From: Sorangium cellulosum
Lineage (GTDB): Bacteria > Myxococcota_A > Polyangia > Polyangiales > Polyangiaceae
Reading direction: 5' to 3'
Assembly (NCBI RefSeq): GCF_004135735.1
Contig: NZ_CP012670.1
Span: forward strand, 4,051,501 to 4,115,500
DNA length: 64,000 nucleotides
Shown: piece by piece, positions 1 to 64,000 of the stretch
Layout of the letters: each line of letters opens with the position of its first letter
Numbering within the stretch: position 1 is the first letter of the stretch
Translations under genes and position numbers: made by a program
The notes under the pieces: generated by a model
The model's input: only the letters and a program-made list of their open reading frames with translations
Database searches by the model: none
What the model was told of the DNA's origin: nothing

Positions 1-85
1 CCGCCGAGCGGCGGCCGGCCGGGGCTCCCCGGGGTGCACACGGGAGCTCCGGTGACCGGCGGCGGCGCGCTCCGGTCTGCAGCGG

Positions 86-125
86 AAAGGGAGTCGCCGG
101 CGCTCACCGGCGGCTCTCCCTTTTT
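86..125 (+). terminator. Rho-independent terminator-like hairpin
   Basis: A GC-rich stem (AAAGGGAG..CGCCGG paired with CCGGCG..CTCTCCCTTT, with a small bulge) is followed directly by a run of T at 121-125. It probably ends a plus-strand gene lying left of the window, just before the gene starting at 187. Confidence 0.55.
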
Positions 126-186
126 GTGCCAGGCGTCCGCCGCGCGACCACGCGCTCGCCGAGGTACGCCACGTGGAGACACGACG

Positions 187-1770
187 ATGCAACAGCACAG
201 CGCACGAACAAGCTACCTCCACCGGTTCAGGCTCCTCCTGCTCGCCCTGCTCGCCCTCGCGATCGCGGCCGCGGTGCTGCTGCTCGCCCGCCCCAGGGCC
301 GAAGAGCGCCCCGTCGCGAGCCGCGAGGAGGCCCCGGGCGAGGCGCGGAAGCGAGCGTCCACCTACCGGAACCGGTCCATCCTGAGGGCCCCGGCGCCAT
401 CACGGCCGCGCGGGTCCGAGCGCCCGCGGATCGTCGGCGAGGTCTATGACACGGACGGCAACACGCTCGCGGGCGCGGCCGTCGTCGCGACGACGTTCGA
501 GGTCGCCGGCAACATCCCCTCGACCGCGGGCGCCGTGAAGAGCGACGAGCGCGGGCGCTTCGAGCTCGGCCTGCCGGACGGGACGTACCAGCTCAAGGCC
601 GATCTGGCCGGCTACGGCCCGACCACCGCGGTCGCGCACAGCGGCGACACCGTGAGCCTCGTCCTCGCGCGGAGCGGCGTCATCACCGGACGCGTCGTCG
701 ACGAGCGCAGGGAGCCGGTGCGCCGCTTCTCCATCGATGTCCTCACCGCCGCTCCCGACGACGTGCCGGCGCCGCCGCCGATGACCTCGAGGACGTTCGA
801 CAGCCCCGATGGGACCTTCCGCATCGACCAGATCCCCCCCTGGGGCGTGATCCTCAAGGCGACGGCCGAGGCGCACGCGCCGGCGTTCTCCGACGTGCTC
901 TCCGTGAAGGCCGGTGGCACGGGCTCCGTGGAGCTCGCGCTGTCCCGCGGGTGCGCCCTCTCGGGGAGGGTGGAGGACCCGCAGGGCACCCCGCTGCCGG
1001 GCGTGTTCATCGACGCCGAGTCGCGCGTCGGCGCCGGCGCGCTGAGCGAGATGGCCTTGAAGTCCTCGGCCGACGTGCAGCAGACCCAGACAGGGGACGA
1101 CGGCACCTTCCGGCTCGATCATGTGCCCACGGGCGACATCCAGGTGCGCGCCTACGACGGGAGCTACGCGGTGACCACGCTGGCCATGACCCTCTCCGAC
1201 TGCGGCGAGGCGGAGCCGGTCCGGGTGGTCATGTCCCCCGGCGGGAGCCTCCGCGGCGTGGCGCGCCGGGATGACGGCTCGCCGATCCCGCACGCAAAGC
1301 TGACGCTGCTCTCCCGGTCCGTCGGCTTCGTGAGCGTGATGGCCGACGCCGAGGGACGCTATCAGATCGACGATCTACCCGCCGAGAGGGTGCGCCTCGA
1401 GCTGCGCGAGGGGACCCGGGCGGCCATGGTGTCCGTGAACGTCAAGGAGGGCGAGGTGGTGAGCCGCGACATCTCCCTCTTCGGCGAGGGGACCGGCGAG
1501 ATCAGCGGGCGCGTCACCGCCGGCGACAGGCCCCTCGCCGGGGTTCGCCTCCTGATCGCCACCAACCGCGGCCGCAAGCAGGGCTTCGAGCGCTACATGC
1601 CGGTGACCGACAGGGACGGCAGCTTCCGCGTGCCCGCCCTCGCCGCGGGGGGGTACGTGGTCACCGCCATGACGACCTCGGTGGGCCAGGGCGTCCACGT
1701 CGAGGAGGGCCGCGTCGCGACCGTGAACCTGGACGTGACGCCGAGGCCCGCCGCCGAGGACACGAACTGA
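187..1770 (+). CDS. Membrane-anchored protein with carboxypeptidase-regulatory-like repeats
   Basis: The protein has 527 aa. The ATG at 187 is preferred over an open upstream extension because GTGGAG lies 9 nt before it and the protein then begins with a short basic stretch and one hydrophobic segment (about residues 14-34), giving an N-terminal anchor or uncleaved signal. The rest holds about five beta-sandwich repeats of the carboxypeptidase-regulatory-like type (roughly 80-150, 160-240, 255-345, 355-430 and 435-505). Each carries a G-x-V-x-D-x-x-G-x-P-L-x-G-A motif and a later DGxF/Y-x-L/I-x-x-L/V-P. Such repeats form extracytoplasmic scaffolds. No catalytic domain is visible, so only a structural or adhesion role at the cell envelope can be suggested. 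It ends against a long hairpin element and converges with the next gene. Confidence 0.7.
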   Translation: MQQHSARTSYLHRFRLLLLALLALAIAAAVLLLARPRAEERPVASREEAPGEARKRASTYRNRSILRAPAPSRPRGSERPRIVGEVYDTDGNTLAGAAVVATTFEVAGNIPSTAGAVKSDERGRFELGLPDGTYQLKADLAGYGPTTAVAHSGDTVSLVLARSGVITGRVVDERREPVRRFSIDVLTAAPDDVPAPPPMTSRTFDSPDGTFRIDQIPPWGVILKATAEAHAPAFSDVLSVKAGGTGSVELALSRGCALSGRVEDPQGTPLPGVFIDAESRVGAGALSEMALKSSADVQQTQTGDDGTFRLDHVPTGDIQVRAYDGSYAVTTLAMTLSDCGEAEPVRVVMSPGGSLRGVARRDDGSPIPHAKLTLLSRSVGFVSVMADAEGRYQIDDLPAERVRLELREGTRAAMVSVNVKEGEVVSRDISLFGEGTGEISGRVTAGDRPLAGVRLLIATNRGRKQGFERYMPVTDRDGSFRVPALAAGGYVVTAMTTSVGQGVHVEEGRVATVNLDVTPRPAAEDTN

Positions 1771-1788
1771 GCCGCCGCCCTGGTCCGG

Positions 1789-1908
1789 CCGGGTGGAGGG
1801 GCGCTCCTGGGGGCTCCCCGGAGGGGCTGAAGTGCAGGCGAGCCACAAAAGGGGCTCGCCGGAACGCAAGCCCCGGAGGGGAGCCCCCAGGAGCGCCCCT
1901 CCACCCGG
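1789..1908. repeat. Long hairpin element, copy A (bidirectional terminator or REP-like unit)
   Basis: Perfect 29-bp inverted repeats (1789-1817 and 1880-1908) enclose an internal region with its own hairpin, GGCGAGCC-ACAAAAGG-GGCTCGCC. It sits between two convergent genes (stops at 1770 and 1918), where it could terminate both. A second copy in inverse orientation lies at 54711-54843. The inner part (about 75 bp, with 48 contiguous identical bases) is nearly the same in both copies, while the outer arms differ in sequence but remain self-complementary. Confidence 0.8.
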
Positions 1909-1917
1909 TCGGGGCCG

Positions 1918-3654
1918 TCACCTCGGCCGGATCTCGGTGAGCACGAGCAGGTACTCCGGCGGGTTGTTCGGCGTCAGCTTGGCATACGGGTTCTGCTGGG
2001 TGGGGAACCCCGTGAATCGCTTGGAGTTGTACTCGCCCCACGACGGGTTCTTGAAGAGCGGGATCACCGGCGCCGCCTCCACGAAGATCCTCTGGATCGC
2101 GTCGAGGATGCGCTTCTGCTCGGCCGGATCCGTCGCGGCCTCGAACTGGTGGAACAGCGGGTCGGCCTGCTTGGCCCCGAAGCGGTGCCAGTTGCGCGCG
2201 CTCATCTCGCCGACGGGCTTCACGAGCTCCGTGCCCATGAGATCGCGGTAGAAGTTGTAGGGGGTGGGCTCGACCGTGGTCCAGCCCATCGACACGTCGA
2301 ACGTGCCCTTCTGGAGCGCCTCGAAGAACGCGCTGAAGTCGTACGTCCTGAGCGAGGCGTCGAGGCCGATCTGCTTCAGGTTCTGCGTGATGATCTGGAC
2401 CGCGCGGACCCAGTCGGACCAGCCGGTCACGACGTTGATGTCGAAGCGTATCGGCTTGCCGCCCCTCATCCGGATGCCGTCGGGGCCCCTCGGATAGCCC
2501 GCCTCGTCGAGGATCTTGTTCGCCCGGGCCACGTCGAGCTTCACCCAGTCGCCCGCGGCCACGGCCTCCTCGTTGCGGAAGCGTTCGTAGGAGTCGTCCA
2601 GCCCGGTCGCGTCCGCGCCGTGCGTGTAGTTGTTCGCCGCGATCTTGACGATCTGCTCCCGGTCGATGGCCATGCTGATCGCCTTGCGCACCCGCACGTC
2701 GTCGAACGGCTTCCTCGTGCTGTTCGGATAGAGCGTGGCCGTGCCGCCCACGAGCGGGAACCAGTAATGATGGTGCGTCGGATCCTTGGCGACGAACGTC
2801 TTCTCGATGTCGGGGACGAAGGCGCCCGCCCAGTCGACCTCGCCGCTCGTGAGCGCCAGGCTGACCTGATCGTTGCTGGGGTACGCCGGGAAGCGCAGCC
2901 CGTCGACCGCCGGCTTGCCCTTCTGCCAGTAGTTCGGGTTCCGTCCGAGCTCGTAGATCTGGTTCTGGAAGACCTTCACCTCGGTGAACGGCCCTGTCGC
3001 CACGGGGTCCTCGTTCGCGTACGTGACCGGATCCGCGACGTCCTTCCACTTGTGCTCGGGCACGATCGGCTGGTGTCCGATGTAGCTGAGCCCGGGGACA
3101 TAGGGCCGCTTCAGCGCGAACTCGACGGTGGAGGCGTCCCTGGCCGTCACGGCGCCGACGAACTTCCAGACGCCCGAGAGGTCGAGCGCCGGGTGCTTCT
3201 TGAGCAGCCCGAACGTGAACGCCACGTCCTTCGCCGTGAACGCCTCGCCGTCGGACCACTTGACGTCGGGGCGGATCGTGAAGGTGAGCTTCGTGTTCTG
3301 CTCGCTCCACTCGTACCGGGTCGCGAGCCACGGCGTGTACTCGTTCCTCATCGTGTTGTAGATGAGCATCGGCTCGTAGATGCCGGCGACCGTCGGGAAA
3401 CGCACGTTCCCCTCGGCGAGCAGGGGGTTGAAGTTGCGCACCCACGTGGCCTGCTGCTCCCTGGCGATGGTGACCATCGCGGGGCCCTTCTGCGCGGGCT
3501 TCGCCGCGGACGCGGCCGTCGCGGCGCCGTCGGGCGCGCCGGAGGCGGTCTGGGCTCTCTCCTTGGAAGAGCAGCCCGCCGCGGCGCCCGCGGACAGGAT
3601 CAGCGCCGACAGGACGAACCCGCGGCGGCGCATCGAACGACTCGTCTTCAGCAT
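1918..3654 (-). CDS. ABC transporter substrate-binding lipoprotein (family 5, peptide-type)
   Basis: The 578-aa precursor begins MLKTSRSMRRRG and has a lipobox ending AAGC with the lipidated Cys at 28, so it is an exported lipoprotein. The start at 3654 is chosen because AAGAGG precedes it and a signal peptide follows at once; the open frame continues upstream to 3798 without signal-like sequence. The body matches solute-binding family 5 (DppA/OppA-like): an N-terminal NPLL..EGNVRFPTVAGIYEPM region, DVKWSDGEAFTAKDVAFTF, and a long C-terminal lobe. Family members bind peptides, nickel or oligosaccharides. No permease or ATPase gene is adjacent, so the ligand is unknown. A TTGACA/GATAAC promoter candidate lies upstream. 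Confidence 0.85.
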   Translation of the reverse strand: MLKTSRSMRRRGFVLSALILSAGAAAGCSSKERAQTASGAPDGAATAASAAKPAQKGPAMVTIAREQQATWVRNFNPLLAEGNVRFPTVAGIYEPMLIYNTMRNEYTPWLATRYEWSEQNTKLTFTIRPDVKWSDGEAFTAKDVAFTFGLLKKHPALDLSGVWKFVGAVTARDASTVEFALKRPYVPGLSYIGHQPIVPEHKWKDVADPVTYANEDPVATGPFTEVKVFQNQIYELGRNPNYWQKGKPAVDGLRFPAYPSNDQVSLALTSGEVDWAGAFVPDIEKTFVAKDPTHHHYWFPLVGGTATLYPNSTRKPFDDVRVRKAISMAIDREQIVKIAANNYTHGADATGLDDSYERFRNEEAVAAGDWVKLDVARANKILDEAGYPRGPDGIRMRGGKPIRFDINVVTGWSDWVRAVQIITQNLKQIGLDASLRTYDFSAFFEALQKGTFDVSMGWTTVEPTPYNFYRDLMGTELVKPVGEMSARNWHRFGAKQADPLFHQFEAATDPAEQKRILDAIQRIFVEAAPVIPLFKNPSWGEYNSKRFTGFPTQQNPYAKLTPNNPPEYLLVLTEIRPR

Positions 3655-3798
3655 AGGCCTCTTCACGCGGGCGACCCCGGCCCCCCGCCACGCTCCCTCT
3701 CGGTGACAGCACGCGGCGCCGTCGCCCGGCAGAGCGGCACAACCAAGGAGTCGCTGCCGCAACACCCCCCTGCCGGACACGACAATCCTTGGCGCCAC

Positions 3799-3826
3799 GT
3801 TATCGGTGGACGCACGCGCGTGTCAA
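3799..3826 (-). promoter_or_regulatory. Sigma70-type promoter candidate for the family-5 binding protein
   Basis: On the minus strand TTGACA (3826-3821) is followed after 16 nt by GATAAC (3804-3799). It is unusually AT-rich for this DNA and points at the gene starting at 3654, which would leave a leader of about 140 nt. Confidence 0.4.
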
Positions 3827-3908
3827 ATTCGACAAACCTACAAGTATTCCGTCATTGCCGCGCACCTCGCCGCCGGGAGCTCCGTCGCGGGGGTGGGTCG
3901 GGCAATTG

Positions 3909-3920
3909 CCTACATGTAGG
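3909..3920. promoter_or_regulatory. Perfect 12-bp palindrome, possible operator
   Basis: CCTACATGTAGG is fully self-complementary and lies midway in the divergent region between the binding-protein gene and minD. Its size and symmetry suit a dimeric repressor site; no regulator is encoded nearby. Confidence 0.3.
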
Positions 3921-4154
3921 GAACTTGGAACCGTGAGGCCGACCGGGCTACGCTCCGAAATTTCGCCGCCAAAAAGTTGTTCGTCCGTTTCGTGATGGCG
4001 TACCCCTCCGAGCGCGTCCCCGGCCTCGATGGATTCGGGCAGGCGCCGAGCTCTCAATCCCTGTCGACGGCGCCGATCGGACGCCGGGAGACGAGCACCC
4101 GAGCGGGCTCGGCCAACGGACAGCCACGTCGTTCGAACCAAAAGGAGGTTCCTG

Positions 4155-4982
4155 GTGTCAAAGGTAGTCGTCGTCACCTCGGGCAAAGGCGGAGTCGGCA
4201 AGACCACCACGACCGCTAACCTCGCGTCCGGCATCGCGGCGCTCGGGTACAAGACGGTTGCCATCGACTTCGACGTGGGCCTCCGCAACCTCGATCTCGT
4301 GATGGGGTGCGAGCGCCGCGTGGTCTACGACCTCGTCAACGTCCTCCGCGGCGAGGCGACGCTCCGTCAGGCGCTGATCCGTGACAAGCGGATCGAGACC
4401 CTGTACGTGCTCCCCGCGTCGCAGACGCGCGACAAGGACGCCCTCAGCATGGAGGGCGTCGGGCGCGTCCTCGACGAGCTGCGCGCCTCCGGCTTCGATT
4501 ACATCTTCTGCGACTCGCCCGCGGGCATCGAGTGGGGCGCCCAGATGGCGATGTACTTCGCGGACGAGGCGATCGTGGTCACGAACCCCGAGGTCTCCTC
4601 GGTGCGGGACTCGGACCGCGTGCTCGGCCTGCTCGACGCGAAGACGCGCAGGGCCGAGCTCGGCGAGGAGCCGGTGCGCACGCACCTCCTCCTCACGCGG
4701 TACGCGCCCGCGCGCGTCGCCCGGGGCGAGATGCTCGCGCACAAGGACGTCCTGGAGCTCCTCGGCATCCCGCTGCTCGGCGTGATCCCGGAGTCTCAGG
4801 CGGTGCTCCAGGCGTCCAACGCCGGGACGCCGGTGGTGCTCGATCCGACGAGCGACGCGGCGCAGGCCTACCTCGATGTGGTCCAGCGCTTCCTCGGCGA
4901 GGAGCGCCCCCACCGGTTCCTCGATCCGGTCAAGAAGGGCTTCTTCAGCCGGATCTTCGGCGGCCAGGCGGCCACCGCCTAG
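4155..4982 (+). CDS. minD: Septum-site determining ATPase MinD
   Basis: The protein has 275 aa and starts at a GTG (4155) six bases after a strong AAAGGAGG site; the frame is open upstream but lacks MinD sequence there. The deviant Walker A KGGVGKT (residues 11-17), the DFDVGLRNLDL motif (switch I region), FCDSPAGIE (Walker B/switch II) and the C-terminal amphipathic membrane-targeting helix around KKGFFSRIFGG are all present. MinD dimerises with ATP on the inner membrane and is stripped off by MinE; with MinC it blocks septation near the poles. minE follows after 11 nt, but no minC lies next to the pair. Confidence 0.96.
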   Translation: MSKVVVVTSGKGGVGKTTTTANLASGIAALGYKTVAIDFDVGLRNLDLVMGCERRVVYDLVNVLRGEATLRQALIRDKRIETLYVLPASQTRDKDALSMEGVGRVLDELRASGFDYIFCDSPAGIEWGAQMAMYFADEAIVVTNPEVSSVRDSDRVLGLLDAKTRRAELGEEPVRTHLLLTRYAPARVARGEMLAHKDVLELLGIPLLGVIPESQAVLQASNAGTPVVLDPTSDAAQAYLDVVQRFLGEERPHRFLDPVKKGFFSRIFGGQAATA

Positions 4983-4993
4983 GAGGGCGAGCC

Positions 4994-5299
4994 ATGTCGA
5001 TCATGGATTACTTCCGTAGATCGCAGCCGAAGTCGGCGACGGTCGCGAAGGAGCGGCTGCAGATCATCGTGGCGCGCGAGCGGGTGCGCCACACCGGCGA
5101 GCCGGACTACCTGCCGCGGCTGAAGCAGGAGCTGCTCCAGGTCATCTCGAAATACGAGCGCATCGACCTCGATCAGGTGAGCGTCAACGTCGAGCGGAGC
5201 GGCGACTGCGACGTGCTCGAGCTGAACGTCGTCCTCTCCGAGTCCGAGCGCGCCGCCCGCGCCGCGTCGCGCGGCCTCGCCGCCGCGCGCAACTTCTGA
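4994..5299 (+). CDS. minE: Cell division topological specificity factor MinE
   Basis: The protein has 101 aa with an AGGAGGG site 6 nt before the ATG. The N-terminal MSIMDYFRR region suits the membrane-binding helix, followed by the MinD-interacting segment (AKERLQIIVARER) and the topological-specificity domain (YLPRLKQELLQVISKY..DLDQVSVNVE). It stimulates MinD ATPase and sets up oscillation. It is co-transcribed with minD, lies 11 nt downstream and converges with the PAP2 gene. The C-terminal tail after about residue 85 is Ala/Arg-rich and longer than in most MinE proteins. Confidence 0.95.
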   Translation: MSIMDYFRRSQPKSATVAKERLQIIVARERVRHTGEPDYLPRLKQELLQVISKYERIDLDQVSVNVERSGDCDVLELNVVLSESERAARAASRGLAAARNF

Positions 5300-5329
5300 G
5301 GAGGCCCGCCGCGATCGAGCGCGGCGGCC

Positions 5330-6268
5330 TCAGAAGCGCCAGGTCGCCGAGATCACCCTGTCGCTCACGGACACGCTCGACGGGGCGAGGCGCGCGCGCT
5401 CGACCTTCGCGGGGGCCGCGTGGAACAGGAGGGGGACGAGGACGCCGCTCAGCGTGCCGACGACGGCGCCCGTGATCACGTCGGTGAAGTAGTGTCGGTC
5501 GGCGGCGATCCGCAGGTATCCGATGCCGGCCGCGATGGGGAGCCCCCCCGCCCAGACCCAGGGCGCGTGGCGGTAGCCGCGCAGGCTGGCGACCATGCCG
5601 CTCGACACGGCGATGGCGAACGAGAAGTTCGTGTGCGCGGAGAAGAACGAGACGTTGTTGTCGCTCGGCTTCGTGACCTCGTCCGAGCGGTAGTGCACGA
5701 AGGGGCGCTCGCGGGCCACCGCGAACTTGACGAGCTGGGTCGTCATCGAGGCCACGAAGGTCGCCTCGGCGATGAGCAGTGAGTTGATCCACGCCTCGTC
5801 CAGGCGATCATCGAGGCCCGCCGCCAGCGCGTTGAGCCCGAGGGCCGAGGCGGGGCTGACCACGTAGCCGAGGACGTCGCTCGCGGTGTTGGCGGCCGTG
5901 GGGTCCGCCCACCGGAGCGACCGCGCGGCGCCGTCGAGGCCGTTCAGCGCGTCGGAGCCGTCGCCGTCCCGATCGCACCAGCCGCAGCGATCCGCGGCGA
6001 GCACCTCCTGCCCGAGCTGCGTGCCGAGCCAGAGGGTCCCCGCGGCGATGGTGATCCCGAGGTCGAGGGGGAGGTTGTACGTGATGCGATCGCCGGCCGC
6101 CGGCTCGCCGGCCTCGCCGGCCTCGCCGGCGCGCGCGGTCAGCGCGAGCGCGAGCGCCAGCGGCGCGGCGATCGCGGCCGCGCCGCGCCGGCGGGCCCGG
6201 CCGGGGCGCCGGCGGCGGCGAGGTGGAGGTGCTCTGTCAGCGACGGGACACGCGGGCTGCGGGCTCAT
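5330..6268 (-). CDS. PAP2-family membrane phosphatase
   Basis: The protein has 312 aa. An Arg-rich start followed by a hydrophobic stretch (about residues 30-47) looks like a signal or anchor. The PAP2 signature is complete, with one variation: KFAVARERPF (KxxxxxxRP), SFFSAHTNFSFA (usual PSGH replaced by FSAH) and RIAADRHYFTDVITG (catalytic His and Asp). Hydrophobic segments surround these motifs, so the active site probably faces the periplasm. Family members dephosphorylate phosphatidate, undecaprenyl pyrophosphate or phosphatidylglycerophosphate; the substrate cannot be told here. No ribosome-binding site is seen, but TATCCT lies 9 nt before the ATG, suggesting a leaderless transcript. Confidence 0.85.
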   Translation of the reverse strand: MSPQPACPVADRAPPPRRRRRPGRARRRGAAAIAAPLALALALTARAGEAGEAGEPAAGDRITYNLPLDLGITIAAGTLWLGTQLGQEVLAADRCGWCDRDGDGSDALNGLDGAARSLRWADPTAANTASDVLGYVVSPASALGLNALAAGLDDRLDEAWINSLLIAEATFVASMTTQLVKFAVARERPFVHYRSDEVTKPSDNNVSFFSAHTNFSFAIAVSSGMVASLRGYRHAPWVWAGGLPIAAGIGYLRIAADRHYFTDVITGAVVGTLSGVLVPLLFHAAPAKVERARLAPSSVSVSDRVISATWRF

Positions 6269-6277
6269 GGGGCGCGC

Positions 6278-6283
6278 AGGATA
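6278..6283 (-). promoter_or_regulatory. TAnnnT -10 box close to the PAP2 start
   Basis: TATCCT on the minus strand ends 9 nt before the ATG at 6268. This spacing would place the transcription start at or next to the start codon. Confidence 0.35.
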
Positions 6284-6341
6284 CTACGGAGGTGGCGCCC
6301 GGGGAGCCCGCCGCCCCGACCCGCGCTCGCCGGCCGGCGCG

Positions 6342-6794
6342 CTACCTCCCGCGGAACAGCTCGAGGCACCGCGCGCCGAGCACGCCGCCGAGCAGGTCGA
6401 GCGGCGCGCCGGACCGCGCGTTCATCCACGCGGCGGCCACGACCAGCTCGCGCTGCGCGCCGCCGGTCGCGCGCGTGACCTCCTGCATCGTGCAGCCGAA
6501 GACGACGCGGCTGACCCGCGCGAGCCAGGCCGCGGTGAAGCACATCGGGCAGGGCTCCACGGTCGTGTACAGCGTGGTCCCCCGGAGGTCCGGCCCGGCG
6601 GCCGCGCAGGCGCGCCGGACCGCGCCCACCTCGGCGTGCCACGTCATGTCGCGCCGGCCGTTCACCTCGTCGGTCGCCTCGGCGAGGATCGCGCCGTCCG
6701 GAGCGACGACGAGCGCGCCGAACGGCGGCTCGCCCGCCGCGAGCGCGCCGCGCGCGAGCTCCAGCGCCCGCGCCATGAGCGCCTCGTCGCTCAC
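6342..6794 (-). CDS. Cytidine/deoxycytidylate-deaminase-fold nucleobase deaminase
   Basis: The protein has 150 aa and starts at a GTG overlapping the stop of the preceding gene (GTGA, 4 bp), hence translational coupling. Zinc-site motifs are intact: HAE at residues 53-55 and PCPMC at 81-85. The small size and the FTAAWLARVSRVVFG segment are closest to the guanine-deaminase/TadA group of the superfamily rather than to cytidine deaminases. As the last gene of a five-gene transport operon it more likely acts on an imported nucleobase or N-heterocycle than on tRNA. The exact substrate is inferred only. Confidence 0.8.
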   Translation of the reverse strand: MSDEALMARALELARGALAAGEPPFGALVVAPDGAILAEATDEVNGRRDMTWHAEVGAVRRACAAAGPDLRGTTLYTTVEPCPMCFTAAWLARVSRVVFGCTMQEVTRATGGAQRELVVAAAWMNARSGAPLDLLGGVLGARCLELFRGR

Positions 6795-7846
6795 CGGACG
6801 AACCCCGGATCGAGCAGCGACTCCGGCGCCGGGGCCTTCTTGACGAGCCTCGATTGCGCCGCGAAATCGACCACGTACTTCATCGTGGCATACACGGGCC
6901 CGGGCCTGTCCGCCGTGCCGAAGAGCTGCTTGTTCTCGGCCAGGCCGTAGATCTTGTCGCCGTCCAGCATGCGCTTCACGTCCTCGGCCGGAGCGTTCAA
7001 GTACTTGCCGACGATGGGGAGCGCCTTGTCGGGGTCGCTCCGCAGGGAGCGGACCCCTCGGTCGATGGCGCCGAGGAACTTCGCGTACGCGTCCTTCCCC
7101 TCGGCGAGCCTGGAGCGGCGCACGGCCACCGAGTCCGCGATCGTGTCGGGGACGCTGGCGCTGCTGAAGATCACGTGACCCCCGCCCTTGGTCGCCTTGG
7201 TGATCCACGGCTCCCAGGTCACCGCCGCGTCGACCTTCCCGGCCACGAACGCGGCGCCGGCGTCGTCCGCGCTCATGCTCGTGATCTTCACGTCGTCCGC
7301 GCGGAGCCCGGCCTTCTCGAGGCCCAGGAGGAACAGCATGTGGTTGACCTCGCCGAGCGTGAGGGCGACGGTCTTGCCCTTGAGATCGGCCATGGAGGCG
7401 ATGCCCTCTCGGGCCACCACCGCGTCCGCGCCGTTCGAGCTGTCGATCAGGGCGATGGCCACGATGTCCGTGTCGCCGTTGCCGTTCACGACGGCGAGGT
7501 TCTGCAGCGTCGTGAGGCCGATGTCGAGCTGGCTCGACGCGAGCGCCGCGAGCGTGTCCCCGGGGTTCGAGAACGGCTTGAGCCCGACGTCCAGCCCCGC
7601 CTCCTTGAAGTACCCGAGCTCGTTCGCGAGGAACACGCCCGCATAGCCGATCCACAGGTCGTGCCCCACGGTGAGCTTCACCGGCGCGGCGGGCGGCGCG
7701 GGCGCCTTCGCGTCCCCGGCGCGCTGATCCGGCCCGGCGGCGGCCCCGGCGCCGCGGGCCGCCGGCTCCTTGTTCGAGCAGCCCACGGACAGGGCGAGAC
7801 AGGCGAGGGCTGCCCCGAGCTCTCGCAAGACGGTTCTTCGGTTCAT
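6791..7846 (-). CDS. NMT1/SsuA-type ABC transporter substrate-binding lipoprotein
   Basis: The 351-aa precursor has a lipobox LSVGC with Cys 23. The ATG at 7846 has GAAGGGGG just before it and overlaps the ATPase stop (ATGA). The body shows the two-lobe NMT1/THI5-like fold: KLTVGHDLWIGYAGVFLANE, then GYFKEAGLDVGLKPFSNPGD, LDIGLTTLQNLAVVNG and VDAAVTWEPW. Relatives bind aliphatic sulfonates, nitrate, taurine or pyrimidine precursors. The linked deaminase and isochorismatase-like hydrolase argue for a nitrogenous ligand, which remains unidentified. Confidence 0.88.
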   Translation of the reverse strand: MNRRTVLRELGAALACLALSVGCSNKEPAARGAGAAAGPDQRAGDAKAPAPPAAPVKLTVGHDLWIGYAGVFLANELGYFKEAGLDVGLKPFSNPGDTLAALASSQLDIGLTTLQNLAVVNGNGDTDIVAIALIDSSNGADAVVAREGIASMADLKGKTVALTLGEVNHMLFLLGLEKAGLRADDVKITSMSADDAGAAFVAGKVDAAVTWEPWITKATKGGGHVIFSSASVPDTIADSVAVRRSRLAEGKDAYAKFLGAIDRGVRSLRSDPDKALPIVGKYLNAPAEDVKRMLDGDKIYGLAENKQLFGTADRPGPVYATMKYVVDFAAQSRLVKKAPAPESLLDPGFVR

Positions 7847-8688
7847 GATCCCCCTTCTGGTTGTGTGCTGGTGAGCCCGGAGAGCCAACGGTCGCGCTGC
7901 GCCTCGGAGCGCGCGCTCCCGAAGAGGAGCGCCAGGAGCTCTCGCTTGAGGCGCAGGAACGCGTCATCGAGCTTGAGCTCCGGCGCGCGCGCCTCCCGCG
8001 GGAAAGGCACGTGGACGCTGGCCAGGACGCGGCCGGGCCGCCCGGAGAAGACCACGACGCGGTCGGACAGGAGCAGCGCCTCGTCCACGTCGTGCGTGAC
8101 GAACAGCGTCGTGATGCGGTGGCGCCGGATGAGGTGCAAGAGGAGCTCTTGCATCTGCTCGCGCGTCTGGGCGTCGAGCGCGCCGAACGGCTCGTCCATG
8201 AGCAGCACCTCGGGCTGCGCCACGAGCGCGCGCGCGAGGGCCGCGCGCTGCTGCATGCCGCCGCTCAGCTCCCCGGGGTAGCTGTCGCGGAAGTCCCACA
8301 GCCCGACCAGGCGCAGGAGGCCCTCGACGCGGGCCGCCTGCCGGTCCGGGGCCGCCGCGAGCCCCCTCGCGCGGCTCCTCGCGAGCGTCAGCGGAAAGCG
8401 GACGTTCTCCCGCACGCTGAGCCAGGGAAACAGCGTCTGCTGCTGGAAGACGAGGCCGAGCTCGGCGCCCGGGCCGAGCACGGGCTCGCCGTCGAGGGCG
8501 ACGCCGCCGGTGGTCGCCGGCTCGAGCCCGGCGGCGATGTGCAGGAGCGTCGATTTGCCACACCCGGAGGGGCCCACCAGGCTGACGAACTCGCCCTCGC
8601 TCGCGTCCAGATCGATCGCGGAGAGGGCGCTCGTCTCGCCGCGCCGGCCCGCGTAGGATTTGGTGACGCCGCGGATGGATAGCTTCAT
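7843..8688 (-). CDS. ABC transporter ATP-binding protein (SsuB/TauB/NrtD type)
   Basis: The protein has 281 aa. Walker A GPSGCGKST (39-47), Q-loop region VFQQQTLFPW, signature LSGGMQQR (141-148), Walker B VLLMDEP (161-167), D-loop ALD and H-loop THD (His 199) are all present, so it should hydrolyse ATP. PWLSVRENV after the Q-loop is typical of the nitrate/sulfonate/taurine group. Its ATG overlaps the permease stop, and its own stop overlaps the start of the binding protein. Confidence 0.93.
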   Translation of the reverse strand: MKLSIRGVTKSYAGRRGETSALSAIDLDASEGEFVSLVGPSGCGKSTLLHIAAGLEPATTGGVALDGEPVLGPGAELGLVFQQQTLFPWLSVRENVRFPLTLARSRARGLAAAPDRQAARVEGLLRLVGLWDFRDSYPGELSGGMQQRAALARALVAQPEVLLMDEPFGALDAQTREQMQELLLHLIRRHRITTLFVTHDVDEALLLSDRVVVFSGRPGRVLASVHVPFPREARAPELKLDDAFLRLKRELLALLFGSARSEAQRDRWLSGLTSTQPEGGS

Positions 8689-9530
8689 GGCCCGCCCCCC
8701 GGCGCCCAGCGGAACAGCCGGCGATGCGCCACGCGGAACACCCAGTCCAGGCCGAGGCCCAGGAGCCCGAGCACCACCAGATAAGCATAGATGCTCGGCG
8801 TCTGGATGAAGCGATAAAAACGCAGGATGCGAAAGCCGAGCCCCTCCGTCGCGGCCACGAGCTCCGCGACGACGACGTAGCTCCAGGCCCACCCGTTGCA
8901 CATCCGCAGCGCGCTCCAGATCCCGGGGAGGGCGGCGGGGGCCATGACGCGCCAGACGATCTCACGCCGCGTCGCGCCCAGGCTCTGGCTGATCTGGACG
9001 AGGGGCGCCGGCACCCGCCGCACCTCGTCCGCGGTCATGAGCAGGAGCTGAAAGAAGGTGCCCAGGAACACGAGGAGCACCTTCGCGCCCTCGCCGATGC
9101 CGGCGACGATCATGACGAGCGGGATGAGCGCCGGCACCGGGACATAGCGGAGGAACTCGGTCGGCGGCTCGAGCAGCGCGGCGACCGAGCGGAACGCGCC
9201 GGCGAGCACGCCGAGCGGGACGGCCAGGACCGCGGCGGCGACGAACCCCGCCGTGACGCGCAGGAAGCTGTGCTCGACGTCGATCCAGAACTCCTCGGCG
9301 ACGAGCGCGTCCGCCGCGGCGCGCGCGACGCTCCCGAGCGTCGGCACGACGACGCTGTTCACCCCGTCTCGCCCCGCGAGCGAGGCGTACGCCGCGAGCG
9401 TCAGGAGGAAGCTCGCCGCGCCGAGCGCGAGGCGCGCCCGCCCCGAGACGGGGCGGCCCAGGGCGAGCCAGCGGGGAGGGGCGCGTCCGCACTGTCGCGA
9501 CGGGGCGCGCGGCTTCGCGTCGACGAGCAT
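8685..9530 (-). CDS. ABC transporter permease (SsuC/TauC type)
   Basis: The protein has 281 aa with about six hydrophobic segments and the cytoplasmic EAA-like loop QSLGATRREIVWRVMAPAALPG that couples to the ATPase. The motif order matches binding-protein-dependent inner-membrane permeases of the nitrate/sulfonate family. It begins 3 nt after the stop of the isochorismatase-like gene and ends overlapping the ATPase start, so all five genes from 10136 down to 6342 probably form one transcript. Confidence 0.92.
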   Translation of the reverse strand: MLVDAKPRAPSRQCGRAPPRWLALGRPVSGRARLALGAASFLLTLAAYASLAGRDGVNSVVVPTLGSVARAAADALVAEEFWIDVEHSFLRVTAGFVAAAVLAVPLGVLAGAFRSVAALLEPPTEFLRYVPVPALIPLVMIVAGIGEGAKVLLVFLGTFFQLLLMTADEVRRVPAPLVQISQSLGATRREIVWRVMAPAALPGIWSALRMCNGWAWSYVVVAELVAATEGLGFRILRFYRFIQTPSIYAYLVVLGLLGLGLDWVFRVAHRRLFRWAPGGGP

Positions 9531-9533
9531 GCC

Positions 9534-10136
9534 CTAGCTCCACAAACGCATCACCGAGGCGCTGTCGGTGATGTAGGCGAACACGTCGCCCATGCAGCAG
9601 AGCGCGGCCTCGTGGAGCGCGACGGACGTCCCGGCGACCGCGTCGGCCGGCACGAGGACGCGGTAATCCATGTTCCTGGCGGTGAGCACCGTGCTCAGCA
9701 CGCAGATGTTGGTGCAAACACCGCAGCAGACGAGGTTCGTGACCCGCCGTTGCCGCAGCAGGAGGTCGAGCTCGGTGCCCATGAAGCAGTCATAACGCCG
9801 CTTGGCGCGGATCCAGAGGGCGCCCTCCGCGACCTCCACGCCGTCGGCCATCTCGCTCCCGCGGGTCCCGTCGATGCAGTGCAGCGGCTCGAACTCGAGC
9901 TCGATCCCGTAGTCGCTCCGATCCGGCCTGTGCATCTCCTGGGAGAAGACGATCGGGAGCTGGTTTCGCTTCGCCCACGCGACGAGCGAATTGACGGTTG
10001 GCACGAGCTCCCGGGCCCCGCGCGCCTCGCACGGAGCGCCCGCGTCGACGAAGTCGCGCTGCATGTCGATGACGAGCAGCGCCGTGTCGGCGGGGTGGAT
10101 CTTCTCGAGGGGCAGCGGACGGATGCGCGGCGTCAT
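9534..10136 (-). CDS. Isochorismatase-like cysteine hydrolase
   Basis: About 200 aa from the ATG at 10136; the frame is open further up (to 10268) and the start is not certain, because no strong ribosome site is seen. The catalytic triad of the family is visible: Asp 24 (LLVIDMQRDF), Lys 112 (WIRAKRRYD) and Cys 145 (GVCTNICV), with a cis-peptide-like GVCT turn. Members hydrolyse amide or ether bonds (nicotinamidase, N-carbamoylsarcosine amidase, ureidoacrylate amidase, maleamate amidase). As first gene of the transporter/deaminase operon it probably removes an amide or carbamoyl group from an imported N-compound. Confidence 0.85.
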   Translation of the reverse strand: MTPRIRPLPLEKIHPADTALLVIDMQRDFVDAGAPCEARGARELVPTVNSLVAWAKRNQLPIVFSQEMHRPDRSDYGIELEFEPLHCIDGTRGSEMADGVEVAEGALWIRAKRRYDCFMGTELDLLLRQRRVTNLVCCGVCTNICVLSTVLTARNMDYRVLVPADAVAGTSVALHEAALCCMGDVFAYITDSASVMRLWS

Positions 10137-10451
10137 CGTGGGGTGGGTGCTCCTGCGATTGCGCATGGCGAACGCAGAGGCCTTCGCCCGCGGGTCGAAC
10201 GGGACAACCGCCCTGCCATGCCAGGGTGAACCCTCAGGAATCTCACCAGCCTGTCGGCGGACCGTCAAGCACGATCGATCCCGTGGGGGCGTACTTCGCG
10301 GCTGCGATGGTGTGTGGACTCCACATCAGCGCGGGCGCGTGTCCCGGGGCGCGAGCTGGGTGGATGTGCGACGAGAGCGGCCGAGATTGGCGGCCTCCGG
10401 GGCGAGCCGGGGACCGCGGGGGGCCGGCCCGACGGCCGCGTCTCGCGCCCT
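10137..10451. other. Intergenic region upstream of the transporter operon, no gene
   Basis: This 315-bp stretch separates two minus-strand genes and should carry the operon promoter. A weak TTGACG is visible on the minus strand near 10264-10269, without a good -10. No conserved riboswitch pattern that I know could be fitted. Confidence 0.35.
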
Positions 10452-11453
10452 CTACCCGAGCGCCGTCTGGAGCCTTCGGGTCATGGCGCTTCGCCGGGCC
10501 ATCGCGTAACGCACGGCGGCCCGGAGATCTCGCCGGATGATGAGCTCCGCCAGCGCGTCTCCGGTGTGCACCAGCGACTGGGCGGTGCCCGCGGAGATGC
10601 CGGCGAGGACGCACTGCGCGCCGAGCAGGCTGACGGCCTGCACCGCGCGCAGGAGGTGGCGCGCGACGGCGCTGTCGATGAGCGGGACGCCGGTGAGATC
10701 GATGATCACGAAGTCGGCGTCGTGGCGCTCCACGCCGTGGAGGAGCGCCTCCATGATCTGGGCGCTCCGCATCGTGCTGATATTTCCCACGATCGGGAGG
10801 ACCAGGATGCCCTCGTCGATCGGCAGGACGGGCGCCGACAGCGTGGCTATCGTCGCGAGCAGGCGCTCCTGGGTGGCGAGCAGGTCGTCCTCGGCGCGCC
10901 GCAGCGCCTCTTCTGCCCTCTTGCGGTCGGTCATGTCGATCACGACCCCCGCCATACCGACCACGCGCCCCTCCGCGTCGCGGTAAGGGACGTTGTTCTC
11001 CAGCGTCCATCCGTCCGTCCCGTCCTCGCGCCTGTACTGGAGCTCCACGTTGAGCCGGGGAATCCCGGTCGACATGATGTCCTCGTCGTTGTCGTGGTAG
11101 CTGCGCGCGGTCTCCTCGACGAAGATGTCCTCGTCGCGCTTTCCGATGATCTTCTCGACCGGGAGCTGGTAGTGGGCGGCGTATGCCTTGTTGACGATGA
11201 GGTACCGGTGATGTCGATCCTTGAAGAAGACCATCGCCGGGATCGCGTCGAGCAGCGCGGCGTACACCGAGGACGACCGCGCCGCGCCGATCCTGTCGAG
11301 CAGGCTCGCCGGCTCGACGGGGCTCTCCGCGGACAGCGCCGCGCGGGCCTCTGCCAGCTCTCGCTCCAGCTCGGCGACGCGCGCGCGGAGCGCCGTCACC
11401 TCATCGCCGGGAGTCTGACAGTCAGCACCCTCGCGCTGCATCCGGGGTTCCAT
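10452..11453 (-). CDS. PAS-STAS regulatory protein (RsbR-like)
   Basis: The protein has 333 aa. A charged heptad-like helix (about 19-45) leads into a PAS domain (about 65-178; FFKDRHHRYLIVNKAY, then GVVIDMTDRK at its end), a second short helix (180-203) and a STAS domain (205-320). The STAS phospho-loop reads DLTGVPLIDS (252-261), with Thr and Ser placed as in RsbR/RsbS. Such proteins pass a sensed signal to a serine kinase or phosphatase partner in stressosome-like complexes. No switch kinase gene is next to it, so its partner must lie elsewhere. No transmembrane segment is present. Confidence 0.85.
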   Translation of the reverse strand: MEPRMQREGADCQTPGDEVTALRARVAELERELAEARAALSAESPVEPASLLDRIGAARSSSVYAALLDAIPAMVFFKDRHHRYLIVNKAYAAHYQLPVEKIIGKRDEDIFVEETARSYHDNDEDIMSTGIPRLNVELQYRREDGTDGWTLENNVPYRDAEGRVVGMAGVVIDMTDRKRAEEALRRAEDDLLATQERLLATIATLSAPVLPIDEGILVLPIVGNISTMRSAQIMEALLHGVERHDADFVIIDLTGVPLIDSAVARHLLRAVQAVSLLGAQCVLAGISAGTAQSLVHTGDALAELIIRRDLRAAVRYAMARRSAMTRRLQTALG

Positions 11454-11732
11454 GGGTCGGTCTCGTCACAACCGTCTCATGATTGCCCGGGCCGCCTCGC
11501 CTGTCAAGGCGACCGATGTCCTCTGTCGAGCGGGGGTCGCGCGGTCGAGTCCTGAGTTGCTCTGGCGCTGCCCTGGCGCTGCCCTGGCGATATTCCGTCT
11601 CACTCGATATTAGACAGCGCGTGGAGGCCATCGCCGCCATCGCGCGACATCCTGAGGGAGCGCCGGCGCTGTCCTCGCCTCGATGCGCTCTTGCGCAGTG
11701 CCCGCACTCCATGGGAAGCACGTTGTCCACGC

Positions 11733-14700
11733 ATGGGAACATCCACCTCACCTGTCGAAGGGTCGTCAACGACGGTCGAGGGGAGCGCGTCCGCTCCTCC
11801 CCGCGAGAGGATCGCCATCCTCGGCGGCGGCATGGCGTCGCTGACGGCGGCCTTCGCGTTGACCGACACGCCGGCGCTGCGCGAGCGCCACGAGCTCACC
11901 GTCTACCAGGATGGGTGGCTGCTCGGCGGCAAGGGCGCGAGCGTGCGCAGGATGGGGTCGCGCGCGCGCATCGAGGAGCACGGCCTGCACATCTGGCTCG
12001 GGTATTACGAGAACGCCTTCACGCTGCTGAAGCGCTGCTATGAAGAGCTCGGCCGCCCGCCCGGCGCCCCGATGGCGACGCTGCGCGACGCCTTCCTCAA
12101 GCACAGCGCGATCGTCATCGAGGAGCAGACCGGGCGCGGCTGGGAGCCCTGGAGCGTCAACTTCCAGGAGGACGACGACTGGCCGGGCGACGGGCGCCCG
12201 CTCCCGACCTTCGTGGAGAGCCTGCGGCGCAGCGTGCGGCAGGTGATCGAGTACGTGCGCACGTTCTGGGGGGAGATCCGGGGCCGCCGGGCCGAGGTCG
12301 ACGACGCGGTCGGGCAGGTCCAGCGGCTCCTGGAGGGCGCGGTCGCGCCCGGGGCGCCGCTGCTCCTCGGGGCCGTGGCGCGCGCGGTCGGCGACGGCCT
12401 GCGGGCGCTCCTCGCGCGGCTGGGGGACGCGGCGCGCCGCGACGTCGAGGTCGAGCCGCGCCTCCGGCGCCTCTGGGTGGTGCTCAACTTCTTCGGATCG
12501 ATCCTCGTGGGGGCCCTGCGCGACGGCCTGATCGGGCCGAACGCCGACTTCGAGGCGCTCGATGAGGTCGAGTTCGGCGACTGGCTCCGCCGCCACGGCG
12601 CCTCGGAGACGACGCTGTCGAGCGGCCTCGTGAAGGCGTTTTACCACCTCGCGTTCTGCGACGGCGACGGCGCCGGGGCGGGCCTCGCCCTGCTCGGGAT
12701 GCTGCGCATGTTCACGTGCTACCGGGGCGCCGTCTTCTACAAGATGCGCGCGGGGATGGGCGAGACCGTGTTCTCGCCGCTCTACGAGGTGCTGCGGCGC
12801 CGGGGTGTCCGCTTCGAGTTCTTCCACCGCGTGCGCCGGCTCGAGCTCTCGGCGGACCGGCGGCGCCTCGAGCGGATCGTCGTCGGGCGCCAGGCGACCC
12901 CGAGATCGGGCGAGTACCACCCGCTCGTCGAGGTCGGCGGGATCCCGTGCTGGCCCGACGCGCCGCTCCACGACCAGCTCGTCGAGGGCGAGGCGCTCGC
13001 CCGGAGCGGGGCGGACCTCGCCTCGTTCTGGTGCGACTGGCCCGACGTCGAGCGGCGGACGCTGCGTCGGGGCGCGGATTTCGATCGCGTGATCCTGGGC
13101 ATCTCGCTCGGCGCGCTGCCCTTCATCGCCTCGGAGCTCATCGAGGCGAGCCCGCGATGGCAGCGCATGGTCGAGCACGTGAAGACGGTGCGCACGGTGT
13201 CGATGCAGCTCTGGCTCAGCGAGCCGGTCGGCCGGCTCGCCATGAGCTCGCGCGCGCCGGTCGTCGGCGCCTTCCGGAGGCCGCTCGAGACGTGGGCCGA
13301 CATGACGCACCTCGCCCCGGTCGAGGGGTGGGAGGCGGGCGACGGCGTGAAGGGCGTCCTGTATGCGTGCGGCCAGCTCGGCAGCGGCGACGATCCGGTC
13401 TCACCGCGGGATCCGCGCGCGGAGGACCTGGCCGAGCTGGAGCGGATCGCGCTCGACTTTCTCGAGAAGGACATGGGCCACATCTGGCCAGCCGGCGCGG
13501 ACCCGGGGCGCGGCGGGCTGCGCTGGGAGGCGCTCTTCGATCCGGAGGGGCGCGCCGGCCCCGAGCGCCTGCGCGCCCAGTACCTGCGCGTCAACGCGAG
13601 CCCATCGGATCGCTATGTGCTGTCGGTGGCGGGCTCTCAGAAGCACCGGATCGCGCCCGGCGACGCCGGGTTCGAGGGCCTGGTGCTGGCGGGCGACTGG
13701 ACGCGGACCGGCTACGATCTCGGCTGCATCGAGGCGGCCACGATGTCGGGGCTGCAGGCGGCGCGGGCGCTCGGCGCGCCGGTGACGATCCTCGGCGAGG
13801 TCCCGCGCCGGCGCGAGGCGCCGCGGATCGAGCTGCCGCGCTACGTCGATCGCCCCGGGGAGATGGCGCTGCGATCTCCGTATGTCCTGGAGGACGTGTG
13901 GATGACCGCGCTCGCGCTGCGCGCGAGGCCGGGCGCGCTGCGCGCGCTCCTCGATCGCTACCTGAACACCCCGGCGCGCGGGCACGTCCGGTACATCCCG
14001 GCGGCGCCGCTCGTCGTGCTCGCCGCCTCGTTCTCCGAGCGCGCGTTCTCCGGCGATCCCGAGCACCGGCGCGTCGGCACCATGCCCGAGGCCGACATCG
14101 CCTTCTGGGTGCCCGCCTGGGCCCTCGGGCGCGGCCGCTTCGGGGGGATCCCGGAGCGGCTGGTCTGGTTCCTCCCGCACGTCTTCGTCTCGACCGGCGC
14201 CGCCGCGGCCGCGGGGCGGGAGGTCTACGGGTTTCCCAAGAGCGTGGTCGACGTCGAGCTGCGCCGCGCGGGGCGCGCGCTCGATCACCTGTCGATCACG
14301 GGCGAGGTGATCCCGCGGTTCTCGCCCGAGACGCGCGCCGGCCGGGGCCGGATCCTCGAGATCTCGCGGCGCGAGGTGGAGGCCGCGCCGCCGCGCTCGA
14401 TCGCCGAGGTGCTGGGTGAGCTCACCGGATCGTTCGGCCAGCCTCCCTCGTGGTCCACGTCGATCGCGCGCCGCCTCGCCGCGAACGAGGTCACCTTCGT
14501 GTTCCTGAAGCAGTTCCGCGACGCCGAGCACACCGATCGCGCCTGCTACCAGGCCATCATCGAGGCGACGGCCAGGGTTCAGGCCCTGCGTGGCCACGGG
14601 CGGCTGCCCGGCGCGCTGCGCGTCGCGTGGGGGGACCACGACAGCCACCCGTTCGAGGCCGATCTGGGCCTCGAGCCCGGCGGGCAGGAGGCCCTCGCCG

Positions 14701-14786
14701 CGGCGTGGGTCGACTTCGATTTCGTCCTGGAGCCGGGGCGCGAGGTGTTCCGCGCTGCGTCGAGGCCCGGGACGCCGGCCGGGTGA
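11733..14786 (+). CDS. FAD-dependent oxidoreductase fused to an acetoacetate-decarboxylase-like domain
   Basis: The protein has about 1017 aa; the start at 11733 is tentative (an in-frame ATG at 11691 is the alternative; neither has a clear ribosome site). The N-terminal two-thirds is a flavin amine-oxidase/desaturase-like domain: dinucleotide fold AILGGGMASLTAAF, an EEHGLHIWLG active-site-type segment, and the closing GDWTRTGYDLGCIEAA motif that contacts FAD. From about residue 680 a second domain resembles the acetoacetate decarboxylase family (RYIPAAPLVVLAASF, then WFLPHVFVSTGAA, GREVYGFPKS). The Lys of GFPKS could correspond to the catalytic lysine, but I cannot align it surely. Substrate and pathway are unknown; a lipid, terpenoid or pigment is plausible. 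Confidence 0.8.
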   Translation: MGTSTSPVEGSSTTVEGSASAPPRERIAILGGGMASLTAAFALTDTPALRERHELTVYQDGWLLGGKGASVRRMGSRARIEEHGLHIWLGYYENAFTLLKRCYEELGRPPGAPMATLRDAFLKHSAIVIEEQTGRGWEPWSVNFQEDDDWPGDGRPLPTFVESLRRSVRQVIEYVRTFWGEIRGRRAEVDDAVGQVQRLLEGAVAPGAPLLLGAVARAVGDGLRALLARLGDAARRDVEVEPRLRRLWVVLNFFGSILVGALRDGLIGPNADFEALDEVEFGDWLRRHGASETTLSSGLVKAFYHLAFCDGDGAGAGLALLGMLRMFTCYRGAVFYKMRAGMGETVFSPLYEVLRRRGVRFEFFHRVRRLELSADRRRLERIVVGRQATPRSGEYHPLVEVGGIPCWPDAPLHDQLVEGEALARSGADLASFWCDWPDVERRTLRRGADFDRVILGISLGALPFIASELIEASPRWQRMVEHVKTVRTVSMQLWLSEPVGRLAMSSRAPVVGAFRRPLETWADMTHLAPVEGWEAGDGVKGVLYACGQLGSGDDPVSPRDPRAEDLAELERIALDFLEKDMGHIWPAGADPGRGGLRWEALFDPEGRAGPERLRAQYLRVNASPSDRYVLSVAGSQKHRIAPGDAGFEGLVLAGDWTRTGYDLGCIEAATMSGLQAARALGAPVTILGEVPRRREAPRIELPRYVDRPGEMALRSPYVLEDVWMTALALRARPGALRALLDRYLNTPARGHVRYIPAAPLVVLAASFSERAFSGDPEHRRVGTMPEADIAFWVPAWALGRGRFGGIPERLVWFLPHVFVSTGAAAAAGREVYGFPKSVVDVELRRAGRALDHLSITGEVIPRFSPETRAGRGRILEISRREVEAAPPRSIAEVLGELTGSFGQPPSWSTSIARRLAANEVTFVFLKQFRDAEHTDRACYQAIIEATARVQALRGHGRLPGALRVAWGDHDSHPFEADLGLEPGGQEALAAAWVDFDFVLEPGREVFRAASRPGTPAG

Positions 14787-14928
14787 GCTCCGGCGCGGCG
14801 CCGCCTCGCCTCAGGCGGGCGACCGGCCGGGCGCCGACCGCGGCAGGCCACGGGATCGGCGGGCTGCCTGTCGGCGACCCGCCGTGGAGGCCCGCGGCGG
14901 AGGGCAGGGAAGGGAGGGCCCTCGCCGT

Positions 14929-16634
14929 CTAGAAGAAGCAGTAGAGCGACAGCTTGGTGCGCCCGTTGTCCGCCGTCACGTCGTCGGGGAAGGTCTGGTG
15001 CGAGTACTGATACGAGAGGCCCGCCCGGATGGCCGGCGTGATGTCGACGAACACGGTGCCGTCGACGTAGCGCGACTCGCTGAAGGCGGTGCGGAGATCG
15101 CTGTAACCGTTCTCCGCCGTGAGGTGGTCCGACCAGCCCTGGGTGTAGTTGGCGGCGACGGAGACGCGCCCCGCGGGGGGCAGGTAGTACTGGAGCCCGA
15201 CCATCCACCCCGTCCAGCCGAGGGTCTTCAGGCGGCCGCTCGCGTCGTAGGTCACGAGGCCGTTGTCGATGTTCGGCGCGAAGGCCGTCCCGTCAGGGAG
15301 AGCCGGGGGCGGCACGTTGCCCGCCACGCCGACCAGGTCCGCGATGCCGGTGCCGGTGAAGAACGAGCCGGTCAGCGTGAGCGCGTTGCCCGGGTCGTCC
15401 AGCGAGCTGGCCGGGATGATCGGGACCATCGCGCCGACCGAGAGCCCGTAGCCGTGCCCCGATCTCGAGTAGACCGGGGCGGCGGAGAGCTCCCTGACCT
15501 TGAAATGGCGATACGCGCCCGAGACGCCGATCGTCAGCGGGTTATGCAACATCCCGCCGGCGCCGAGCGTGTGGATCCCCTTCCAGCCGTTGAAGCCCAC
15601 GCGGAGCCCCGCGTGCACGTCCGGTATCTCGGAGTCGCGCTGCGGCCCTTTGTTGGCGGCCGCGGCGATCTCGAGGTTGAGGGGGTCCGTCTTCAACGAG
15701 TAGCCGAGGCGAACCTGCGGCATCCGCCCGAACACCTGGTTCACCAGCGGGAAGAAGGACGAGGTGGCCGGGGAGAAGAACGGCTGCCACCCGAACAGCT
15801 GATAGTACTGGCCGATCAGGACCTCGACGGAGCCCGCCTCGGCCTTGATGAACGCCTGCCGCATGCGGAAGGTGCCGCTGCTCACCATCGGGGCTTCGGC
15901 GATGTTGGGGGCCTGGCTGCCGAAGAAGTCCAGCTCCAGGGTGGCGGTGGTCTTGATCCCCGCGTACTCGGGCGCGTTCACCCTGACGCCGAACCGGGAG
16001 TTCCGCGCCGTGAAATGCGTGCGGCCGTGCGTGCCCGCGTAGGTGTCGTCGGTCTGGATCACCGTGGCCCCCACCGACTCGCCGAAGCTCTGGGTGGAGT
16101 CGTGCATGATGTCGAACTCCACCATCCCGTAGGCCGTGACGTCCCACTTGGACGTCACGGGCACGGGGGATGGAGCGGCGGGCTTGACGGCCTCCGCCGG
16201 GGGGATCGGCTGCGGAGCCGGAGCCACGGGCGCGGCCCCCGGGAGCGGCGAGGGCGTGGCCGGCGCCTCCGTGGCCGGCGGCTGCTGCGTCGCGGCGGCG
16301 TCCGTCGGCTGGGGAGCCGGCGCCGCCGCGGCCGGCGGGGCGGCCGGGCCGCGGGCTGGGCCGCCGCGGCCGGCGGGGCGGCCGGGGCCGCGGGCTGGGC
16401 CGCCGCGGCCGGCGGGGCGGCCGGGGCCGCGGGCTGGGCCGCCGCGGCCGCGGGAGCGGCCGGGGCCGCGGGCTGGGCCGGCGGCACCTGCGCCGCGGGC
16501 GGCGGGGCGGCCGGGGCCGCGGGCTGGGCCGGCGGCACCTGCGCCGCGGGCGGCGGGGGGGTCTGCGCGTGCGCGGCCGCCGCCACCAAGACAATCGACG
16601 CACCAAACAGGTTCGCAACCTTCAATCGGTTCAT
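14929..16634 (-). CDS. Outer-membrane porin-like protein with Ala/Pro-rich linker (reading frame broken by one base)
   Basis: A signal peptide starts at the ATG at 16634 (MNRLKVANLFGASIVLVAAA, cleaved near AHA-Q) behind AGGGGC. It runs into an Ala/Pro-rich linker made of tandem 39-bp units. The downstream body (frame entering at 16227, 432 aa) is beta-strand-rich: WDVTAYGMVEFDIMHD, RNSRFGVRVNAPE, a terminal SLYCFF ending in Phe. This fits a DcaP-like trimeric porin. The two parts are out of frame by one base. One linker unit has GGG (16346-16348) where its neighbour has GGGG; restoring that G joins them into a single 1,700-bp gene. It lies downstream of the uronate operon on the same strand and may import uronates, by inference. 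Confidence 0.72.
16337..16452. repeat. Tandem 39-bp units coding the porin Ala/Pro linker
   Basis: The GGGG blocks at 16375-16378 and 16414-16417 mark a 39-bp period, while the unit beginning at 16337 is only 38 bp long because its GGCCGGGG is reduced to GGCCGGG. Related degenerate units extend up to about 16560. Confidence 0.75.
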
Positions 16635-16811
16635 GTTCGAAGCCCCTGGGTTATCCATGGCGGCCGCGCCCGGGATCCCGTGCGGCCGCCGAGAGCGATT
16701 GCTTCTCCAAATGTCCCGCGCAGCGCCGCGTGGCTCGTGGCCCGTTCACCGGGTCGAGCTCCTCGGGCGGCGCTGGCTGGGATTGAAACGACGAGCGGTG
16801 TCTGCGCCTCC

Positions 16812-17462
16812 TCAGCGCTCGTCAGGCGGGCGGCACGCCTCGCGGAACGCGCGGGCGCGGGCGACGAGCTCCTCGCGGCGCCCCTCGCGCAGGAGCTTGA
16901 GGTCCACGAGGCTCGTGCCGACGCCGACCGCCTCCGCGCCCGCCGCGAGGAAGGCGCCCACGTTGTCCAGCGTCGCGCCGCCGGTCGGCATGAGCGGGAT
17001 ATGCGGCAGCGGCGCCTTGACCGCCCTGAGGTACGCGGCGCCGCCGAGGGCGTCGCAGGGGAACACCTTGATGACGTCCCCGCCCGCCCGGTGGGCCGCC
17101 ACGATCTCGGTGGGGGTCAGCGCGCCGGGGGCGTGGACGACGTTCATCGCGAGGCACGCCCTCAGCGTCGGCTCGTCCAGCGCCGGGCTGACGATGAAGC
17201 GCGCCCCGGCCTCGACGCACGCCTCCGCGGTGGCGGGGTCGAGCACGGTGCCCGCGCCGACGAGCGCCCGATCGCCGTGGCGCGCGGTGATCTCACGCAC
17301 GACCTCCACCGCGCCGGGCACGGTCATCGTGATCTCGAGCACGTCGAGCCCCCCCTCGATGAGGGCCTCGACCGCCTGAAACGCCAGCTCGGCCGAGCTC
17401 GTGCGCACGATGGGGACGAGGCGCGTGCGCCTGATCCATGCGAGGACGTCTCCCTTGTTCAT
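16812..17462 (-). CDS. eda: 2-dehydro-3-deoxy-phosphogluconate (KDPG) aldolase
   Basis: The protein has 216 aa; GGGAGG lies just before the ATG at 17462. This is a class I aldolase: the Schiff-base lysine is in VIKVFPCD, the general acid/base Glu in VLEITMT, and phosphate-binding loops are GAGTVLD and MPTGGA. It cleaves KDPG (or the unphosphorylated keto-deoxy acid in some members) to pyruvate and glyceraldehyde 3-phosphate. It is the last gene of the uronate operon, 37 nt after the carrier gene, and would supply the final step of the pathway. A KDG kinase is not present in the window. Confidence 0.93.
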   Translation of the reverse strand: MNKGDVLAWIRRTRLVPIVRTSSAELAFQAVEALIEGGLDVLEITMTVPGAVEVVREITARHGDRALVGAGTVLDPATAEACVEAGARFIVSPALDEPTLRACLAMNVVHAPGALTPTEIVAAHRAGGDVIKVFPCDALGGAAYLRAVKAPLPHIPLMPTGGATLDNVGAFLAAGAEAVGVGTSLVDLKLLREGRREELVARARAFREACRPPDER

Positions 17463-17499
17463 CGGTCCTCCCGGCCGTGCCCGGATCCATCGCGTCGGC

Positions 17500-19152
17500 T
17501 CATGGCGCCTCCGTGGCCTGGACCTGCGCCGCGGTCGGGCCCTCGTAGCCCTTGGCGGAAGCGCCCCTGGGCTCGACGACGGGCCGCGCGTCGCGGTCGA
17601 GCTTGATGAGCTCGACCTTGGTCCCCTCGGCCGTCGGCCAGAGATACCAGCGCGCATCCATCCAGCCCACGCGCGCCGCGGGGCCCTCGGTGGGCGCGCC
17701 CGTCGCCCCCAGCTGGGCGGACCGCGTCGCGCGGTAGTCCGCGACGGAGGCGTAGGGAGGACGGTTGAGGGCGAACTGCAGCCCCGCGATGCTGGCGAGC
17801 ATCACCGCGCCGCCGGCGACGATCGCCGCCTTCGGCACGCTCCGCTTGGGCGTGACCGGCTCGACCCGCGGCAGGACGAGGTGCAGCGCGAGCAGCCCGA
17901 TGAGGTACAGCGTCCCCGCGAGCAGGAACGGCAGGGCGTACGAGCCCGTGATCTTGAGCGACCAGCCCACGAAGATCTGGAAGAGCGCGCCGCCGACGAC
18001 GCCGAACGCGGTCATGACGCCGACCACCGTCGCCATGGCCGGACGCGGGAGGGCGTCCGAGACGAGCGTGTAGAGATTGCTGCTCCAGCCCTGGTGCGCG
18101 GCCGCGGCGAGCGACAGGATCGCGACCGCGACGAAGACCGTGGGGATGCCCGCGACGCTCGGGACGCCGACGAGCTGCCCGACCGCCATGACGGGCACCG
18201 CGGAGAGCGCGCAGACGAGCATCGCGAGCTTCCGCGCCGCGCCGACGGAGCGGCCGCCCGCGATGAGCCGCGAGGAGAGCCAGCCGCCGCCGACCGCGCC
18301 GCCGTCGGCCACGAGGAACACGACGGGGATCGCGTAGGCCATGAACGTCGGCTTGAGGTTGAACTCGCTGACGAGGAACTTCGGCAGCCAGGTGAGGTAG
18401 AACCACCACGGCGCGTCGGTGAAGAACTTCGCGGTGGCGACCGCGTACACGGGCCGCATCCCGAACACCTCGCCGACGCCGAGCGACTCGGTCGACTCCT
18501 TCGCGTCGGAGCGGATGTGCGCGAGCTCCTCGGGCGACACCTTCGGGTGCTCCTCGGGCCGCCGGTAGAGGCGATTCCAGAAGAAGATCCACACGACGCC
18601 GATGCCGCCCAGCAGGAGGAAGCAGGTGCGCCAGCCGTACGCCTCCGCGATGCGCACCGCGAGGAGCGGGGCGAGGATGGCGCCCACGTTCGAGCCGCAG
18701 TTGAACAGCCCGGTGGCGAGCGCCCGCTCTTTCTTGGGGAACCACTCGGCGACCGTGCGGACGGCGGAAGGGAAGTTGCCCGCCTCGCCGACCCCGAGCA
18801 GGAAGCGCACCCCGGCGAAGCCGGCGAAGCTGCCGACGGCGGCGTGGGCCGCCGAGGCGACGTTCCAGAGCAGGAACGTCGCGCTGAGCCCCTTGCCGGT
18901 GCCGATGCGGTCGATCCAGCGACCCACGAACACCATGCCGAAGCCGTAGGCGAGCAGGAAGCTCACGTTGATGAGCGCGAGGTCCGTCGGCCCGAGGCGC
19001 AGATCGTCCTCGAAGAACGGGATCAGCAGGGAGAAGAGCTGCCGATCGAGGTAGTTAATCGTCGTCGCGAAGAAGAGGAGCGCGCAGATGGTCCAGCGGA
19101 CCCGGGTGACAGTGCCCTGGCGCGCCGGGGCGACGGGGGATGACGCAGTCAT
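17500..19152 (-). CDS. MFS transporter, anion:cation symporter family (hexuronate/aldarate type)
   Basis: The protein has 550 aa. About twelve hydrophobic segments are visible, with ACS-family marks: INYLDRQLFSLLIPFF in helix 1, GVRFLLGVGEAGNFPSAV in helix 4, AEWFPKKERALATG after helix 4, and WFYLTWLPKFL in helix 7. ExuT/GarP-type carriers of this family import hexuronates or aldarates. A C-terminal tail of about 90 residues (including WMDARWYLWPTAEG) follows the last helix and is not usual for ExuT. The ATG overlaps the SDR stop (ATGA), so translation is coupled. Confidence 0.9.
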   Translation of the reverse strand: MTASSPVAPARQGTVTRVRWTICALLFFATTINYLDRQLFSLLIPFFEDDLRLGPTDLALINVSFLLAYGFGMVFVGRWIDRIGTGKGLSATFLLWNVASAAHAAVGSFAGFAGVRFLLGVGEAGNFPSAVRTVAEWFPKKERALATGLFNCGSNVGAILAPLLAVRIAEAYGWRTCFLLLGGIGVVWIFFWNRLYRRPEEHPKVSPEELAHIRSDAKESTESLGVGEVFGMRPVYAVATAKFFTDAPWWFYLTWLPKFLVSEFNLKPTFMAYAIPVVFLVADGGAVGGGWLSSRLIAGGRSVGAARKLAMLVCALSAVPVMAVGQLVGVPSVAGIPTVFVAVAILSLAAAAHQGWSSNLYTLVSDALPRPAMATVVGVMTAFGVVGGALFQIFVGWSLKITGSYALPFLLAGTLYLIGLLALHLVLPRVEPVTPKRSVPKAAIVAGGAVMLASIAGLQFALNRPPYASVADYRATRSAQLGATGAPTEGPAARVGWMDARWYLWPTAEGTKVELIKLDRDARPVVEPRGASAKGYEGPTAAQVQATEAP

Positions 19153-19922
19153 TGGTTCACCGCCGAAGCCAGGAAGCCGCCGTCGACAACGAGGCTCGTG
19201 CCGGTGACGAAGCTCACCGCGTCCGAGCAGAGGAAGAGCGCCGCGCCGACCAGCTCCTGCGTCTCGCCGAAGCGGCCGAGCGGGGTGCGGGTGAGCAGCT
19301 CCTGCCCGCGCGGCGTGCCCTCGAGGAGGGCGCGGTTGAGGTCGGTCACGAAGACGCCGGGCACGAGGGCGTTGGTCCGGATGCCGTGCTTCGCCCACTC
19401 GGTGCCGAGGCTCCGGGTGAGCGCCATGACGGCGGCCTTGGACGCGCCGTAGGCCGCCACCTCGTGGAACGCGACGAAGCTCGACAGCGAGGCGACGTTG
19501 ACGATGCGGCCGCGGCCGCTCTCGCGCAGGGGGCCGTGGAACGACTGGCAGGCGCGCAGCATGCCCGTGACGTTCGTGTCGAGCAGGCTGTTCCACTCCG
19601 CGTCGCCGACCTCGCTCGTGGGCTTGCGGAAGGTCCGGCCGGCGCAGTTGACGAGGATGTCGACGCCGCCGAGCGCCTCGAGGACCCGCTCGCGCAGGGC
19701 GTCGAGCGACGCCCGGTCGCCGACGTCGCACGTCGCCTCGAGCGAGCGGACCCCCCGGGCGCGGAGCTCGTCGGTGACCGCGCGCGCGCGGTCCGCCCGG
19801 GTGCCCGACGCGACGGTGTGGACCCCCGCCTCGGCGAGGCCGAGGGCGATCGCGCGCCCGATGCCGGACGTCCCGCCGATGACGACCGCCTTGCGGCCCG
19901 CGATGTCGAAGAGCTTGGTCAT
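19149..19922 (-). CDS. Short-chain dehydrogenase, KduD/gluconate-5-dehydrogenase-like
   Basis: The protein has 257 aa. The cofactor loop GGTSGIG, the NVASLSS serine, the YGASK catalytic Tyr-Lys pair and the VDGGF C-terminus are typical of classical SDR enzymes, and overall length fits KduD. In this operon it would reduce or oxidise a keto-deoxy-uronate or keto-aldonate intermediate. Its start and stop both overlap neighbours by four bases (ATGA). Confidence 0.88.
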   Translation of the reverse strand: MTKLFDIAGRKAVVIGGTSGIGRAIALGLAEAGVHTVASGTRADRARAVTDELRARGVRSLEATCDVGDRASLDALRERVLEALGGVDILVNCAGRTFRKPTSEVGDAEWNSLLDTNVTGMLRACQSFHGPLRESGRGRIVNVASLSSFVAFHEVAAYGASKAAVMALTRSLGTEWAKHGIRTNALVPGVFVTDLNRALLEGTPRGQELLTRTPLGRFGETQELVGAALFLCSDAVSFVTGTSLVVDGGFLASAVNQ

Positions 19923-21037
19923 GCCTTCAGCCACTCCCCCGCGATGCCGCCCAGGAGCGCCCGCGCGTCGCGCTCGATCTGGGCGTCGGTCGGCGGGACG
20001 GGCATCGCGCCGTAGCGCCGCGTGAGCGCGCTCGCGATCGAGCGCCGCGAGTGGCGCCACTTGTAGATGAGCTGATCGAGGACGCGCGCGTCGGAGTGCT
20101 GGGGCACGAACGTCGGCCCGAGCATCTCCAGGCGCATCATGGTCGTCTCCTCGATGAGGCTCGGGTTGTTCATGAACCACCAGCAGCCGAACGGGAGGAC
20201 GTTGGCGAACTTCCGCGCCACGACGCAGAGGGTGTGCGTGTTCTCGCGCGCGAGCGTCGTGACCAGGAAGCGGACGTCGGGGTTCTCCGCGGCGAGCCGC
20301 TCGAGCGGGGTCAGGTCGACGGCGCTCACCCCGTCGCCGGCCACGCCGAGGCGGGGGTTCACCGCGCGCCGGACACCGATCATCATCGCGAACGGCAGGT
20401 CGTGCTCGCGGCACGCGTCCAGCACCGCCCGGGGCGGGGCCGAGACCTCGTTGACGGAGATCGCGAGGTAGCGCGGCCGCATCCGGGCGATCCACCGCGT
20501 GAGCTCGGCCTTCAGATCCTGCGCGGCGATGAGGCGATCGAGGCGCAGCGCGGCGTGGAACCGCGGATCGGGCGCGAGGCCCGCCTCCCAGAGCGCGCGC
20601 TCCTCCGGATCGGTCGGGTCGTTCGTCATCGCGAGCGCGCTCACGCCGGCGAGGCGCAGCACGTCCTCCACGTGCTGCTCGACCCGGCGCGCGGCGAAGA
20701 AGGCGCGTGCCTCGCGCAGGTCCCTGGCGGCGGGGTCGAGGCCGAAGGCGGCGAGCACGGTCGCGACGCCCGCGGCGGCCTCGGACAGCGGCGAGCGGCG
20801 GACGAAGAGCGCGTCCCACACGAGGTCGGCCTGCGCCGCCTTGTCGCGGGCGAAGAACGCCTCGGGCGCGAGCTTCGGCTCGGCGCGGAGGGTCTCGGCG
20901 ACGAGGTAGTGATAGGTCAAGAGCTCGTCGACGCCCCACAGGTTCATCGCGCCGAACTGGGGCGCGAACAGGTGTGTGTGGAGATCGATGACGGGCGCGG
21001 CGTCGACGGCTCTGGCAACGCGCTCGGCGAGGGTCAT
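19919..21037 (-). CDS. Uronate-isomerase-like amidohydrolase-fold protein
   Basis: The protein has 372 aa. It opens with [14 protein letters not shown] (metal-binding HxH of amidohydrolase barrels) and has [29 protein letters not shown] and [20 protein letters not shown] near the end. This resembles the glucuronate/uronate isomerase family but is about 100 residues shorter than UxaC, so it belongs to a divergent branch. The role proposed, isomerising galacturonate or glucuronate to the keto acid, is inferred from family and operon. It overlaps both neighbours by 4 bp. Confidence 0.75.
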
Positions 21038-22275
21038 CTCGGCACCTCAGGGATGCGGTCGTCCTTGGGATCGGCCCAGCGCTCGTTCGGCACGGTGGCC
21101 GACCAGCCCGGGCGCAGCGGGTCTCTGTCGTAGGGATAGGAGCCCAGGCGGCGGTACTCCTCGGCGTAGTGAGCGAGCTTGTCGCGGTCGAGGCGCACGC
21201 CCAGGCCGGGGCCCTCGGGGACGCGGATGCGGCCGTTCCGGTACGGGAGCGGGCCCCCCTGGATCACGTCGTCTCTCAGGTGGTGATAATGCGCGTCGGC
21301 GGCGAACGAGAGGTTCGGGATCACCGCCCCGAGGTGCAGCATCGTGGCGAGCTGCACGCCGAGCTCGCCCGAGGAGTGGACCGCGACGCCGAGGCCGAAC
21401 GTCTCGCAGATCCCGGCCGCCTTCACGCAGGGCCGGATGCCGCCCCAGAACGTCGTGTCGAGCAGGATGACGTCCACGGCCGTGTCGAGCACGTTCGCGG
21501 CGAGCTGCTCGAAGTTGACGACGACGGTGTTCGTCGCGAGCGGCATCCGCACCTTCTCGCGGGTGCGCCGCATCGCGTGCAGGCCGAAGACGGGGTCCTC
21601 CAGGTAGTCGTTGTTCAGGTCCTCGATCGCCTGCCCGAAGCGGATGCCCTGCTCCGTCGACCAGACGGCGTTCGGATCGAAGCGGACGCGATCTCCCCCG
21701 ACGGCGTGGGCCACGGCGCGGTAGCACTCGAGCTCGTAATCCGGGTGGAAGACGCCGCCCTTGAGCTTGTGCGAGGTGAACCCGTGCTCCTTCTTCAGCG
21801 CCTTCGCGTGCTCCACGAGCTGCTCCGGCGTGCGCACCTCGCCGGAGCCGTCGGGGTTCGCGAAGCGGAAGAAGAGGTAGGAGGCGAAGGGGACCTCGTC
21901 CTGCAGCTTGCCGCCGAGGAGGTCGTGGACCGGCACGCCGAAGGCCTGCCCGAGCAGGTCGAGGCAGGCGAACTCCAGCGCGGCGAGGATCTGGGTGCGG
22001 TTGTTGTAGAGAGAGGCCGTCGGGTTCGCGATCCGGAACCGCATCTCCTCGAGGCGGGCGGGGTCGTGGCCCACGAGATAGGCCTTCATCGCCCGGAACA
22101 CGGCCTCGGCCGACTCGCCGCCGCCGCCCATCTCGCCGAGGCCGACGAGCCCGTTGTCCGCCTCGACCTCGACGAGGGTGCGCACGAAGCGACCCCAGTG
22201 GCAGCCGTTCGCGTGGCGCAGGGGCGCCTCGAGCGGGACGGTGACGGTGGTGGCGCGGATATCGACAATCCTCAT
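21034..22275 (-). CDS. Enolase-superfamily sugar-acid dehydratase (glucarate dehydratase-like)
   Basis: The protein has 413 aa. The acid-sugar dehydratase motifs are in order: SHKLKGG (KxK base), RFDPNAVWS and YLEDPV (metal ligands Asp and Glu), LATNTVV (Asn, glucarate dehydratase mark) and AVHSSGELG (catalytic His). GlucD-type enzymes dehydrate glucarate or galactarate to a keto-deoxy-glucarate. It is the first gene of the uronate operon, and the region upstream (22276-22779) carries a striking palindrome array that may be the operator. Confidence 0.85.
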
Positions 22276-22779
22276 GCAGGACGTGCTCCCGGGGACCGGC
22301 GGTGAAGGGGCGAGTCCATCGGCGACGGCCCCTCCGTTGTGCGTCGTCGTGCTTCACGCCCGCGCTCCCGCGCGCGCGGCGGAACAGACGTTGGTCAGAG
22401 AAGGAATCGAAGTGTCGTTTTCGGCTCCCGACGACTGGGCGTCTCGCAGACGCCAGATGAGCCCTCAGAACGAGTGGACGGGCAACGAGCTCGTACGCAC
22501 GGAGTTTTCCGTTCGGCACGGGAGTATTCCCGACCAGTACGGAAGCTTTCCGTGCGGCGCGGGAGTATTCCCGACCAGCACGGAAGTGATCACGGCTCGT
22601 GACGAAAGATCAGGGAGCCATCCCACCACCGTCGATGGCGGCGCGCGACGCGCGCGTCGGCTCCCGGGCGGGGGCGCGCGTCGTGGTGTCCTGGTGTCGT
22701 GAAGAGCGAACGAGCGACCGGAGTCGCCTCTGCGATCACGAGGCGACTCCGGCGCGCGCGGGGCGCGGCGAGGGCGTCG
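22276..22779. other. Region between pheT and the uronate operon, no gene
   Basis: No credible coding sequence lies in these 504 bp, which separate two minus-strand transcription units. It must hold the end of the pheST message and the promoter of the uronate operon. Its main structure is the palindromic tandem repeat at 22498-22595. Confidence 0.5.
22498..22595. repeat. Tandem 40/41-bp repeats with two nested palindromes (operator candidate)
   Basis: Two full units (22498-22537, 22538-22578) and one partial unit (22579-22595) each begin with ACGGAA-type sequence and end with CCCGACCAG. Each full unit contains the palindrome CGGGAGTATTCCCG. Unit 2 also has CGGAAGCTTTCCG, of which unit 1 has a variant. 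It lies about 220 bp upstream of the first gene of the uronate operon. Confidence 0.7.
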
Positions 22780-25212
22780 TCAGCGCTGCTGGGCGCCGAA
22801 GCGCGCCTTGGCGGCGTCCACCGCGGCGCGCGTCCACCGATCGACCTCGTCGTCGGTCAGGGTGCGCTCGGGCGAGCGGAACCAGAGGGCGAAGCCGAGC
22901 GAGTGGGTCCCGGGCGGGAGCTCGCTGCCGCGGTAGCGATCGAACAGCTCCACCTTCTCGCAGCGCTCGCCGGCCGTGGTGCGCAGCACGTCGAGCACCT
23001 GGCCCGCCGGCACGTCGAGCGGCAGGAGGAGCGCCACGTCGTGCCGCATCGCCGGGAACCGGCTCGGCTTCACGGCCACCGGCGCGCGGTACGAGCGCGC
23101 CACGGCCTGGAGATCGAGCTCCGCCGCCACCGCGCCGGCGGTGAGCTCCAGCGCGTCGCGCACGTCCGGGTGGAGCTCCGCCACGTGCCCGACGGGGCGG
23201 CCGTCGAGCGTGACGCGGGCGCCCTTGCGCGGGTGCGCCCACGGCGGGGGCTCCCCCTCCAGGTCGAGCGCCGCCGCTGCGCTGCCGGCGAGCTCCGCCA
23301 GCACCGCCTCGACCACGCCCTTTCCGTCGTAGAAATCGACGTCCTCGGGCGGCGACAGGTACGTGTCGCGCGGCCCCGCGAGGAGGATCGCGAGCCGGGT
23401 CGGCTCGTCCACGGGCGGCCGCTCGACCCCGCCCGCGCCGCGCTCGGCGGAGGCCTCGCCCTGCCGGGGCAGGAACACCTGGCTCACCTCGAACAGCCGC
23501 ACCCGGGGCACGTTGTACCGCTGCGCGCGCTGCGCGACCGTGAGGAGCCCCGGGATGAGCGACGGGCGCATCACCGACTTCTCCTCGGAGAGCGGGTTCT
23601 GCAGCCGGAGGACCGGCGCGTCGGCGAGGCCCGCCGCCTTGAGATCCCCGGGCGAGAGGAACGAGTACGTCACCGCCTCGTGCAGCCCGATGCCGGTGCA
23701 GAGCTGGCGCACGCGGCGCCGGAGCCGGTAATCGCCCTTCGCGCCGGCGGGCGCCGCCGCGATGCGCGGGAGCCGGCTCGGGATCTGGTCGTAGCCGGCG
23801 ACGCGCGCGACCTCCTCGATGAGGTCGATCTCCTCGGCGATGTCGGGCCGGTGCGCCGGCACGTCGACGACGAGCGCGTCGGCCTGCTGCTCCACGATCG
23901 CGATGCCCAGCGTGGTCAGGATCTCGCGCGTCCGCGCCGGGGCCTCGGCCCCGATGATCCGCTGGTAGCGGGGCAGCCGGAGCGTCAGGCGGCGCGGGGC
24001 GCGGGGCGCGACGTACGCGTCGATCGGCTCGCCCGCCGCCTCGCCGCCGGCCAGCTCGCAGATGAGGGCGCTCCCGCGGTCGCGCGACAGGGGGACCCCC
24101 GAGACGTCCACCTCCCGCTCGAAGCGGTGCGACGCCTCGGTGTGGAAGCCGTACCGGCGCGCGGTGCGCCGGATCCCGCGCGGCTCGAAGTAGGCCGACT
24201 CGAGGAACACCCGGCGCGTCGCCGCGGTGACGCCGCTGTCCGCGCCCCCGATCACGCCGGCCAGGGCCAGGACGCGCTCCGCGTCGGCGATCACGAGGTC
24301 GTCCTCGTGCAAGGAGAGCTGCTGCCCGTCGAGCGCGACGAACGCCTCGCCCGGCCGGGCCCTCCGGATCGCGATCGGCAGGCGCAGCGTGTCGAGATCG
24401 AAGGCGTGCAGCGGCTGCCCCCGCTCGAGCATCACCAGGTTGGTCGCGTCGACGAGGTTGCTGATCGGCCGGACCCCGAGGCGGCTCAGCCGCACCCGCG
24501 CCCAGAGCGGCGACGGGCCTACGCGGACCCCCTCGATCACCTGGCCGGCGTACCGGGGGCACCCCTCCTTGCTGCGCACCTCCACGGCCGCGCGCGCCCC
24601 GCCGCCGCCCGCCCGCGGCGGCGCGACGCCGGGCGGCTGGAAGGGGAGCCCGAGCACCGCGGCCACGTCCCGGGCCACGCCGAGGTGGCCCAGCGCGTCG
24701 GGCCGGTTCGGCGTGACGCTGAGCTCGATGATCCAGTCCTCGAGGCGCGGCTCCCAGTCGAGCAGCGACTGCCCGGGGCGACCGCCCTCGATCGTCAACA
24801 GCCCCTCGTGGCTCGAGCCGAGCCCGAGCTCGTCCTCGGCGCAGAGCATGCCGGGCGAGGTGATGCCGGCGACCGCCTTCTCGGTCAGGGTGATGCGCGC
24901 GCCGCTGCGATCCAGGACCTGCGCCCCCACGGGCGCATAGCAGACGAGCGCCGGCGCGGGCGGGATGACCGGCGCGCCGCACACCACCTCCACCTCCCGG
25001 CCGCCGGCGTCCACGCGGACCAGCGTGAGCCCCTTCCTGTTGGGGTGCGGCCGCGTCGCGACGACGCTCGCGAGGACGACCGGGCGCAGCGAGGCGCCGA
25101 CGTGCGTCACGCGGTCGACCTCGAGCCCGCCGCGGCCGAGCGCCGATACCACGGCGTCGACGCCGGGATCGGCGCCGAGGATCTCTTTCGTCCACTGGTA
25201 GGATATCAACAT
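22780..25212 (-). CDS. pheT: Phenylalanine-tRNA ligase beta subunit
   Basis: The protein has 810 aa, the usual bacterial length. It begins MLISYQWTKEILG and then shows the tRNA-binding domain (about 40-150), the B3/B4 editing domain (about 210-380), B5 (about 400-475), the inactive synthetase-like core, and the C-terminal ferredoxin-fold anticodon-binding domain, with FALWFRSPERTLTDDEVD near the end. The enzyme is an alpha2-beta2 tetramer with PheS, in the cytoplasm. The gene lies 33 nt after pheS and is surely co-transcribed. Confidence 0.97.
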   Translation of the reverse strand: MLISYQWTKEILGADPGVDAVVSALGRGGLEVDRVTHVGASLRPVVLASVVATRPHPNRKGLTLVRVDAGGREVEVVCGAPVIPPAPALVCYAPVGAQVLDRSGARITLTEKAVAGITSPGMLCAEDELGLGSSHEGLLTIEGGRPGQSLLDWEPRLEDWIIELSVTPNRPDALGHLGVARDVAAVLGLPFQPPGVAPPRAGGGGARAAVEVRSKEGCPRYAGQVIEGVRVGPSPLWARVRLSRLGVRPISNLVDATNLVMLERGQPLHAFDLDTLRLPIAIRRARPGEAFVALDGQQLSLHEDDLVIADAERVLALAGVIGGADSGVTAATRRVFLESAYFEPRGIRRTARRYGFHTEASHRFEREVDVSGVPLSRDRGSALICELAGGEAAGEPIDAYVAPRAPRRLTLRLPRYQRIIGAEAPARTREILTTLGIAIVEQQADALVVDVPAHRPDIAEEIDLIEEVARVAGYDQIPSRLPRIAAAPAGAKGDYRLRRRVRQLCTGIGLHEAVTYSFLSPGDLKAAGLADAPVLRLQNPLSEEKSVMRPSLIPGLLTVAQRAQRYNVPRVRLFEVSQVFLPRQGEASAERGAGGVERPPVDEPTRLAILLAGPRDTYLSPPEDVDFYDGKGVVEAVLAELAGSAAAALDLEGEPPPWAHPRKGARVTLDGRPVGHVAELHPDVRDALELTAGAVAAELDLQAVARSYRAPVAVKPSRFPAMRHDVALLLPLDVPAGQVLDVLRTTAGERCEKVELFDRYRGSELPPGTHSLGFALWFRSPERTLTDDEVDRWTRAAVDAAKARFGAQQR

Positions 25213-25245
25213 GGGGAACCGGGGCTGCGGCCTTGGGACAATCGC

Positions 25246-26295
25246 CTAGAGGCTTCCGAGGAAGCGGACGTCGTTCTCGTAGAAGCTGCGGATATCGTCG
25301 ACGGCGAACTTCATGTTGGCCGTGCGATCCACGCCGATGCCGAACGCCAGCCCTGTATAGACCTCGGGGTCGATCCCGACGTTCCGGAGCACCGTCGGGT
25401 GGACCATGCCGCACCCCAGCACCTCCAGCCAGCCCGTCCCCTTGCACTGCGGGCAAGCGCGGTTCTCGCCGTAGCAGACGAGGCAGGACACATCGAGCTC
25501 CGCGCTGGGCTCGGTGAAGGGGAAGTAGCTCGGCCGGAAGCGCGTCTTCGTGTCCTCACCGAACATCCGGCGACTGTAGACCTCGAGCAGGCCCTTCAGA
25601 TCGGCGAGGGACACGTCGCGATCGACCACGAGGCCCTCGATCTGCACGAACATGGGGCTGTGGCTGGCGTCGTCGTCGCGGCGGTAGACGACGCCGGGCG
25701 CGACGATCATGACCGGGGGAGGGTGGGAGAGCATCTCGCGCACCTGCACCGGGCTCGTGTGCGTCCTGAGCAGCACGTTCTGGCCGGGATCTCCGGCGAT
25801 GTAGAACGTGTCGTGCATGTCCATCGCCGGGTGATCCGCGGGGAACCCGAGGAGGTCGAAGTTGTAGCGCGCGAGCTCGATCTGCGGCCCTTCGGCCACG
25901 TCGAACCCGAGCCCGACGAAGATATCGACGATCTCGTCGAGGGTCCGCATGATGGGGTGCGGCCGCCCCGGCGCGCGCCACCGTCCGGGCAGGGTGATAT
26001 CGAGGGGCGGCGCGGAGAGCTCGCGCTCGCGGGCCGTCCGCTTGATGCGCGCGGTGGCCTCCTCGCGGGCGCGCTCGACGCGGCCCTTGACCGCGTTGAG
26101 GCGCTGTCCGAGGAGCTTGCGCTCCGCCGGCGCCGCGCCGGGCAGCTGCTTCATCAGGGCATTGAGCGAGCCGCGGCGCCCGAGCAGGCTGGCATACAGG
26201 CGGTTCAGCTCATCGACGTCGCCGACGGCGGCGAACTGGACGTCGACCGTCCGATCGACCTCGTCGATGAGGCGGCCGAGTTCGGGACCACTCAT
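25246..26295 (-). CDS. pheS: Phenylalanine-tRNA ligase alpha subunit
   Basis: The protein has 349 aa. The N-terminal coiled-coil (about 1-95) is followed by the class II catalytic core: motif 2 (VYRRDDDASHSPMFVQIEG), the Phe-pocket FPFTEPSAELDV, and motif 3 GIGVDRTANMKF. A CxxC-x6-CxxC cluster (CLVC...CPQC) precedes GTGWLEVLGCGMVHP, as in many PheS. It charges tRNA-Phe together with PheT. The ATG at 26295 gives the normal length; no attenuator leader was recognised upstream. Confidence 0.97.
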   Translation of the reverse strand: MSGPELGRLIDEVDRTVDVQFAAVGDVDELNRLYASLLGRRGSLNALMKQLPGAAPAERKLLGQRLNAVKGRVERAREEATARIKRTARERELSAPPLDITLPGRWRAPGRPHPIMRTLDEIVDIFVGLGFDVAEGPQIELARYNFDLLGFPADHPAMDMHDTFYIAGDPGQNVLLRTHTSPVQVREMLSHPPPVMIVAPGVVYRRDDDASHSPMFVQIEGLVVDRDVSLADLKGLLEVYSRRMFGEDTKTRFRPSYFPFTEPSAELDVSCLVCYGENRACPQCKGTGWLEVLGCGMVHPTVLRNVGIDPEVYTGLAFGIGVDRTANMKFAVDDIRSFYENDVRFLGSL

Positions 26296-26625
26296 TGCCG
26301 CCCCCCTTACCCCAGGGGCCCTGGCAACGCAAGGTGCGACCTCTGGCGCGGCGCCAGCGCGCAGCGCCACCCGCCAGCGCGCGCGGGACCGTCTGGCGCG
26401 CGGCGACCGCGGTGGAGCGCGCCTCGCCGTGCGCGGGGCGCGGCTCCCGGCGCTCGGAGGAGCACGCCAGATCCGCGGCGCCGCGCCCCCGGGCGCAACA
26501 ACGGGTGTCCACGCCGTCAACGCCGGGTTGACGGCGTGTGGCGCCTCGCGAGCGCGCGAGCGCGCTGCTCGTGCGGTGGCGCAGCGATTGCTAAGTCCTG
26601 GTGCATTCAGAAAGGGGCTTGAACC
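26296..26625. other. Divergent region between pheS and the pectate lyase, no gene
   Basis: The 330-bp stretch is very GC-rich with several CGCGC-type low-complexity runs. The only clear structure is the 11-bp inverted repeat at 26510-26538. It must hold the promoters of both flanking genes. Confidence 0.45.
26510..26538. promoter_or_regulatory. Inverted repeat CACGCCGTCAA-7-TTGACGGCGTG
   Basis: Arms of 11 bp are perfect with a 7-nt spacer, about 90 bp before the pectate lyase start. It may be an operator or part of a -35 region (TTGACG). No T-run follows, so a terminator is less likely. Confidence 0.4.
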
Positions 26626-27873
26626 ATGAGCTTCAGGACCAGAATTGCCACGAGCACGCTGCTCATGGCTTGTGTCACCGGAATCCTTGCGATCGGCTGT
26701 GGCTCGGACGACGGGAACGAGACGTCGGGAGGCGGCAGCACGACGACGAGCGGCAGCGGCGGCGCTGACGGCAGCACGACCGCGAGCGGCAGCGGCGGCT
26801 CCGAGGGCAGCGGCGGCTCCGAGGGCAGCGGCGGCTCCGATGGCGGCGGCGGCTCCGAGGGCAGCGGCGGCTCCGATGGCGGCGGCGGCTCCGAGGGCAG
26901 CGGCGGCGCCGACGGCAGCACGACCGCGAGCGGCAGCGGCGGCGCCGACGGCAGCGGCGGCGCCGACGGCAGCGGCGGCGGCCCGGATTTCAGGCTCTAC
27001 GGCTATGGCAGCGGCACCACCGGCGGCAAGGGCGGCGCCGTCGTCTCCGTGAGCACGCTGAGCGAGCTGCATGCAGCGGCCGGGCGGGAGGAGCCGCTGA
27101 TCATCCAGATCACCGGCAAGATCTCCGGCAGCGAGAAGGTGCGCGTCGCCTCCGACAAGACGATCGTTGGGATCGGGACGAGCGGTGAGCTCGACGGCGT
27201 CGAGCTCACCCTGAGGAAATCGTCCAACATCATCCTCCGCAACCTGAAGATCCACCACGTGGAAGCCGAGGACGGCGACGCCATCCACCTCGAAGGGACC
27301 CACGACGTGTGGATCGATCACTGCGAGCTCTGGGCCGACTCCCCCGCCGTTCAGCCCGACAAGGACAGGTACGACGGCCTCATCGATATCACCCGTGATA
27401 GCTCGGACGTCACCATCTCGTGGAGCTACCTCCACGATCACTGGAAAGGCATGCTGATCGGCGCGTCGGACAGCGACACCATCGATCGCCGGGTCACGTT
27501 CCACCACAACTACATCAGGAACGTCAACTCCCGGCTGCCGAGCTACCGGGGCGGCAAGGGGCACATCTACAACTCGTACTTCGAGGACATCCCCACGTCG
27601 GGCGTGAACTCGCGCGTCGACGCGTGCCTGCGGGTCGAGGGCAACCACTTCTACAGGGTCAAGCACCCCATCACCACGCTGGACAGCGACGCGGGCGGCA
27701 CGGACCGGCGCGGCAACAAGTTCGAGGAGACGACCGGCGACCAGGCCTCCGGGAAGGATTGCACCTGGGAAGCGCCCTACAGCTATCCGCTCGACGACGT
27801 GGAGGACGTCAAGGCCCTCGTCACGGAGCACGCGGGCGTCGGCAAGACCGATCCCCTCGAGAACCTGCCTTGA
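26626..27873 (+). CDS. Pectate lyase, polysaccharide lyase family 1, lipoprotein
   Basis: The 415-aa precursor follows a good AAAGGGG site. Lipobox LAIGC (Cys 25) predicts a lipid-anchored exported enzyme; a Gly/Ser/Asp-rich tether follows (about residues 30-120). The parallel beta-helix domain shows VWIDHCELW and ITRDSSDVTISWSYLHDH (calcium-binding Asp positions), then FHHNYIRNVNSRLPSYRGG, whose R-x-P-x-x-R holds the catalytic Arg of PL1. It cleaves polygalacturonate by beta-elimination. Together with the PL3 enzyme at 34235-35371 and the uronate operon it points to pectin use. Confidence 0.9.
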   Translation: MSFRTRIATSTLLMACVTGILAIGCGSDDGNETSGGGSTTTSGSGGADGSTTASGSGGSEGSGGSEGSGGSDGGGGSEGSGGSDGGGGSEGSGGADGSTTASGSGGADGSGGADGSGGGPDFRLYGYGSGTTGGKGGAVVSVSTLSELHAAAGREEPLIIQITGKISGSEKVRVASDKTIVGIGTSGELDGVELTLRKSSNIILRNLKIHHVEAEDGDAIHLEGTHDVWIDHCELWADSPAVQPDKDRYDGLIDITRDSSDVTISWSYLHDHWKGMLIGASDSDTIDRRVTFHHNYIRNVNSRLPSYRGGKGHIYNSYFEDIPTSGVNSRVDACLRVEGNHFYRVKHPITTLDSDAGGTDRRGNKFEETTGDQASGKDCTWEAPYSYPLDDVEDVKALVTEHAGVGKTDPLENLP

Positions 27874-28050
27874 GCCGCCCCGCGGCCGATGCGGTGCGCC
27901 GGTCGGCGACGCTCCGCGCACCGCGGGCACCACGCGGGGCTGCTCCATGGCGAACGGGTTGCTAAAGTGCTCCCCGCCACACACGCGTTGTCAGCCGTTC
28001 AACCCCCGGCGACATGGGGACGGCGCGCGATGGGGGAAGGGAGCGTGAAT

Positions 28051-29280
28051 GTGAATCGTCTTACGGTTACCATCTCTTTGCTGACCGTGGTGGCTGTCGG
28101 AGCCGGGTGCAGCGCCATCAACACGCGCGACGGCCGCGCGGGCAGCGGTGAGGGCCAGACCTCCGGCGGAGCTTCCGGCGAAGCCTCCGGGGGGGCTTCC
28201 GGTGAAGCCTCCGGGGGGGCTTCCGGCCAGGGAGGCGCGCCGGACCTCGGCGGCGTCGACGTCGGCGCGACGGGCACGGGCGGCGAGGGGTCGGCGGGGG
28301 CCGGCGGATCGTGCGTCACGCAGACGTCGGCGGCCTCGCTCCAGCCCGTGTACCTGGCCTTCGCGTTCGACGTGTCGGGCAGCATGGGCCAGGGCGACAA
28401 GGAATGGCACGACAAGGAGGCCAAGTGGGACCCGGTGGTCGCGGCGACCAAGCAGTTCTTCTCGGATCCCGCGTCGAGCGGGCTCACGGCCTCGCTCACG
28501 TTCTTTCCCGATGAGAAGGACGTCCGATGCACGCTCGAGGCCTACGCGGCGCCGGATGTGCCGCTGACGCCGCTCCCGTCCGACGCCTTCAAGGACGCGC
28601 TCGACGCGATCGAGCCGAAGTCCTCGCGCGACTGGCGCGGCGGCACGCCGACGGCGTGGGTCATGGAGGGCACGATCGGGTTCATCGAGGCCGCGCGGCA
28701 GGAGAACCCCGGGAAATACGCGATCGTGCTCGTGACGGACGGCTACCCGCAGGACTGCGACGAGGAGTCCAACTCGATCGACGCCGTCGTGGCCGACGCC
28801 CGGGAGGCGCTCGCGAAGGACATCTCGACGTACGTCATCGGGGTCGAGAACCCTCCGATCGAGGGCGCGCCAGACACCCTCTCCGATCTGCACGAGATCG
28901 CGGCCGCGGGCGGCACGGAGGAGGCCATCCTCATCGACACGGGCAATCCCTCGCAGACCACCGCCGCGTTCAAGGCCGCCGTCGACCGGATCCGCGGCGC
29001 CGCGGTGTCGTGCACGATGGAGATCCCGCCCGCGCCCGATGGCCGGACCTTCGACAAGGAGAAGGTCCGCGTGCTGCACACGACGGAGGGGTCGGACACG
29101 CCCACGGCGCTCGCCTACGACCAGAGTTGCGCGACCGAGGGCGCCTGGCGCTACGACGATCCCGCGAGCCCGACGCAGATCGAGCTCTGCCCCGGCGCGT
29201 GCGACACCATCCAGGCCGATGTGCAGGCGACCCTGAGCGTCGACTTCACCTGCGAGAGCGTGATCGTCGTGCCGCGGTGA
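28051..29280 (+). CDS. Lipoprotein with von Willebrand factor A domain
   Basis: About 409 aa from the GTG at 28051, which sits 8 nt after GAAGGGA (28030 ATG is an in-frame alternative). Lipobox VGAGC (Cys 20) and a tether built of GEASGGAS-type repeats precede a vWA domain. The MIDAS motif FDVSGSMGQGD, the downstream GGTPTAW Thr and LVTDGYPQDCDEE are present, so a metal-dependent adhesion site is likely. The C-terminal third (from about residue 315) has paired cysteines and no known domain. Probably a surface adhesion or assembly protein. Confidence 0.82.
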   Translation: MNRLTVTISLLTVVAVGAGCSAINTRDGRAGSGEGQTSGGASGEASGGASGEASGGASGQGGAPDLGGVDVGATGTGGEGSAGAGGSCVTQTSAASLQPVYLAFAFDVSGSMGQGDKEWHDKEAKWDPVVAATKQFFSDPASSGLTASLTFFPDEKDVRCTLEAYAAPDVPLTPLPSDAFKDALDAIEPKSSRDWRGGTPTAWVMEGTIGFIEAARQENPGKYAIVLVTDGYPQDCDEESNSIDAVVADAREALAKDISTYVIGVENPPIEGAPDTLSDLHEIAAAGGTEEAILIDTGNPSQTTAAFKAAVDRIRGAAVSCTMEIPPAPDGRTFDKEKVRVLHTTEGSDTPTALAYDQSCATEGAWRYDDPASPTQIELCPGACDTIQADVQATLSVDFTCESVIVVPR

Positions 29281-29379
29281 CCGGCGACCGCCTCGTTCCG
29301 GGCATCCCCGCTCGGCCCGCGGCGCGAGCGCGCGCTGCCGCGCGGTGACACCGCCGAGATGATGTAGAACAGGGCGACG

Positions 29380-31091
<1,712 letters not shown>

Positions 31092-31105
31092 GCGACCGGA
31101 GCGTG

Positions 31106-31111
31106 TAGCCT
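31106..31111 (+). promoter_or_regulatory. TAnnnT -10 box next to a start codon
   Basis: TAGCCT ends 8 nt before the ATG at 31120, with no ribosome-binding sequence between. This is compatible with a leaderless transcript for the PEGA-like gene. Confidence 0.35.
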
Positions 31112-31119
31112 GCGCTGCA

Positions 31120-31944
31120 ATGATGCGAGGCCTCCTTGTTGTCGCCGCGGCCGTGACGCTCCTCGTGGGCGCGAACGCCCGCGCGCAGGGCGTCGGCGAG
31201 GCGTGCGCGAACGCGTACGAGCAGGCGCAGCAGCTCCTCCGCGACCGGGCGTTCCTCCGCGGTCGCGCGGAGCTCCGCGCGTGCATGAGCGCGTGCCCGG
31301 CGACGCTCGTCCGCGATTGCCAGGGCTGGCTCGAGGCGCTGGAGCGCGACATGCCCACCGTCGCGCTGTCCGCCACGTCCGCGGACGGCCGCGCGCCGGG
31401 CCGGGTGCGGGTGCTCCTCGACGGCGCGCCGCTCGTCGAGTCCATCCCCGAGGCCCCGGTGGAGGTCGATCCCGGCCGGCACACGCTGACCTTCGAGGAC
31501 GCCGCGGGGGCGCGCGTCGACGCCGTGGCCACGCTGTCGCCGGGCGACAAGGCGCTGCCGATCGCCGTGCGCTTCCCGGCGGCCGCGCCGCCGCCCGCGC
31601 CCGCTTCCACCACGGCCGCGCCGGTGCGGCGGCGCTGGCCGCTCGCGCTCGTCGGCGGCGGCGCGGCGGCGATCGCCGTCGGCGCCGTCCTCGGCATCAA
31701 GGGGCACCTCGATCGGAGCGAGCTCGTCCGCGCCCGCTGCGCGCCCCGGTGTCCGGCGGACGACGTCGGCGCGATCGACGCGCTCTGGAAGGTCGGCGCC
31801 GTCAGCGCCGGCGTGGGCCTCGTCACGGCGGGCGCGGGCGCGGCGCTGTACTTCCAGCTCGATCCCGTCGCCCCCCCGGCGCCGGTCGCGGGCGCCGCCC
31901 TGCTGCCGGACGGCGCCGGGCTCTCGCTGCGCGGCTCGTTCTGA
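31120..31944 (+). CDS. Exported PEGA-like protein with transmembrane helices
   Basis: The protein has 274 aa. It starts MMRGLLVVAAAVTLLVGANA with a signal peptide cleaved near ARA-Q. Four cysteines lie in the first 80 mature residues (ACANAYEQ, LRACMSACP, RDCQGW), followed by a PEGA-like beta domain (VRVLLDGAPLVESIPEAPVE, DPGRHTLTFED). Two hydrophobic stretches flank a CAPRCPAD loop near the end. Proteins of this build usually follow a Ser/Thr kinase in myxobacteria, as here, and may sense the envelope state. It could be misread as the C-terminus of that kinase because both share a frame. Confidence 0.75.
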   Translation: MMRGLLVVAAAVTLLVGANARAQGVGEACANAYEQAQQLLRDRAFLRGRAELRACMSACPATLVRDCQGWLEALERDMPTVALSATSADGRAPGRVRVLLDGAPLVESIPEAPVEVDPGRHTLTFEDAAGARVDAVATLSPGDKALPIAVRFPAAAPPPAPASTTAAPVRRRWPLALVGGGAAAIAVGAVLGIKGHLDRSELVRARCAPRCPADDVGAIDALWKVGAVSAGVGLVTAGAGAALYFQLDPVAPPAPVAGAALLPDGAGLSLRGSF

Positions 31945-31996
31945 CCCGCCCCGCGCGCCCGCGCGCCCGCCGCGCCCGCCGCGCCCCGCGCGGGCG

Positions 31997-33349
31997 TCAG
32001 TCTCGGCTCCGGATGCCGTAGCGGTCCATGAGCCGGTGGACGAGCTGCCGGGAGACGCCCATCGACGCGGCGGCCCGGGCCACGTTGCCGCCGTGCTCGC
32101 GCAGCTTCGTGGAGATGAAGCGCCGCTCGAACTGCTCGACGACCATGTCGCGCGCCTCGCGGAGCGTGAGCGCGGCGAGCGGGCCGACGCCCATGTCGTC
32201 CACCCGCGGCGCCACCTTGACGATCGCCTGCTCGGCGAGGTGCGGGAACAGCACGAGCCGCGCGACCGTGTTGCGGAGCTCGCGCACGTTGCCCGGCCAG
32301 TGGTGCCCCTTGAGCAGCTCCAGCGCGTTCGGGGGCAGATCGTCGAGCGACCGCGGCGGCGCCTGCGCCGCGAGGAAGCGCTCGACGAGCAGCGGGATGT
32401 CGTCCTTGCGCTCGCGCAGCGGGGGCACGACGGCCTCGACCACGGCGAGCCGGTAGTAGAGATCCTCGCGGAAGGCGCCCGAGGCGACGCGCCCCTGGAG
32501 GTCGCGGTGGGTGGCGGCGACGATCCGGGCGTCGAAGGACGTGTACGCGGCGGCGCCGACGCGGCGGACCTGGCGGGCCTCGAGGGCGCGCAGGAGCTTC
32601 GGCTGGAGATCGAGGGGGAGCTCGCCGAGCTCGTCGAGGAAGAGCGTGCCGCCGTTCGCCTCCTCGAGCAGGCCGGCGCGCGCGGTCTGGGCGCCCGTGA
32701 AGGCGCCCCTCGTGTAGCCGAAGAGCTCGGCCTCGATGAGGCCCGGGGCGACGGCGCTGCAGTCGAGCACGACGAAGGGGCCGCCGCGCCGGGGGCTCGC
32801 GTCGTGGATGGCGCGGGCGAGGACCTCCTTGCCGGTGCCTGACTCGCCGAGGAGCAGGATGGTCTCCGAGGTGGCGGCGGCGCGCTCCAGGCGGGCGAAG
32901 AGCGCGCGCATGGGGACGCTGCCGCCGAGGGCCTCGCCGAAGCTCGCCGACGTGGAGAGGGGGACGAGCACGGGGGCGCCGCAGACGCGGACGGTGAGGG
33001 AGACGCCGCCGAGGGAGGCGATGGCGCGCGGGGTGAGGAAGCCCTCGTGGACGAGGACGTCGTTGATGAACGTGCCGTTCTTGCTGCCGAGGTCCGTGAC
33101 GACGATCCCGCGGGGCGAGAGCCGGATCTGGCAATGGCGGCGGGACACGCGGGCGTCGGGGATGACGACGTCGCACTCGGCGCTGGTGCCGAGGACGAGC
33201 GGGGCCACGCCCAGGGGCGCCTCGATCGGGGGGCCCTTCTGCGGCGTGACGACGATGCGCAGGTCCGGGACCTCGACGGCGTCGCTGCGAAGTGTCGTGA
33301 TCGTCCGGGTGGCGTCGTGCATCGAGGCGGCGAGCGGGGAGGGCAGCAT
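31997..33349 (-). CDS. FHA-domain sigma54-dependent transcriptional activator
   Basis: About 450 aa from the ATG at 33349 (33322 is an in-frame alternative). An FHA phospho-threonine-binding domain (about 30-125; [16 protein letters not shown]) replaces the usual receiver. The AAA+ core has Walker A GESGTGKE (168-175), the sigma54-contacting GAFTGA (215-220), [13 protein letters not shown] (Walker B) and [10 protein letters not shown]. The Fis-type helix-turn-helix closes the protein ([20 protein letters not shown]). It should activate sigma54 promoters when bound to a phosphorylated partner, plausibly the nearby Ser/Thr kinase. It is convergent with that kinase's partner gene. Confidence 0.92.
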
Positions 33350-33442
33350 CCCCGAAAGCCGCGCAGATTTCCAGCGGCATGGCTCGCTCGCCGCGCCGCC
33401 CGCCGGGCGGAGGCGATTGACACCGGGGCGCGCCCGGCGACC

Positions 33443-34150
33443 ATGCGATCCATGGCGAGGGTCGAGGAGGAGCGGGCCGTGACGGCGGACGACGGCCCCG
33501 ACGGCGGCGGTGTCGGCGACACGCCGCCTCCGGCGCCGGGCGGGCTCGTGGTGCCGGAGCCCCTGTGGAGCGCCCTGCGCGCGGCGTACGGCGAGCCGGG
33601 GCGCGCGTACCACAACCTGACCCATGTGCGCGAGGTGCTCTCCCGCTTCGAGGCGGTCGACCGCGACGTCGGCTGGCGGAGGCCGCGCGAGGTGTACCTC
33701 GCGGCGCTGTTCCACGACGCCGTGTACGTGCCCGGCCGCCACGACAACGAGGCGCGCAGCGCGGAGCGCGCGCGGGAGGCGATCGCCCGGTGGCTGCCCG
33801 GCGTGGGGCTCGACGAGGGGCTCGTGACGCGGCTCATCCTGCTGACGGCGCGCCACGGCGCGCTCGCGCCGGCCGACGTCGACGAGGAAGAGGCGCTGTT
33901 CCTCGACGGTGACATGGCCATCCTGGGGAGCGCCCCGGCGACGTTCGACGCCTATGATCGAGGCATCGCCGCGGAGTACGGCGCGGTGCCGGCCGAGCTC
34001 TTCGCGATCGGCCGGCGCGGCTTCTTCGAGAGGCTGCTCTCGGCGGAGCACATCTTCCTCTCGCCCTATTACCGGGATCGCCTCGAGGAGCGCGCGCGCG
34101 AGAACCTGCGCAGGAAGCTCGGGGCGGCGCCGGGCGGCGCGGGCTCGTAG
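33443..34150 (+). CDS. HD-superfamily metal-dependent phosphohydrolase-like protein
   Basis: The protein has 235 aa from the ATG at 33443 (33452 also possible). The motif set [11 protein letters not shown], then [23 protein letters not shown], and [10 protein letters not shown] matches a family of predicted HD hydrolases: a His in the first motif, the HD pair in the second, Asp in the third. These probably bind a divalent metal and act on a phosphorylated small molecule; no substrate is known to me. It is divergent from the FHA-sigma54 gene across about 90 bp. Confidence 0.78.
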
Positions 34151-34234
34151 GCCGCTGTCGAGGGCTCGCGGCGGGCGCGGCGTGAGCGACGCGGCGTCCG
34201 GGGCCCGCCGGGCGCGGGCGCCCGCCCCGCGCGA

Positions 34235-35371
34235 TCACCAGCGCTTCACGTCGCTCTTGCTCACATGGCACGTCGCGGTGTCCCACTGGCTCGCGCCGCC
34301 GTGGAGCTTCTGGGACTCGCCCATGTGGTCGGTGACGGCCCTGTATTCCTGGCAGATCTTCGGCTTGTCATCGCTCTCGTCGTACCCCCCCTTGACGTGA
34401 AGGTTGGTGATCGTGACCGTGTCCCCGTAGTTCTGGTTCGCTCCCGCGATCGCCGTCTTGACGCGATCCACCCTGACGTTGTCGAGGATCAGGTGGCGCG
34501 GTCCGCCGTTGGCGGTGCAATCGCCGCAGGAGCGCCAGAGCTTGCCGAAGTCGGCGATGTACGAGCTCGCGACGATGGTCGTGGAGCCGCCCTTGGCGTT
34601 GTGCTGGAAGATCTTGTCGGAGGCGTGCAGGGCGATGGAGTTGACGATCCTCATCGTCGCCCCGTCCTTGGTGTTGGTGGCGGCGTCCTCGCAGACGTCC
34701 TCCCAGTAGACGTGATCGAGGGTGCAGTCGCCGCGGCAGACGATGCCGTTGCCGGCGGGGAGGCCGCCCGCGATGATGAGGTTCTTCACCGTGACGCCGT
34801 CCTCGACCTCGAACACCGTCTTCTGGCCCTCTCCATCGTTGCAGTCCGCGGTGTTGTTGACGCCGATCTTCTGGTTGTTGAAGTCGTAGACGTCCTGGCC
34901 GCCGTTCGCGGCGTTCCTCAGCACCGTCGTCTGGGTCCTGATCTCGCCGTCGCCGTTGGTCGGCGTCGGGATTTCCATCGGGATCTCGTCGTCGAGCGGC
35001 TCCCCGCCGCCCGCGCCGCCGCTGCCGCTGCCGCTGGTCGTGGCGCTCGTGGTCGAGCTGCTCGTGGTGCTGCTCGCGCTCGTGGTGCTGCTGCTCGTCG
35101 TGCTGGTCGTGGCCGTGCTGCTCGTGCCGCTGCCGCCGGCGCCGCTGCCGCCGGCGCCGCTGCCGCCGGCGCCGCTGCCGCCGGCGCCGCTGCCGCCGGC
35201 GCCGCTGCCGCCGGTGCCGCTCGCGGTGCTGCCGCCTCCGCCGGTCGCAACGGCGCCGCTGCCCCCCTGGCCCTCGTCGTCCGGCGTCGTCTCGCCGTCC
35301 GAGCAGCCGATCTGGCCGGCCCCGACGGCGCCGATCACGAGCAGCAAAGTGAAAGCTGACCTCATTCTCAT
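34235..35371 (-). CDS. Pectate lyase, polysaccharide lyase family 3, lipoprotein
   Basis: The 378-aa precursor follows GAGAGG. Lipobox QIGC (Cys 23) and a tether of GSGAGGSGAGG repeats and Ser/Thr runs (about 30-125) lead to a PL3 beta-helix. Marks are FEVEDGVTVKNLIIAG, ADGIH-like GNGIVCRGDCTLDHVYWEDVCEDA, GGSTTIVASSYIADFGKLWRSCGDC and HLILDNVRV. Several cysteines suit disulfides outside the cell. PL3 enzymes need calcium and cleave polygalacturonate. It complements the PL1 enzyme at 26626-27873. Confidence 0.88.
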   Translation of the reverse strand: MRMRSAFTLLLVIGAVGAGQIGCSDGETTPDDEGQGGSGAVATGGGGSTASGTGGSGAGGSGAGGSGAGGSGAGGSGAGGSGTSSTATTSTTSSSTTSASSTTSSSTTSATTSGSGSGGAGGGEPLDDEIPMEIPTPTNGDGEIRTQTTVLRNAANGGQDVYDFNNQKIGVNNTADCNDGEGQKTVFEVEDGVTVKNLIIAGGLPAGNGIVCRGDCTLDHVYWEDVCEDAATNTKDGATMRIVNSIALHASDKIFQHNAKGGSTTIVASSYIADFGKLWRSCGDCTANGGPRHLILDNVRVDRVKTAIAGANQNYGDTVTITNLHVKGGYDESDDKPKICQEYRAVTDHMGESQKLHGGASQWDTATCHVSKSDVKRW

Positions 35372-35693
35372 CTCGCTACCTCTCGTTCTGGATTCATGAC
35401 GGACGATCCGCGGTCCAGGATCGCCCGGTGGGCGCCTCGGTTCGGCCCGTCGCGAAGGTCAACGCGACCCCTCGCTCACGCCGTCGAGCGGGTCCCTGAA
35501 TGCAAGCGGCGGTCCAGTGCAGGCGGCAGGAGCTCGAGGCGCTGCGCGGCGCTCTGCTGCGGTGGACCTGTCCACGCGATGGCGACGCCGGTCGACGGGG
35601 TCGCGGCCCTCGCGGGCGTCCCCTGTGGCGGGCGCGGTGGAGTGTCCACCGTGGGTTGACACGGTGGACGCTCGGTATGGACTGGCGGGCGCG
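35372..35693. other. Intergenic region, 322 bp, no gene
   Basis: It lies between two minus-strand genes and holds the pectate lyase promoter on the low side. The clear structure is the hairpin at 35644-35669, just after the response-regulator stop. A second, shorter inverted repeat (GGTGGAGTGTCCACC) overlaps it. Confidence 0.45.
35644..35669 (-). terminator. Hairpin after the response-regulator gene
   Basis: Perfect 10-bp arms GTCCACCGTG and CACGGTGGAC surround a 6-nt loop, starting about 25 nt past the stop codon of the minus-strand gene. No T-run follows, so it may act as an mRNA-stabilising or Rho-type stop rather than an intrinsic terminator. Confidence 0.4.
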
Positions 35694-36830
35694 TCAGCTC
35701 GGGACCTGGGTCGCGCCTCGCGCGAGCAGGCTGATGGCCGCGATGCCGCGGCTCGAGTCCTCCTCGTTCAGGAACAGGCGCAGCGCCTCGTGGATGGCGG
35801 GCAGCGCGCGGTGGAGGTCCTCGGGCGACATCGACCGCGGCGCGATGCCGGCCCGGCGGCAGGCCCGGACGATGGTGCTCGGCCCGATCACGCTGGAGAG
35901 CCCGCTCGCGGCGACCACCTGATCGAACAGCGAGTCGGCCGCCGGCGCCACGCTGCTCGGGCCGGCGCGGGCGTGCGAGCTCGGCGGCGCCTCGTCGAGG
36001 GGGGGCCCGGCGCGCCTCGAGGGCACCGCGGCCTCCGTGCCCTGCGCGGCTCTGGGCCGGAACAGGCTGCGCAGCCGCGTCTTCAGCAGGGTGAGCTCGG
36101 GCGTCTTCAGCACGACGTCGTCCACGCCGATCTCCGCGCCTTCTTCCCGGGTCCCGGCGTCCTCGTGCCCCGTGAGGAGGATCACGGGAATGTGGCACAA
36201 GGCGCCGGATCGCTTCATCCGTCGCGCGGCCTCGAGGCCGCCCATCCCCGGCATCAGCAGATCCATGATCACGCAATCGACCCGCTCCACGGCGAGGAGG
36301 CTCAGCGCCTCTTCGCCGGATTGCGCCGGGATGACGTCGCAGCCGCCCTGCCTCAGGAGCTGCGCGAGCGCGGCGCGGTACGTGGGGCTGTCGTCCACGA
36401 CGAGGACCTTCTTGCCGGTGGCGATGGAAGCGCCGGCGCCCGTCGCGCGGAGCACGGTGCTGCGCTGGCTCACGAGCTCCGCCGCGCGGAGGACGAGGTA
36501 GTTCCCGTCGTACGGCTTGCCGAGGTACTCGTCGGCCTCCGCGCCGAGCGCCTGGATCCGGTGCTTCACCTCGGTCTCGGTGGACAGCAGGATGACGGGC
36601 GTGTGCACGGGATCGGTCGCGGCGCGTATTTCCCGGAGGAGCTCGATCCCGTCGCCGTCGGGCAGGAGGACATCGAGGATCGCGAGAGAGAAGGTCTTCG
36701 ACCGCAGGACCTTCTGGGCGAGCGCCCTGGTCTCGCACGCCGTCACCTGGAACCCGGCGCCGCGGAGCAGGCCCCGCAGATCCATGCGAATCGCGAGGCT
36801 GTCGTCGACGATCAGGACTTGCGGCTTCAT
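35694..36830 (-). CDS. Response regulator with two receiver domains
   Basis: The protein has 378 aa and AGGGAG lies before the ATG at 36830. Receiver 1 (about 4-125) has acidic DD in LIVDDS, phospho-acceptor Asp 53 (AILDVLLP) and Lys in LGKPYD. Receiver 2 (about 140-255) has VVDDS, Asp 190 (VIMDLLMPG) and VLKTPE. The last 120 residues contain a Pro/Ala linker and a helical region (about 295-375) with no DNA-binding, GGDEF or kinase motif. It probably works by protein contacts in a phosphorelay. No histidine kinase is adjacent. Confidence 0.88.
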   Translation of the reverse strand: MKPQVLIVDDSLAIRMDLRGLLRGAGFQVTACETRALAQKVLRSKTFSLAILDVLLPDGDGIELLREIRAATDPVHTPVILLSTETEVKHRIQALGAEADEYLGKPYDGNYLVLRAAELVSQRSTVLRATGAGASIATGKKVLVVDDSPTYRAALAQLLRQGGCDVIPAQSGEEALSLLAVERVDCVIMDLLMPGMGGLEAARRMKRSGALCHIPVILLTGHEDAGTREEGAEIGVDDVVLKTPELTLLKTRLRSLFRPRAAQGTEAAVPSRRAGPPLDEAPPSSHARAGPSSVAPAADSLFDQVVAASGLSSVIGPSTIVRACRRAGIAPRSMSPEDLHRALPAIHEALRLFLNEEDSSRGIAAISLLARGATQVPS

Positions 36831-37677
36831 GCTACTCCCTTCTGTTCGTGGACGACGCGAGCCATGCAGCGCTGATCGCTCCTCCGGCGTTGTAGCAGGC
36901 GCTCCCCGGGGCGCGCTCCCGAGCCCCCTCGTGAATCGCCCTCGTCGCGTCCTGCGCCGCCCTGAGCCCCGTGCAGCGCGGCGTCCGTGACGGAGGGGCG
37001 TCGGCGCGCGCGGGTCCATGCTCGGGCGCGGACGACCAGAACGCTTCCCCGCTTCTTCTCCTTACAATGAGTAGCCAAGGATTCGATTCCGCATCTGTCA
37101 TGAACGGAGGAGCTGTCACGCGCTGGCGAGATCCCTTGATGATAGCCGATCTCGAGCCGCCTCGGGCAGGTTCATGGGCTCGCTGTCTCCTGCGCACGGG
37201 CGCGACGGTCGATGTGTCGGAGGCGCCGAGTCGCGGAGTCCTTCTGGCCTGACGACCGTGGCTGGCACTGGCGCCAGTCTCATGGGGGGTGTCACCGCCG
37301 CGGGGATGCGCGTCAGGACATCACCGCATGGTCGGCTCTCGGCATCGCGACGGGCGCCGCGAGCCGGAAGCGCGATGTCCGCCCGCCGCCGACTTTCCCG
37401 GTTCGCGCTGTCGCGTCGCCCGCGCCTGCGCTGTCGTCGCGTCCGGGCTCGCGCTGTCGCGTCCGGGCTCGCGCTGTCGGCGCGACCGCGCACGGGGCAC
37501 GGCCGCGCGCCCGCTGTCCGCGCACGGGGCGCGGCCGCGCGCCCGCTGCCCTGCCCGCGCGAGCCCGCGCGGGCATGGGTTTCCGGGGGCGCGGTTCTCC
37601 ATACCGCTTCCGCGCGGCACGCGCTATCAACGCAGCCGCGAAGCGCCGGCGACGCCTGCGCTTCCCAGGTTGCCCCC
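36831..37677. other. 847-bp region without a recognisable gene, with GC-rich tandem repeats
   Basis: Possible reading frames here are Arg/Ala-rich and look like random GC-rich sequence. The region holds a 20-bp period repeat at about 37436-37479 and a 32-bp period repeat at 37486-37549. A relatively AT-rich patch sits at 37050-37145. The promoter of the TopIII-RecQ gene should be near its right end. Confidence 0.45.
37436..37549. repeat. Short GC-rich tandem repeats (20-bp and 32-bp periods)
   Basis: GTCCGGGCTCGCGCTGTCG occurs at 37441 and 37461. CCGCGCACGGGGC followed by GGCCGCGCGCCCGCT occurs at 37486 and 37518. Both sit 130-240 bp upstream of the TopIII-RecQ gene. Confidence 0.6.
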
Positions 37678-42045
<4,368 letters not shown>

Positions 42046-42101
42046 GCGGTCGCCGTGGGGGGGGGCGCTGGACGGGATGAGCGGCTGGCGGGCGGCGGCG
42101 C

Positions 42102-42230
42102 TCAGCGGAAGATGCCGAAGTGGCCCAGGACCCACCAGAGCAAGGCGAAGATGAGGAGGCTGCTGAGGCACCCGCCGCCGAGCTTCTTCGCGCCGTAACC
42201 CGCTGCGATCCCACGCAGAATCTTGCTCAT
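42102..42230 (-). CDS. Small membrane protein, 42 aa
   Basis: MSKILRGIAAGYGAKKLGGG is followed by a single hydrophobic segment (about residues 21-40, SLLIFALLWWVLGHFGIF). AGGTCG sits 6 nt before the ATG. The Gly-rich N-terminus plus one helix resembles small conserved membrane proteins of bacteria without assigned function. It converges with the TopIII-RecQ gene. Confidence 0.65.
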   Translation of the reverse strand: MSKILRGIAAGYGAKKLGGGCLSSLLIFALLWWVLGHFGIFR

Positions 42231-42498
42231 CGAGCGACCTCCGGCCCCGTGTCGGGGGCTCGATGAGCGAAGCAACGGGGGTGCCATCTCGGATGGCCGA
42301 GGGGAGGCCTGGATCTGCGCGCGGGAGGCCGATGGCCCCGCTCGATCGGGAGCGGGCATCTCGGCGCGCGCGCCACAGTGGGGCGTTTCGCGACGCTCTA
42401 GCAGCGCGAGCTGCGCGAGGCGCTACGGGGCGCTGCGGCGCGAGGTGAGGAGCCCGATCGTGGTGAGGTGCCGAGCGCTGCCTGTTCCCGGAGCAACG

Positions 42499-44186
42499 TC
42501 ACCGGCCCAGCTTTGCGATGAAGAGGCGCGCCCGATCCCCGTCGCTGGTGCCGGGTAGCGGTCCCGTGCCGAAGTCGGCGTCCGGAGCGGTCGTCGTGCC
42601 CGCGATGAGCGTCTCGCCTTCCGGTGAGGTGGCGACCACGCGCAGCGTGTCTTCGCCCGTGTTCTCCGTGAGGTGATTCCATACGAGCTCTGCGTCGGGC
42701 GTGAACTTGGCGACGAAGGCGTTCTGAATCCCTTGTGCTTTCAAGGGACCGCGGCCGAAGTCGATCTCTCCCTCCGCAGTGCCGACAACAACGAGATTGC
42801 CAGAACGATCCCGAGTGACTCCAAACGCGTGCTGATCGCTGGCAGCCTCTCCGAACCCGCGCAACCATCGGGGCATCCCGGTCGCCTCGAGCTGCAGCAC
42901 GAAGACGTTGCTATCGGTTCCGGCTCCTCCGGTTACTGTGTGCTCGCCAACCTGCATCTTCTGAGAGAACGAGCCCACTATCACAGGACGGCTTGACAGA
43001 TCCACCGCGATGCCCGTCGGCTGCGCGGAGCCTGAGCCAGCTCCGTTGAGCGCTCTGGCCCACACGGACTTCCCGGCTGGCGTCAGCTTGACGACAAATC
43101 GGGTGCCATCGACTCGCACTGGCGCATTGTCAGTACCGAAATTGATCGTCTCATTCGACCAGCCGAGAAAAAAGATGTTCTTCGAGCTATCGACCGCAAC
43201 AGCAGTGGCAGCTTCGTACGCTGACGAGCCGTTGAACGTGCGCACCCAGTGGTCCGGTCCGCTCACGCGCCCGGTGGCACCGTCGAGCTTCGCCACGAGG
43301 AGGTCCTCGCCGTCAGGTGCGATCGGCCCCTCGCCAAGATCGATGGGCAGGGTGAATCTCCCCGTGACGATGATGTCGTCGCTCGAGTCAATGGCGATTC
43401 CGGTGAGTGTGCCGCGGCCTCCCAGGCCTTTGCTCCAAAGATGCTCGCCCGATGCGCCAAGTCGGACGATGAACGGACCCTCCGGAAGCGGTCCACCGCC
43501 GAAGTCAACTCCCCCTTGAGGGCTCTCGCCGACCAAAACTGGATTTCCCTTGGAGTCGATGGCAAGGTCCGTGACATCGTCCACGCCGAAATCGCCAAAC
43601 TTCTTGGCCCAGAGAGGGACGCCGGCCGGGCTCAGCTTGAGGACCAGCACATCGCTTGCCTCACTGGCAGAGGAGAAGGATTGCTCTGCGAACGTGATCG
43701 TCCCTGAAAAAGCTGCGCTGACGAACACGTTTCCCTCAGCGTCACTCGCAATAGCGGAAGTCCAGCAGCTGCCATTTTGCTCGAACCCGGCCGCCCAGAC
43801 AATGCATTGGAACCCGTCGCAGTTCTCGTCGTCCGCGGCATCGCAGCGCTCCACCGCGGGCAGAACCTCGCCCTCGCAGGCGCCCCAGGTCCCGTCGGTG
43901 CCGCAGGTGCGCATTCCCTCCCGGCACGCGCCCCTGTTCCTGGTGCCCAGTGGGCCGGCGTAGCACACCTCCGAAGCGTCCGGCGTGCATGTGGGCGCCT
44001 CATCCTCAGCGCCACCCGCGCCGCCGGCGCCCGTAGGGTCAGAACCCCCAGACCTTCGGCACCCCCCGTGCCGCCTGGAGTCTGGTCGGAGAACTCGTCG
44101 AGACCGAGAACTAGCGCGCACCCGCTGGCGCAGAGGCCCAGGCCGAGGAGGGAAGCGAGCGCGTGAGGTCGTGCTTGTCGTTGCAT
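42499..44186 (-). CDS. SBBP-repeat beta-propeller lipoprotein with MopE-like Cys motif (frame broken by one base)
   Basis: The start at 44186 gives MQRQARPHALASLLGLGLCA with lipobox ASGC, then GLDEFSDQTPGGTGG. At a CCCCC run (44045-44049, GGGGG in the gene) the frame shifts; one more G joins it to the downstream frame that reads GSDPTGAGGAGGAEDE. Next comes a Cys motif (CYAGPLGTRNRGACREGMRT, then GEVLPAVERCDAADDENCDG) seen in many myxobacterial surface proteins. The rest, about 450 residues, is a run of propeller repeats with the pattern AIDSxGNxxVxGxF..xxDFGxGPL. It is probably a surface or exported binding protein. GC content falls to about 50% in parts (for example 43141-43200), unlike its neighbours, which suggests transfer. 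Confidence 0.75.
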
Positions 44187-44307
44187 GGGCTCGTGCGCGC
44201 CCGGAAGCCGCAAGGCGAGGTTCCCGACGCTAGCGCGGAGGCTATCACGCCGACGCGGGGCGCAGGAGTCTGGTTTCGATCGTCGCCGGGACGAGCCGGC
44301 CGCTCGT

Positions 44308-45126
44308 CTAGCGTCGGGCGCCTCGCGCGAGGCCGCCATAGCCGAGGATCGAGAGCCCTATCCGCGCCGAGAGCCGGCGTAGCGCCGCGCGAGGGAGGAT
44401 GCGGGAGAGCTGGGCCGTGGCCTTGCTCAACGCGGTCGGGACGGCGACCACGTCGCCCCGATCGGCTGCCGCGATCCCGTACGCCGCGCATTCCTCGGCG
44501 GAGATCTCGAACGGCGGCTTCCTGCGCGACACGCCGGGCGCGCCCGCGTCGAAGATCTCCGTGGTCACCGGCCCCGGGCACAGGGCCGTCACGGTGACGC
44601 CGGTCGTGTCGAGCTCCACGGCCAGGCTCTCGGAGAACGACAGCACGAACGCCTTGGTCGCCCCGTAGACCGCATGCCCCGGGGTCGGCTGGAACGCGGC
44701 GAGCGACGCCACGTTGAGCACGCGCCCGCCGCCGCGCGCCACGAGGTCGGGGACGATCGCCGCGCACAGGGCGACGACGCTCTCGCAGTTGAGCCGCACC
44801 AGCATCGCCTGCGCGGCGGGGTCGCCGTCCAGGAAGGGCCCGAGCCGCGTCGTGCCGGCGTTGTTGACCAGCCAGGCCGCGCCGCCCAAGGCGCGCGCCC
44901 GATCCCGCACGCGGAGGGCCGCGCCCTCGGTGGTGACATCGAGCTCGAGCGGGTGGATGGGCGCATGCCCGGCGGCGCACGCCTGTGCGCAGAGCTCCTC
45001 CAGCCGGTGCGCCCGCCGCCCGATGGCGAGCACCGGCTGCCCGCGCGCCGAGAGCTGCCGCGCGAGCGCCGCGCCGATGCCGGACGAGGCGCCTGTGACG
45101 ATGGCGAGGGCCGAGGGGGTGGTCAT
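44308..45126 (-). CDS. Short-chain dehydrogenase/reductase
   Basis: The protein has 272 aa; the ATG at 45126 is chosen because AAAGGA lies 8 nt upstream (45135 is an in-frame alternative). Motifs: TGASSGIG, NNAGTT, catalytic Ser in NVASLAAF, YGATK, and CPGPVTTE. The C-terminal 60 residues (EEC..YGIAAADRGDVVAVP) follow the DltE/YqjQ-like SDR branch that often acts on lipid or keto substrates. No operon partner is evident, and the substrate is unknown. Confidence 0.85.
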   Translation of the reverse strand: MTTPSALAIVTGASSGIGAALARQLSARGQPVLAIGRRAHRLEELCAQACAAGHAPIHPLELDVTTEGAALRVRDRARALGGAAWLVNNAGTTRLGPFLDGDPAAQAMLVRLNCESVVALCAAIVPDLVARGGGRVLNVASLAAFQPTPGHAVYGATKAFVLSFSESLAVELDTTGVTVTALCPGPVTTEIFDAGAPGVSRRKPPFEISAEECAAYGIAAADRGDVVAVPTALSKATAQLSRILPRAALRRLSARIGLSILGYGGLARGARR

Positions 45127-45375
45127 GGGCGCCATCCTTTACGCCGCGCCGTCCTGGATAGCGAGCCGCCCGTTGCCCCTCGCGCAGGGGCGATTCGGGA
45201 GCGGCCGCCGCAGCGCGCCTCGCCGCATCGCGTAATGTTCGCGGACACGTCAGGCGCGCGTCATTTGGCGCGGGCGGTCGCACCCGGATGTGGTGACGTT
45301 CGAAGCCTGGGGACACATGGCGGGACGTCCCTTACATTTACATTCAGCCCGAGCACTTCGCGGGCCGGTCGCCTC

Positions 45376-45405
45376 TTGCGGACGGCTGCACGCCCCGGGT
45401 AGCCT
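45376..45405 (+). promoter_or_regulatory. Promoter candidate for the traAB-like operon
   Basis: TTGCGG (45376-45381) and TAGCCT (45400-45405) are separated by 18 nt and would start transcription about 30 nt before the ATG at 45442. A directly repeated TTACAT stretch lies upstream at 45332-45344. Confidence 0.35.
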
Positions 45406-45441
45406 AGTGGCCGTGCCTCTATTGTCGGGTGTCGAGTCGCC

Positions 45442-47594
45442 ATGCGCGACGCTGGGGAGCCGAGAGTGGTCCTGAAGAGCAGCGACCGAGCCGTTCGCAC
45501 TCGAGGAATCGCCCTCGCCACGGCGCTCCTGTGTGCGCTGCTGCCGGCGCGGCTGCACGCACAGCCGCAGCCGGTCACGCTGTCATCGCCCAGCTCCGCT
45601 GCGATCGAGTTCGACGGCACAGGTCTCTGCGCGGCATCGGCCCTGTCCACCGAAGCGCGTGTGGAGTCGGACTTTTATGTGCCCCCGAGCGATCCTGATA
45701 CCATCAACAGCCGTCTGCGATTCAACGAGAAGATCAACGCGTTCATCGAGAGCAAGCGGGAGGAGCGCCTCGAGTACGTCATCCGGACCGTCCTGGATCT
45801 AAGCAACAACAACAGCAACAATTCCGATCCAGAGAGAGGAGGCCCGCTAAGCTACGGCGACTTTACCGGGTTGATGACGCCCACGTGTCAGGAGGGCGGC
45901 TGCGACTTCCCGTGGAAAAGCCACGGCACCAGCGAGCCGTTCGGCTCGCGGCTCCGCGGGTTCCTGAACGTCACCGACGCGCTCGTGGGCAAACCGGTCC
46001 ATATCGGCTTCTACAGCGATGACGCGGTCAGCCTCAGCTTCTTCGACAAGGGCGTCGGCGAAAAGCCGGTCATGATCCGCCCGGCACGGCTCGGGCTCCC
46101 GACCTGGCGCCTCACGAACACGGTCACGTTCGAGAGGCCCGGCCTGTACCCGCTCGAGATTCTCTATGTGGAGATCGCGGAGCACGCGGCGCTCGAGATG
46201 TCCTACTTCATTGGAGAGTTCGAGGACTTCGAGCTCGGGGCGCGGGTGGAAGACAGCACGAACCTCAAGGACGCCGGCTTTACCATCTTTCAGCCGACTC
46301 AGTTCTTCCAGACGCTGAGCGGCTCGCCGTCGTTCTCCGACATCGAGCAGTGCCAGCAATGCCCTCGTCAGCTCATCGGACAGGCCGAAAACACCGGCTG
46401 TCCATCGAGCTTCTACTGCAACGAGGCAGCCCTCTGCGCCCCGTGCGACACCGCGTACTTCTGCGGTGAGTCCTGCTCGCGCTGCGAGGGCGACACGCAG
46501 TTCTGCATCGACGTCAACGGCAATCGGCAGTGCGCCCAGTGCCGCACCGACGCCGACTGCCACGCCAACTTCACCTGCGACCCCGAGACGCACGAGTGCA
46601 AGGAGCGCTACGAGTGCGAGGAGGACCCGGACTGCCCGCGCGGCCACGTCTGCGTCGAGCACGCGTGCGTGCCGTGCGACTCGCCCGACATGTGCGCCGG
46701 CAACTCCTGCAACTGCTGCCCGAACGGGATCAACGGCAGGCAGATGGACTGCGCCGCCGTCGAGCCCGGCGGCATCGAGATGTGCGTCGAGTGCGTCAAC
46801 GACACGCAGTGCCCCGACGGCAAGGTGTGCCACACCCCGACCGGTCACTGCGTCGACCCGCCCCTCCCGACGAACGCGCAGCCCGACTGCTGCGGCGAGG
46901 GGTGCGTCGACTGCATGCGCCCCGAGGACCCGAACGATCCCGAGACGCCCCCGGTGCCGTTCTGCCTCCCCGGCCCCATCGGCACGGCGTGCGCCGCGTG
47001 CCGCAACGACATGGACTGCGGCGAAGGCCAGTACTGCCTGAGCGGCGAGTGCAAGGCGTGCGTCGAGGACCGGCGCTGCGGCGCGCGCTGCAGGAGCTGC
47101 GGCGAGGACACGCCGTTCTGCCTCGGCACGTTCGCCGAGACCGCCGCCTGCGTGCGCTGCACCTCGGACGATCAGTGCGCCGGCACGACGTGCAACCCCG
47201 AGACGCACGCGTGCGACCCCCCCGGGTGCATGGCGACCTGCGCCGAGGACACCCCGTACTGCGACGGCGAGAAGTGCGTCGAGTGCTACGCCGACACGCA
47301 GTGCCCCTGCGGCAACACCTGCGACCTCGAGACGAACACCTGCGACGTCTCCTGCAAGTCGAACCTCGACTGCCTCGGCAACGAGCACTGCCGCTGGACC
47401 GACCAGGCCGACGCCAAGGAGTGCGCGCTCGGCCCGATGCCGGACAACGTCGCGTGCGGCGGCACCCTCGCCGACATCTGCAGCGTCTCGGTCGTCGGCC
47501 AGAAGGGCACCGACCCGCGGCCCGCCGGGCTCCTCGCGCTGGCGATGCTGGCCCTGCTCGAACGGCAGCGCCGGCGGCGCGCCGGAGGTCCGTC

Positions 47595-47598
<4 letters not shown>
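45442..47598 (+). CDS. traA: TraA-like outer-membrane exchange receptor
   Basis: The protein has 718 aa. A signal peptide (core [14 protein letters not shown], cleaved near LHA-Q) leads to a PA14-like domain (about 50-270; [24 protein letters not shown]). A long Cys-rich region follows (about 295-680) with repeats such as [30 protein letters not shown] and [10 protein letters not shown]. The C-terminus has a Cys (ICSV), a hydrophobic segment ([13 protein letters not shown]) and an Arg cluster, like the MYXO-CTERM sorting signal. This order matches TraA, the polymorphic kin-recognition receptor of Myxococcus that drives outer-membrane fusion. The stop overlaps the OmpA-type gene by 4 bp, as expected for traAB. 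The DNA of the N-terminal domain is lower in GC than the Cys-rich part. Confidence 0.75.
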
Positions 47599-49478
<1,880 letters not shown>

Positions 49479-49626
49479 ATCCCGCGGCCGCCGTTCCTGC
49501 GGCGAGGGAGGTGTTGCCGGGCTGCCCGGCCCCCGGCGAGGGTGTTCGTCTCGTGGGGCGGCGCGGGGGCCCCACCGAGCTCGCCTGGGACGCGCGTTCC
49601 AGCCGGCGGCCGCGGGGCGGCGATGG

Positions 49627-50250
49627 TCACTTCTTCGACGTGGACTTCGTCGGGAGCGTCGTCGGGGTCGAGGGCTTGGCCGGCGCGGGCGAGGAAGGCT
49701 TGGTCGAGGTCGGAGACGAGGGCTTCGCACCGGGCTTGCCTGCCTGTCCGGCCTTGGCCGGCGCTGCAGGCGCTGCGTCCTCGTACAGCTCGTCCGAAGA
49801 GGGCTCGGTCGGCTCGGCCTCCGCAGGAGGCGCCTCCGGCTCGGCCGCCGGCGCCGGCTCCGCGGGCTTCTCCGTCGTCGGATGGAGCGTCAGCGGCTTC
49901 GCCTCTCCTTCCGTGCGGCGGACCCACATCACCGCGGTCCCGCTCGCGACGGTGGCATAACGCCCGTCCTCGGTGCGGATCTCCTCGTTCACCGCCTCGA
50001 TGACCGCATCGCCGCCGATGGCGCACGCGGCCTTGCGGAGCGACTCGAGGCGCTCTGCCTCCGTCCGGGCCTCCGGATCGCTGGCGATGGGCTGGAGGCG
50101 GTGGTACTCGCGATCGGGCATCTGGCCAGCCGGCACGACGTGCATGTCGCTACAGAACTCGCCGGAAGGCGTGCGTCGATCCCGGAAGGGCGTGCTGCAA
50201 GCGGAGATCAGCGCGGCACCCAGGGCTGCCGCGAGGAGGAGGCGCTGCAT
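49627..50250 (-). CDS. Lipoprotein of unknown function with Pro/Ala/Lys-rich tail
   Basis: The protein has 207 aa. Lipobox LISAC (Cys 18) is clear. The conserved part (about 20-118) has FCSDMHVVPAGQMPDREYHR, a Cys in RKAACAIGGDAVIEAVNEE and a final beta strand TAVMWVRR, an arrangement like RcsF/YbjQ-type small domains with alternating strands and helix. The remainder is a low-complexity tail ending in basic KSTSKK, perhaps contacting the wall. Function is not known. Confidence 0.72.
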   Translation of the reverse strand: MQRLLLAAALGAALISACSTPFRDRRTPSGEFCSDMHVVPAGQMPDREYHRLQPIASDPEARTEAERLESLRKAACAIGGDAVIEAVNEEIRTEDGRYATVASGTAVMWVRRTEGEAKPLTLHPTTEKPAEPAPAAEPEAPPAEAEPTEPSSDELYEDAAPAAPAKAGQAGKPGAKPSSPTSTKPSSPAPAKPSTPTTLPTKSTSKK

Positions 50251-50574
50251 GATGCTTTCTTACCAGCGTTGCGACGGACGATGCAAACCCCGCGCGCCAC
50301 GAACGGAGCGCGCCGCCGGGGCAGGGGGATCCGGGCGGGTCGACCCCCGCTCATCCCGCCCCCTGGGCGCCGCCTCAGGTTCCGATCCCGTGACGGCCCG
50401 GCTATGCTCCCGCGGCATGCGTCCGCGCGCGCGACCCGCTCGCCTCGTGTTCCTCTCCACCAGCTCAGCGACGTCGTGGAGACCCGCCACGGATTCCACG
50501 TGATCTTCCGGACCGAGCAGCGCGCCCCGCGCGAGGAAGTTGCTTCCCCCGCGCAGGCACAGCATGAAGCGCCC
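50251..50574. other. Divergent intergenic region with a decayed PPIase fragment
   Basis: This 324-bp region separates two lipoprotein genes. It carries a TATGCT box (50403-50408) eight bases before an ATG at 50417 that opens only a 28-codon frame, and a short stretch that reads like the end of a parvulin-type isomerase (50446-50529). Confidence 0.4.
50446..50529 (+). pseudogene. Remnant of a PpiC/parvulin-type peptidyl-prolyl isomerase
   Basis: Read in the frame of the downstream lipoprotein, the stretch gives HQLSDVVETRHGFHVIFRTE, which matches the typical end of a PpiC domain (SDVV.T.FGFHVI...TE). No start, no upstream PPIase sequence and no own stop exist, so it is a fragment left by deletion or recombination. 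Similarity is from memory of the family motif. Confidence 0.4.
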
Positions 50575-51081
50575 ATGCGCGCCCAGACGCTCCTCGCTGC
50601 TCTCGCCGTGACGTTCGCCTTGCCGGGGTCGCTGGGGCTCGCGGCGTGCAAGTCCAGCGACGATCCGGAGGAGGTCGCCCCGGCGCCGAGCGCGCCGAGC
50701 GCCCCCGCCGAGCCCACCGCGACGGCGACGCAGCCCGCGGCCCCCGCGACCACACCCCCCGCGACGCCGGCTCCGCCCACGCCTGCTGCGACGGCGAAGG
50801 CGACACCGGTCCAGGCCACCCCGGCGGGGGTCTCGCCCAGCGCGAGCGCGTCGCCCAGCGCGAGCGCCTCGTCCTCCGCGAGCGCCTCGCCCAGCGCGAG
50901 CGCGCCGCCCGACGCCGGAGCGCTCTCGGCCAAGCTCGCGGCGTGCGCCGCCAAGTGTCAGTCGATCCTGCAGAGCTGCCTCACGCCGACGTTCCCCGCG
51001 GACGGCGGCCTGCCGCAGCTCAAGGACCCGGCGGCCTGCCAGGCGTCCTTCGAGGCCTGCCGCACCGCCTGCGCGCCGTAG
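50575..51081 (+). CDS. Small lipoprotein with Pro/Ala/Ser tether and Cys-rich end
   Basis: The protein has 168 aa from the ATG at 50575. Lipobox GLAAC (Cys 25) is followed by a tether of about 90 residues in Ala, Pro, Thr and repeated SPSASA units. The last 50 residues have five regularly placed cysteines (LAACAAKCQSILQSC, ACQASFEACRTAC), probably forming a small disulfide-stabilised helical hairpin. No family name can be given. Confidence 0.65.
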   Translation: MRAQTLLAALAVTFALPGSLGLAACKSSDDPEEVAPAPSAPSAPAEPTATATQPAAPATTPPATPAPPTPAATAKATPVQATPAGVSPSASASPSASASSSASASPSASAPPDAGALSAKLAACAAKCQSILQSCLTPTFPADGGLPQLKDPAACQASFEACRTACAP

Positions 51082-51137
51082 CGCGCTCCCCGCCTCGCCA
51101 TGTACGCGCGCCCGCGCGCCGCAGCGCGCTCGCCGGC

Positions 51138-52940
51138 TCACCCCTCGGCGCCGGCCGTCGCGCTCGGCAGCGTCACCCGGAAGAGCGCGCCGCCCGCCGC
51201 GCCGTTCACCACGGTGATGTCGCCTTGCATCGCCTCGACGAGGTGCTTCGCGATCGACAGGCCGAGCCCGGTGCCGCCCGCGGCCCGCGAGCGCCCCGCG
51301 TCCACGCGGTAGAACCGCTCGAAGACCCGCGCCTGGTGCGCCGCGGGGATGCCCGGACCGTCGTCCTCCACCTCCAGGACCACGCACCCGTCGCTGGCCC
51401 TCGCGCGCACGGCGACGCGCGAGCCGTCCGGCGTGTGGTGGATCGCGTTGTCGACCAGGTTGGTCAGGACCTGATCCAGCGCGCGCGCGTCCGCCGCGAC
51501 CAGCGTGCCCGGGGCCACCTCGACCTCCACCGTGGTGCGCTTCTCCCGGGCGCGCTCGCGCAGGAGCGCCACCGTGGCCTCGGCCTGCTCCGCCAGATCG
51601 AGCGTGCCCGGCGACAGCGCCCGCTCCCTGCCCTCGATGCGCGACAGATCGAGCAGATCGTTCACGAGCCGGTGCAGCCGGGTCGCGTTGCGATCGATCA
51701 CCTCGACGAAATCCCGCGCGGCCGCCGGGTCGTCGAGCGCGCCGTCGAGCAGCGTCTCGCTGCTCGCGCGGATCGACGCGACCGGCGTGCGGAGCTCGTG
51801 CGACGCGTTGGCGATGAAGTTGCGCTGCAGCCCCTCGATGCGGCGCAGCTCCGTCACGTCGAAGAAGACGGCGACGACCCCGGCGGCGCCGCGGCCCTCC
51901 TCCGCCGGCAGCGTGAGCGGCGCCGCGTTGACGACGACGACCCGGCGCCCCGCAGGCCCCGCCGCGCCCGGCGAGGCGGGCGCGATCTCGATCTCCCGCA
52001 TCGCCGCCGCCCGCGAGCGCGCGACCTCCTCGAGGAGCTCGTGCAGCCCCGCCGAGCGGAGCACCTCGAGCGGCGGGCGGCCGACCGCGTCCCCGCGGAC
52101 GCCGAGCAGCTGCGAGAGCGCCGGGTTGATCAGCGTGATGTCGCCTCGCTCGTCCGTGACGAGCACCCCCTCGCGCATCGACTCGAGCACCGCGCCGAAG
52201 CGCTCGCCCTCGCCGCCGAGCTCGCGCCGCGACCGCTCCAGGCTCTCGGCGAGGTCGTCGAGCGCGGAGCCCAGCGCCGCGATCTCGTCGCGCCCCTGCA
52301 CGCGCGCGCGCCGGCTCAGGTCACCGCGCATCGCCCGCGCGACCCCGGTCAGGTACACGAGCCGCCCGGAGAGCGCGCGCGCCCCCACGAGCGCCGCGCT
52401 GATGGCGAGCGCGAGGGCGAGGAGCGTGCCCTCGACGACGCGCGCGTGGGCGGCGGACAGGCTGCGGTCGATGGCCACCGGCTCGAACGCGAGCCGCACG
52501 ACCCAGGGCCCCTCCGGCCGATCGAGCCGCCGGGCCGCGTAGAGCATCCTCATCCGCGTCGTCTTGCTCACGCGCTCGCCGCGCCCGACGCCGAGGTGCC
52601 GCGCGTCGGCGACCTCACGGCGCGACCCGTGCACGTCGAGATCGTCGAGCCGCTCCGGCGGGACCGACGAGTCGCCCCGCACCACGCCGCCCGGATCGAT
52701 GAGCGTGACGCGCGCTCCGGCGCGCTCCGACAGCGCCGCCGCGAGCGCGGGCGCCTCGGCCGCGAGGTCGCCCGCGCCCGCGACGGCCGCGGCCACGAGC
52801 GCCGTCCGCGCCGCGAGGTCGTCCTCCGTGTGCTCCTCGAGCTCGGCCCCGAGCGTCTGCACCACGTACCCGTCGAACACCACCGCCGCGAGGACCGCGA
52901 TCCCCACGGCGAACGCGATGAGCTTGCTTCGTATCCCCAT
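51138..52940 (-). CDS. PhoR-like sensor histidine kinase
   Basis: The protein has 600 aa. Two transmembrane helices (about 8-28 and 165-185) enclose a periplasmic region. Then come a HAMP linker (about 188-240), a PAS domain (about 250-365; GVLVTDERGDITLINPAL), HisKA with the phospho-His in ASHELRTPVASI, and HATPase_c (LVDNAIHHTP, DDGPGI, GGTGLGLSI). The order TM-HAMP-PAS-HisKA fits PhoR. It lies divergent from the DUF47-Pit pair, supporting phosphate sensing, but no PhoB gene is adjacent. Other envelope signals are possible. Confidence 0.85.
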   Translation of the reverse strand: MGIRSKLIAFAVGIAVLAAVVFDGYVVQTLGAELEEHTEDDLAARTALVAAAVAGAGDLAAEAPALAAALSERAGARVTLIDPGGVVRGDSSVPPERLDDLDVHGSRREVADARHLGVGRGERVSKTTRMRMLYAARRLDRPEGPWVVRLAFEPVAIDRSLSAAHARVVEGTLLALALAISAALVGARALSGRLVYLTGVARAMRGDLSRRARVQGRDEIAALGSALDDLAESLERSRRELGGEGERFGAVLESMREGVLVTDERGDITLINPALSQLLGVRGDAVGRPPLEVLRSAGLHELLEEVARSRAAAMREIEIAPASPGAAGPAGRRVVVVNAAPLTLPAEEGRGAAGVVAVFFDVTELRRIEGLQRNFIANASHELRTPVASIRASSETLLDGALDDPAAARDFVEVIDRNATRLHRLVNDLLDLSRIEGRERALSPGTLDLAEQAEATVALLRERAREKRTTVEVEVAPGTLVAADARALDQVLTNLVDNAIHHTPDGSRVAVRARASDGCVVLEVEDDGPGIPAAHQARVFERFYRVDAGRSRAAGGTGLGLSIAKHLVEAMQGDITVVNGAAGGALFRVTLPSATAGAEG

Positions 52941-52995
52941 GTCTCCCGCGCAGCGCGCGCCGAGCGCCGGTCGCGACACGACCGGCGCTGCATCA

Positions 52996-53014
52996 CGATA
53001 TTACATAAATATCG
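52996..53014. promoter_or_regulatory. AT-rich inverted repeat in the phosphate divergent region
   Basis: CGATATT-ACAT-AAATATCG lies between the PhoR-like and DUF47 starts. It is a strong AT island in GC-rich DNA and could be an operator or promoter core. It does not match a Pho box of the CTGTCAT type. Confidence 0.4.
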
Positions 53015-53070
53015 AGCCTGCGTTACGACTCGTTGACGTGATGCGGAGCAACAGCTAAACGGCCCGCTTC

Positions 53071-53688
53071 ATGGGACTGACCCGCGATGCGGTCTTCTTC
53101 GACGCGCTCGCCGACCATGCGCAACGGAGCGTTGCCGCGAGCACGCTCCTCCTGGAAATGCTCGACCGGATCGAGGATGCGCCAGGGCTGGCGAAGCGGA
53201 TTTCTGACCTCGAGCACGAGGGCGACAAGATCACCCACGGCTGCCTGGCCGCTCTCCATCAGACATGGATCACCCCGCTCGACCGCGAGGAGATCCACGC
53301 CCTCATCACCCGGCTCGACGACGTGCTCGACTGCATCGATGCCGCGAGCATGCGGATCGTGCTGTTCGAGGTCGGCGGCGCCCTCCCCGAGGCGCGCGAG
53401 CTCGCGCGGGCGGTGGTCGACGCGTGCACCGTGATGAGCTCGGCCGTCCAGTCGCTCAAGGACATGAAGCGGCAGCCGGACCTCCTCGCGCTCTGCGTCG
53501 AGATCAACGAGCGTGAGAACGCGGCGGACGGCCTCTACCGCAAGGCGCTCGCGGCGCTCTTCAAGAAGGGGAACGACCCGCTCCTCGTCATGAAGTGGCG
53601 CGACATCTACGACCTGCTGGAGAACGCGACCGATCGCTGCGAGGACGTCGCGAACATCATCGAAGGCATCGTCCTCGAGCACGCATGA
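53071..53688 (+). CDS. DUF47-family PhoU-like phosphate transport regulator
   Basis: The protein has 205 aa, all helical. It shows DLEHEGDKITH, the ITRLDDVLDCIDAA segment and ENAADGLYRKAL, then the DIYDLLENATDRCEDVANII signature near the end. The Glu/Asp-rich ExxxD repeats are the metal-binding sites known from PhoU. Members usually sit before a Pit carrier and modulate it; here the stop overlaps the pit start (ATGA). Confidence 0.93.
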   Translation: MGLTRDAVFFDALADHAQRSVAASTLLLEMLDRIEDAPGLAKRISDLEHEGDKITHGCLAALHQTWITPLDREEIHALITRLDDVLDCIDAASMRIVLFEVGGALPEARELARAVVDACTVMSSAVQSLKDMKRQPDLLALCVEINERENAADGLYRKALAALFKKGNDPLLVMKWRDIYDLLENATDRCEDVANIIEGIVLEHA

Positions 53689-54692
53689 CGACCTACATCC
53701 TCGTCATCCTCGTGATCGCGTTGATCTTCGACTACATCAACGGCTTTCACGACGCCGCGAACTCCATCGCGACCATCGTCTCCACCCGCGTCCTTTCGCC
53801 CCGCACCGCGGTGATCTGGGCGGCCGCGTTCAACTTCATCGCGTTCGCGCTGTTCGAGCCCACGGTCGCGCGCAACATCGCGAAGGGCGTCGAGACGGCG
53901 TTCATCACCCCGAACGTCATCCTGGGCGGCCTCCTCGGCGCGATCATCTGGAACCTGCTCACGTGGTGGTGGGGGCTGCCCTCGTCGTCGTCGCACGCGC
54001 TGATGGGCGGGTTCGCGGGGGCCGCGGTCAACAGCGCGGGGCGGCTGTCGGTGCTCGACGCCACCATCTTCGGCAAGACGGCGGCCTTCATCCTGGTGTC
54101 GCCGCTGCTCGGCGCGATCATCGGGTTCGTGCTCATGCACGGGATCCGGGTGCTCGCGCGCGACTGGGCGCCCGGCAAGGTGAGCAGCCGGTTCCGACGC
54201 CTGCAGCTGCTCTCGGCCGCCGCCTATTCGCTCGGCCACGGCGGCAACGACGCCCAGAAGACGATGGGCATCATCACGGCGCTGCTCATCTCCGCGGGCC
54301 TCCAGTCGAGCGAAGGCGAGCCGAAGCCGATGCTCTGGGTCGTGCTCGTCTGCCACGCCGCGATGGGCCTCGGCACGCTCTCCGGCGGCTGGCGCATCGT
54401 GAAGACGATGGGCATGAAGATCACGAAGCTCAAGCCGGTGGGCGGCTTCGCGGCCGAGACCGCCGGCGCGGCGACGCTGTTCAGCGCCACGGCGCTCGGC
54501 ATCCCCGTGAGCACGACCCACACGATCACGGGCGCCATCGTCGGCGTCGGCGCCACGAGCGGGCGCCTCTCCACCGTCCGCTGGGGCGTCGCCGGGCGCA
54601 TCGTCTGGGCCTGGATCTTCACGATCCCCGCCTCGGCCCTCCTGGCCGCCGCCGTCTACAGCGCCGCGCGCTACATCTCCGGCACCCCCTGA
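53685..54692 (+). CDS. pit: Low-affinity inorganic phosphate transporter, PiT family
   Basis: The protein has 335 aa with about ten hydrophobic segments. The two inverted family signatures are DYINGFHDAANSIATIVSTR (N-terminal half) and SLGHGGNDAQKTMGIITALL (C-terminal half), with GLPSSSSHAL and GIPVSTTHTITGA. It imports phosphate with protons as metal-phosphate. It is translationally coupled to the DUF47 gene and followed by hairpin element copy B. Confidence 0.95.
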   Translation: MTTYILVILVIALIFDYINGFHDAANSIATIVSTRVLSPRTAVIWAAAFNFIAFALFEPTVARNIAKGVETAFITPNVILGGLLGAIIWNLLTWWWGLPSSSSHALMGGFAGAAVNSAGRLSVLDATIFGKTAAFILVSPLLGAIIGFVLMHGIRVLARDWAPGKVSSRFRRLQLLSAAAYSLGHGGNDAQKTMGIITALLISAGLQSSEGEPKPMLWVVLVCHAAMGLGTLSGGWRIVKTMGMKITKLKPVGGFAAETAGAATLFSATALGIPVSTTHTITGAIVGVGATSGRLSTVRWGVAGRIVWAWIFTIPASALLAAAVYSAARYISGTP

Positions 54693-54710
54693 TCCGCACG
54701 CGGATCCGCA

Positions 54711-54843
54711 CGCGGGCGCGGGGGGTGGGGGCGCGCCGGGGGCTCGCCTCCGGGGCTTGCGTTCCGGCGAGCCCCTTTTGTGGCTCGCCTGCACGCCAGC
54801 CCCTCCGGTGAGCCCCCGGCGCGCCCCCACCCCCCGCGCCCGC
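54711..54843. repeat. Long hairpin element, copy B
   Basis: Arms 54711-54744 and 54809-54843 are complementary with a single bulged base. The core is the reverse complement of copy A (1789-1908) and includes the same GGCTCGCC hairpin with CCTTTTGT in the loop. It lies between the convergent pit and PFK genes, again in a terminator position. Confidence 0.8.
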
Positions 54844-54946
54844 GTGGCAACGCGCATGGCCACAGGGCCCGGGTCGCGGCCACGGCCCGGGCCGCGCTGC
54901 GGTCCTCGTGGCTGGGTGACCCCGCGCGCTGCCGCGCGGGCGCAGG

Positions 54947-56119
54947 TCAGCCGCCGGAGCGCAGGCTGACGAAGTTGTCGAGGATCCAGGTCTTGAAGCG
55001 CTTGAGATCGAGGCGATCGATCAGCGGGAGGAAGGCGCGCTCCACGCCGTCCTCGCGCCGGATCGAGGAGAAGCTCAGCACGCCGACGTCGTCCGCGGCG
55101 AGCACGTACGGCATGACCTCCGTGCGCCCCTCCTCGAACGCCGCGAGGAGCAGCGACGCCTTGAGGAACGCCGCCGACACGTCGAGGAAGGCCGGGCGGA
55201 TGCCGCGGATGTACCGGCTGAACGGCTCCGCGATGACGCGCTTGTCCGGCGAGTCGACGAGCCCCGCGCCCTCGAGCTGCTTCTTCAGGAACGCGCTCGC
55301 CGACACGCCGGGGTGGTCCTTGCGGCGGCGCTCGGCCTCGTAGCCCTCGGCGACGACCACGAGCGCGTAGTCGGCGCGCCCGAGGTTCTCGGCGAGCTCG
55401 CTCAGCACGTCCTGGGGGAAGCGGAAGAACGGGAGCACGATGAGGTGCGCCCGCGCCGCCACCGCGCAGTGCAGCGCGTGCCGCCCGCTGCGGTTGCCCA
55501 TCATCTCGAGGATGTAGATCCGCTTGTGCGTGTACGCGTCCTCGTAGAGCCCGCGCGCGATCGTCGCGCCCGTCTCCACGCCCGAGAGGAAGCCGATCGC
55601 GCGATCGCCCGCCAGGTCGTTGTCGATGGAGACGTTGACGAAGCCCGCCTGCGGGCGGACCTCGAACTCGTCGAGCCAGGCCTTGATGCCCTCGAACGTG
55701 CCGTTGCCGCCGACGCAGATGAGGTGGGTGAACCCTTGTGCCTTGAAGATCTCGGCGGCGCGCTTGCGCTTCGCGCGGTCGAGGAAGCCGGAGTAACGCT
55801 CGCTCCGGAAGTCGCTGCCGGCGTCGAGCACGCGCCGCCCCATCGAGCGCGCCGGGATGCCCTGCGCGAGCAGATCGTAGCGCTGGCGCCGGCTCATGAT
55901 GAGGCGCTCGAACTGCGGCTTCGCCCGGGCGTCGTCGGTCAGCGAGCGGAAGCCTTCGGTCGCGGCCCACACCTCGTAGCCGCGTCGCGCCGCTTCCTCG
56001 GTCAGCGCGACGGCGACTGACGAGTAGCCTGGGGCATTGCCGCCGTCGAAGACGAGCAGCAAGCGCTTGTCCGATGCCGGGAGGGTTTCGGGACGTCCGA
56101 ACTCGACGATGCTGGTCAT
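54947..56119 (-). CDS. 6-phosphofructokinase-family protein with altered Mg/ATP-site residues
   Basis: The protein has 390 aa. The family core is clear: FDGGNAPGYSSVAVAL (nucleotide loop), ICVGGNGTFEGIKAW, NVSIDNDLAGDRAIGF (catalytic Asp), ILEMMGNRSGRHAL and VVVAEGYEAER. Compared with E. coli PfkA, Asp in GGDAPG and in GGDGS are both Asn here, and the MGR Arg is Asn. The catalytic TIDND Asp is kept (SIDND). It may use another phosphoryl donor, a different sugar phosphate, or be regulatory. No other glycolysis gene is adjacent; PEP carboxylase follows upstream in the same direction. Confidence 0.82.
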   Translation of the reverse strand: MTSIVEFGRPETLPASDKRLLLVFDGGNAPGYSSVAVALTEEAARRGYEVWAATEGFRSLTDDARAKPQFERLIMSRRQRYDLLAQGIPARSMGRRVLDAGSDFRSERYSGFLDRAKRKRAAEIFKAQGFTHLICVGGNGTFEGIKAWLDEFEVRPQAGFVNVSIDNDLAGDRAIGFLSGVETGATIARGLYEDAYTHKRIYILEMMGNRSGRHALHCAVAARAHLIVLPFFRFPQDVLSELAENLGRADYALVVVAEGYEAERRRKDHPGVSASAFLKKQLEGAGLVDSPDKRVIAEPFSRYIRGIRPAFLDVSAAFLKASLLLAAFEEGRTEVMPYVLAADDVGVLSFSSIRREDGVERAFLPLIDRLDLKRFKTWILDNFVSLRSGG

Positions 56120-56242
56120 GGCGCCGGCCTTCTACCACGCTGCGCAGCGCGCCGCTGAGCGATCGTCATGAGTTCATCACGGTCGTCCGAACTCGCCCGA
56201 CGCTGGACGCGCATGCCGCGCTGCGCGGCGGCGCCGCGGCGC

Positions 56243-58993
56243 TCATCCGGTGTTGCGCATGCCGGCGGCGATGCCGTTCAGCGTCAAGAGAAGGGAGCGA
56301 TCGCGCCCTGCATCGCCGCCGCGCGCCGCCCGCAGGAGCTCGACTTGCAAGAATGAAAGGGGGTCGACATAGGGGTTGCGCAGCGAGATGCTCCGCTGGA
56401 GCGTCGGGTTGCCGTCGAGCAGCCGCCGGTTGCCGGTGAGCCGCTTGAGCCACGACCGCGTCCGCCGGTACTCCGCGATGATCCGGGGGGCGACCGCCTT
56501 GCGCGCGGCGGGCGGCGCGAGCTCGGCGTAGCCCGCGAAGATCGACAGGTCGGCCTTCGCCAGCACCATCTCCACGTTGTCGATCACCGCCCGGAAGAAC
56601 GGCCACGACGCCATCATCTCCTTGAGCAGCTCCTCGCCCTCGGGGCGCTGCCCCATCGCCTCCAGGCCGCTGCCCACGCCGTACCACCCCGGGAGGATGG
56701 CCCGGTTCTGCGTCCACGCGAAGACCCACGGGATCGCGCGCAGCGACTCCAGGCCGCCCGCGCGGCGCTTGCTCGGGCGCGAGCCGAGCGGCAGCCGCGC
56801 GATCTCGTCGACCGGCGTCACCGCCGTGAAGAACTCCACGAACCTGGGCTCCTCCCAGACGAGCGCGCGGTAGACGCGCCGCCCCGTCTCCGCGAGCTCG
56901 TCGAACGCCTCGGCGAAGCGCAGCTCGGCCGTCGCGGGCGGGCGCGGCTGCGCGCCCAGCGTGTGGATGAGCACGCCGCTCAGCATCAGCTCCAGCGTGC
57001 GCATCGCGAGCTCGGGGCGGGCGTACTTGTGCTCGAGGGCCTCGCCCTGCTCGGTCGCCTTGTAGCGGCCGCCGACGCTGCCGGCCGGCAGCGCGAGCAG
57101 CGCCTGGTGCGCCGGCCCGCCGCCGCGCGCCACCGACTCGCCGCGGCCGTGGAAGACCCGGAGCGGCAGCTCCGCCTCGGCGGCGATCTTCGGCAGCGTC
57201 TCCTGCACGCGCCGGAGCGCGGCGCTCGCGGCGAGCAGGCCGACCTCCTTGCCCGAGTCGCTGTAGCCGATCATCACCTCCTGCACGCCGCGGGCGAGGA
57301 CGTGCGGCCGGTACGCGGGGTGCGCGAGCAGCGCGCGCAGGATCCTCGCGCTGTCGTTCAGGGCGCCGAGCGACTCGAACAGCGGCACGACGTCGAGGCG
57401 CGCGCACGACCGCGCCTCGTCCCACAGGCCCGCGGCCCTCGCGCACTCGAGCGCGGCGAGCACGTCGTGCTCGGTCTGCGTCATCGACAGCACGAGCGTG
57501 CGGCAGGCCGACTCGCCGCCGTCGCGCTGCGCCTCGGCGATGCGCTGGAGCGACTCGAAGACGCGGCGCGCCTCGGACGACATCCGCGAAGGCTCCACGC
57601 AGCCCTCCGCGATCGCGCCCGCCGCGGCGCGCGCGTCCTCGGCCGGGGCGCGCATCTCGAGCTCCGCGAGCGCGAACCCGAGCGCGCGGACCTGCGAGAG
57701 CAGCGCGCGCGCGCGCCGCTCGCCCGCGCGCGCGCAGCCCGCGGCGCGCAGGCCGTCGGCGACGAGCGCGAGATCGCGCTCGAGCTCCGCGGGGTCGCGG
57801 TAGGGGATCGCGAGCGTCGGCTCCTCGGGGCGCACGAAGGCGCGCCCCTCGAGCGCCGGCCCCTGGCCGGAGCGCTCGCGCGCCGCCGCGCGGCCGTGCT
57901 CGGCGTGCTCGAGCGTGGCGACGAGGCGCGCCTCGATGAAGTGCAGCTTGCGGCGCCACGGCTCGCCCTCGGTGCGCGGCCCGAAGTGCGCGGCCACGGC
58001 GGGCATCGCGGCGGCGTCCTCCTCGTTCGAGGCGAGCAGCCACGGCGGCGGCGTGACGTGGCGGACCGACTGGGAGAGCGCGCCGCCGAGATCGCGCGCC
58101 GCGCGGATGAGCCGGCGCAGGCCCCGGATCCGGTACGCGAAGAGCGCGTCCTCGAGGACGGTGGGCACGACGAGCGGGTTGCCGTCCATGTCGCCGCCGA
58201 CCCACGAGTGGATGCGGAACGGCACGATCTCGGCGTCGAACGGCTCGCCGTACACGGCCTCGAACGCGCGCCCGATGGCGGCGGAGAGATCGGGGATCAG
58301 ATCCCAGAGGATCTCCTCGATGTACCAGGCGACGTTCTTCACCTCGTCGCCCACGGTGGGGCGCTCGCGGCGCACCTCGTCGGTCTGCCAGAGCGCGGTG
58401 ATCTCCTCGCGGATCTCGTCGAGCCGCTCGGCCGACTCGACCGGCGTGAGCTGGCAGCGATCGCGCTCCTCGAGGTGGCGTGCGATGCGATAGAGCTTCT
58501 CGAGGACGGTGCGGCGCGCCGCCTGGGTCGGGTGCGCGGTGAGCGTGAGCGTGACGTCGAGCGAGCGCAGCGCCGCGCGCACGCGCTCCGCGGGCACGCC
58601 GGCGTCCTTGAGCGTGCGCATCGCGGCCTCGATCGATCCGCGCTGCGGGCGCGCGTCGGGATCGGTCGCGTACGCGCGCGCGCGGCGGATGCGGTGGTGC
58701 TGCTCCGCGAGGTTCACGAGCCGGAAGTAGACGGTGAACGCGCGGATGACGGGCTCGATGCGATCGTGCGGCAGGCTCGCGAGCAAGCCGCTGAGCTCCG
58801 CGGCGGCGTGCGCGCGCCCGTCGCTGGGGCCGCGGCGGCGGCGTATGGCGAGCGTGCGGATGCGCTCCTCGAGCGCGAAGAGCTCCTCGCCTTCCTGCTC
58901 GATCAGGACTTCACCAAGCAGGCGGCCAAGCAAGCGAACTTCTTTACGAAGAGGTCGATCGACCTCGCGGCGATCACGGCGACGGGGCGGCAT
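56243..58993 (-). CDS. ppc: Phosphoenolpyruvate carboxylase
   Basis: About 916 aa from the ATG at 58993, the normal size. Active-site signatures are complete: TLTAHPTQAARRT (His 154), GYSDSGKEVG (Lys), FHGRGESVARGGGPAHQAL (flexible loop) and the C-terminal NGIAAGMRNTG. It forms oxaloacetate from PEP and bicarbonate to refill the TCA cycle. The open frame runs on upstream to 60031 over the kinase gene on the other strand, but PPC sequence starts only at 58993. TAGGCT lies 7 nt before the ATG without a ribosome site, suggesting a leaderless mRNA. Confidence 0.96.
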   Translation of the reverse strand: MPPRRRDRREVDRPLRKEVRLLGRLLGEVLIEQEGEELFALEERIRTLAIRRRRGPSDGRAHAAAELSGLLASLPHDRIEPVIRAFTVYFRLVNLAEQHHRIRRARAYATDPDARPQRGSIEAAMRTLKDAGVPAERVRAALRSLDVTLTLTAHPTQAARRTVLEKLYRIARHLEERDRCQLTPVESAERLDEIREEITALWQTDEVRRERPTVGDEVKNVAWYIEEILWDLIPDLSAAIGRAFEAVYGEPFDAEIVPFRIHSWVGGDMDGNPLVVPTVLEDALFAYRIRGLRRLIRAARDLGGALSQSVRHVTPPPWLLASNEEDAAAMPAVAAHFGPRTEGEPWRRKLHFIEARLVATLEHAEHGRAAARERSGQGPALEGRAFVRPEEPTLAIPYRDPAELERDLALVADGLRAAGCARAGERRARALLSQVRALGFALAELEMRAPAEDARAAAGAIAEGCVEPSRMSSEARRVFESLQRIAEAQRDGGESACRTLVLSMTQTEHDVLAALECARAAGLWDEARSCARLDVVPLFESLGALNDSARILRALLAHPAYRPHVLARGVQEVMIGYSDSGKEVGLLAASAALRRVQETLPKIAAEAELPLRVFHGRGESVARGGGPAHQALLALPAGSVGGRYKATEQGEALEHKYARPELAMRTLELMLSGVLIHTLGAQPRPPATAELRFAEAFDELAETGRRVYRALVWEEPRFVEFFTAVTPVDEIARLPLGSRPSKRRAGGLESLRAIPWVFAWTQNRAILPGWYGVGSGLEAMGQRPEGEELLKEMMASWPFFRAVIDNVEMVLAKADLSIFAGYAELAPPAARKAVAPRIIAEYRRTRSWLKRLTGNRRLLDGNPTLQRSISLRNPYVDPLSFLQVELLRAARGGDAGRDRSLLLTLNGIAAGMRNTG

Positions 58994-59000
58994 GGCGGCG

Positions 59001-59006
59001 AGCCTA
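59001..59006 (-). promoter_or_regulatory. TAnnnT -10 box 7 nt before the ppc start
   Basis: TAGGCT on the minus strand, followed by CGCCGCC and the ATG at 58993. Transcription would start at about the A of the start codon. Confidence 0.4.
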
Positions 59007-59263
59007 GCGCGATGCGGCGTGGAACGGACCACCGAGTGTGATCTGGGCGGAACATCCACCCGGGGACGGCCTGCCGACGGCGCCGGACCGGCCGTGCGGC
59101 CAGGGAGAGGGAGAGTAGGGAAGGGGCGAGCGGCGGTGGTGGGCGAATGTGGGAGCTGCGCGCCGACAGGCCGCTCGGGGGCAGCGTCACGCGGGGGCGG
59201 TGGGCGCGGGTGGGCCCGAGCCCAGGCTTCCGGCGGCTCTTTCGGAGGGCCGCGGGGCTCGTG

Positions 59264-59269
59264 TACCCT
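59264..59269 (+). promoter_or_regulatory. TAnnnT -10 box 7 nt before the kinase start
   Basis: TACCCT is followed by CGGCGGG and the ATG at 59277. The spacing equals that for ppc in the same divergent region. Confidence 0.4.
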
Positions 59270-59276
59270 CGGCGGG

Positions 59277-60767
59277 ATGGCCGATGACGTCTTCGGGATC
59301 GTCGGCACGACCCAGGGGGCGTTCAAGGTGGAGCGGGTCGTCGCCGAAGGGGGGTTCGGCGTCGTGTACCGGGCGCACCACGAGGCGTTCCGTGCGCCGG
59401 TCGCGCTGAAGTGCCTCAAGATCCCCGGCGCGCTGCCCGGCCCGCAGCGCGCGCAGTTCCTCGAAAAATTTCGCGAGGAGGCGGAGCTGCTCTTCCGCCT
59501 CTCGGCGGCGATCCCGGCCGTGGTGCGGCCGCTGCACCACGACGTGATCTCGACCGCGTCGGGCGTGTTCGTGCCGTTCATCGCCCTGGAGTGGCTCGAG
59601 GGCAGCACGCTCGCGAGCCACATCGCGTCGCGCGCGGCGCGGGGGCAGCCGCCGCTCTCGCCGGGCGAGGCGATCCGGCTGCTCACGCCGGTGGCGCGGG
59701 CGCTCGAGGCGGCGCACCGCTTCCCCGGCCCGGGCGGCCCGCAGTGCGTGGTGCACCGCGATCTCAAGCCGGCGAACATCTTCCTCGCCGAGATCCACGG
59801 CGCCGAGGTCGTCAAGATCCTCGACTTCGGCATCGCCAGCGCCCGCGACGCCGCGACGCTCACGGCCGGCCAGACCGCCACCACGTCGGGCGGCCTCGCG
59901 ACGGCGTTCACCCCCGCGTACGGCGCGCCCGAGCAGTGGGCGCCGAAGCGCTTCGGCAAGACGGGCCCGTGGACCGACGTCTGGGGGCTCGCGATCACGG
60001 TGGTCGAGGCGCTCGCCGGCCGCGAGATCATCGCCGGCGATCACGTCGCGATGATGGGCACGGCGCTCGACGAGCGCCGCCGCCCGACGCCGGGGAACGA
60101 GGGCGTCCTCTTGCCCGAGGCGCTGGAGGACGTCTTCCGGCGGGCGCTCGCGGTCGATCCGCGCGATCGCTTCCGGGACGCCGGGGCGTTCTGGGACGAG
60201 GTGGAGCGGGCGCTCGGGCTCCCGCGGAGCGCGCCGCCGATCGCGCTGCCTGCCCGGAGCCACGCGCCCCCGGCCGCCCGCGGCCCCGCGACGCCGAGGG
60301 CGGCGTCGCAGCCGCCGTGGCCTGCGGGCCCCGGCGGGCTCGCGCGGACGGCGCCGGCCGACGCCTCGATGCGGGAGCTCGATCTGCCGGAGCGCGCCGG
60401 GCGCCTCGCGCCGCACAGCCTGCCCACCGAGCCGCTCGTCCCGCTCGCGCTCGACTGGTCTCCCCCGGCGCCCGCGCTCGGCGCGCGGCCGTCCTGCGCG
60501 CCCCTCCGGATGCCGCCCCCGAGGGCGGATCGCGCGCCCGCGCGCCCCAGCCTGGGCGCCGCGGAGCTCGTCTCGATGTTCGCCTTGCCGGTGCGGCTCG
60601 CGGGCGCGGGCGTCCTCATCACGGTCCTCGACCAGGGCGCCGCCTCGCTGCTCCTCGACGGCCAGCGCTTCGGGATCGGCCCGTTCCGGCTCCTCTATGT
60701 CGCCGTGGGCCTGGTGGTCCTCGGGATCGTGATCGCCGTGTACCGGCTGTTCACCTCGGATCGCTAG
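59277..60767 (+). CDS. Serine/threonine protein kinase with C-terminal membrane helix
   Basis: The protein has 496 aa. Kinase domain about 15-310: GAFKVERVVAEGGFGVVYRA (Gly loop), VALKCLK (Lys), VVHRDLKPANIFL (catalytic Asp), VVKILDFGIAS, and PAYGAPEQWAP. A Pro/Ala-rich juxtamembrane stretch (315-430) and a C-terminal hydrophobic segment (about 472-490, LLYVAVGLVVLGIVIAVYRL) anchor it with the kinase in the cytoplasm and almost no outside domain. It is divergent from ppc and convergent with dut. Targets are unknown. Confidence 0.92.
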   Translation: MADDVFGIVGTTQGAFKVERVVAEGGFGVVYRAHHEAFRAPVALKCLKIPGALPGPQRAQFLEKFREEAELLFRLSAAIPAVVRPLHHDVISTASGVFVPFIALEWLEGSTLASHIASRAARGQPPLSPGEAIRLLTPVARALEAAHRFPGPGGPQCVVHRDLKPANIFLAEIHGAEVVKILDFGIASARDAATLTAGQTATTSGGLATAFTPAYGAPEQWAPKRFGKTGPWTDVWGLAITVVEALAGREIIAGDHVAMMGTALDERRRPTPGNEGVLLPEALEDVFRRALAVDPRDRFRDAGAFWDEVERALGLPRSAPPIALPARSHAPPAARGPATPRAASQPPWPAGPGGLARTAPADASMRELDLPERAGRLAPHSLPTEPLVPLALDWSPPAPALGARPSCAPLRMPPPRADRAPARPSLGAAELVSMFALPVRLAGAGVLITVLDQGAASLLLDGQRFGIGPFRLLYVAVGLVVLGIVIAVYRLFTSDR

Positions 60768-60795
60768 CGCGGCGGTCCCCGCTGCGGGTGCGGGC

Positions 60796-61251
60796 CTACG
60801 GCTCCCCGCGCACGCCGGTCGATCCGTAGCCGCCGGCGCCCCGCGCGGTCGGCGCGAGCGCGGGGACCAGCACCACGTCGGCGAGGGCGACGGGACAGAT
60901 CACGAGCTGGGCGATGCGATCCCCCGGGCGCACCGTGAACGGATCCGCGCCGAGGTTGATCAGGACGACCTTGATCTCGCCGCGGTAGTCCGGGTCGATC
61001 GTCCCGGGGGAGTTGAGCACGGTGACGCCGTGGTGGAGCGCGAGCCCCGAGCGCGGGCGCACCTGCCCCTCGTACCCGTCGGGGAGGGCGACCGCGTAGC
61101 CCGTGGGCAGGAGCTTGCGCTCGCCGGGCGCGAGCGTCACCGGCGCCTCGAGCGCGGCGCAGAGATCGAGCCCGACGGCTCCCTCGGACTGGTAGGCGGG
61201 CGGCGGGACCTCGACGGGCCCGACGCGGAGGAAAGGGACCTGGATGCGCAC
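60796..61251 (-). CDS. dut: Deoxyuridine 5'-triphosphate nucleotidohydrolase
   Basis: The protein has 151 aa starting at a GTG. All five dUTPase motifs are visible: [11 protein letters not shown] (1), [11 protein letters not shown] (2), [16 protein letters not shown] (3, catalytic Asp and Tyr), [10 protein letters not shown] (4) and the Gly-rich C-terminal [10 protein letters not shown] (5). A homotrimer hydrolysing dUTP to dUMP is expected. It lies 18 nt after the M50 protease gene, and TAGGCT sits 7 nt before the GTG, so it may also have its own leaderless transcript. Confidence 0.95.
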
Positions 61252-61258
61252 GCGGCGG

Positions 61259-61264
61259 AGCCTA
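61259..61264 (-). promoter_or_regulatory. TAnnnT -10 box 7 nt before the dut start
   Basis: TAGGCT on the minus strand, then CCGCCGC and GTG at 61251. It falls in the 18-nt gap after the preceding gene. Confidence 0.35.
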
Positions 61265-61269
61265 GCCGG

Positions 61270-62655
61270 TCACGGGCGCGGCAGCACCGTCTCGAGCGCC
61301 GCGCCCCGCAGCGCCTCGAACGCGCTGTCCGACCACGCCCGCGCGCCATCCGAGAACCCCGCCTCCACCGCGTGCTTGAGCAGCTCGAGCGCGCGCTCCA
61401 GGTTGCCGTCCTTCGCGCTCGCGCGCGCCGCGCCGTAGGCGTCCTCGCTCGTGCCCACGCGGCGGAAGACGGCCTCGTAGAGCCGCGCCGACCAGTCGAA
61501 CGCGCCGTGCTCGAACGCGATCTCCGCCATCCTCCGCGCGTCGTCCTCCGAGAGCTGCTCCACGATGTCGAGCGCGATCGCCGCCGCCCGCGGCACCTCG
61601 CCTTGATCGACGAGCACCCGGATGAGCGGCCCCGCGACCTCCTTCCGGTCGTCGCCGGACTCGCGGGCCGCCTCGAGCACCTTGCGGGCCTGCTTGAGCT
61701 CGCCGAGCGCGAGGTGCACCGCGCCCGCGAGCGCCGGGTCCGGCTCGCCGTGCTTGCGCGCCTGCGCCACCGCGTCGGCCGCCTGCGCCGTGTCGCCGAG
61801 GAGCAGGCGCGACCACCCGATGAGCTCGTGCGCCTCCCGGAGCGCGCGCTTCGGCGGCTCGGGCGCCTGCGCCAGCACCTCGCTGGCCAGGGCGAGCGCC
61901 TCGTCCGCCCGCTCGTCCTCGAGCGCGCGCCGGGCCCGATGGAGCAGGAGCGCCGTCTCCATCGGCACCGGCTCCTCCTGGAGCGCCGCGCGCCGGCGGA
62001 GCATGGAGGGCGACGGCGCCTCCGGCTCGCTGCGGAAGCGCTGGAAGCTCTGGAAGGCGGACATGACGAGGATGAAGGCGAAGAAGTAGAAGTGGGCCTT
62101 CAGGAAGACGATGGCGAGGAGCACGGCCGCGATGCCCGAGATCGCCGCCGTCAGCCGGGCCCGCTTCGGGCCGAGCGCGTGCTCGAGGACGTGCCCGCCG
62201 TCGAACGGCAGCACGGGGATCAGGTTGAGGATGCCCCAGACCACGTTGACCTGGACGAGCAGCTCCATGCCGACGAGCAGCAGCGGCGGGAGCACGTGGA
62301 GCCCCGGGACATGCCCGCGCACGAGGTGCATGCACCCGGCCACGAAGAAGCCGGCGAAGGGGCCGGCCAGGCTGATGAGCACGTGCTGGAGCCGCCCCAG
62401 CGGCAGGATCGACCGCCACGTCGTCGTTCCGCCCATGAAGTGCAGCGTGATCTCCGGCTCGATCCGGTGCCGCTTGATCGCCAGCGCGTGGCCGAACTCG
62501 TGCACCAGGACGGACACGAAGACCACCACGACCCAGACCAGGAACTGCGGATATTGCTCCCTGGCCAAGATCCCGAACCCGAGCAGGGCGGCGGAGAGCC
62601 AGAACCCGAGCTGGACCTCTACCGGGACACCAAACAGACGGAAGCTCATCGGCAT
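61270..62655 (-). CDS. M50-family (site-2-protease-like) membrane metallopeptidase with TPR-like tail
   Basis: The protein has 461 aa. Transmembrane segments carry HEFGH (52-56, zinc and catalytic Glu) and NLIPVLPFDGGHVLEHA (third zinc ligand Asp). About four to six hydrophobic segments end near residue 205. The rest (about 225-455) is a helical array with Ala/Leu TPR-type pairs (LLLHRARRALEDERADEALA, AYGAARASAKDGNLERALEL) in the cytoplasm, which could recruit substrates. No PDZ or CBS domain is present. Intramembrane proteolysis of a regulatory protein is likely. Confidence 0.9.
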   Translation of the reverse strand: MPMSFRLFGVPVEVQLGFWLSAALLGFGILAREQYPQFLVWVVVVFVSVLVHEFGHALAIKRHRIEPEITLHFMGGTTTWRSILPLGRLQHVLISLAGPFAGFFVAGCMHLVRGHVPGLHVLPPLLLVGMELLVQVNVVWGILNLIPVLPFDGGHVLEHALGPKRARLTAAISGIAAVLLAIVFLKAHFYFFAFILVMSAFQSFQRFRSEPEAPSPSMLRRRAALQEEPVPMETALLLHRARRALEDERADEALALASEVLAQAPEPPKRALREAHELIGWSRLLLGDTAQAADAVAQARKHGEPDPALAGAVHLALGELKQARKVLEAARESGDDRKEVAGPLIRVLVDQGEVPRAAAIALDIVEQLSEDDARRMAEIAFEHGAFDWSARLYEAVFRRVGTSEDAYGAARASAKDGNLERALELLKHAVEAGFSDGARAWSDSAFEALRGAALETVLPRP

Positions 62656-62797
62656 TTAATAAGGCCTGCGAGCCGTCCGCTCAACGATTGCCGTGCAGAC
62701 GCAGCGTGCCCTAGAGTGCGCCGCGCGACGCCCCCGCGCGGCCGCGGGCGCCGACGGCGCACGCGCGCACGCGCCGGAGGCGGTCCGCGCAGCGAGC

Positions 62798-63772
62798 ATG
62801 GGCATGGACATCCGGGTCAGGAGAGGGGCGGCGCTCGCCGCGATCACCGTGGCGGGCCTCGCGTGCGGCGCCGCGCCGCCGCCCGAGCCCTCGGCGGACG
62901 GCCTGCCAGCGGACGCCGCGCCGCCGCCCGCGTCCGGGGCTGGGCCCGCCGCCGCCCGCGCGCCGGAGGCGGCCGCCCCGGCGGCCCGGATCCCGGCCGC
63001 GGCGCCATCCCCGGCCGCGCCGCCGGCCGTCGCGGCCCCCCCGGGCGCGGCGCCGCCCCGGGCAGCGGCGCCGGCCGTCGCGGCCGAGGATGGCGCCGCG
63101 GCTCCGTTCGGGGTTGCCGCGCCGGCCGCCGCGGACCCCCCGGCGGCCGAGCCGGAGCTCACCGTTCCGCCCGACACGGCGGTCCTCCACATCGGCGACT
63201 CGTTTGCGCTCGCGGGGTTCGCGCAGGCGCTCCGCCCGCGGATGGAGGCGCTCCGCGTGCGCTACGCGGTGAAGGCGGAGACCAGCTCCTACACGACGAC
63301 GTGGGCCCCGCGGATGGAGCTCCTGGTCGCGAACTACCAGCCGGACCTCGTCATCATCAGCCTCGGCGCCAACGAGGTGGAGGCCTTCAACCCGCCGGCC
63401 CACGCCGGCGCGGTCCGGCGCATCGTGAAGGCCATCGGCGGCCGCCCGTGCGTGTGGGTCTCTCCGCCGCTCTGGCGCAAGGACACCGGCATCATCGACG
63501 TGATCCGGACGAGCTCGGCGCCGTGCCGCTTCTTCGACTCGGACGCGCTCGTGCCCGGCCCGATCCCGCGAAAGAGGGACAAGATCCACCCGAACGCCGA
63601 GGGCGGAGCGCGCTGGGCCGAGGTCTTCTGGCGCTGGCTGGCGGCGGAGCACCTGCCGGCCGGCGAGGACGCCGGCGCCGCCGCGCCGCGGCGCAGCCCG
63701 TGGGCGCTCCGCCCCCCGCCGCCGGACGAGCACCGCGCCCGCCCCGCGCTCGCCGGCGCCCCCGCGCCCTGA
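62798..63772 (+). CDS. SGNH/GDSL-like hydrolase lipoprotein
   Basis: About 324 aa from the ATG at 62798 (62804 also possible). Lipobox VAGLAC and a very Ala/Pro-rich tether of about 100 residues lead to an SGNH-type domain: HIGDSFALAGF (catalytic Ser block), LVIISLGANEVEAF (Asn block) and DKIHPNAEGGARWAEVFWRW (Asp/His block). These proteins hydrolyse or transfer acyl or acetyl groups, often on cell-wall or polysaccharide substrates. The tail after residue 290 is again Pro/Ala-rich. Confidence 0.82.
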   Translation: MGMDIRVRRGAALAAITVAGLACGAAPPPEPSADGLPADAAPPPASGAGPAAARAPEAAAPAARIPAAAPSPAAPPAVAAPPGAAPPRAAAPAVAAEDGAAAPFGVAAPAAADPPAAEPELTVPPDTAVLHIGDSFALAGFAQALRPRMEALRVRYAVKAETSSYTTTWAPRMELLVANYQPDLVIISLGANEVEAFNPPAHAGAVRRIVKAIGGRPCVWVSPPLWRKDTGIIDVIRTSSAPCRFFDSDALVPGPIPRKRDKIHPNAEGGARWAEVFWRWLAAEHLPAGEDAGAAAPRRSPWALRPPPPDEHRARPALAGAPAP

Positions 63773-63790
63773 CGCGCGGACCCGGACCGG

Positions 63791-63821
63791 GCGGGAGCGC
63801 TCTCCGGCCGGCCCCTCCCGC
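63791..63821. terminator. Short hairpin between convergent genes
   Basis: GCGGGAG (63791-63797) pairs with CTCCCGC (63815-63821) around a 17-nt loop, between the stops at 63772 and 63831. No T-run is present. Confidence 0.25.
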
Positions 63822-63830
63822 TTGGCGGCT

Positions 63831-64000
63831 CTAGGCGGGCGGCGCCGCCGTGGCGCCGCGGTGCACCAGGGCCGGGTCGTGGCCGAGGGCCCCGGCGATC
63901 GCCGCGCGCACGTCCCGCATGAGGCGGTTGCGCCCGCTCGCCCCGTAGGGCGCCGGATCGATCGGGGGCATGATGGTGACCACCACCCGGTGGTGCTTCT
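63831..64000 (-). CDS. 1-acyl-glycerol-3-phosphate acyltransferase-like protein, C-terminal part
   Basis: Only the last 55 or so codons are in the window; the gene continues past the right edge. The peptide reads HHRVVVTIMPPIDPAPYG, then GRNRLMRDVRAAIAG, and stops at 63831. The pattern of a beta strand, PPIDP..Y and a final helix with R..L...VR..I is typical of the PlsC family end. Catalytic HxxxxD lies outside the window, so the call is tentative. Confidence 0.5.
   Translation of the reverse strand, partial: KHHRVVVTIMPPIDPAPYGASGRNRLMRDVRAAIAGALGHDPALVHRGATAAPPA

Follow-up and report, generated by a model that had tools for sequence, protein, structure and literature searches.

A previously undescribed family of palindromic mini-elements in one Sorangium lineage, with arms that probably covary through template switching

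Two long hairpins in a 64,000-nucleotide stretch of the Sorangium cellulosum chromosome (the window) share a conserved core, while their outer arms vary and yet remain self-complementary. The question raised by this arrangement is what keeps such arms matched: selection on a folded structure, as the original prediction suspected, or the way in which the sequence moves and mutates. Both hairpins are real palindromes, and each lies between predicted convergent genes (Table 1). They are predicted to fold with -122 to -150 kcal/mol, corresponding to z = -11.6 to -14.4 relative to dinucleotide shuffles. The GGTGG...CCACC element itself is shorter than either palindrome, the outermost 7-15 bp of which belong to the host. 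The 8-bp flanks of copy 1, TCCGGCCG and CGGTCGGG, are inverted at 6 of 8 positions and are not direct repeats; those of copy 2, GCGCGGGG and CCCCGCGC, are perfectly inverted. The gene downstream of copy 1 belongs to a paralogue family with at least three copies in the host genome and up to five per congener (79-87% identical DNA).

Table 1. Coordinates of the two window copies, their neighbouring genes and a related full-length element (G000 is the host genome; G004 is a relative)
Feature	Position	Strand	Basis or remark
Copy 1, palindromic mini-element, ends GGTGG...CCACC	1792..1905	+	sequence, covariance model and family members; boundary by family analysis
Copy 1, full inverted repeat including locus-specific flank	1785..1912	.	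inverted-repeat analysis of the sequence
Copy 1, inner hairpin GGCGAGCC-ACAAAAGG-GGCTCGCC	1837..1860	+	G000:C1:4053337-4053360 (window offset 4051500)
Copy 2, palindromic element, orientation opposite to copy 1	54724..54831	-	sequence and family model
Copy 2, full inverted repeat	54709..54846	.	sequence
Predicted gene upstream of copy 1, convergent	186..1770	+	codon-usage gene call; ORF 34-1770
Gene downstream of copy 1, convergent, multi-copy paralogue family	1918..3633	-	codon-usage gene call
Predicted gene upstream of copy 2, convergent	53685..54692	+	codon-usage gene call
Predicted gene downstream of copy 2, convergent	54947..56119	-	codon-usage gene call, ORF list
Full-length IS630-family element	L140:509-2170 = G004:C1:3266108-3267769		further copies in G004

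The host genome is a single contig of 11,261,481 bases. The inner 24-mer, with up to 3 mismatches, occurs in it at 143 places (68 on one strand, 75 on the other), and the reversed control at none. A genome search with a covariance model built from 40 copies, proposed together with the original prediction, returned at least 150 places, all with E ≤ 9e-7, so that further copies do exist and the pair belongs to a dispersed family. We extracted 143 distinct core-bearing places, about eight of which are of an IS630 type described below. Family copies are scattered along the chromosome with no strand bias. Among 58 other genomes, only three, all of them congeners, have a weak match, one each; the five congeners thus show at most one weak related match apiece, and the more distant relatives have none. 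The core pattern found no match among 84,980 species genomes, a set from which the element's own species may be left out. Phage and plasmid records likewise held no family match, hence no sign of such an origin, and a search of Rfam 15 gave nothing above the gathering score, only sub-threshold generic hairpins. In the literature we found no such element described for Sorangium or other myxobacteria.

One copy is about 110 bp long and non-coding. Between the ends GGTGG...CCACC lie arms of 22-30 nt and a conserved core, in which three short stems alternate with 3x3 internal loops and an 8-base loop closes the hairpin. On one strand the internal loops oppose GNA to GNA throughout (GGA/GGA, GRA/GCA and GCA/GGA). 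Two loci depart from this layout. At G000:C1:4918633 and 4918783 (L029 and L039) the element and its left flank are tandemly duplicated, with a junction running from mid-core to flank. At G000:C1:11164657 (L278) half an element is fused straight to an open reading frame, the other half seemingly having been removed by a deletion.

That the element is mobile is shown by its young copies. In subfamily B the arms are identical or nearly so (GGTGGTGGTCACGTTTGG or GGTGGTGGCCTCGTTTGG), and the 8-bp flanks are direct repeats, matching at 7 or more of 8 positions, in 15 of 21 copies, compared with 1.7% of permuted controls. Several of these duplications are exact and non-palindromic (CGCGGTCG at L172, CGACCGAG at L217, CGAGGCCG at L153 and CGCCCGCG at L154). 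An older IS630-type mini-element carries one copy (L207) nested in its arm; this copy is bounded by the duplication CGTCGCRG, and the empty site reads GGTTCGTCGCGGAGGGGCC. Empty sites are also found at the loci corresponding to the two window copies: in G004 both genes flanking copy 1 are present, 88% identical, with no element, and in G001 both genes of copy 2 are separated by a short gap lacking it. The 8-bp duplications, the nested copy and the empty sites together identify a mobile element that duplicates 8 bp of its target, in other words a miniature inverted-repeat transposable element (MITE): short and non-coding, with terminal inverted repeats, a target-site duplication of fixed length and empty sites in relatives. 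The window hairpins are thus members of a previously undescribed palindromic family, confined to one Sorangium lineage, of a known class of element.

The variation of the arms is of an unusual kind. In an alignment of 40 copies, 97.4% of the cells are paired and 195 show two-sided changes, against 51.9 in shuffles, none of 500 shuffles reaching as many. The observation that started this work, a conserved core within arms that vary but pair with themselves, therefore holds for the family at large, and the signal lies almost wholly within the outer helix. Arms of 20 nt differ at 8.5 positions on average between copies (partly owing to register shifts) but at only 0.70 within a copy; expressed otherwise, arm-versus-arm mismatch is about 3.5% within a copy while divergence between copies is about 40%. 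In 67 of 89 copies the arms are free of any internal mismatch.

Two features of the arms do not sit easily with selection for RNA pairing. Among roughly 2,270 cells of the variable arms there are 25 G.U and 24 A.C pairs, whereas selected RNA pairing should favour G.U. Secondly, pairing does not end where the element ends. The copies with unique arms have inverted 8-bp flanks (7 or more of 8 positions) in 54 of 85 cases, against 2% of controls, and where the ends are exact this inverted extension fades out over 5-15 bp. At the copies with direct duplications, in contrast, inverted complementarity outside the 8 bp is at control level (0.358 versus 0.364), so that the targets were not hairpins and the palindrome must have grown outward after insertion. 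The covariation proposed originally is consequently real, and what has been weakened is the step from compensatory arms to a selected RNA fold, both by the parity of G.U and A.C and by the passage of the 8-bp flanks from direct to inverted.

Multi-base compensatory changes and stem extension are the marks that template switching leaves in hairpins (PMC8794818). Here we find paired multi-base changes with no G.U bias, stem extension, and conversion of internal loops: loop 1 has become the exact reverse complement of its opposite side in 8 copies and loop 3 has been converted in 4, the core loops being kept in most of the others. We infer that the covariation of the arms in this mobile MITE is probably mainly mutational and arises by template-switch homogenisation, which fits the alignments better than selection on RNA does. 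The long hairpin would provoke template switching during replication. Each switch would turn one arm, and subsequently the adjacent target duplication, into the other arm's reverse complement. In this way the arms could drift in sequence without losing their perfect pairing, and the palindrome would grow longer by consuming host flank. In G000 no SbcD protein scores above the curated cut-off and only a distant phosphoesterase is found, an absence that might help long palindromes survive. The sole SbcD/Mre11-like gene found (L340:1033-2760, at about 8279500-8281200 of G000:C1) scores 52 bits where the SbcD cut-off is 77.65, and it has a copy of the element immediately downstream.

The alternative implied by the original prediction is selection on the folded transcript, the element terminating transcripts or stabilising their 3' ends in either orientation, and compensatory selection maintaining the pairing of its arms. 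The fold is indeed very strong, the core and its three GNA/GNA loops are conserved, and within the core G.U exceeds A.C about 2:1. The excess hints at some strand-specific constraint, but it is carried by shared alleles. The position of the copies is also suggestive. By simple codon-usage gene calls, on which all the gap counts given here rest, 61 of 73 copies in tandem gaps have a shorter distance to the upstream stop codon than to the start codon that follows (median 25 bp, against 130 bp), 37 of 70 fall within the first fifth of the gap, and copies cluster 10-30 bp past stop codons. Against this stands the gene context. Of 135 copies 133 are intergenic, with 69 in tandem, 34 in convergent and 30 in divergent gaps, and these proportions equal those of all gaps in the window. 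The convergent placement of both window copies is accordingly ordinary, and a specificity for convergent genes is not borne out by these background counts. The element shows no orientation preference (28 versus 41), the arms carry no excess of G.U and their pairing runs into the target duplications, and the element is missing from relatives at the two loci tested. Nor does it look like an intrinsic bidirectional terminator, that is, a GC-rich hairpin with a U-tract: four or more T within 8 nt downstream are seen in 8 of 117 and in 5 of 117 copies, at most 7% with a U-rich tail. The proposal of bidirectional terminators between convergent pairs finds no support as a general rule, although the bias towards 3'-proximal positions is clear. 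A terminator role may be possible for some copies without defining the family, and selection on a folded transcript strikes us as an unlikely source of the arm pairing.

Template-switch homogenisation nevertheless has difficulties of its own. It should perfect the core loops as well, and their persistence in about 90% of copies counts against it. By the core clock, the inverted-flank copies are no older than the others (0.49 versus 0.78 private changes per 62 sites), at odds with a version in which the arms drift slowly. Moreover, among copies that share the same 62-nt core, 52 pairs in all, the arms are 5.9 edits apart, nearly as many as in pairs with 11 core differences (6.9). The arms are uncoupled from the cores, and simple slow drift does not account for diverged arms on identical cores. 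Either switching affects only the hairpin base and far outpaces point mutation, or selection or conversion between copies keeps the core as it is, or the arms are rewritten around transposition.

The last of these options, in its strict form, would have the arms rewritten at each transposition, one by fold-back or error-prone copying and the other by self-primed synthesis, so that each insertion is born with palindromic arms of its own. The distance between arms on identical cores and the youth of the inverted-flank copies, which by the core clock match those with direct duplications, are what it would predict. It is harder to reconcile with subfamilies A and B, whose arms are common to several copies and whose duplications are ordinary direct ones, or with an inverted extension that tapers instead of stopping sharply, and neither a polymerase nor a recombinase is associated with the element. 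We regard it as quite improbable. Also unlikely in our estimation is the picture of a mini-transposon that renews its matched arms at or soon after insertion, uncoupled from the conserved core, and turns its target duplication into an extension of the palindrome. If matched renewal of this kind were true, the ends would change as a unit, and one core could switch transposases, from an IS630 type to one that makes 8-bp duplications.

A further reading places the palindrome before the element: insertion would occur into pre-existing hairpins such as terminators, and the outer arms and inverted flanks would be host sequence. It would explain the 3'-proximal position of the copies and their inverted flanks, and a small GC hairpin is predicted at the site in G004 where copy 1 is missing. 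However, the direct-duplication copies, with their control-level complementarity outside the 8 bp, rule it out for themselves; the arms hold a GGTGG/G-rich bias in an orientation fixed relative to the core; and the target of the nested copy is not a hairpin. We therefore think this reading very doubtful, and template switching after insertion is still the account to which we adhere.

Which transposase moves the family? It would belong to a family giving 8-bp duplications and would act in trans or have since been lost or have diverged. A search of G000 allowing up to 3 mismatches found no two B-type ends in inverted arrangement and a gene's length apart, the 12 unpaired ends inspected are truncated copies or chance matches and reveal no autonomous element, and in relatives such ends occur at chance level only. 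Through the congener matches we found a related family that combines the core with different arms, has CTAGTACCGCGTCRCC... ends and targets TA. In G004, ends of the CTAGTACCGCGTCRCC type flank elements of 1.66 kb that encode a 365-aa transposase of the IS630 family (NF033545, E = 1e-68), and the terminal repeats of this element are common to palindromic mini-elements of three Sorangium genomes. Core-bearing mini-elements of the IS630 type are present in G000, G001 and G004. The core of the window family is homologous to that of the IS630-type MITEs of G000 and its congeners. The two groups (L063, L113 and L140 on the IS630 side) also share the palindromic layout and paired arm changes, but IS630-type copies have CTAG-TACCGCGTC... 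ends and a TA target whereas the window family has GGTGG ends and 8-bp duplications. It cannot be classed as an IS630-type MITE, as it lacks the IS630 repeats and the TA (CTAG) target. Parsimony suggests that the family derived from IS630-type mini-elements and gained other ends within the lineage of G000.

The original prediction also entertained a REP-like element moved in trans by a transposase. A dispersed, mobile and structured repeat it certainly is; the REP part has to be given up. Duplications of 8 bp do not suit single-strand Y1 transposition. Although the family consists of dispersed intergenic palindromes, the Y1_Tnp domain (PF01797) is absent from G000 while the control genomes were positive, leaving mobilisation by a RAYT, a Y1 tyrosine transposase, with virtually no likelihood. 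REP, BIME and REPIN sequences with their RAYT resemble the family as dispersed intergenic palindromes, but the family differs in having no Y1 transposase, a far longer palindrome and 8-bp duplications (PMC3116915).

Other palindromic intergenic repeats come closer in size. ERIC, Correia/NEMIS and RUP, at about 100-130 bp, are presumed MITEs like the present family, but they duplicate TA and their sequences are different, and we know of no case among them of arm homogenisation to this extent. With bacterial MITEs in general the family shares its short, non-coding, high-copy and intergenic character, its terminal inverted repeats and its target-site duplication (PMC10969869). Unlike in the usual MITEs, the pattern of conservation is reversed: the inside is conserved, the terminal arms vary to an extreme degree and still pair perfectly, and target duplications become inverted repeats. 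With quasipalindrome mutation by template switching, shown earlier in reporter genes and in RNA and protein genes, it has in common the multi-base compensatory changes, the perfecting of arms and the extension of stems (PMC8794818, PMC7202029, PMC8604942). What differs here is that the signature is read over about 100 dispersed copies of one element, in which the target duplication serves as an internal reference.

Compensatory changes are usually read as proof of a functional RNA fold. The present family would constitute a large-scale natural counter-example, in which strong covariation that no shuffle reproduces, in about 100 dispersed copies, is best explained mutationally and the state of the 8-bp duplication provides the reference within each copy. 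The rate at which template switching perfects and lengthens bacterial palindromes can be tested directly on this family. The uncoupling of arms and core is a point of interest to specialists, and it raises the possibility that matched rewriting of the ends helps a mini-element to pass from one transposase to another.

The window contains repeats of other kinds as well. Three 54-bp tandem repeats at 39977-40142 lie in a long ORF (37174-42045), with a G+C content below that of the surroundings, and a 41-bp unit is present in two tandem copies, 90% alike, at 22503-22584. Between 46517 and 47315, in the region of ORF 46530-49478, there are repeats rich in cysteine codons.

Follow-up and report, generated by a model that had tools for sequence, protein, structure and literature searches.

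A candidate ECF sigma factor promoter in front of a uronate operon of Sorangium cellulosum and the putative glucuronoxylan regulon to which it may belong

What purpose does the repetitive DNA between pheT and an operon for the use of acid sugars serve in Sorangium cellulosum? Within the window, by which we mean the entire 64,000-nucleotide stretch of DNA analysed here, this intergenic region harbours a tandem array which the original prediction placed at 22498-22595 and interpreted as a multi-site palindromic operator of a dimeric regulator encoded outside the window. The first four genes of the adjacent operon (Table 1) overlap by 4 bp at each of their three junctions. The first one, whose top NCBIfam match, glucarate dehydratase, remains under the cut-off, has orthologues of 93-95% identity in four of the five other Sorangium genomes searched.

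The array and its counterparts in congeners

The tandem array is clearly real, as copies 1 and 2 are direct repeats which agree at 37 of 41 positions (90%). This is the top self-match of any 41-mer in the intergenic region, the maximum over 300 dinucleotide shuffles being 28 of 41. TRF places the array at 22497-22586 and describes it by a period of 41 with 2.2 copies or, alternatively, as about 4.5 degenerate 21-bp units. Its GC content amounts to 0.615 compared to 0.728 for the window, in agreement with its original description as less GC-rich than the surroundings. The nested palindromes described along with it hold in part: the 14-bp core CGGGAGTATTCCCG is exactly present in both copies (22519-22532 and 22560-22573), but it deviates from its own reverse complement at two positions, which renders the array palindromes imperfect. 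A search of the 11.26-Mb single-contig genome for further copies, as had been proposed, yielded no occurrence of CGGGAGTATTCCCG beyond the array at up to one mismatch, and the idea of a genome-wide family of this sequence was dropped. A search of 59 relatives with the array DNA gave weak matches in four congeners which share a common part of the query and which we dismissed as chance; the three inspected (L005, L012, L013) all fall within one conserved coding sequence.

A different element is conserved with the operon. In gene orientation, GTGATCA-N14-GGGAATWC is found upstream of it in all five Sorangium genomes which have the operon. In the four congeners this bipartite element is present as a single copy, and the palindrome arms are not conserved. 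The upstream neighbour of the operon is pheT in the window genome, an ArsR-like gene in G001 and a PAS-like gene in G003 and G004 (both names reflect our own reading of the sequences); the neighbours in the congeners are thus other genes or are not visible at a contig edge. As the element stays with the operon despite the changing neighbour, it belongs to the uronate operon rather than to pheT, which is in line with the original assignment. In the four congeners an additional block, GAGCTCGTTG, follows GGGAAT at a distance of 39-42 nt (0, 3, 1 and 3 mismatches). In the window genome this distance is 80 nt, the increase being due to the 41-bp insertion. The block may possibly act as a further regulatory site early in the leader. 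In the extended form GAGCTCGTTG(CAATTT) the block is seen in the window as well as in the upstream regions of L034 and L036, and a near copy of it, GAGCTCATTG, follows the promoter of the dioxygenase gene at L141.

Read towards the uronate operon, i.e. on the minus strand, TGATCA-N14-GGGAATA opens the array. The TGATCA hexamer is situated within the limits originally given for the array, outside its repeat units, and had received no mention. Scanning of the window reveals the corresponding site as the only one with fewer than three mismatches; hence, the pectate lyase gene of the window has none. Copy 2 deviates from the 13-letter core at four positions. The best explanation of the array seems to be that it represents the promoter of the uronate operon whose -10 segment has been tandemly duplicated in this lineage. 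Copy 1 would then contain a complete promoter, while copy 2, in which the -35 box is missing, does not look like an independent one. Counted from the first T of TGATCA, transcription is predicted to start 35 nt downstream. The end of pheT (minus strand) is at 22780, and the inverted repeat following its stop is likely the pheT terminator, separate from the array. An Rfam search of 21500-23500 gave just one match, a sub-threshold one to a plant microRNA, located on this inverted repeat.

Table 1. Positions of the features discussed. L numbers denote loci; genes downstream of the motif were typed by Pfam.
Feature	Position or locus	Strand	Remark
Predicted ECF promoter, -35 box TGATCA	22587-22592	minus	identical spacing in 5 of 5 Sorangium operons
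Predicted -10 box GGGAATA, copy 1, full context	22566-22572	minus	part of exact N14 site 22566-22592
-10 of copy 2	22525-22531	minus	GGAAAG at TGATCA position
Predicted transcription start	22557	minus	from sites with ATG 34-35 nt downstream
Array, two 41-bp units and partial third	about 22497-22587	minus	repeat analysis
Copy 1, 41-bp unit with -10 of the predicted complete promoter	22544-22584	minus	TGATCA spacing equals that of congeners
Copy 2, tandem duplicate 41-bp unit	22503-22543	minus	absent from four congeners
Block GAGCTCGTTG	22483-22492	minus	partly conserved in four congeners
Candidate pheT terminator, 13-bp perfect inverted repeat	22718-22752		27 bp past pheT stop
Operon gene 1, enolase-superfamily acid-sugar dehydratase	21034-22275	minus	Pfam MR_MLE_C, MR_MLE_N
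372-aa protein	19919-21037	minus	no Pfam or NCBIfam match
SDR oxidoreductase, KduD/gluconate 5-dehydrogenase-like	19149-19922	minus	Pfam, NCBIfam
MFS transporter, galactonate-transporter-like	17500-19152	minus	Pfam, NCBIfam
KDPG/KHG aldolase	16812-17462	minus	TIGR01182 above cut-off
ECF sigma factor, 208 aa	about 6,683,256-6,683,879 of this genome		Pfam, NCBIfam
GH10 xylanase downstream of motif	L136 (this genome), L147
GH11 xylanase downstream of motif	L146, L156, L163
GH43 downstream of motif	L154
GH115 alpha-glucuronidase downstream of motif	L153
GH30, then glucuronoyl esterase, downstream of motif	L132 (this genome)
CBM2 and glucuronoyl esterase downstream of motif	L157
CBM2 downstream of motif	L140
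Acetylesterase downstream of motif	L142
Polysaccharide deacetylase downstream of motif	L145
Glucose/sorbosone dehydrogenase downstream of motif	L149
DUF1592/DUF1588 proteins downstream of motif	L131, L133, L155		L133 with DUF1552 neighbour (Pfam)
Intradiol-type dioxygenase downstream of motif	L135, L141, L164
Methyltransferase downstream of motif	L143

The bipartite motif across the genus and the genes behind it

If the spacing between both boxes is left free, TGATCA-N(8-20)-GGGAATW matches 52 times in six Sorangium genomes, 45 times at N14 (N11, three; N18, two; N15 and N16, one each), and the reversed pattern does not match at all in these genomes. In a further set of 91 relatives the N14 form turned up sporadically, 13 of them having any match. 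As judged with our own codon-usage gene caller, 43 of the 44 N14 sites outside the window are intergenic and 42 are followed by a called gene of the same orientation; the exceptions are L152, which lies within a coding sequence, and L164, after which the caller placed a short ORF in the opposite orientation. Of the seven sites with other spacings, five are located in coding sequence and two in front of a gene on the opposite strand, none directly preceding a gene of its own orientation. The frequency table of the 45 N14 sites reads C-R-TGATCA-N13-C-GGGAATW with little information past +27, which leaves the right arm of the palindrome, CTCCCG, outside the signal. Dyad symmetry as predicted for an operator is accordingly not a conserved property: the right arm is nearly free of information across the N14 sites, and the orthologous promoters are devoid of the palindromes. 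What the N14 sites do display is the layout expected of an ECF promoter, namely two boxes at a fixed spacing directed towards a gene, even though the -10 sequence GGGAATW is, to our knowledge, unlike other ECF -10 boxes.

At four DUF1592 genes (L131, L144, L165, L218) the distance from the initial T of TGATCA to the called ATG is 34-35 nt, which fits transcription starting at this very ATG and would give rise to leaderless messages. For some genes the distance from the site to the called start amounts to 200-550 nt, implying either long leaders or wrong start calls. The GH10 xylanase gene at L136 is preceded by two complete N14 promoter sequences 426 bp apart (G000:C1 10,555,449 and 10,555,875).

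Many of the genes behind the motif code for enzymes of glucuronoxylan breakdown (Table 1). In a test which is partly circular because the families were picked after having been sighted downstream of the motif, sites with up to one mismatch were found in sense orientation within 900 bp upstream of five out of 24 GH11, seven out of 30 GH10 and six out of nine GH115 genes (18/63 in total), compared to 1/63 on the antisense strand of the same regions; the other 45 of these 63 genes have no site at this threshold. The GH10 set comprises 30 of 36 matches, six without a locus having been left out. The window genome contributes a site at one GH10 and, with one mismatch, at one GH115 gene, and none at its four GH11 genes. 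Imperfect cores are present at L137, L138 and L139, with the L137 site upstream of GH115. A truncated second GH115 frame with an internal TAA (L294, G000:C1 7,785,152-7,785,715) precedes the intact one by about 2 kb. Upstream of a group of GH11 genes (L247, L248, L249, L250) a TGATCA-like and a GGCAT-like sequence form a conserved pair, e.g. TGATCAAAATGTGCATACCCGGCATGC in L247, which might be a promoter read by another ECF paralogue.

Pairs of the DUF1592/DUF1588 plus DUF1552 type are among the commonest neighbours of the motif (L131, L133, L144, L155, L159, L165, L219; assigned by Pfam for L131, L133 and L155 and by our own reading of the sequence for the other loci). We know of no role in xylan use for DUF1592/DUF1552 pairs, the dioxygenase or the methyltransferase; the frequency of the DUF pairs beside the motif suggests a role of these proteins in lignocellulose use.

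A candidate sigma factor

Among the genes preceded by the motif is that of a 208-aa protein, encoded about 2.6 Mb away from the operon, which makes it a candidate for the regulator rightly expected outside the window. The protein exceeds the cut-offs for Sigma70_r2 (29.0 bits, cut-off 24), Sigma70_r4_2 (55.9, cut-off 25.7) and TIGR02937 (75.9, cut-off 42.9), and sigma regions 1.1 and 3 gave no Pfam match in it (E 0.01), as membership in the ECF group (group 4) requires. Among proteins of solved structure its closest relatives belong to the ECF sigma factors, RpoE (1or7) being an example. The gene is followed by that of a 257-aa protein and, two genes on, by that of a GH8 enzyme. The 257-aa protein contains, according to our reading of its sequence, a probable membrane segment and is conserved beside many ECF homologues; neither Pfam nor NCBIfam matched it to an anti-sigma family. 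This membrane-type protein, encoded downstream of the ECF gene, may be the anti-sigma factor of the ECF protein.

Orthologues of the sigma factor, 80-85% identical, are present in all five other Sorangium genomes, and about 150 bp upstream of the gene the element recurs in all six (four exact, two with one mismatch), beginning 12-13 bp past the preceding gene at L134, L151 and L162. To cover homologues more broadly we used the relaxed form TGATC-N15-GGNNAT, which corresponds to the N14 spacing, on 33 upstream regions, 30 of them loci from one homologue search and three of 14 from another, among the matches listed. The N14 spacing occurs in 21 of the 33 (6/6 from Sorangium, 15/27 others) and N15 in one, with no other spacing between 8 and 21; the relaxed N14 element is missing in 12 of these regions. 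On the antisense strand N14 was obtained twice and N17 and N18 once each. The -10 half varies among the homologues (GGGAAT, GGGCAT, GGCCAT, GGCAAT, GGGGAT, GGAGAT). The representatives of two other genera, G066 and G069, have ECF homologues as well. Their sites precede lipoprotein-like reading frames, and those of G066 also a glucose/sorbosone dehydrogenase and a DUF6807 protein, with a DUF1592 protein lying further downstream. A paralogue in the window genome, 48% identical, has TGATCG-N14-GGAGATT just upstream (L212 position 2121; G000:C1 10,119,620). As TGATCR-N(8-20)-GGAGATW matches 39 times in the six genomes with only three matches at N14, i.e. without enrichment of this spacing, we do not claim a second regulon of the GGAGATW type.

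Proposed mechanism, alternatives and relation to known systems

We consider it probable that the TGATCA/GGGAATW promoter puts a glucuronoxylan regulon, including the operon of the window, under the control of an autoregulated ECF sigma factor. The sequences show the bipartite motif, the exactness of its spacing, where and in which orientation it stands, which families are encoded behind it, and that it occurs in front of the ECF gene and many of its homologues. We infer that the 208-aa protein itself reads the motif. It would recognise CRTGATCA-N13-CGGGAATW, with TGATCA serving as -35 and GGGAATW as -10 box, and would drive its own gene from the same type of promoter, the signal presumably being xylan or a xylan fragment. 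The regulon would couple secreted glucuronoxylan breakdown by xylanases, alpha-glucuronidase, glucuronoyl and acetyl esterases and GH8 to the intracellular use of uronic acids. Xylan chemistry suggests the link, as 4-O-methyl-glucuronic or glucuronic acid set free from the polymer would be the natural substrate of the operon. The regulon looks centred on xylan and not on pectin, since the pectate lyase gene of the window is without a site. The 41-bp duplication of the -10 segment would have arisen in this lineage, leaving copy 1 as a complete promoter. If it has an effect, this might lie in a leader hairpin or in the wider spacing of block GAGCTCGTTG.

The same regulon data would also apply if TGATCA-N14-GGGAATW were the site of one transcription factor or of two adjacent ones, with the ECF gene merely another target, and TGATCA is indeed palindromic by itself. 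We nevertheless regard this as unlikely since the boxes are unlike each other, kept at one fixed spacing and directed towards genes, with the ATG of one family at the distance expected for a start site, and since, in other genera too, the element is found with members of the ECF family, its -10 half varying between homologues. It is quite improbable, too, that copy 2 acts in the mRNA leader, where transcription from copy 1 would put a stable hairpin near the 5' end. The minus strand of the array does fold better than shuffled sequences (z -3.8), but tandem near-palindromes fold well anyway. The operator of a dimeric, uronate-sensing regulator, be it on top of or instead of a promoter, would profit from copies 41 bp apart, which is near four helical turns, and from identical 14-bp cores, and the genome would lack further sites if the regulator had just one target. 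Yet the four congener operons do not share the palindromes, other sites show no conservation of the right arm, and the conserved letters make up two unlike boxes 14 bp apart, so that we hold the multi-site operator, as originally put forward, to be very improbable. That the array is part of a pheT terminator, a reading suggested by its location between pheT and the operon, has a practically negligible chance of being correct given the separate inverted repeat next to pheT and the retention of the element with operons which do not neighbour pheT.

Beyond the preferred reading, an ECF sigma factor promoter, a wider picture is conceivable, although we would rather doubt than assert it. In Polyangiaceae, an ECF family may share the -35 box TGATCR and a rigid 14-bp spacing and differ in its -10 boxes (GGGAAT, GGGCAT, GGCCAT, GGCAAT, GGAGAT), with one regulon per paralogue. 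One member would govern glucuronoxylan use, the secreted enzymes as well as the uronate operon of the window, whose duplicated -10 half might be raw material for promoter evolution.

Autoregulation is frequent among ECF sigma factors without being universal, and the same applies to a cognate anti-sigma factor. Autoregulated ECF sigma factors carry the element of their targets in their own promoter. The present system resembles them in that the upstream region of the ECF gene contains the element of the putative targets, and differs by the unusual -10 box GGGAATW and a putative broad glucuronoxylan regulon. Another ECF sigma factor whose -35 box is of the TGATC type is RpoE of Rhodobacter sphaeroides, which we take to belong to ECF11. 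As given in the available part of the source, its promoter reads TGATCC(N15)GCGTA (PMC5036791); in contrast to the system described here, which has GGGAATW as -10 box, RpoE combines GCGTA with an oxidative-stress regulon and the anti-sigma factor ChrR. Control of polysaccharide-degrading enzymes by ECF sigma and anti-sigma factors is described for Bacteroides and Clostridium thermocellum in the available portion of a review which calls the ECF control of hemicellulase genes less understood (PMC10766802); neither Sorangium nor "myxobacter-" occurs in its text. Common to these systems, as far as that portion goes, and the present one is a sigma factor switching on enzymes for plant polysaccharides, while the lineages are others and the partner protein found here is without a recognised anti-sigma or carbohydrate-binding domain.

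For strain So0157-2, 109 sigma factors are stated in the accessible part of PMC3696898, and Sorangium ECF sigma factors have been placed in groups 220 and 276 according to that of PMC8999054. Our literature search found no paper in which a Sorangium sigma factor is tied to a regulon for plant polysaccharides; a motif for the group of this ECF protein may be published. What appears to be new is the recognition of a set of Sorangium genes for the digestion of wood xylan whose expression would, judging from sequence features, depend on a single dedicated sigma factor that also regulates itself. In a genus with around a hundred sigma factors per genome and polysaccharide-degrading enzymes in the hundreds, the motif offers a testable combination of sigma factor, promoter sequence, target list and substrate hypothesis.
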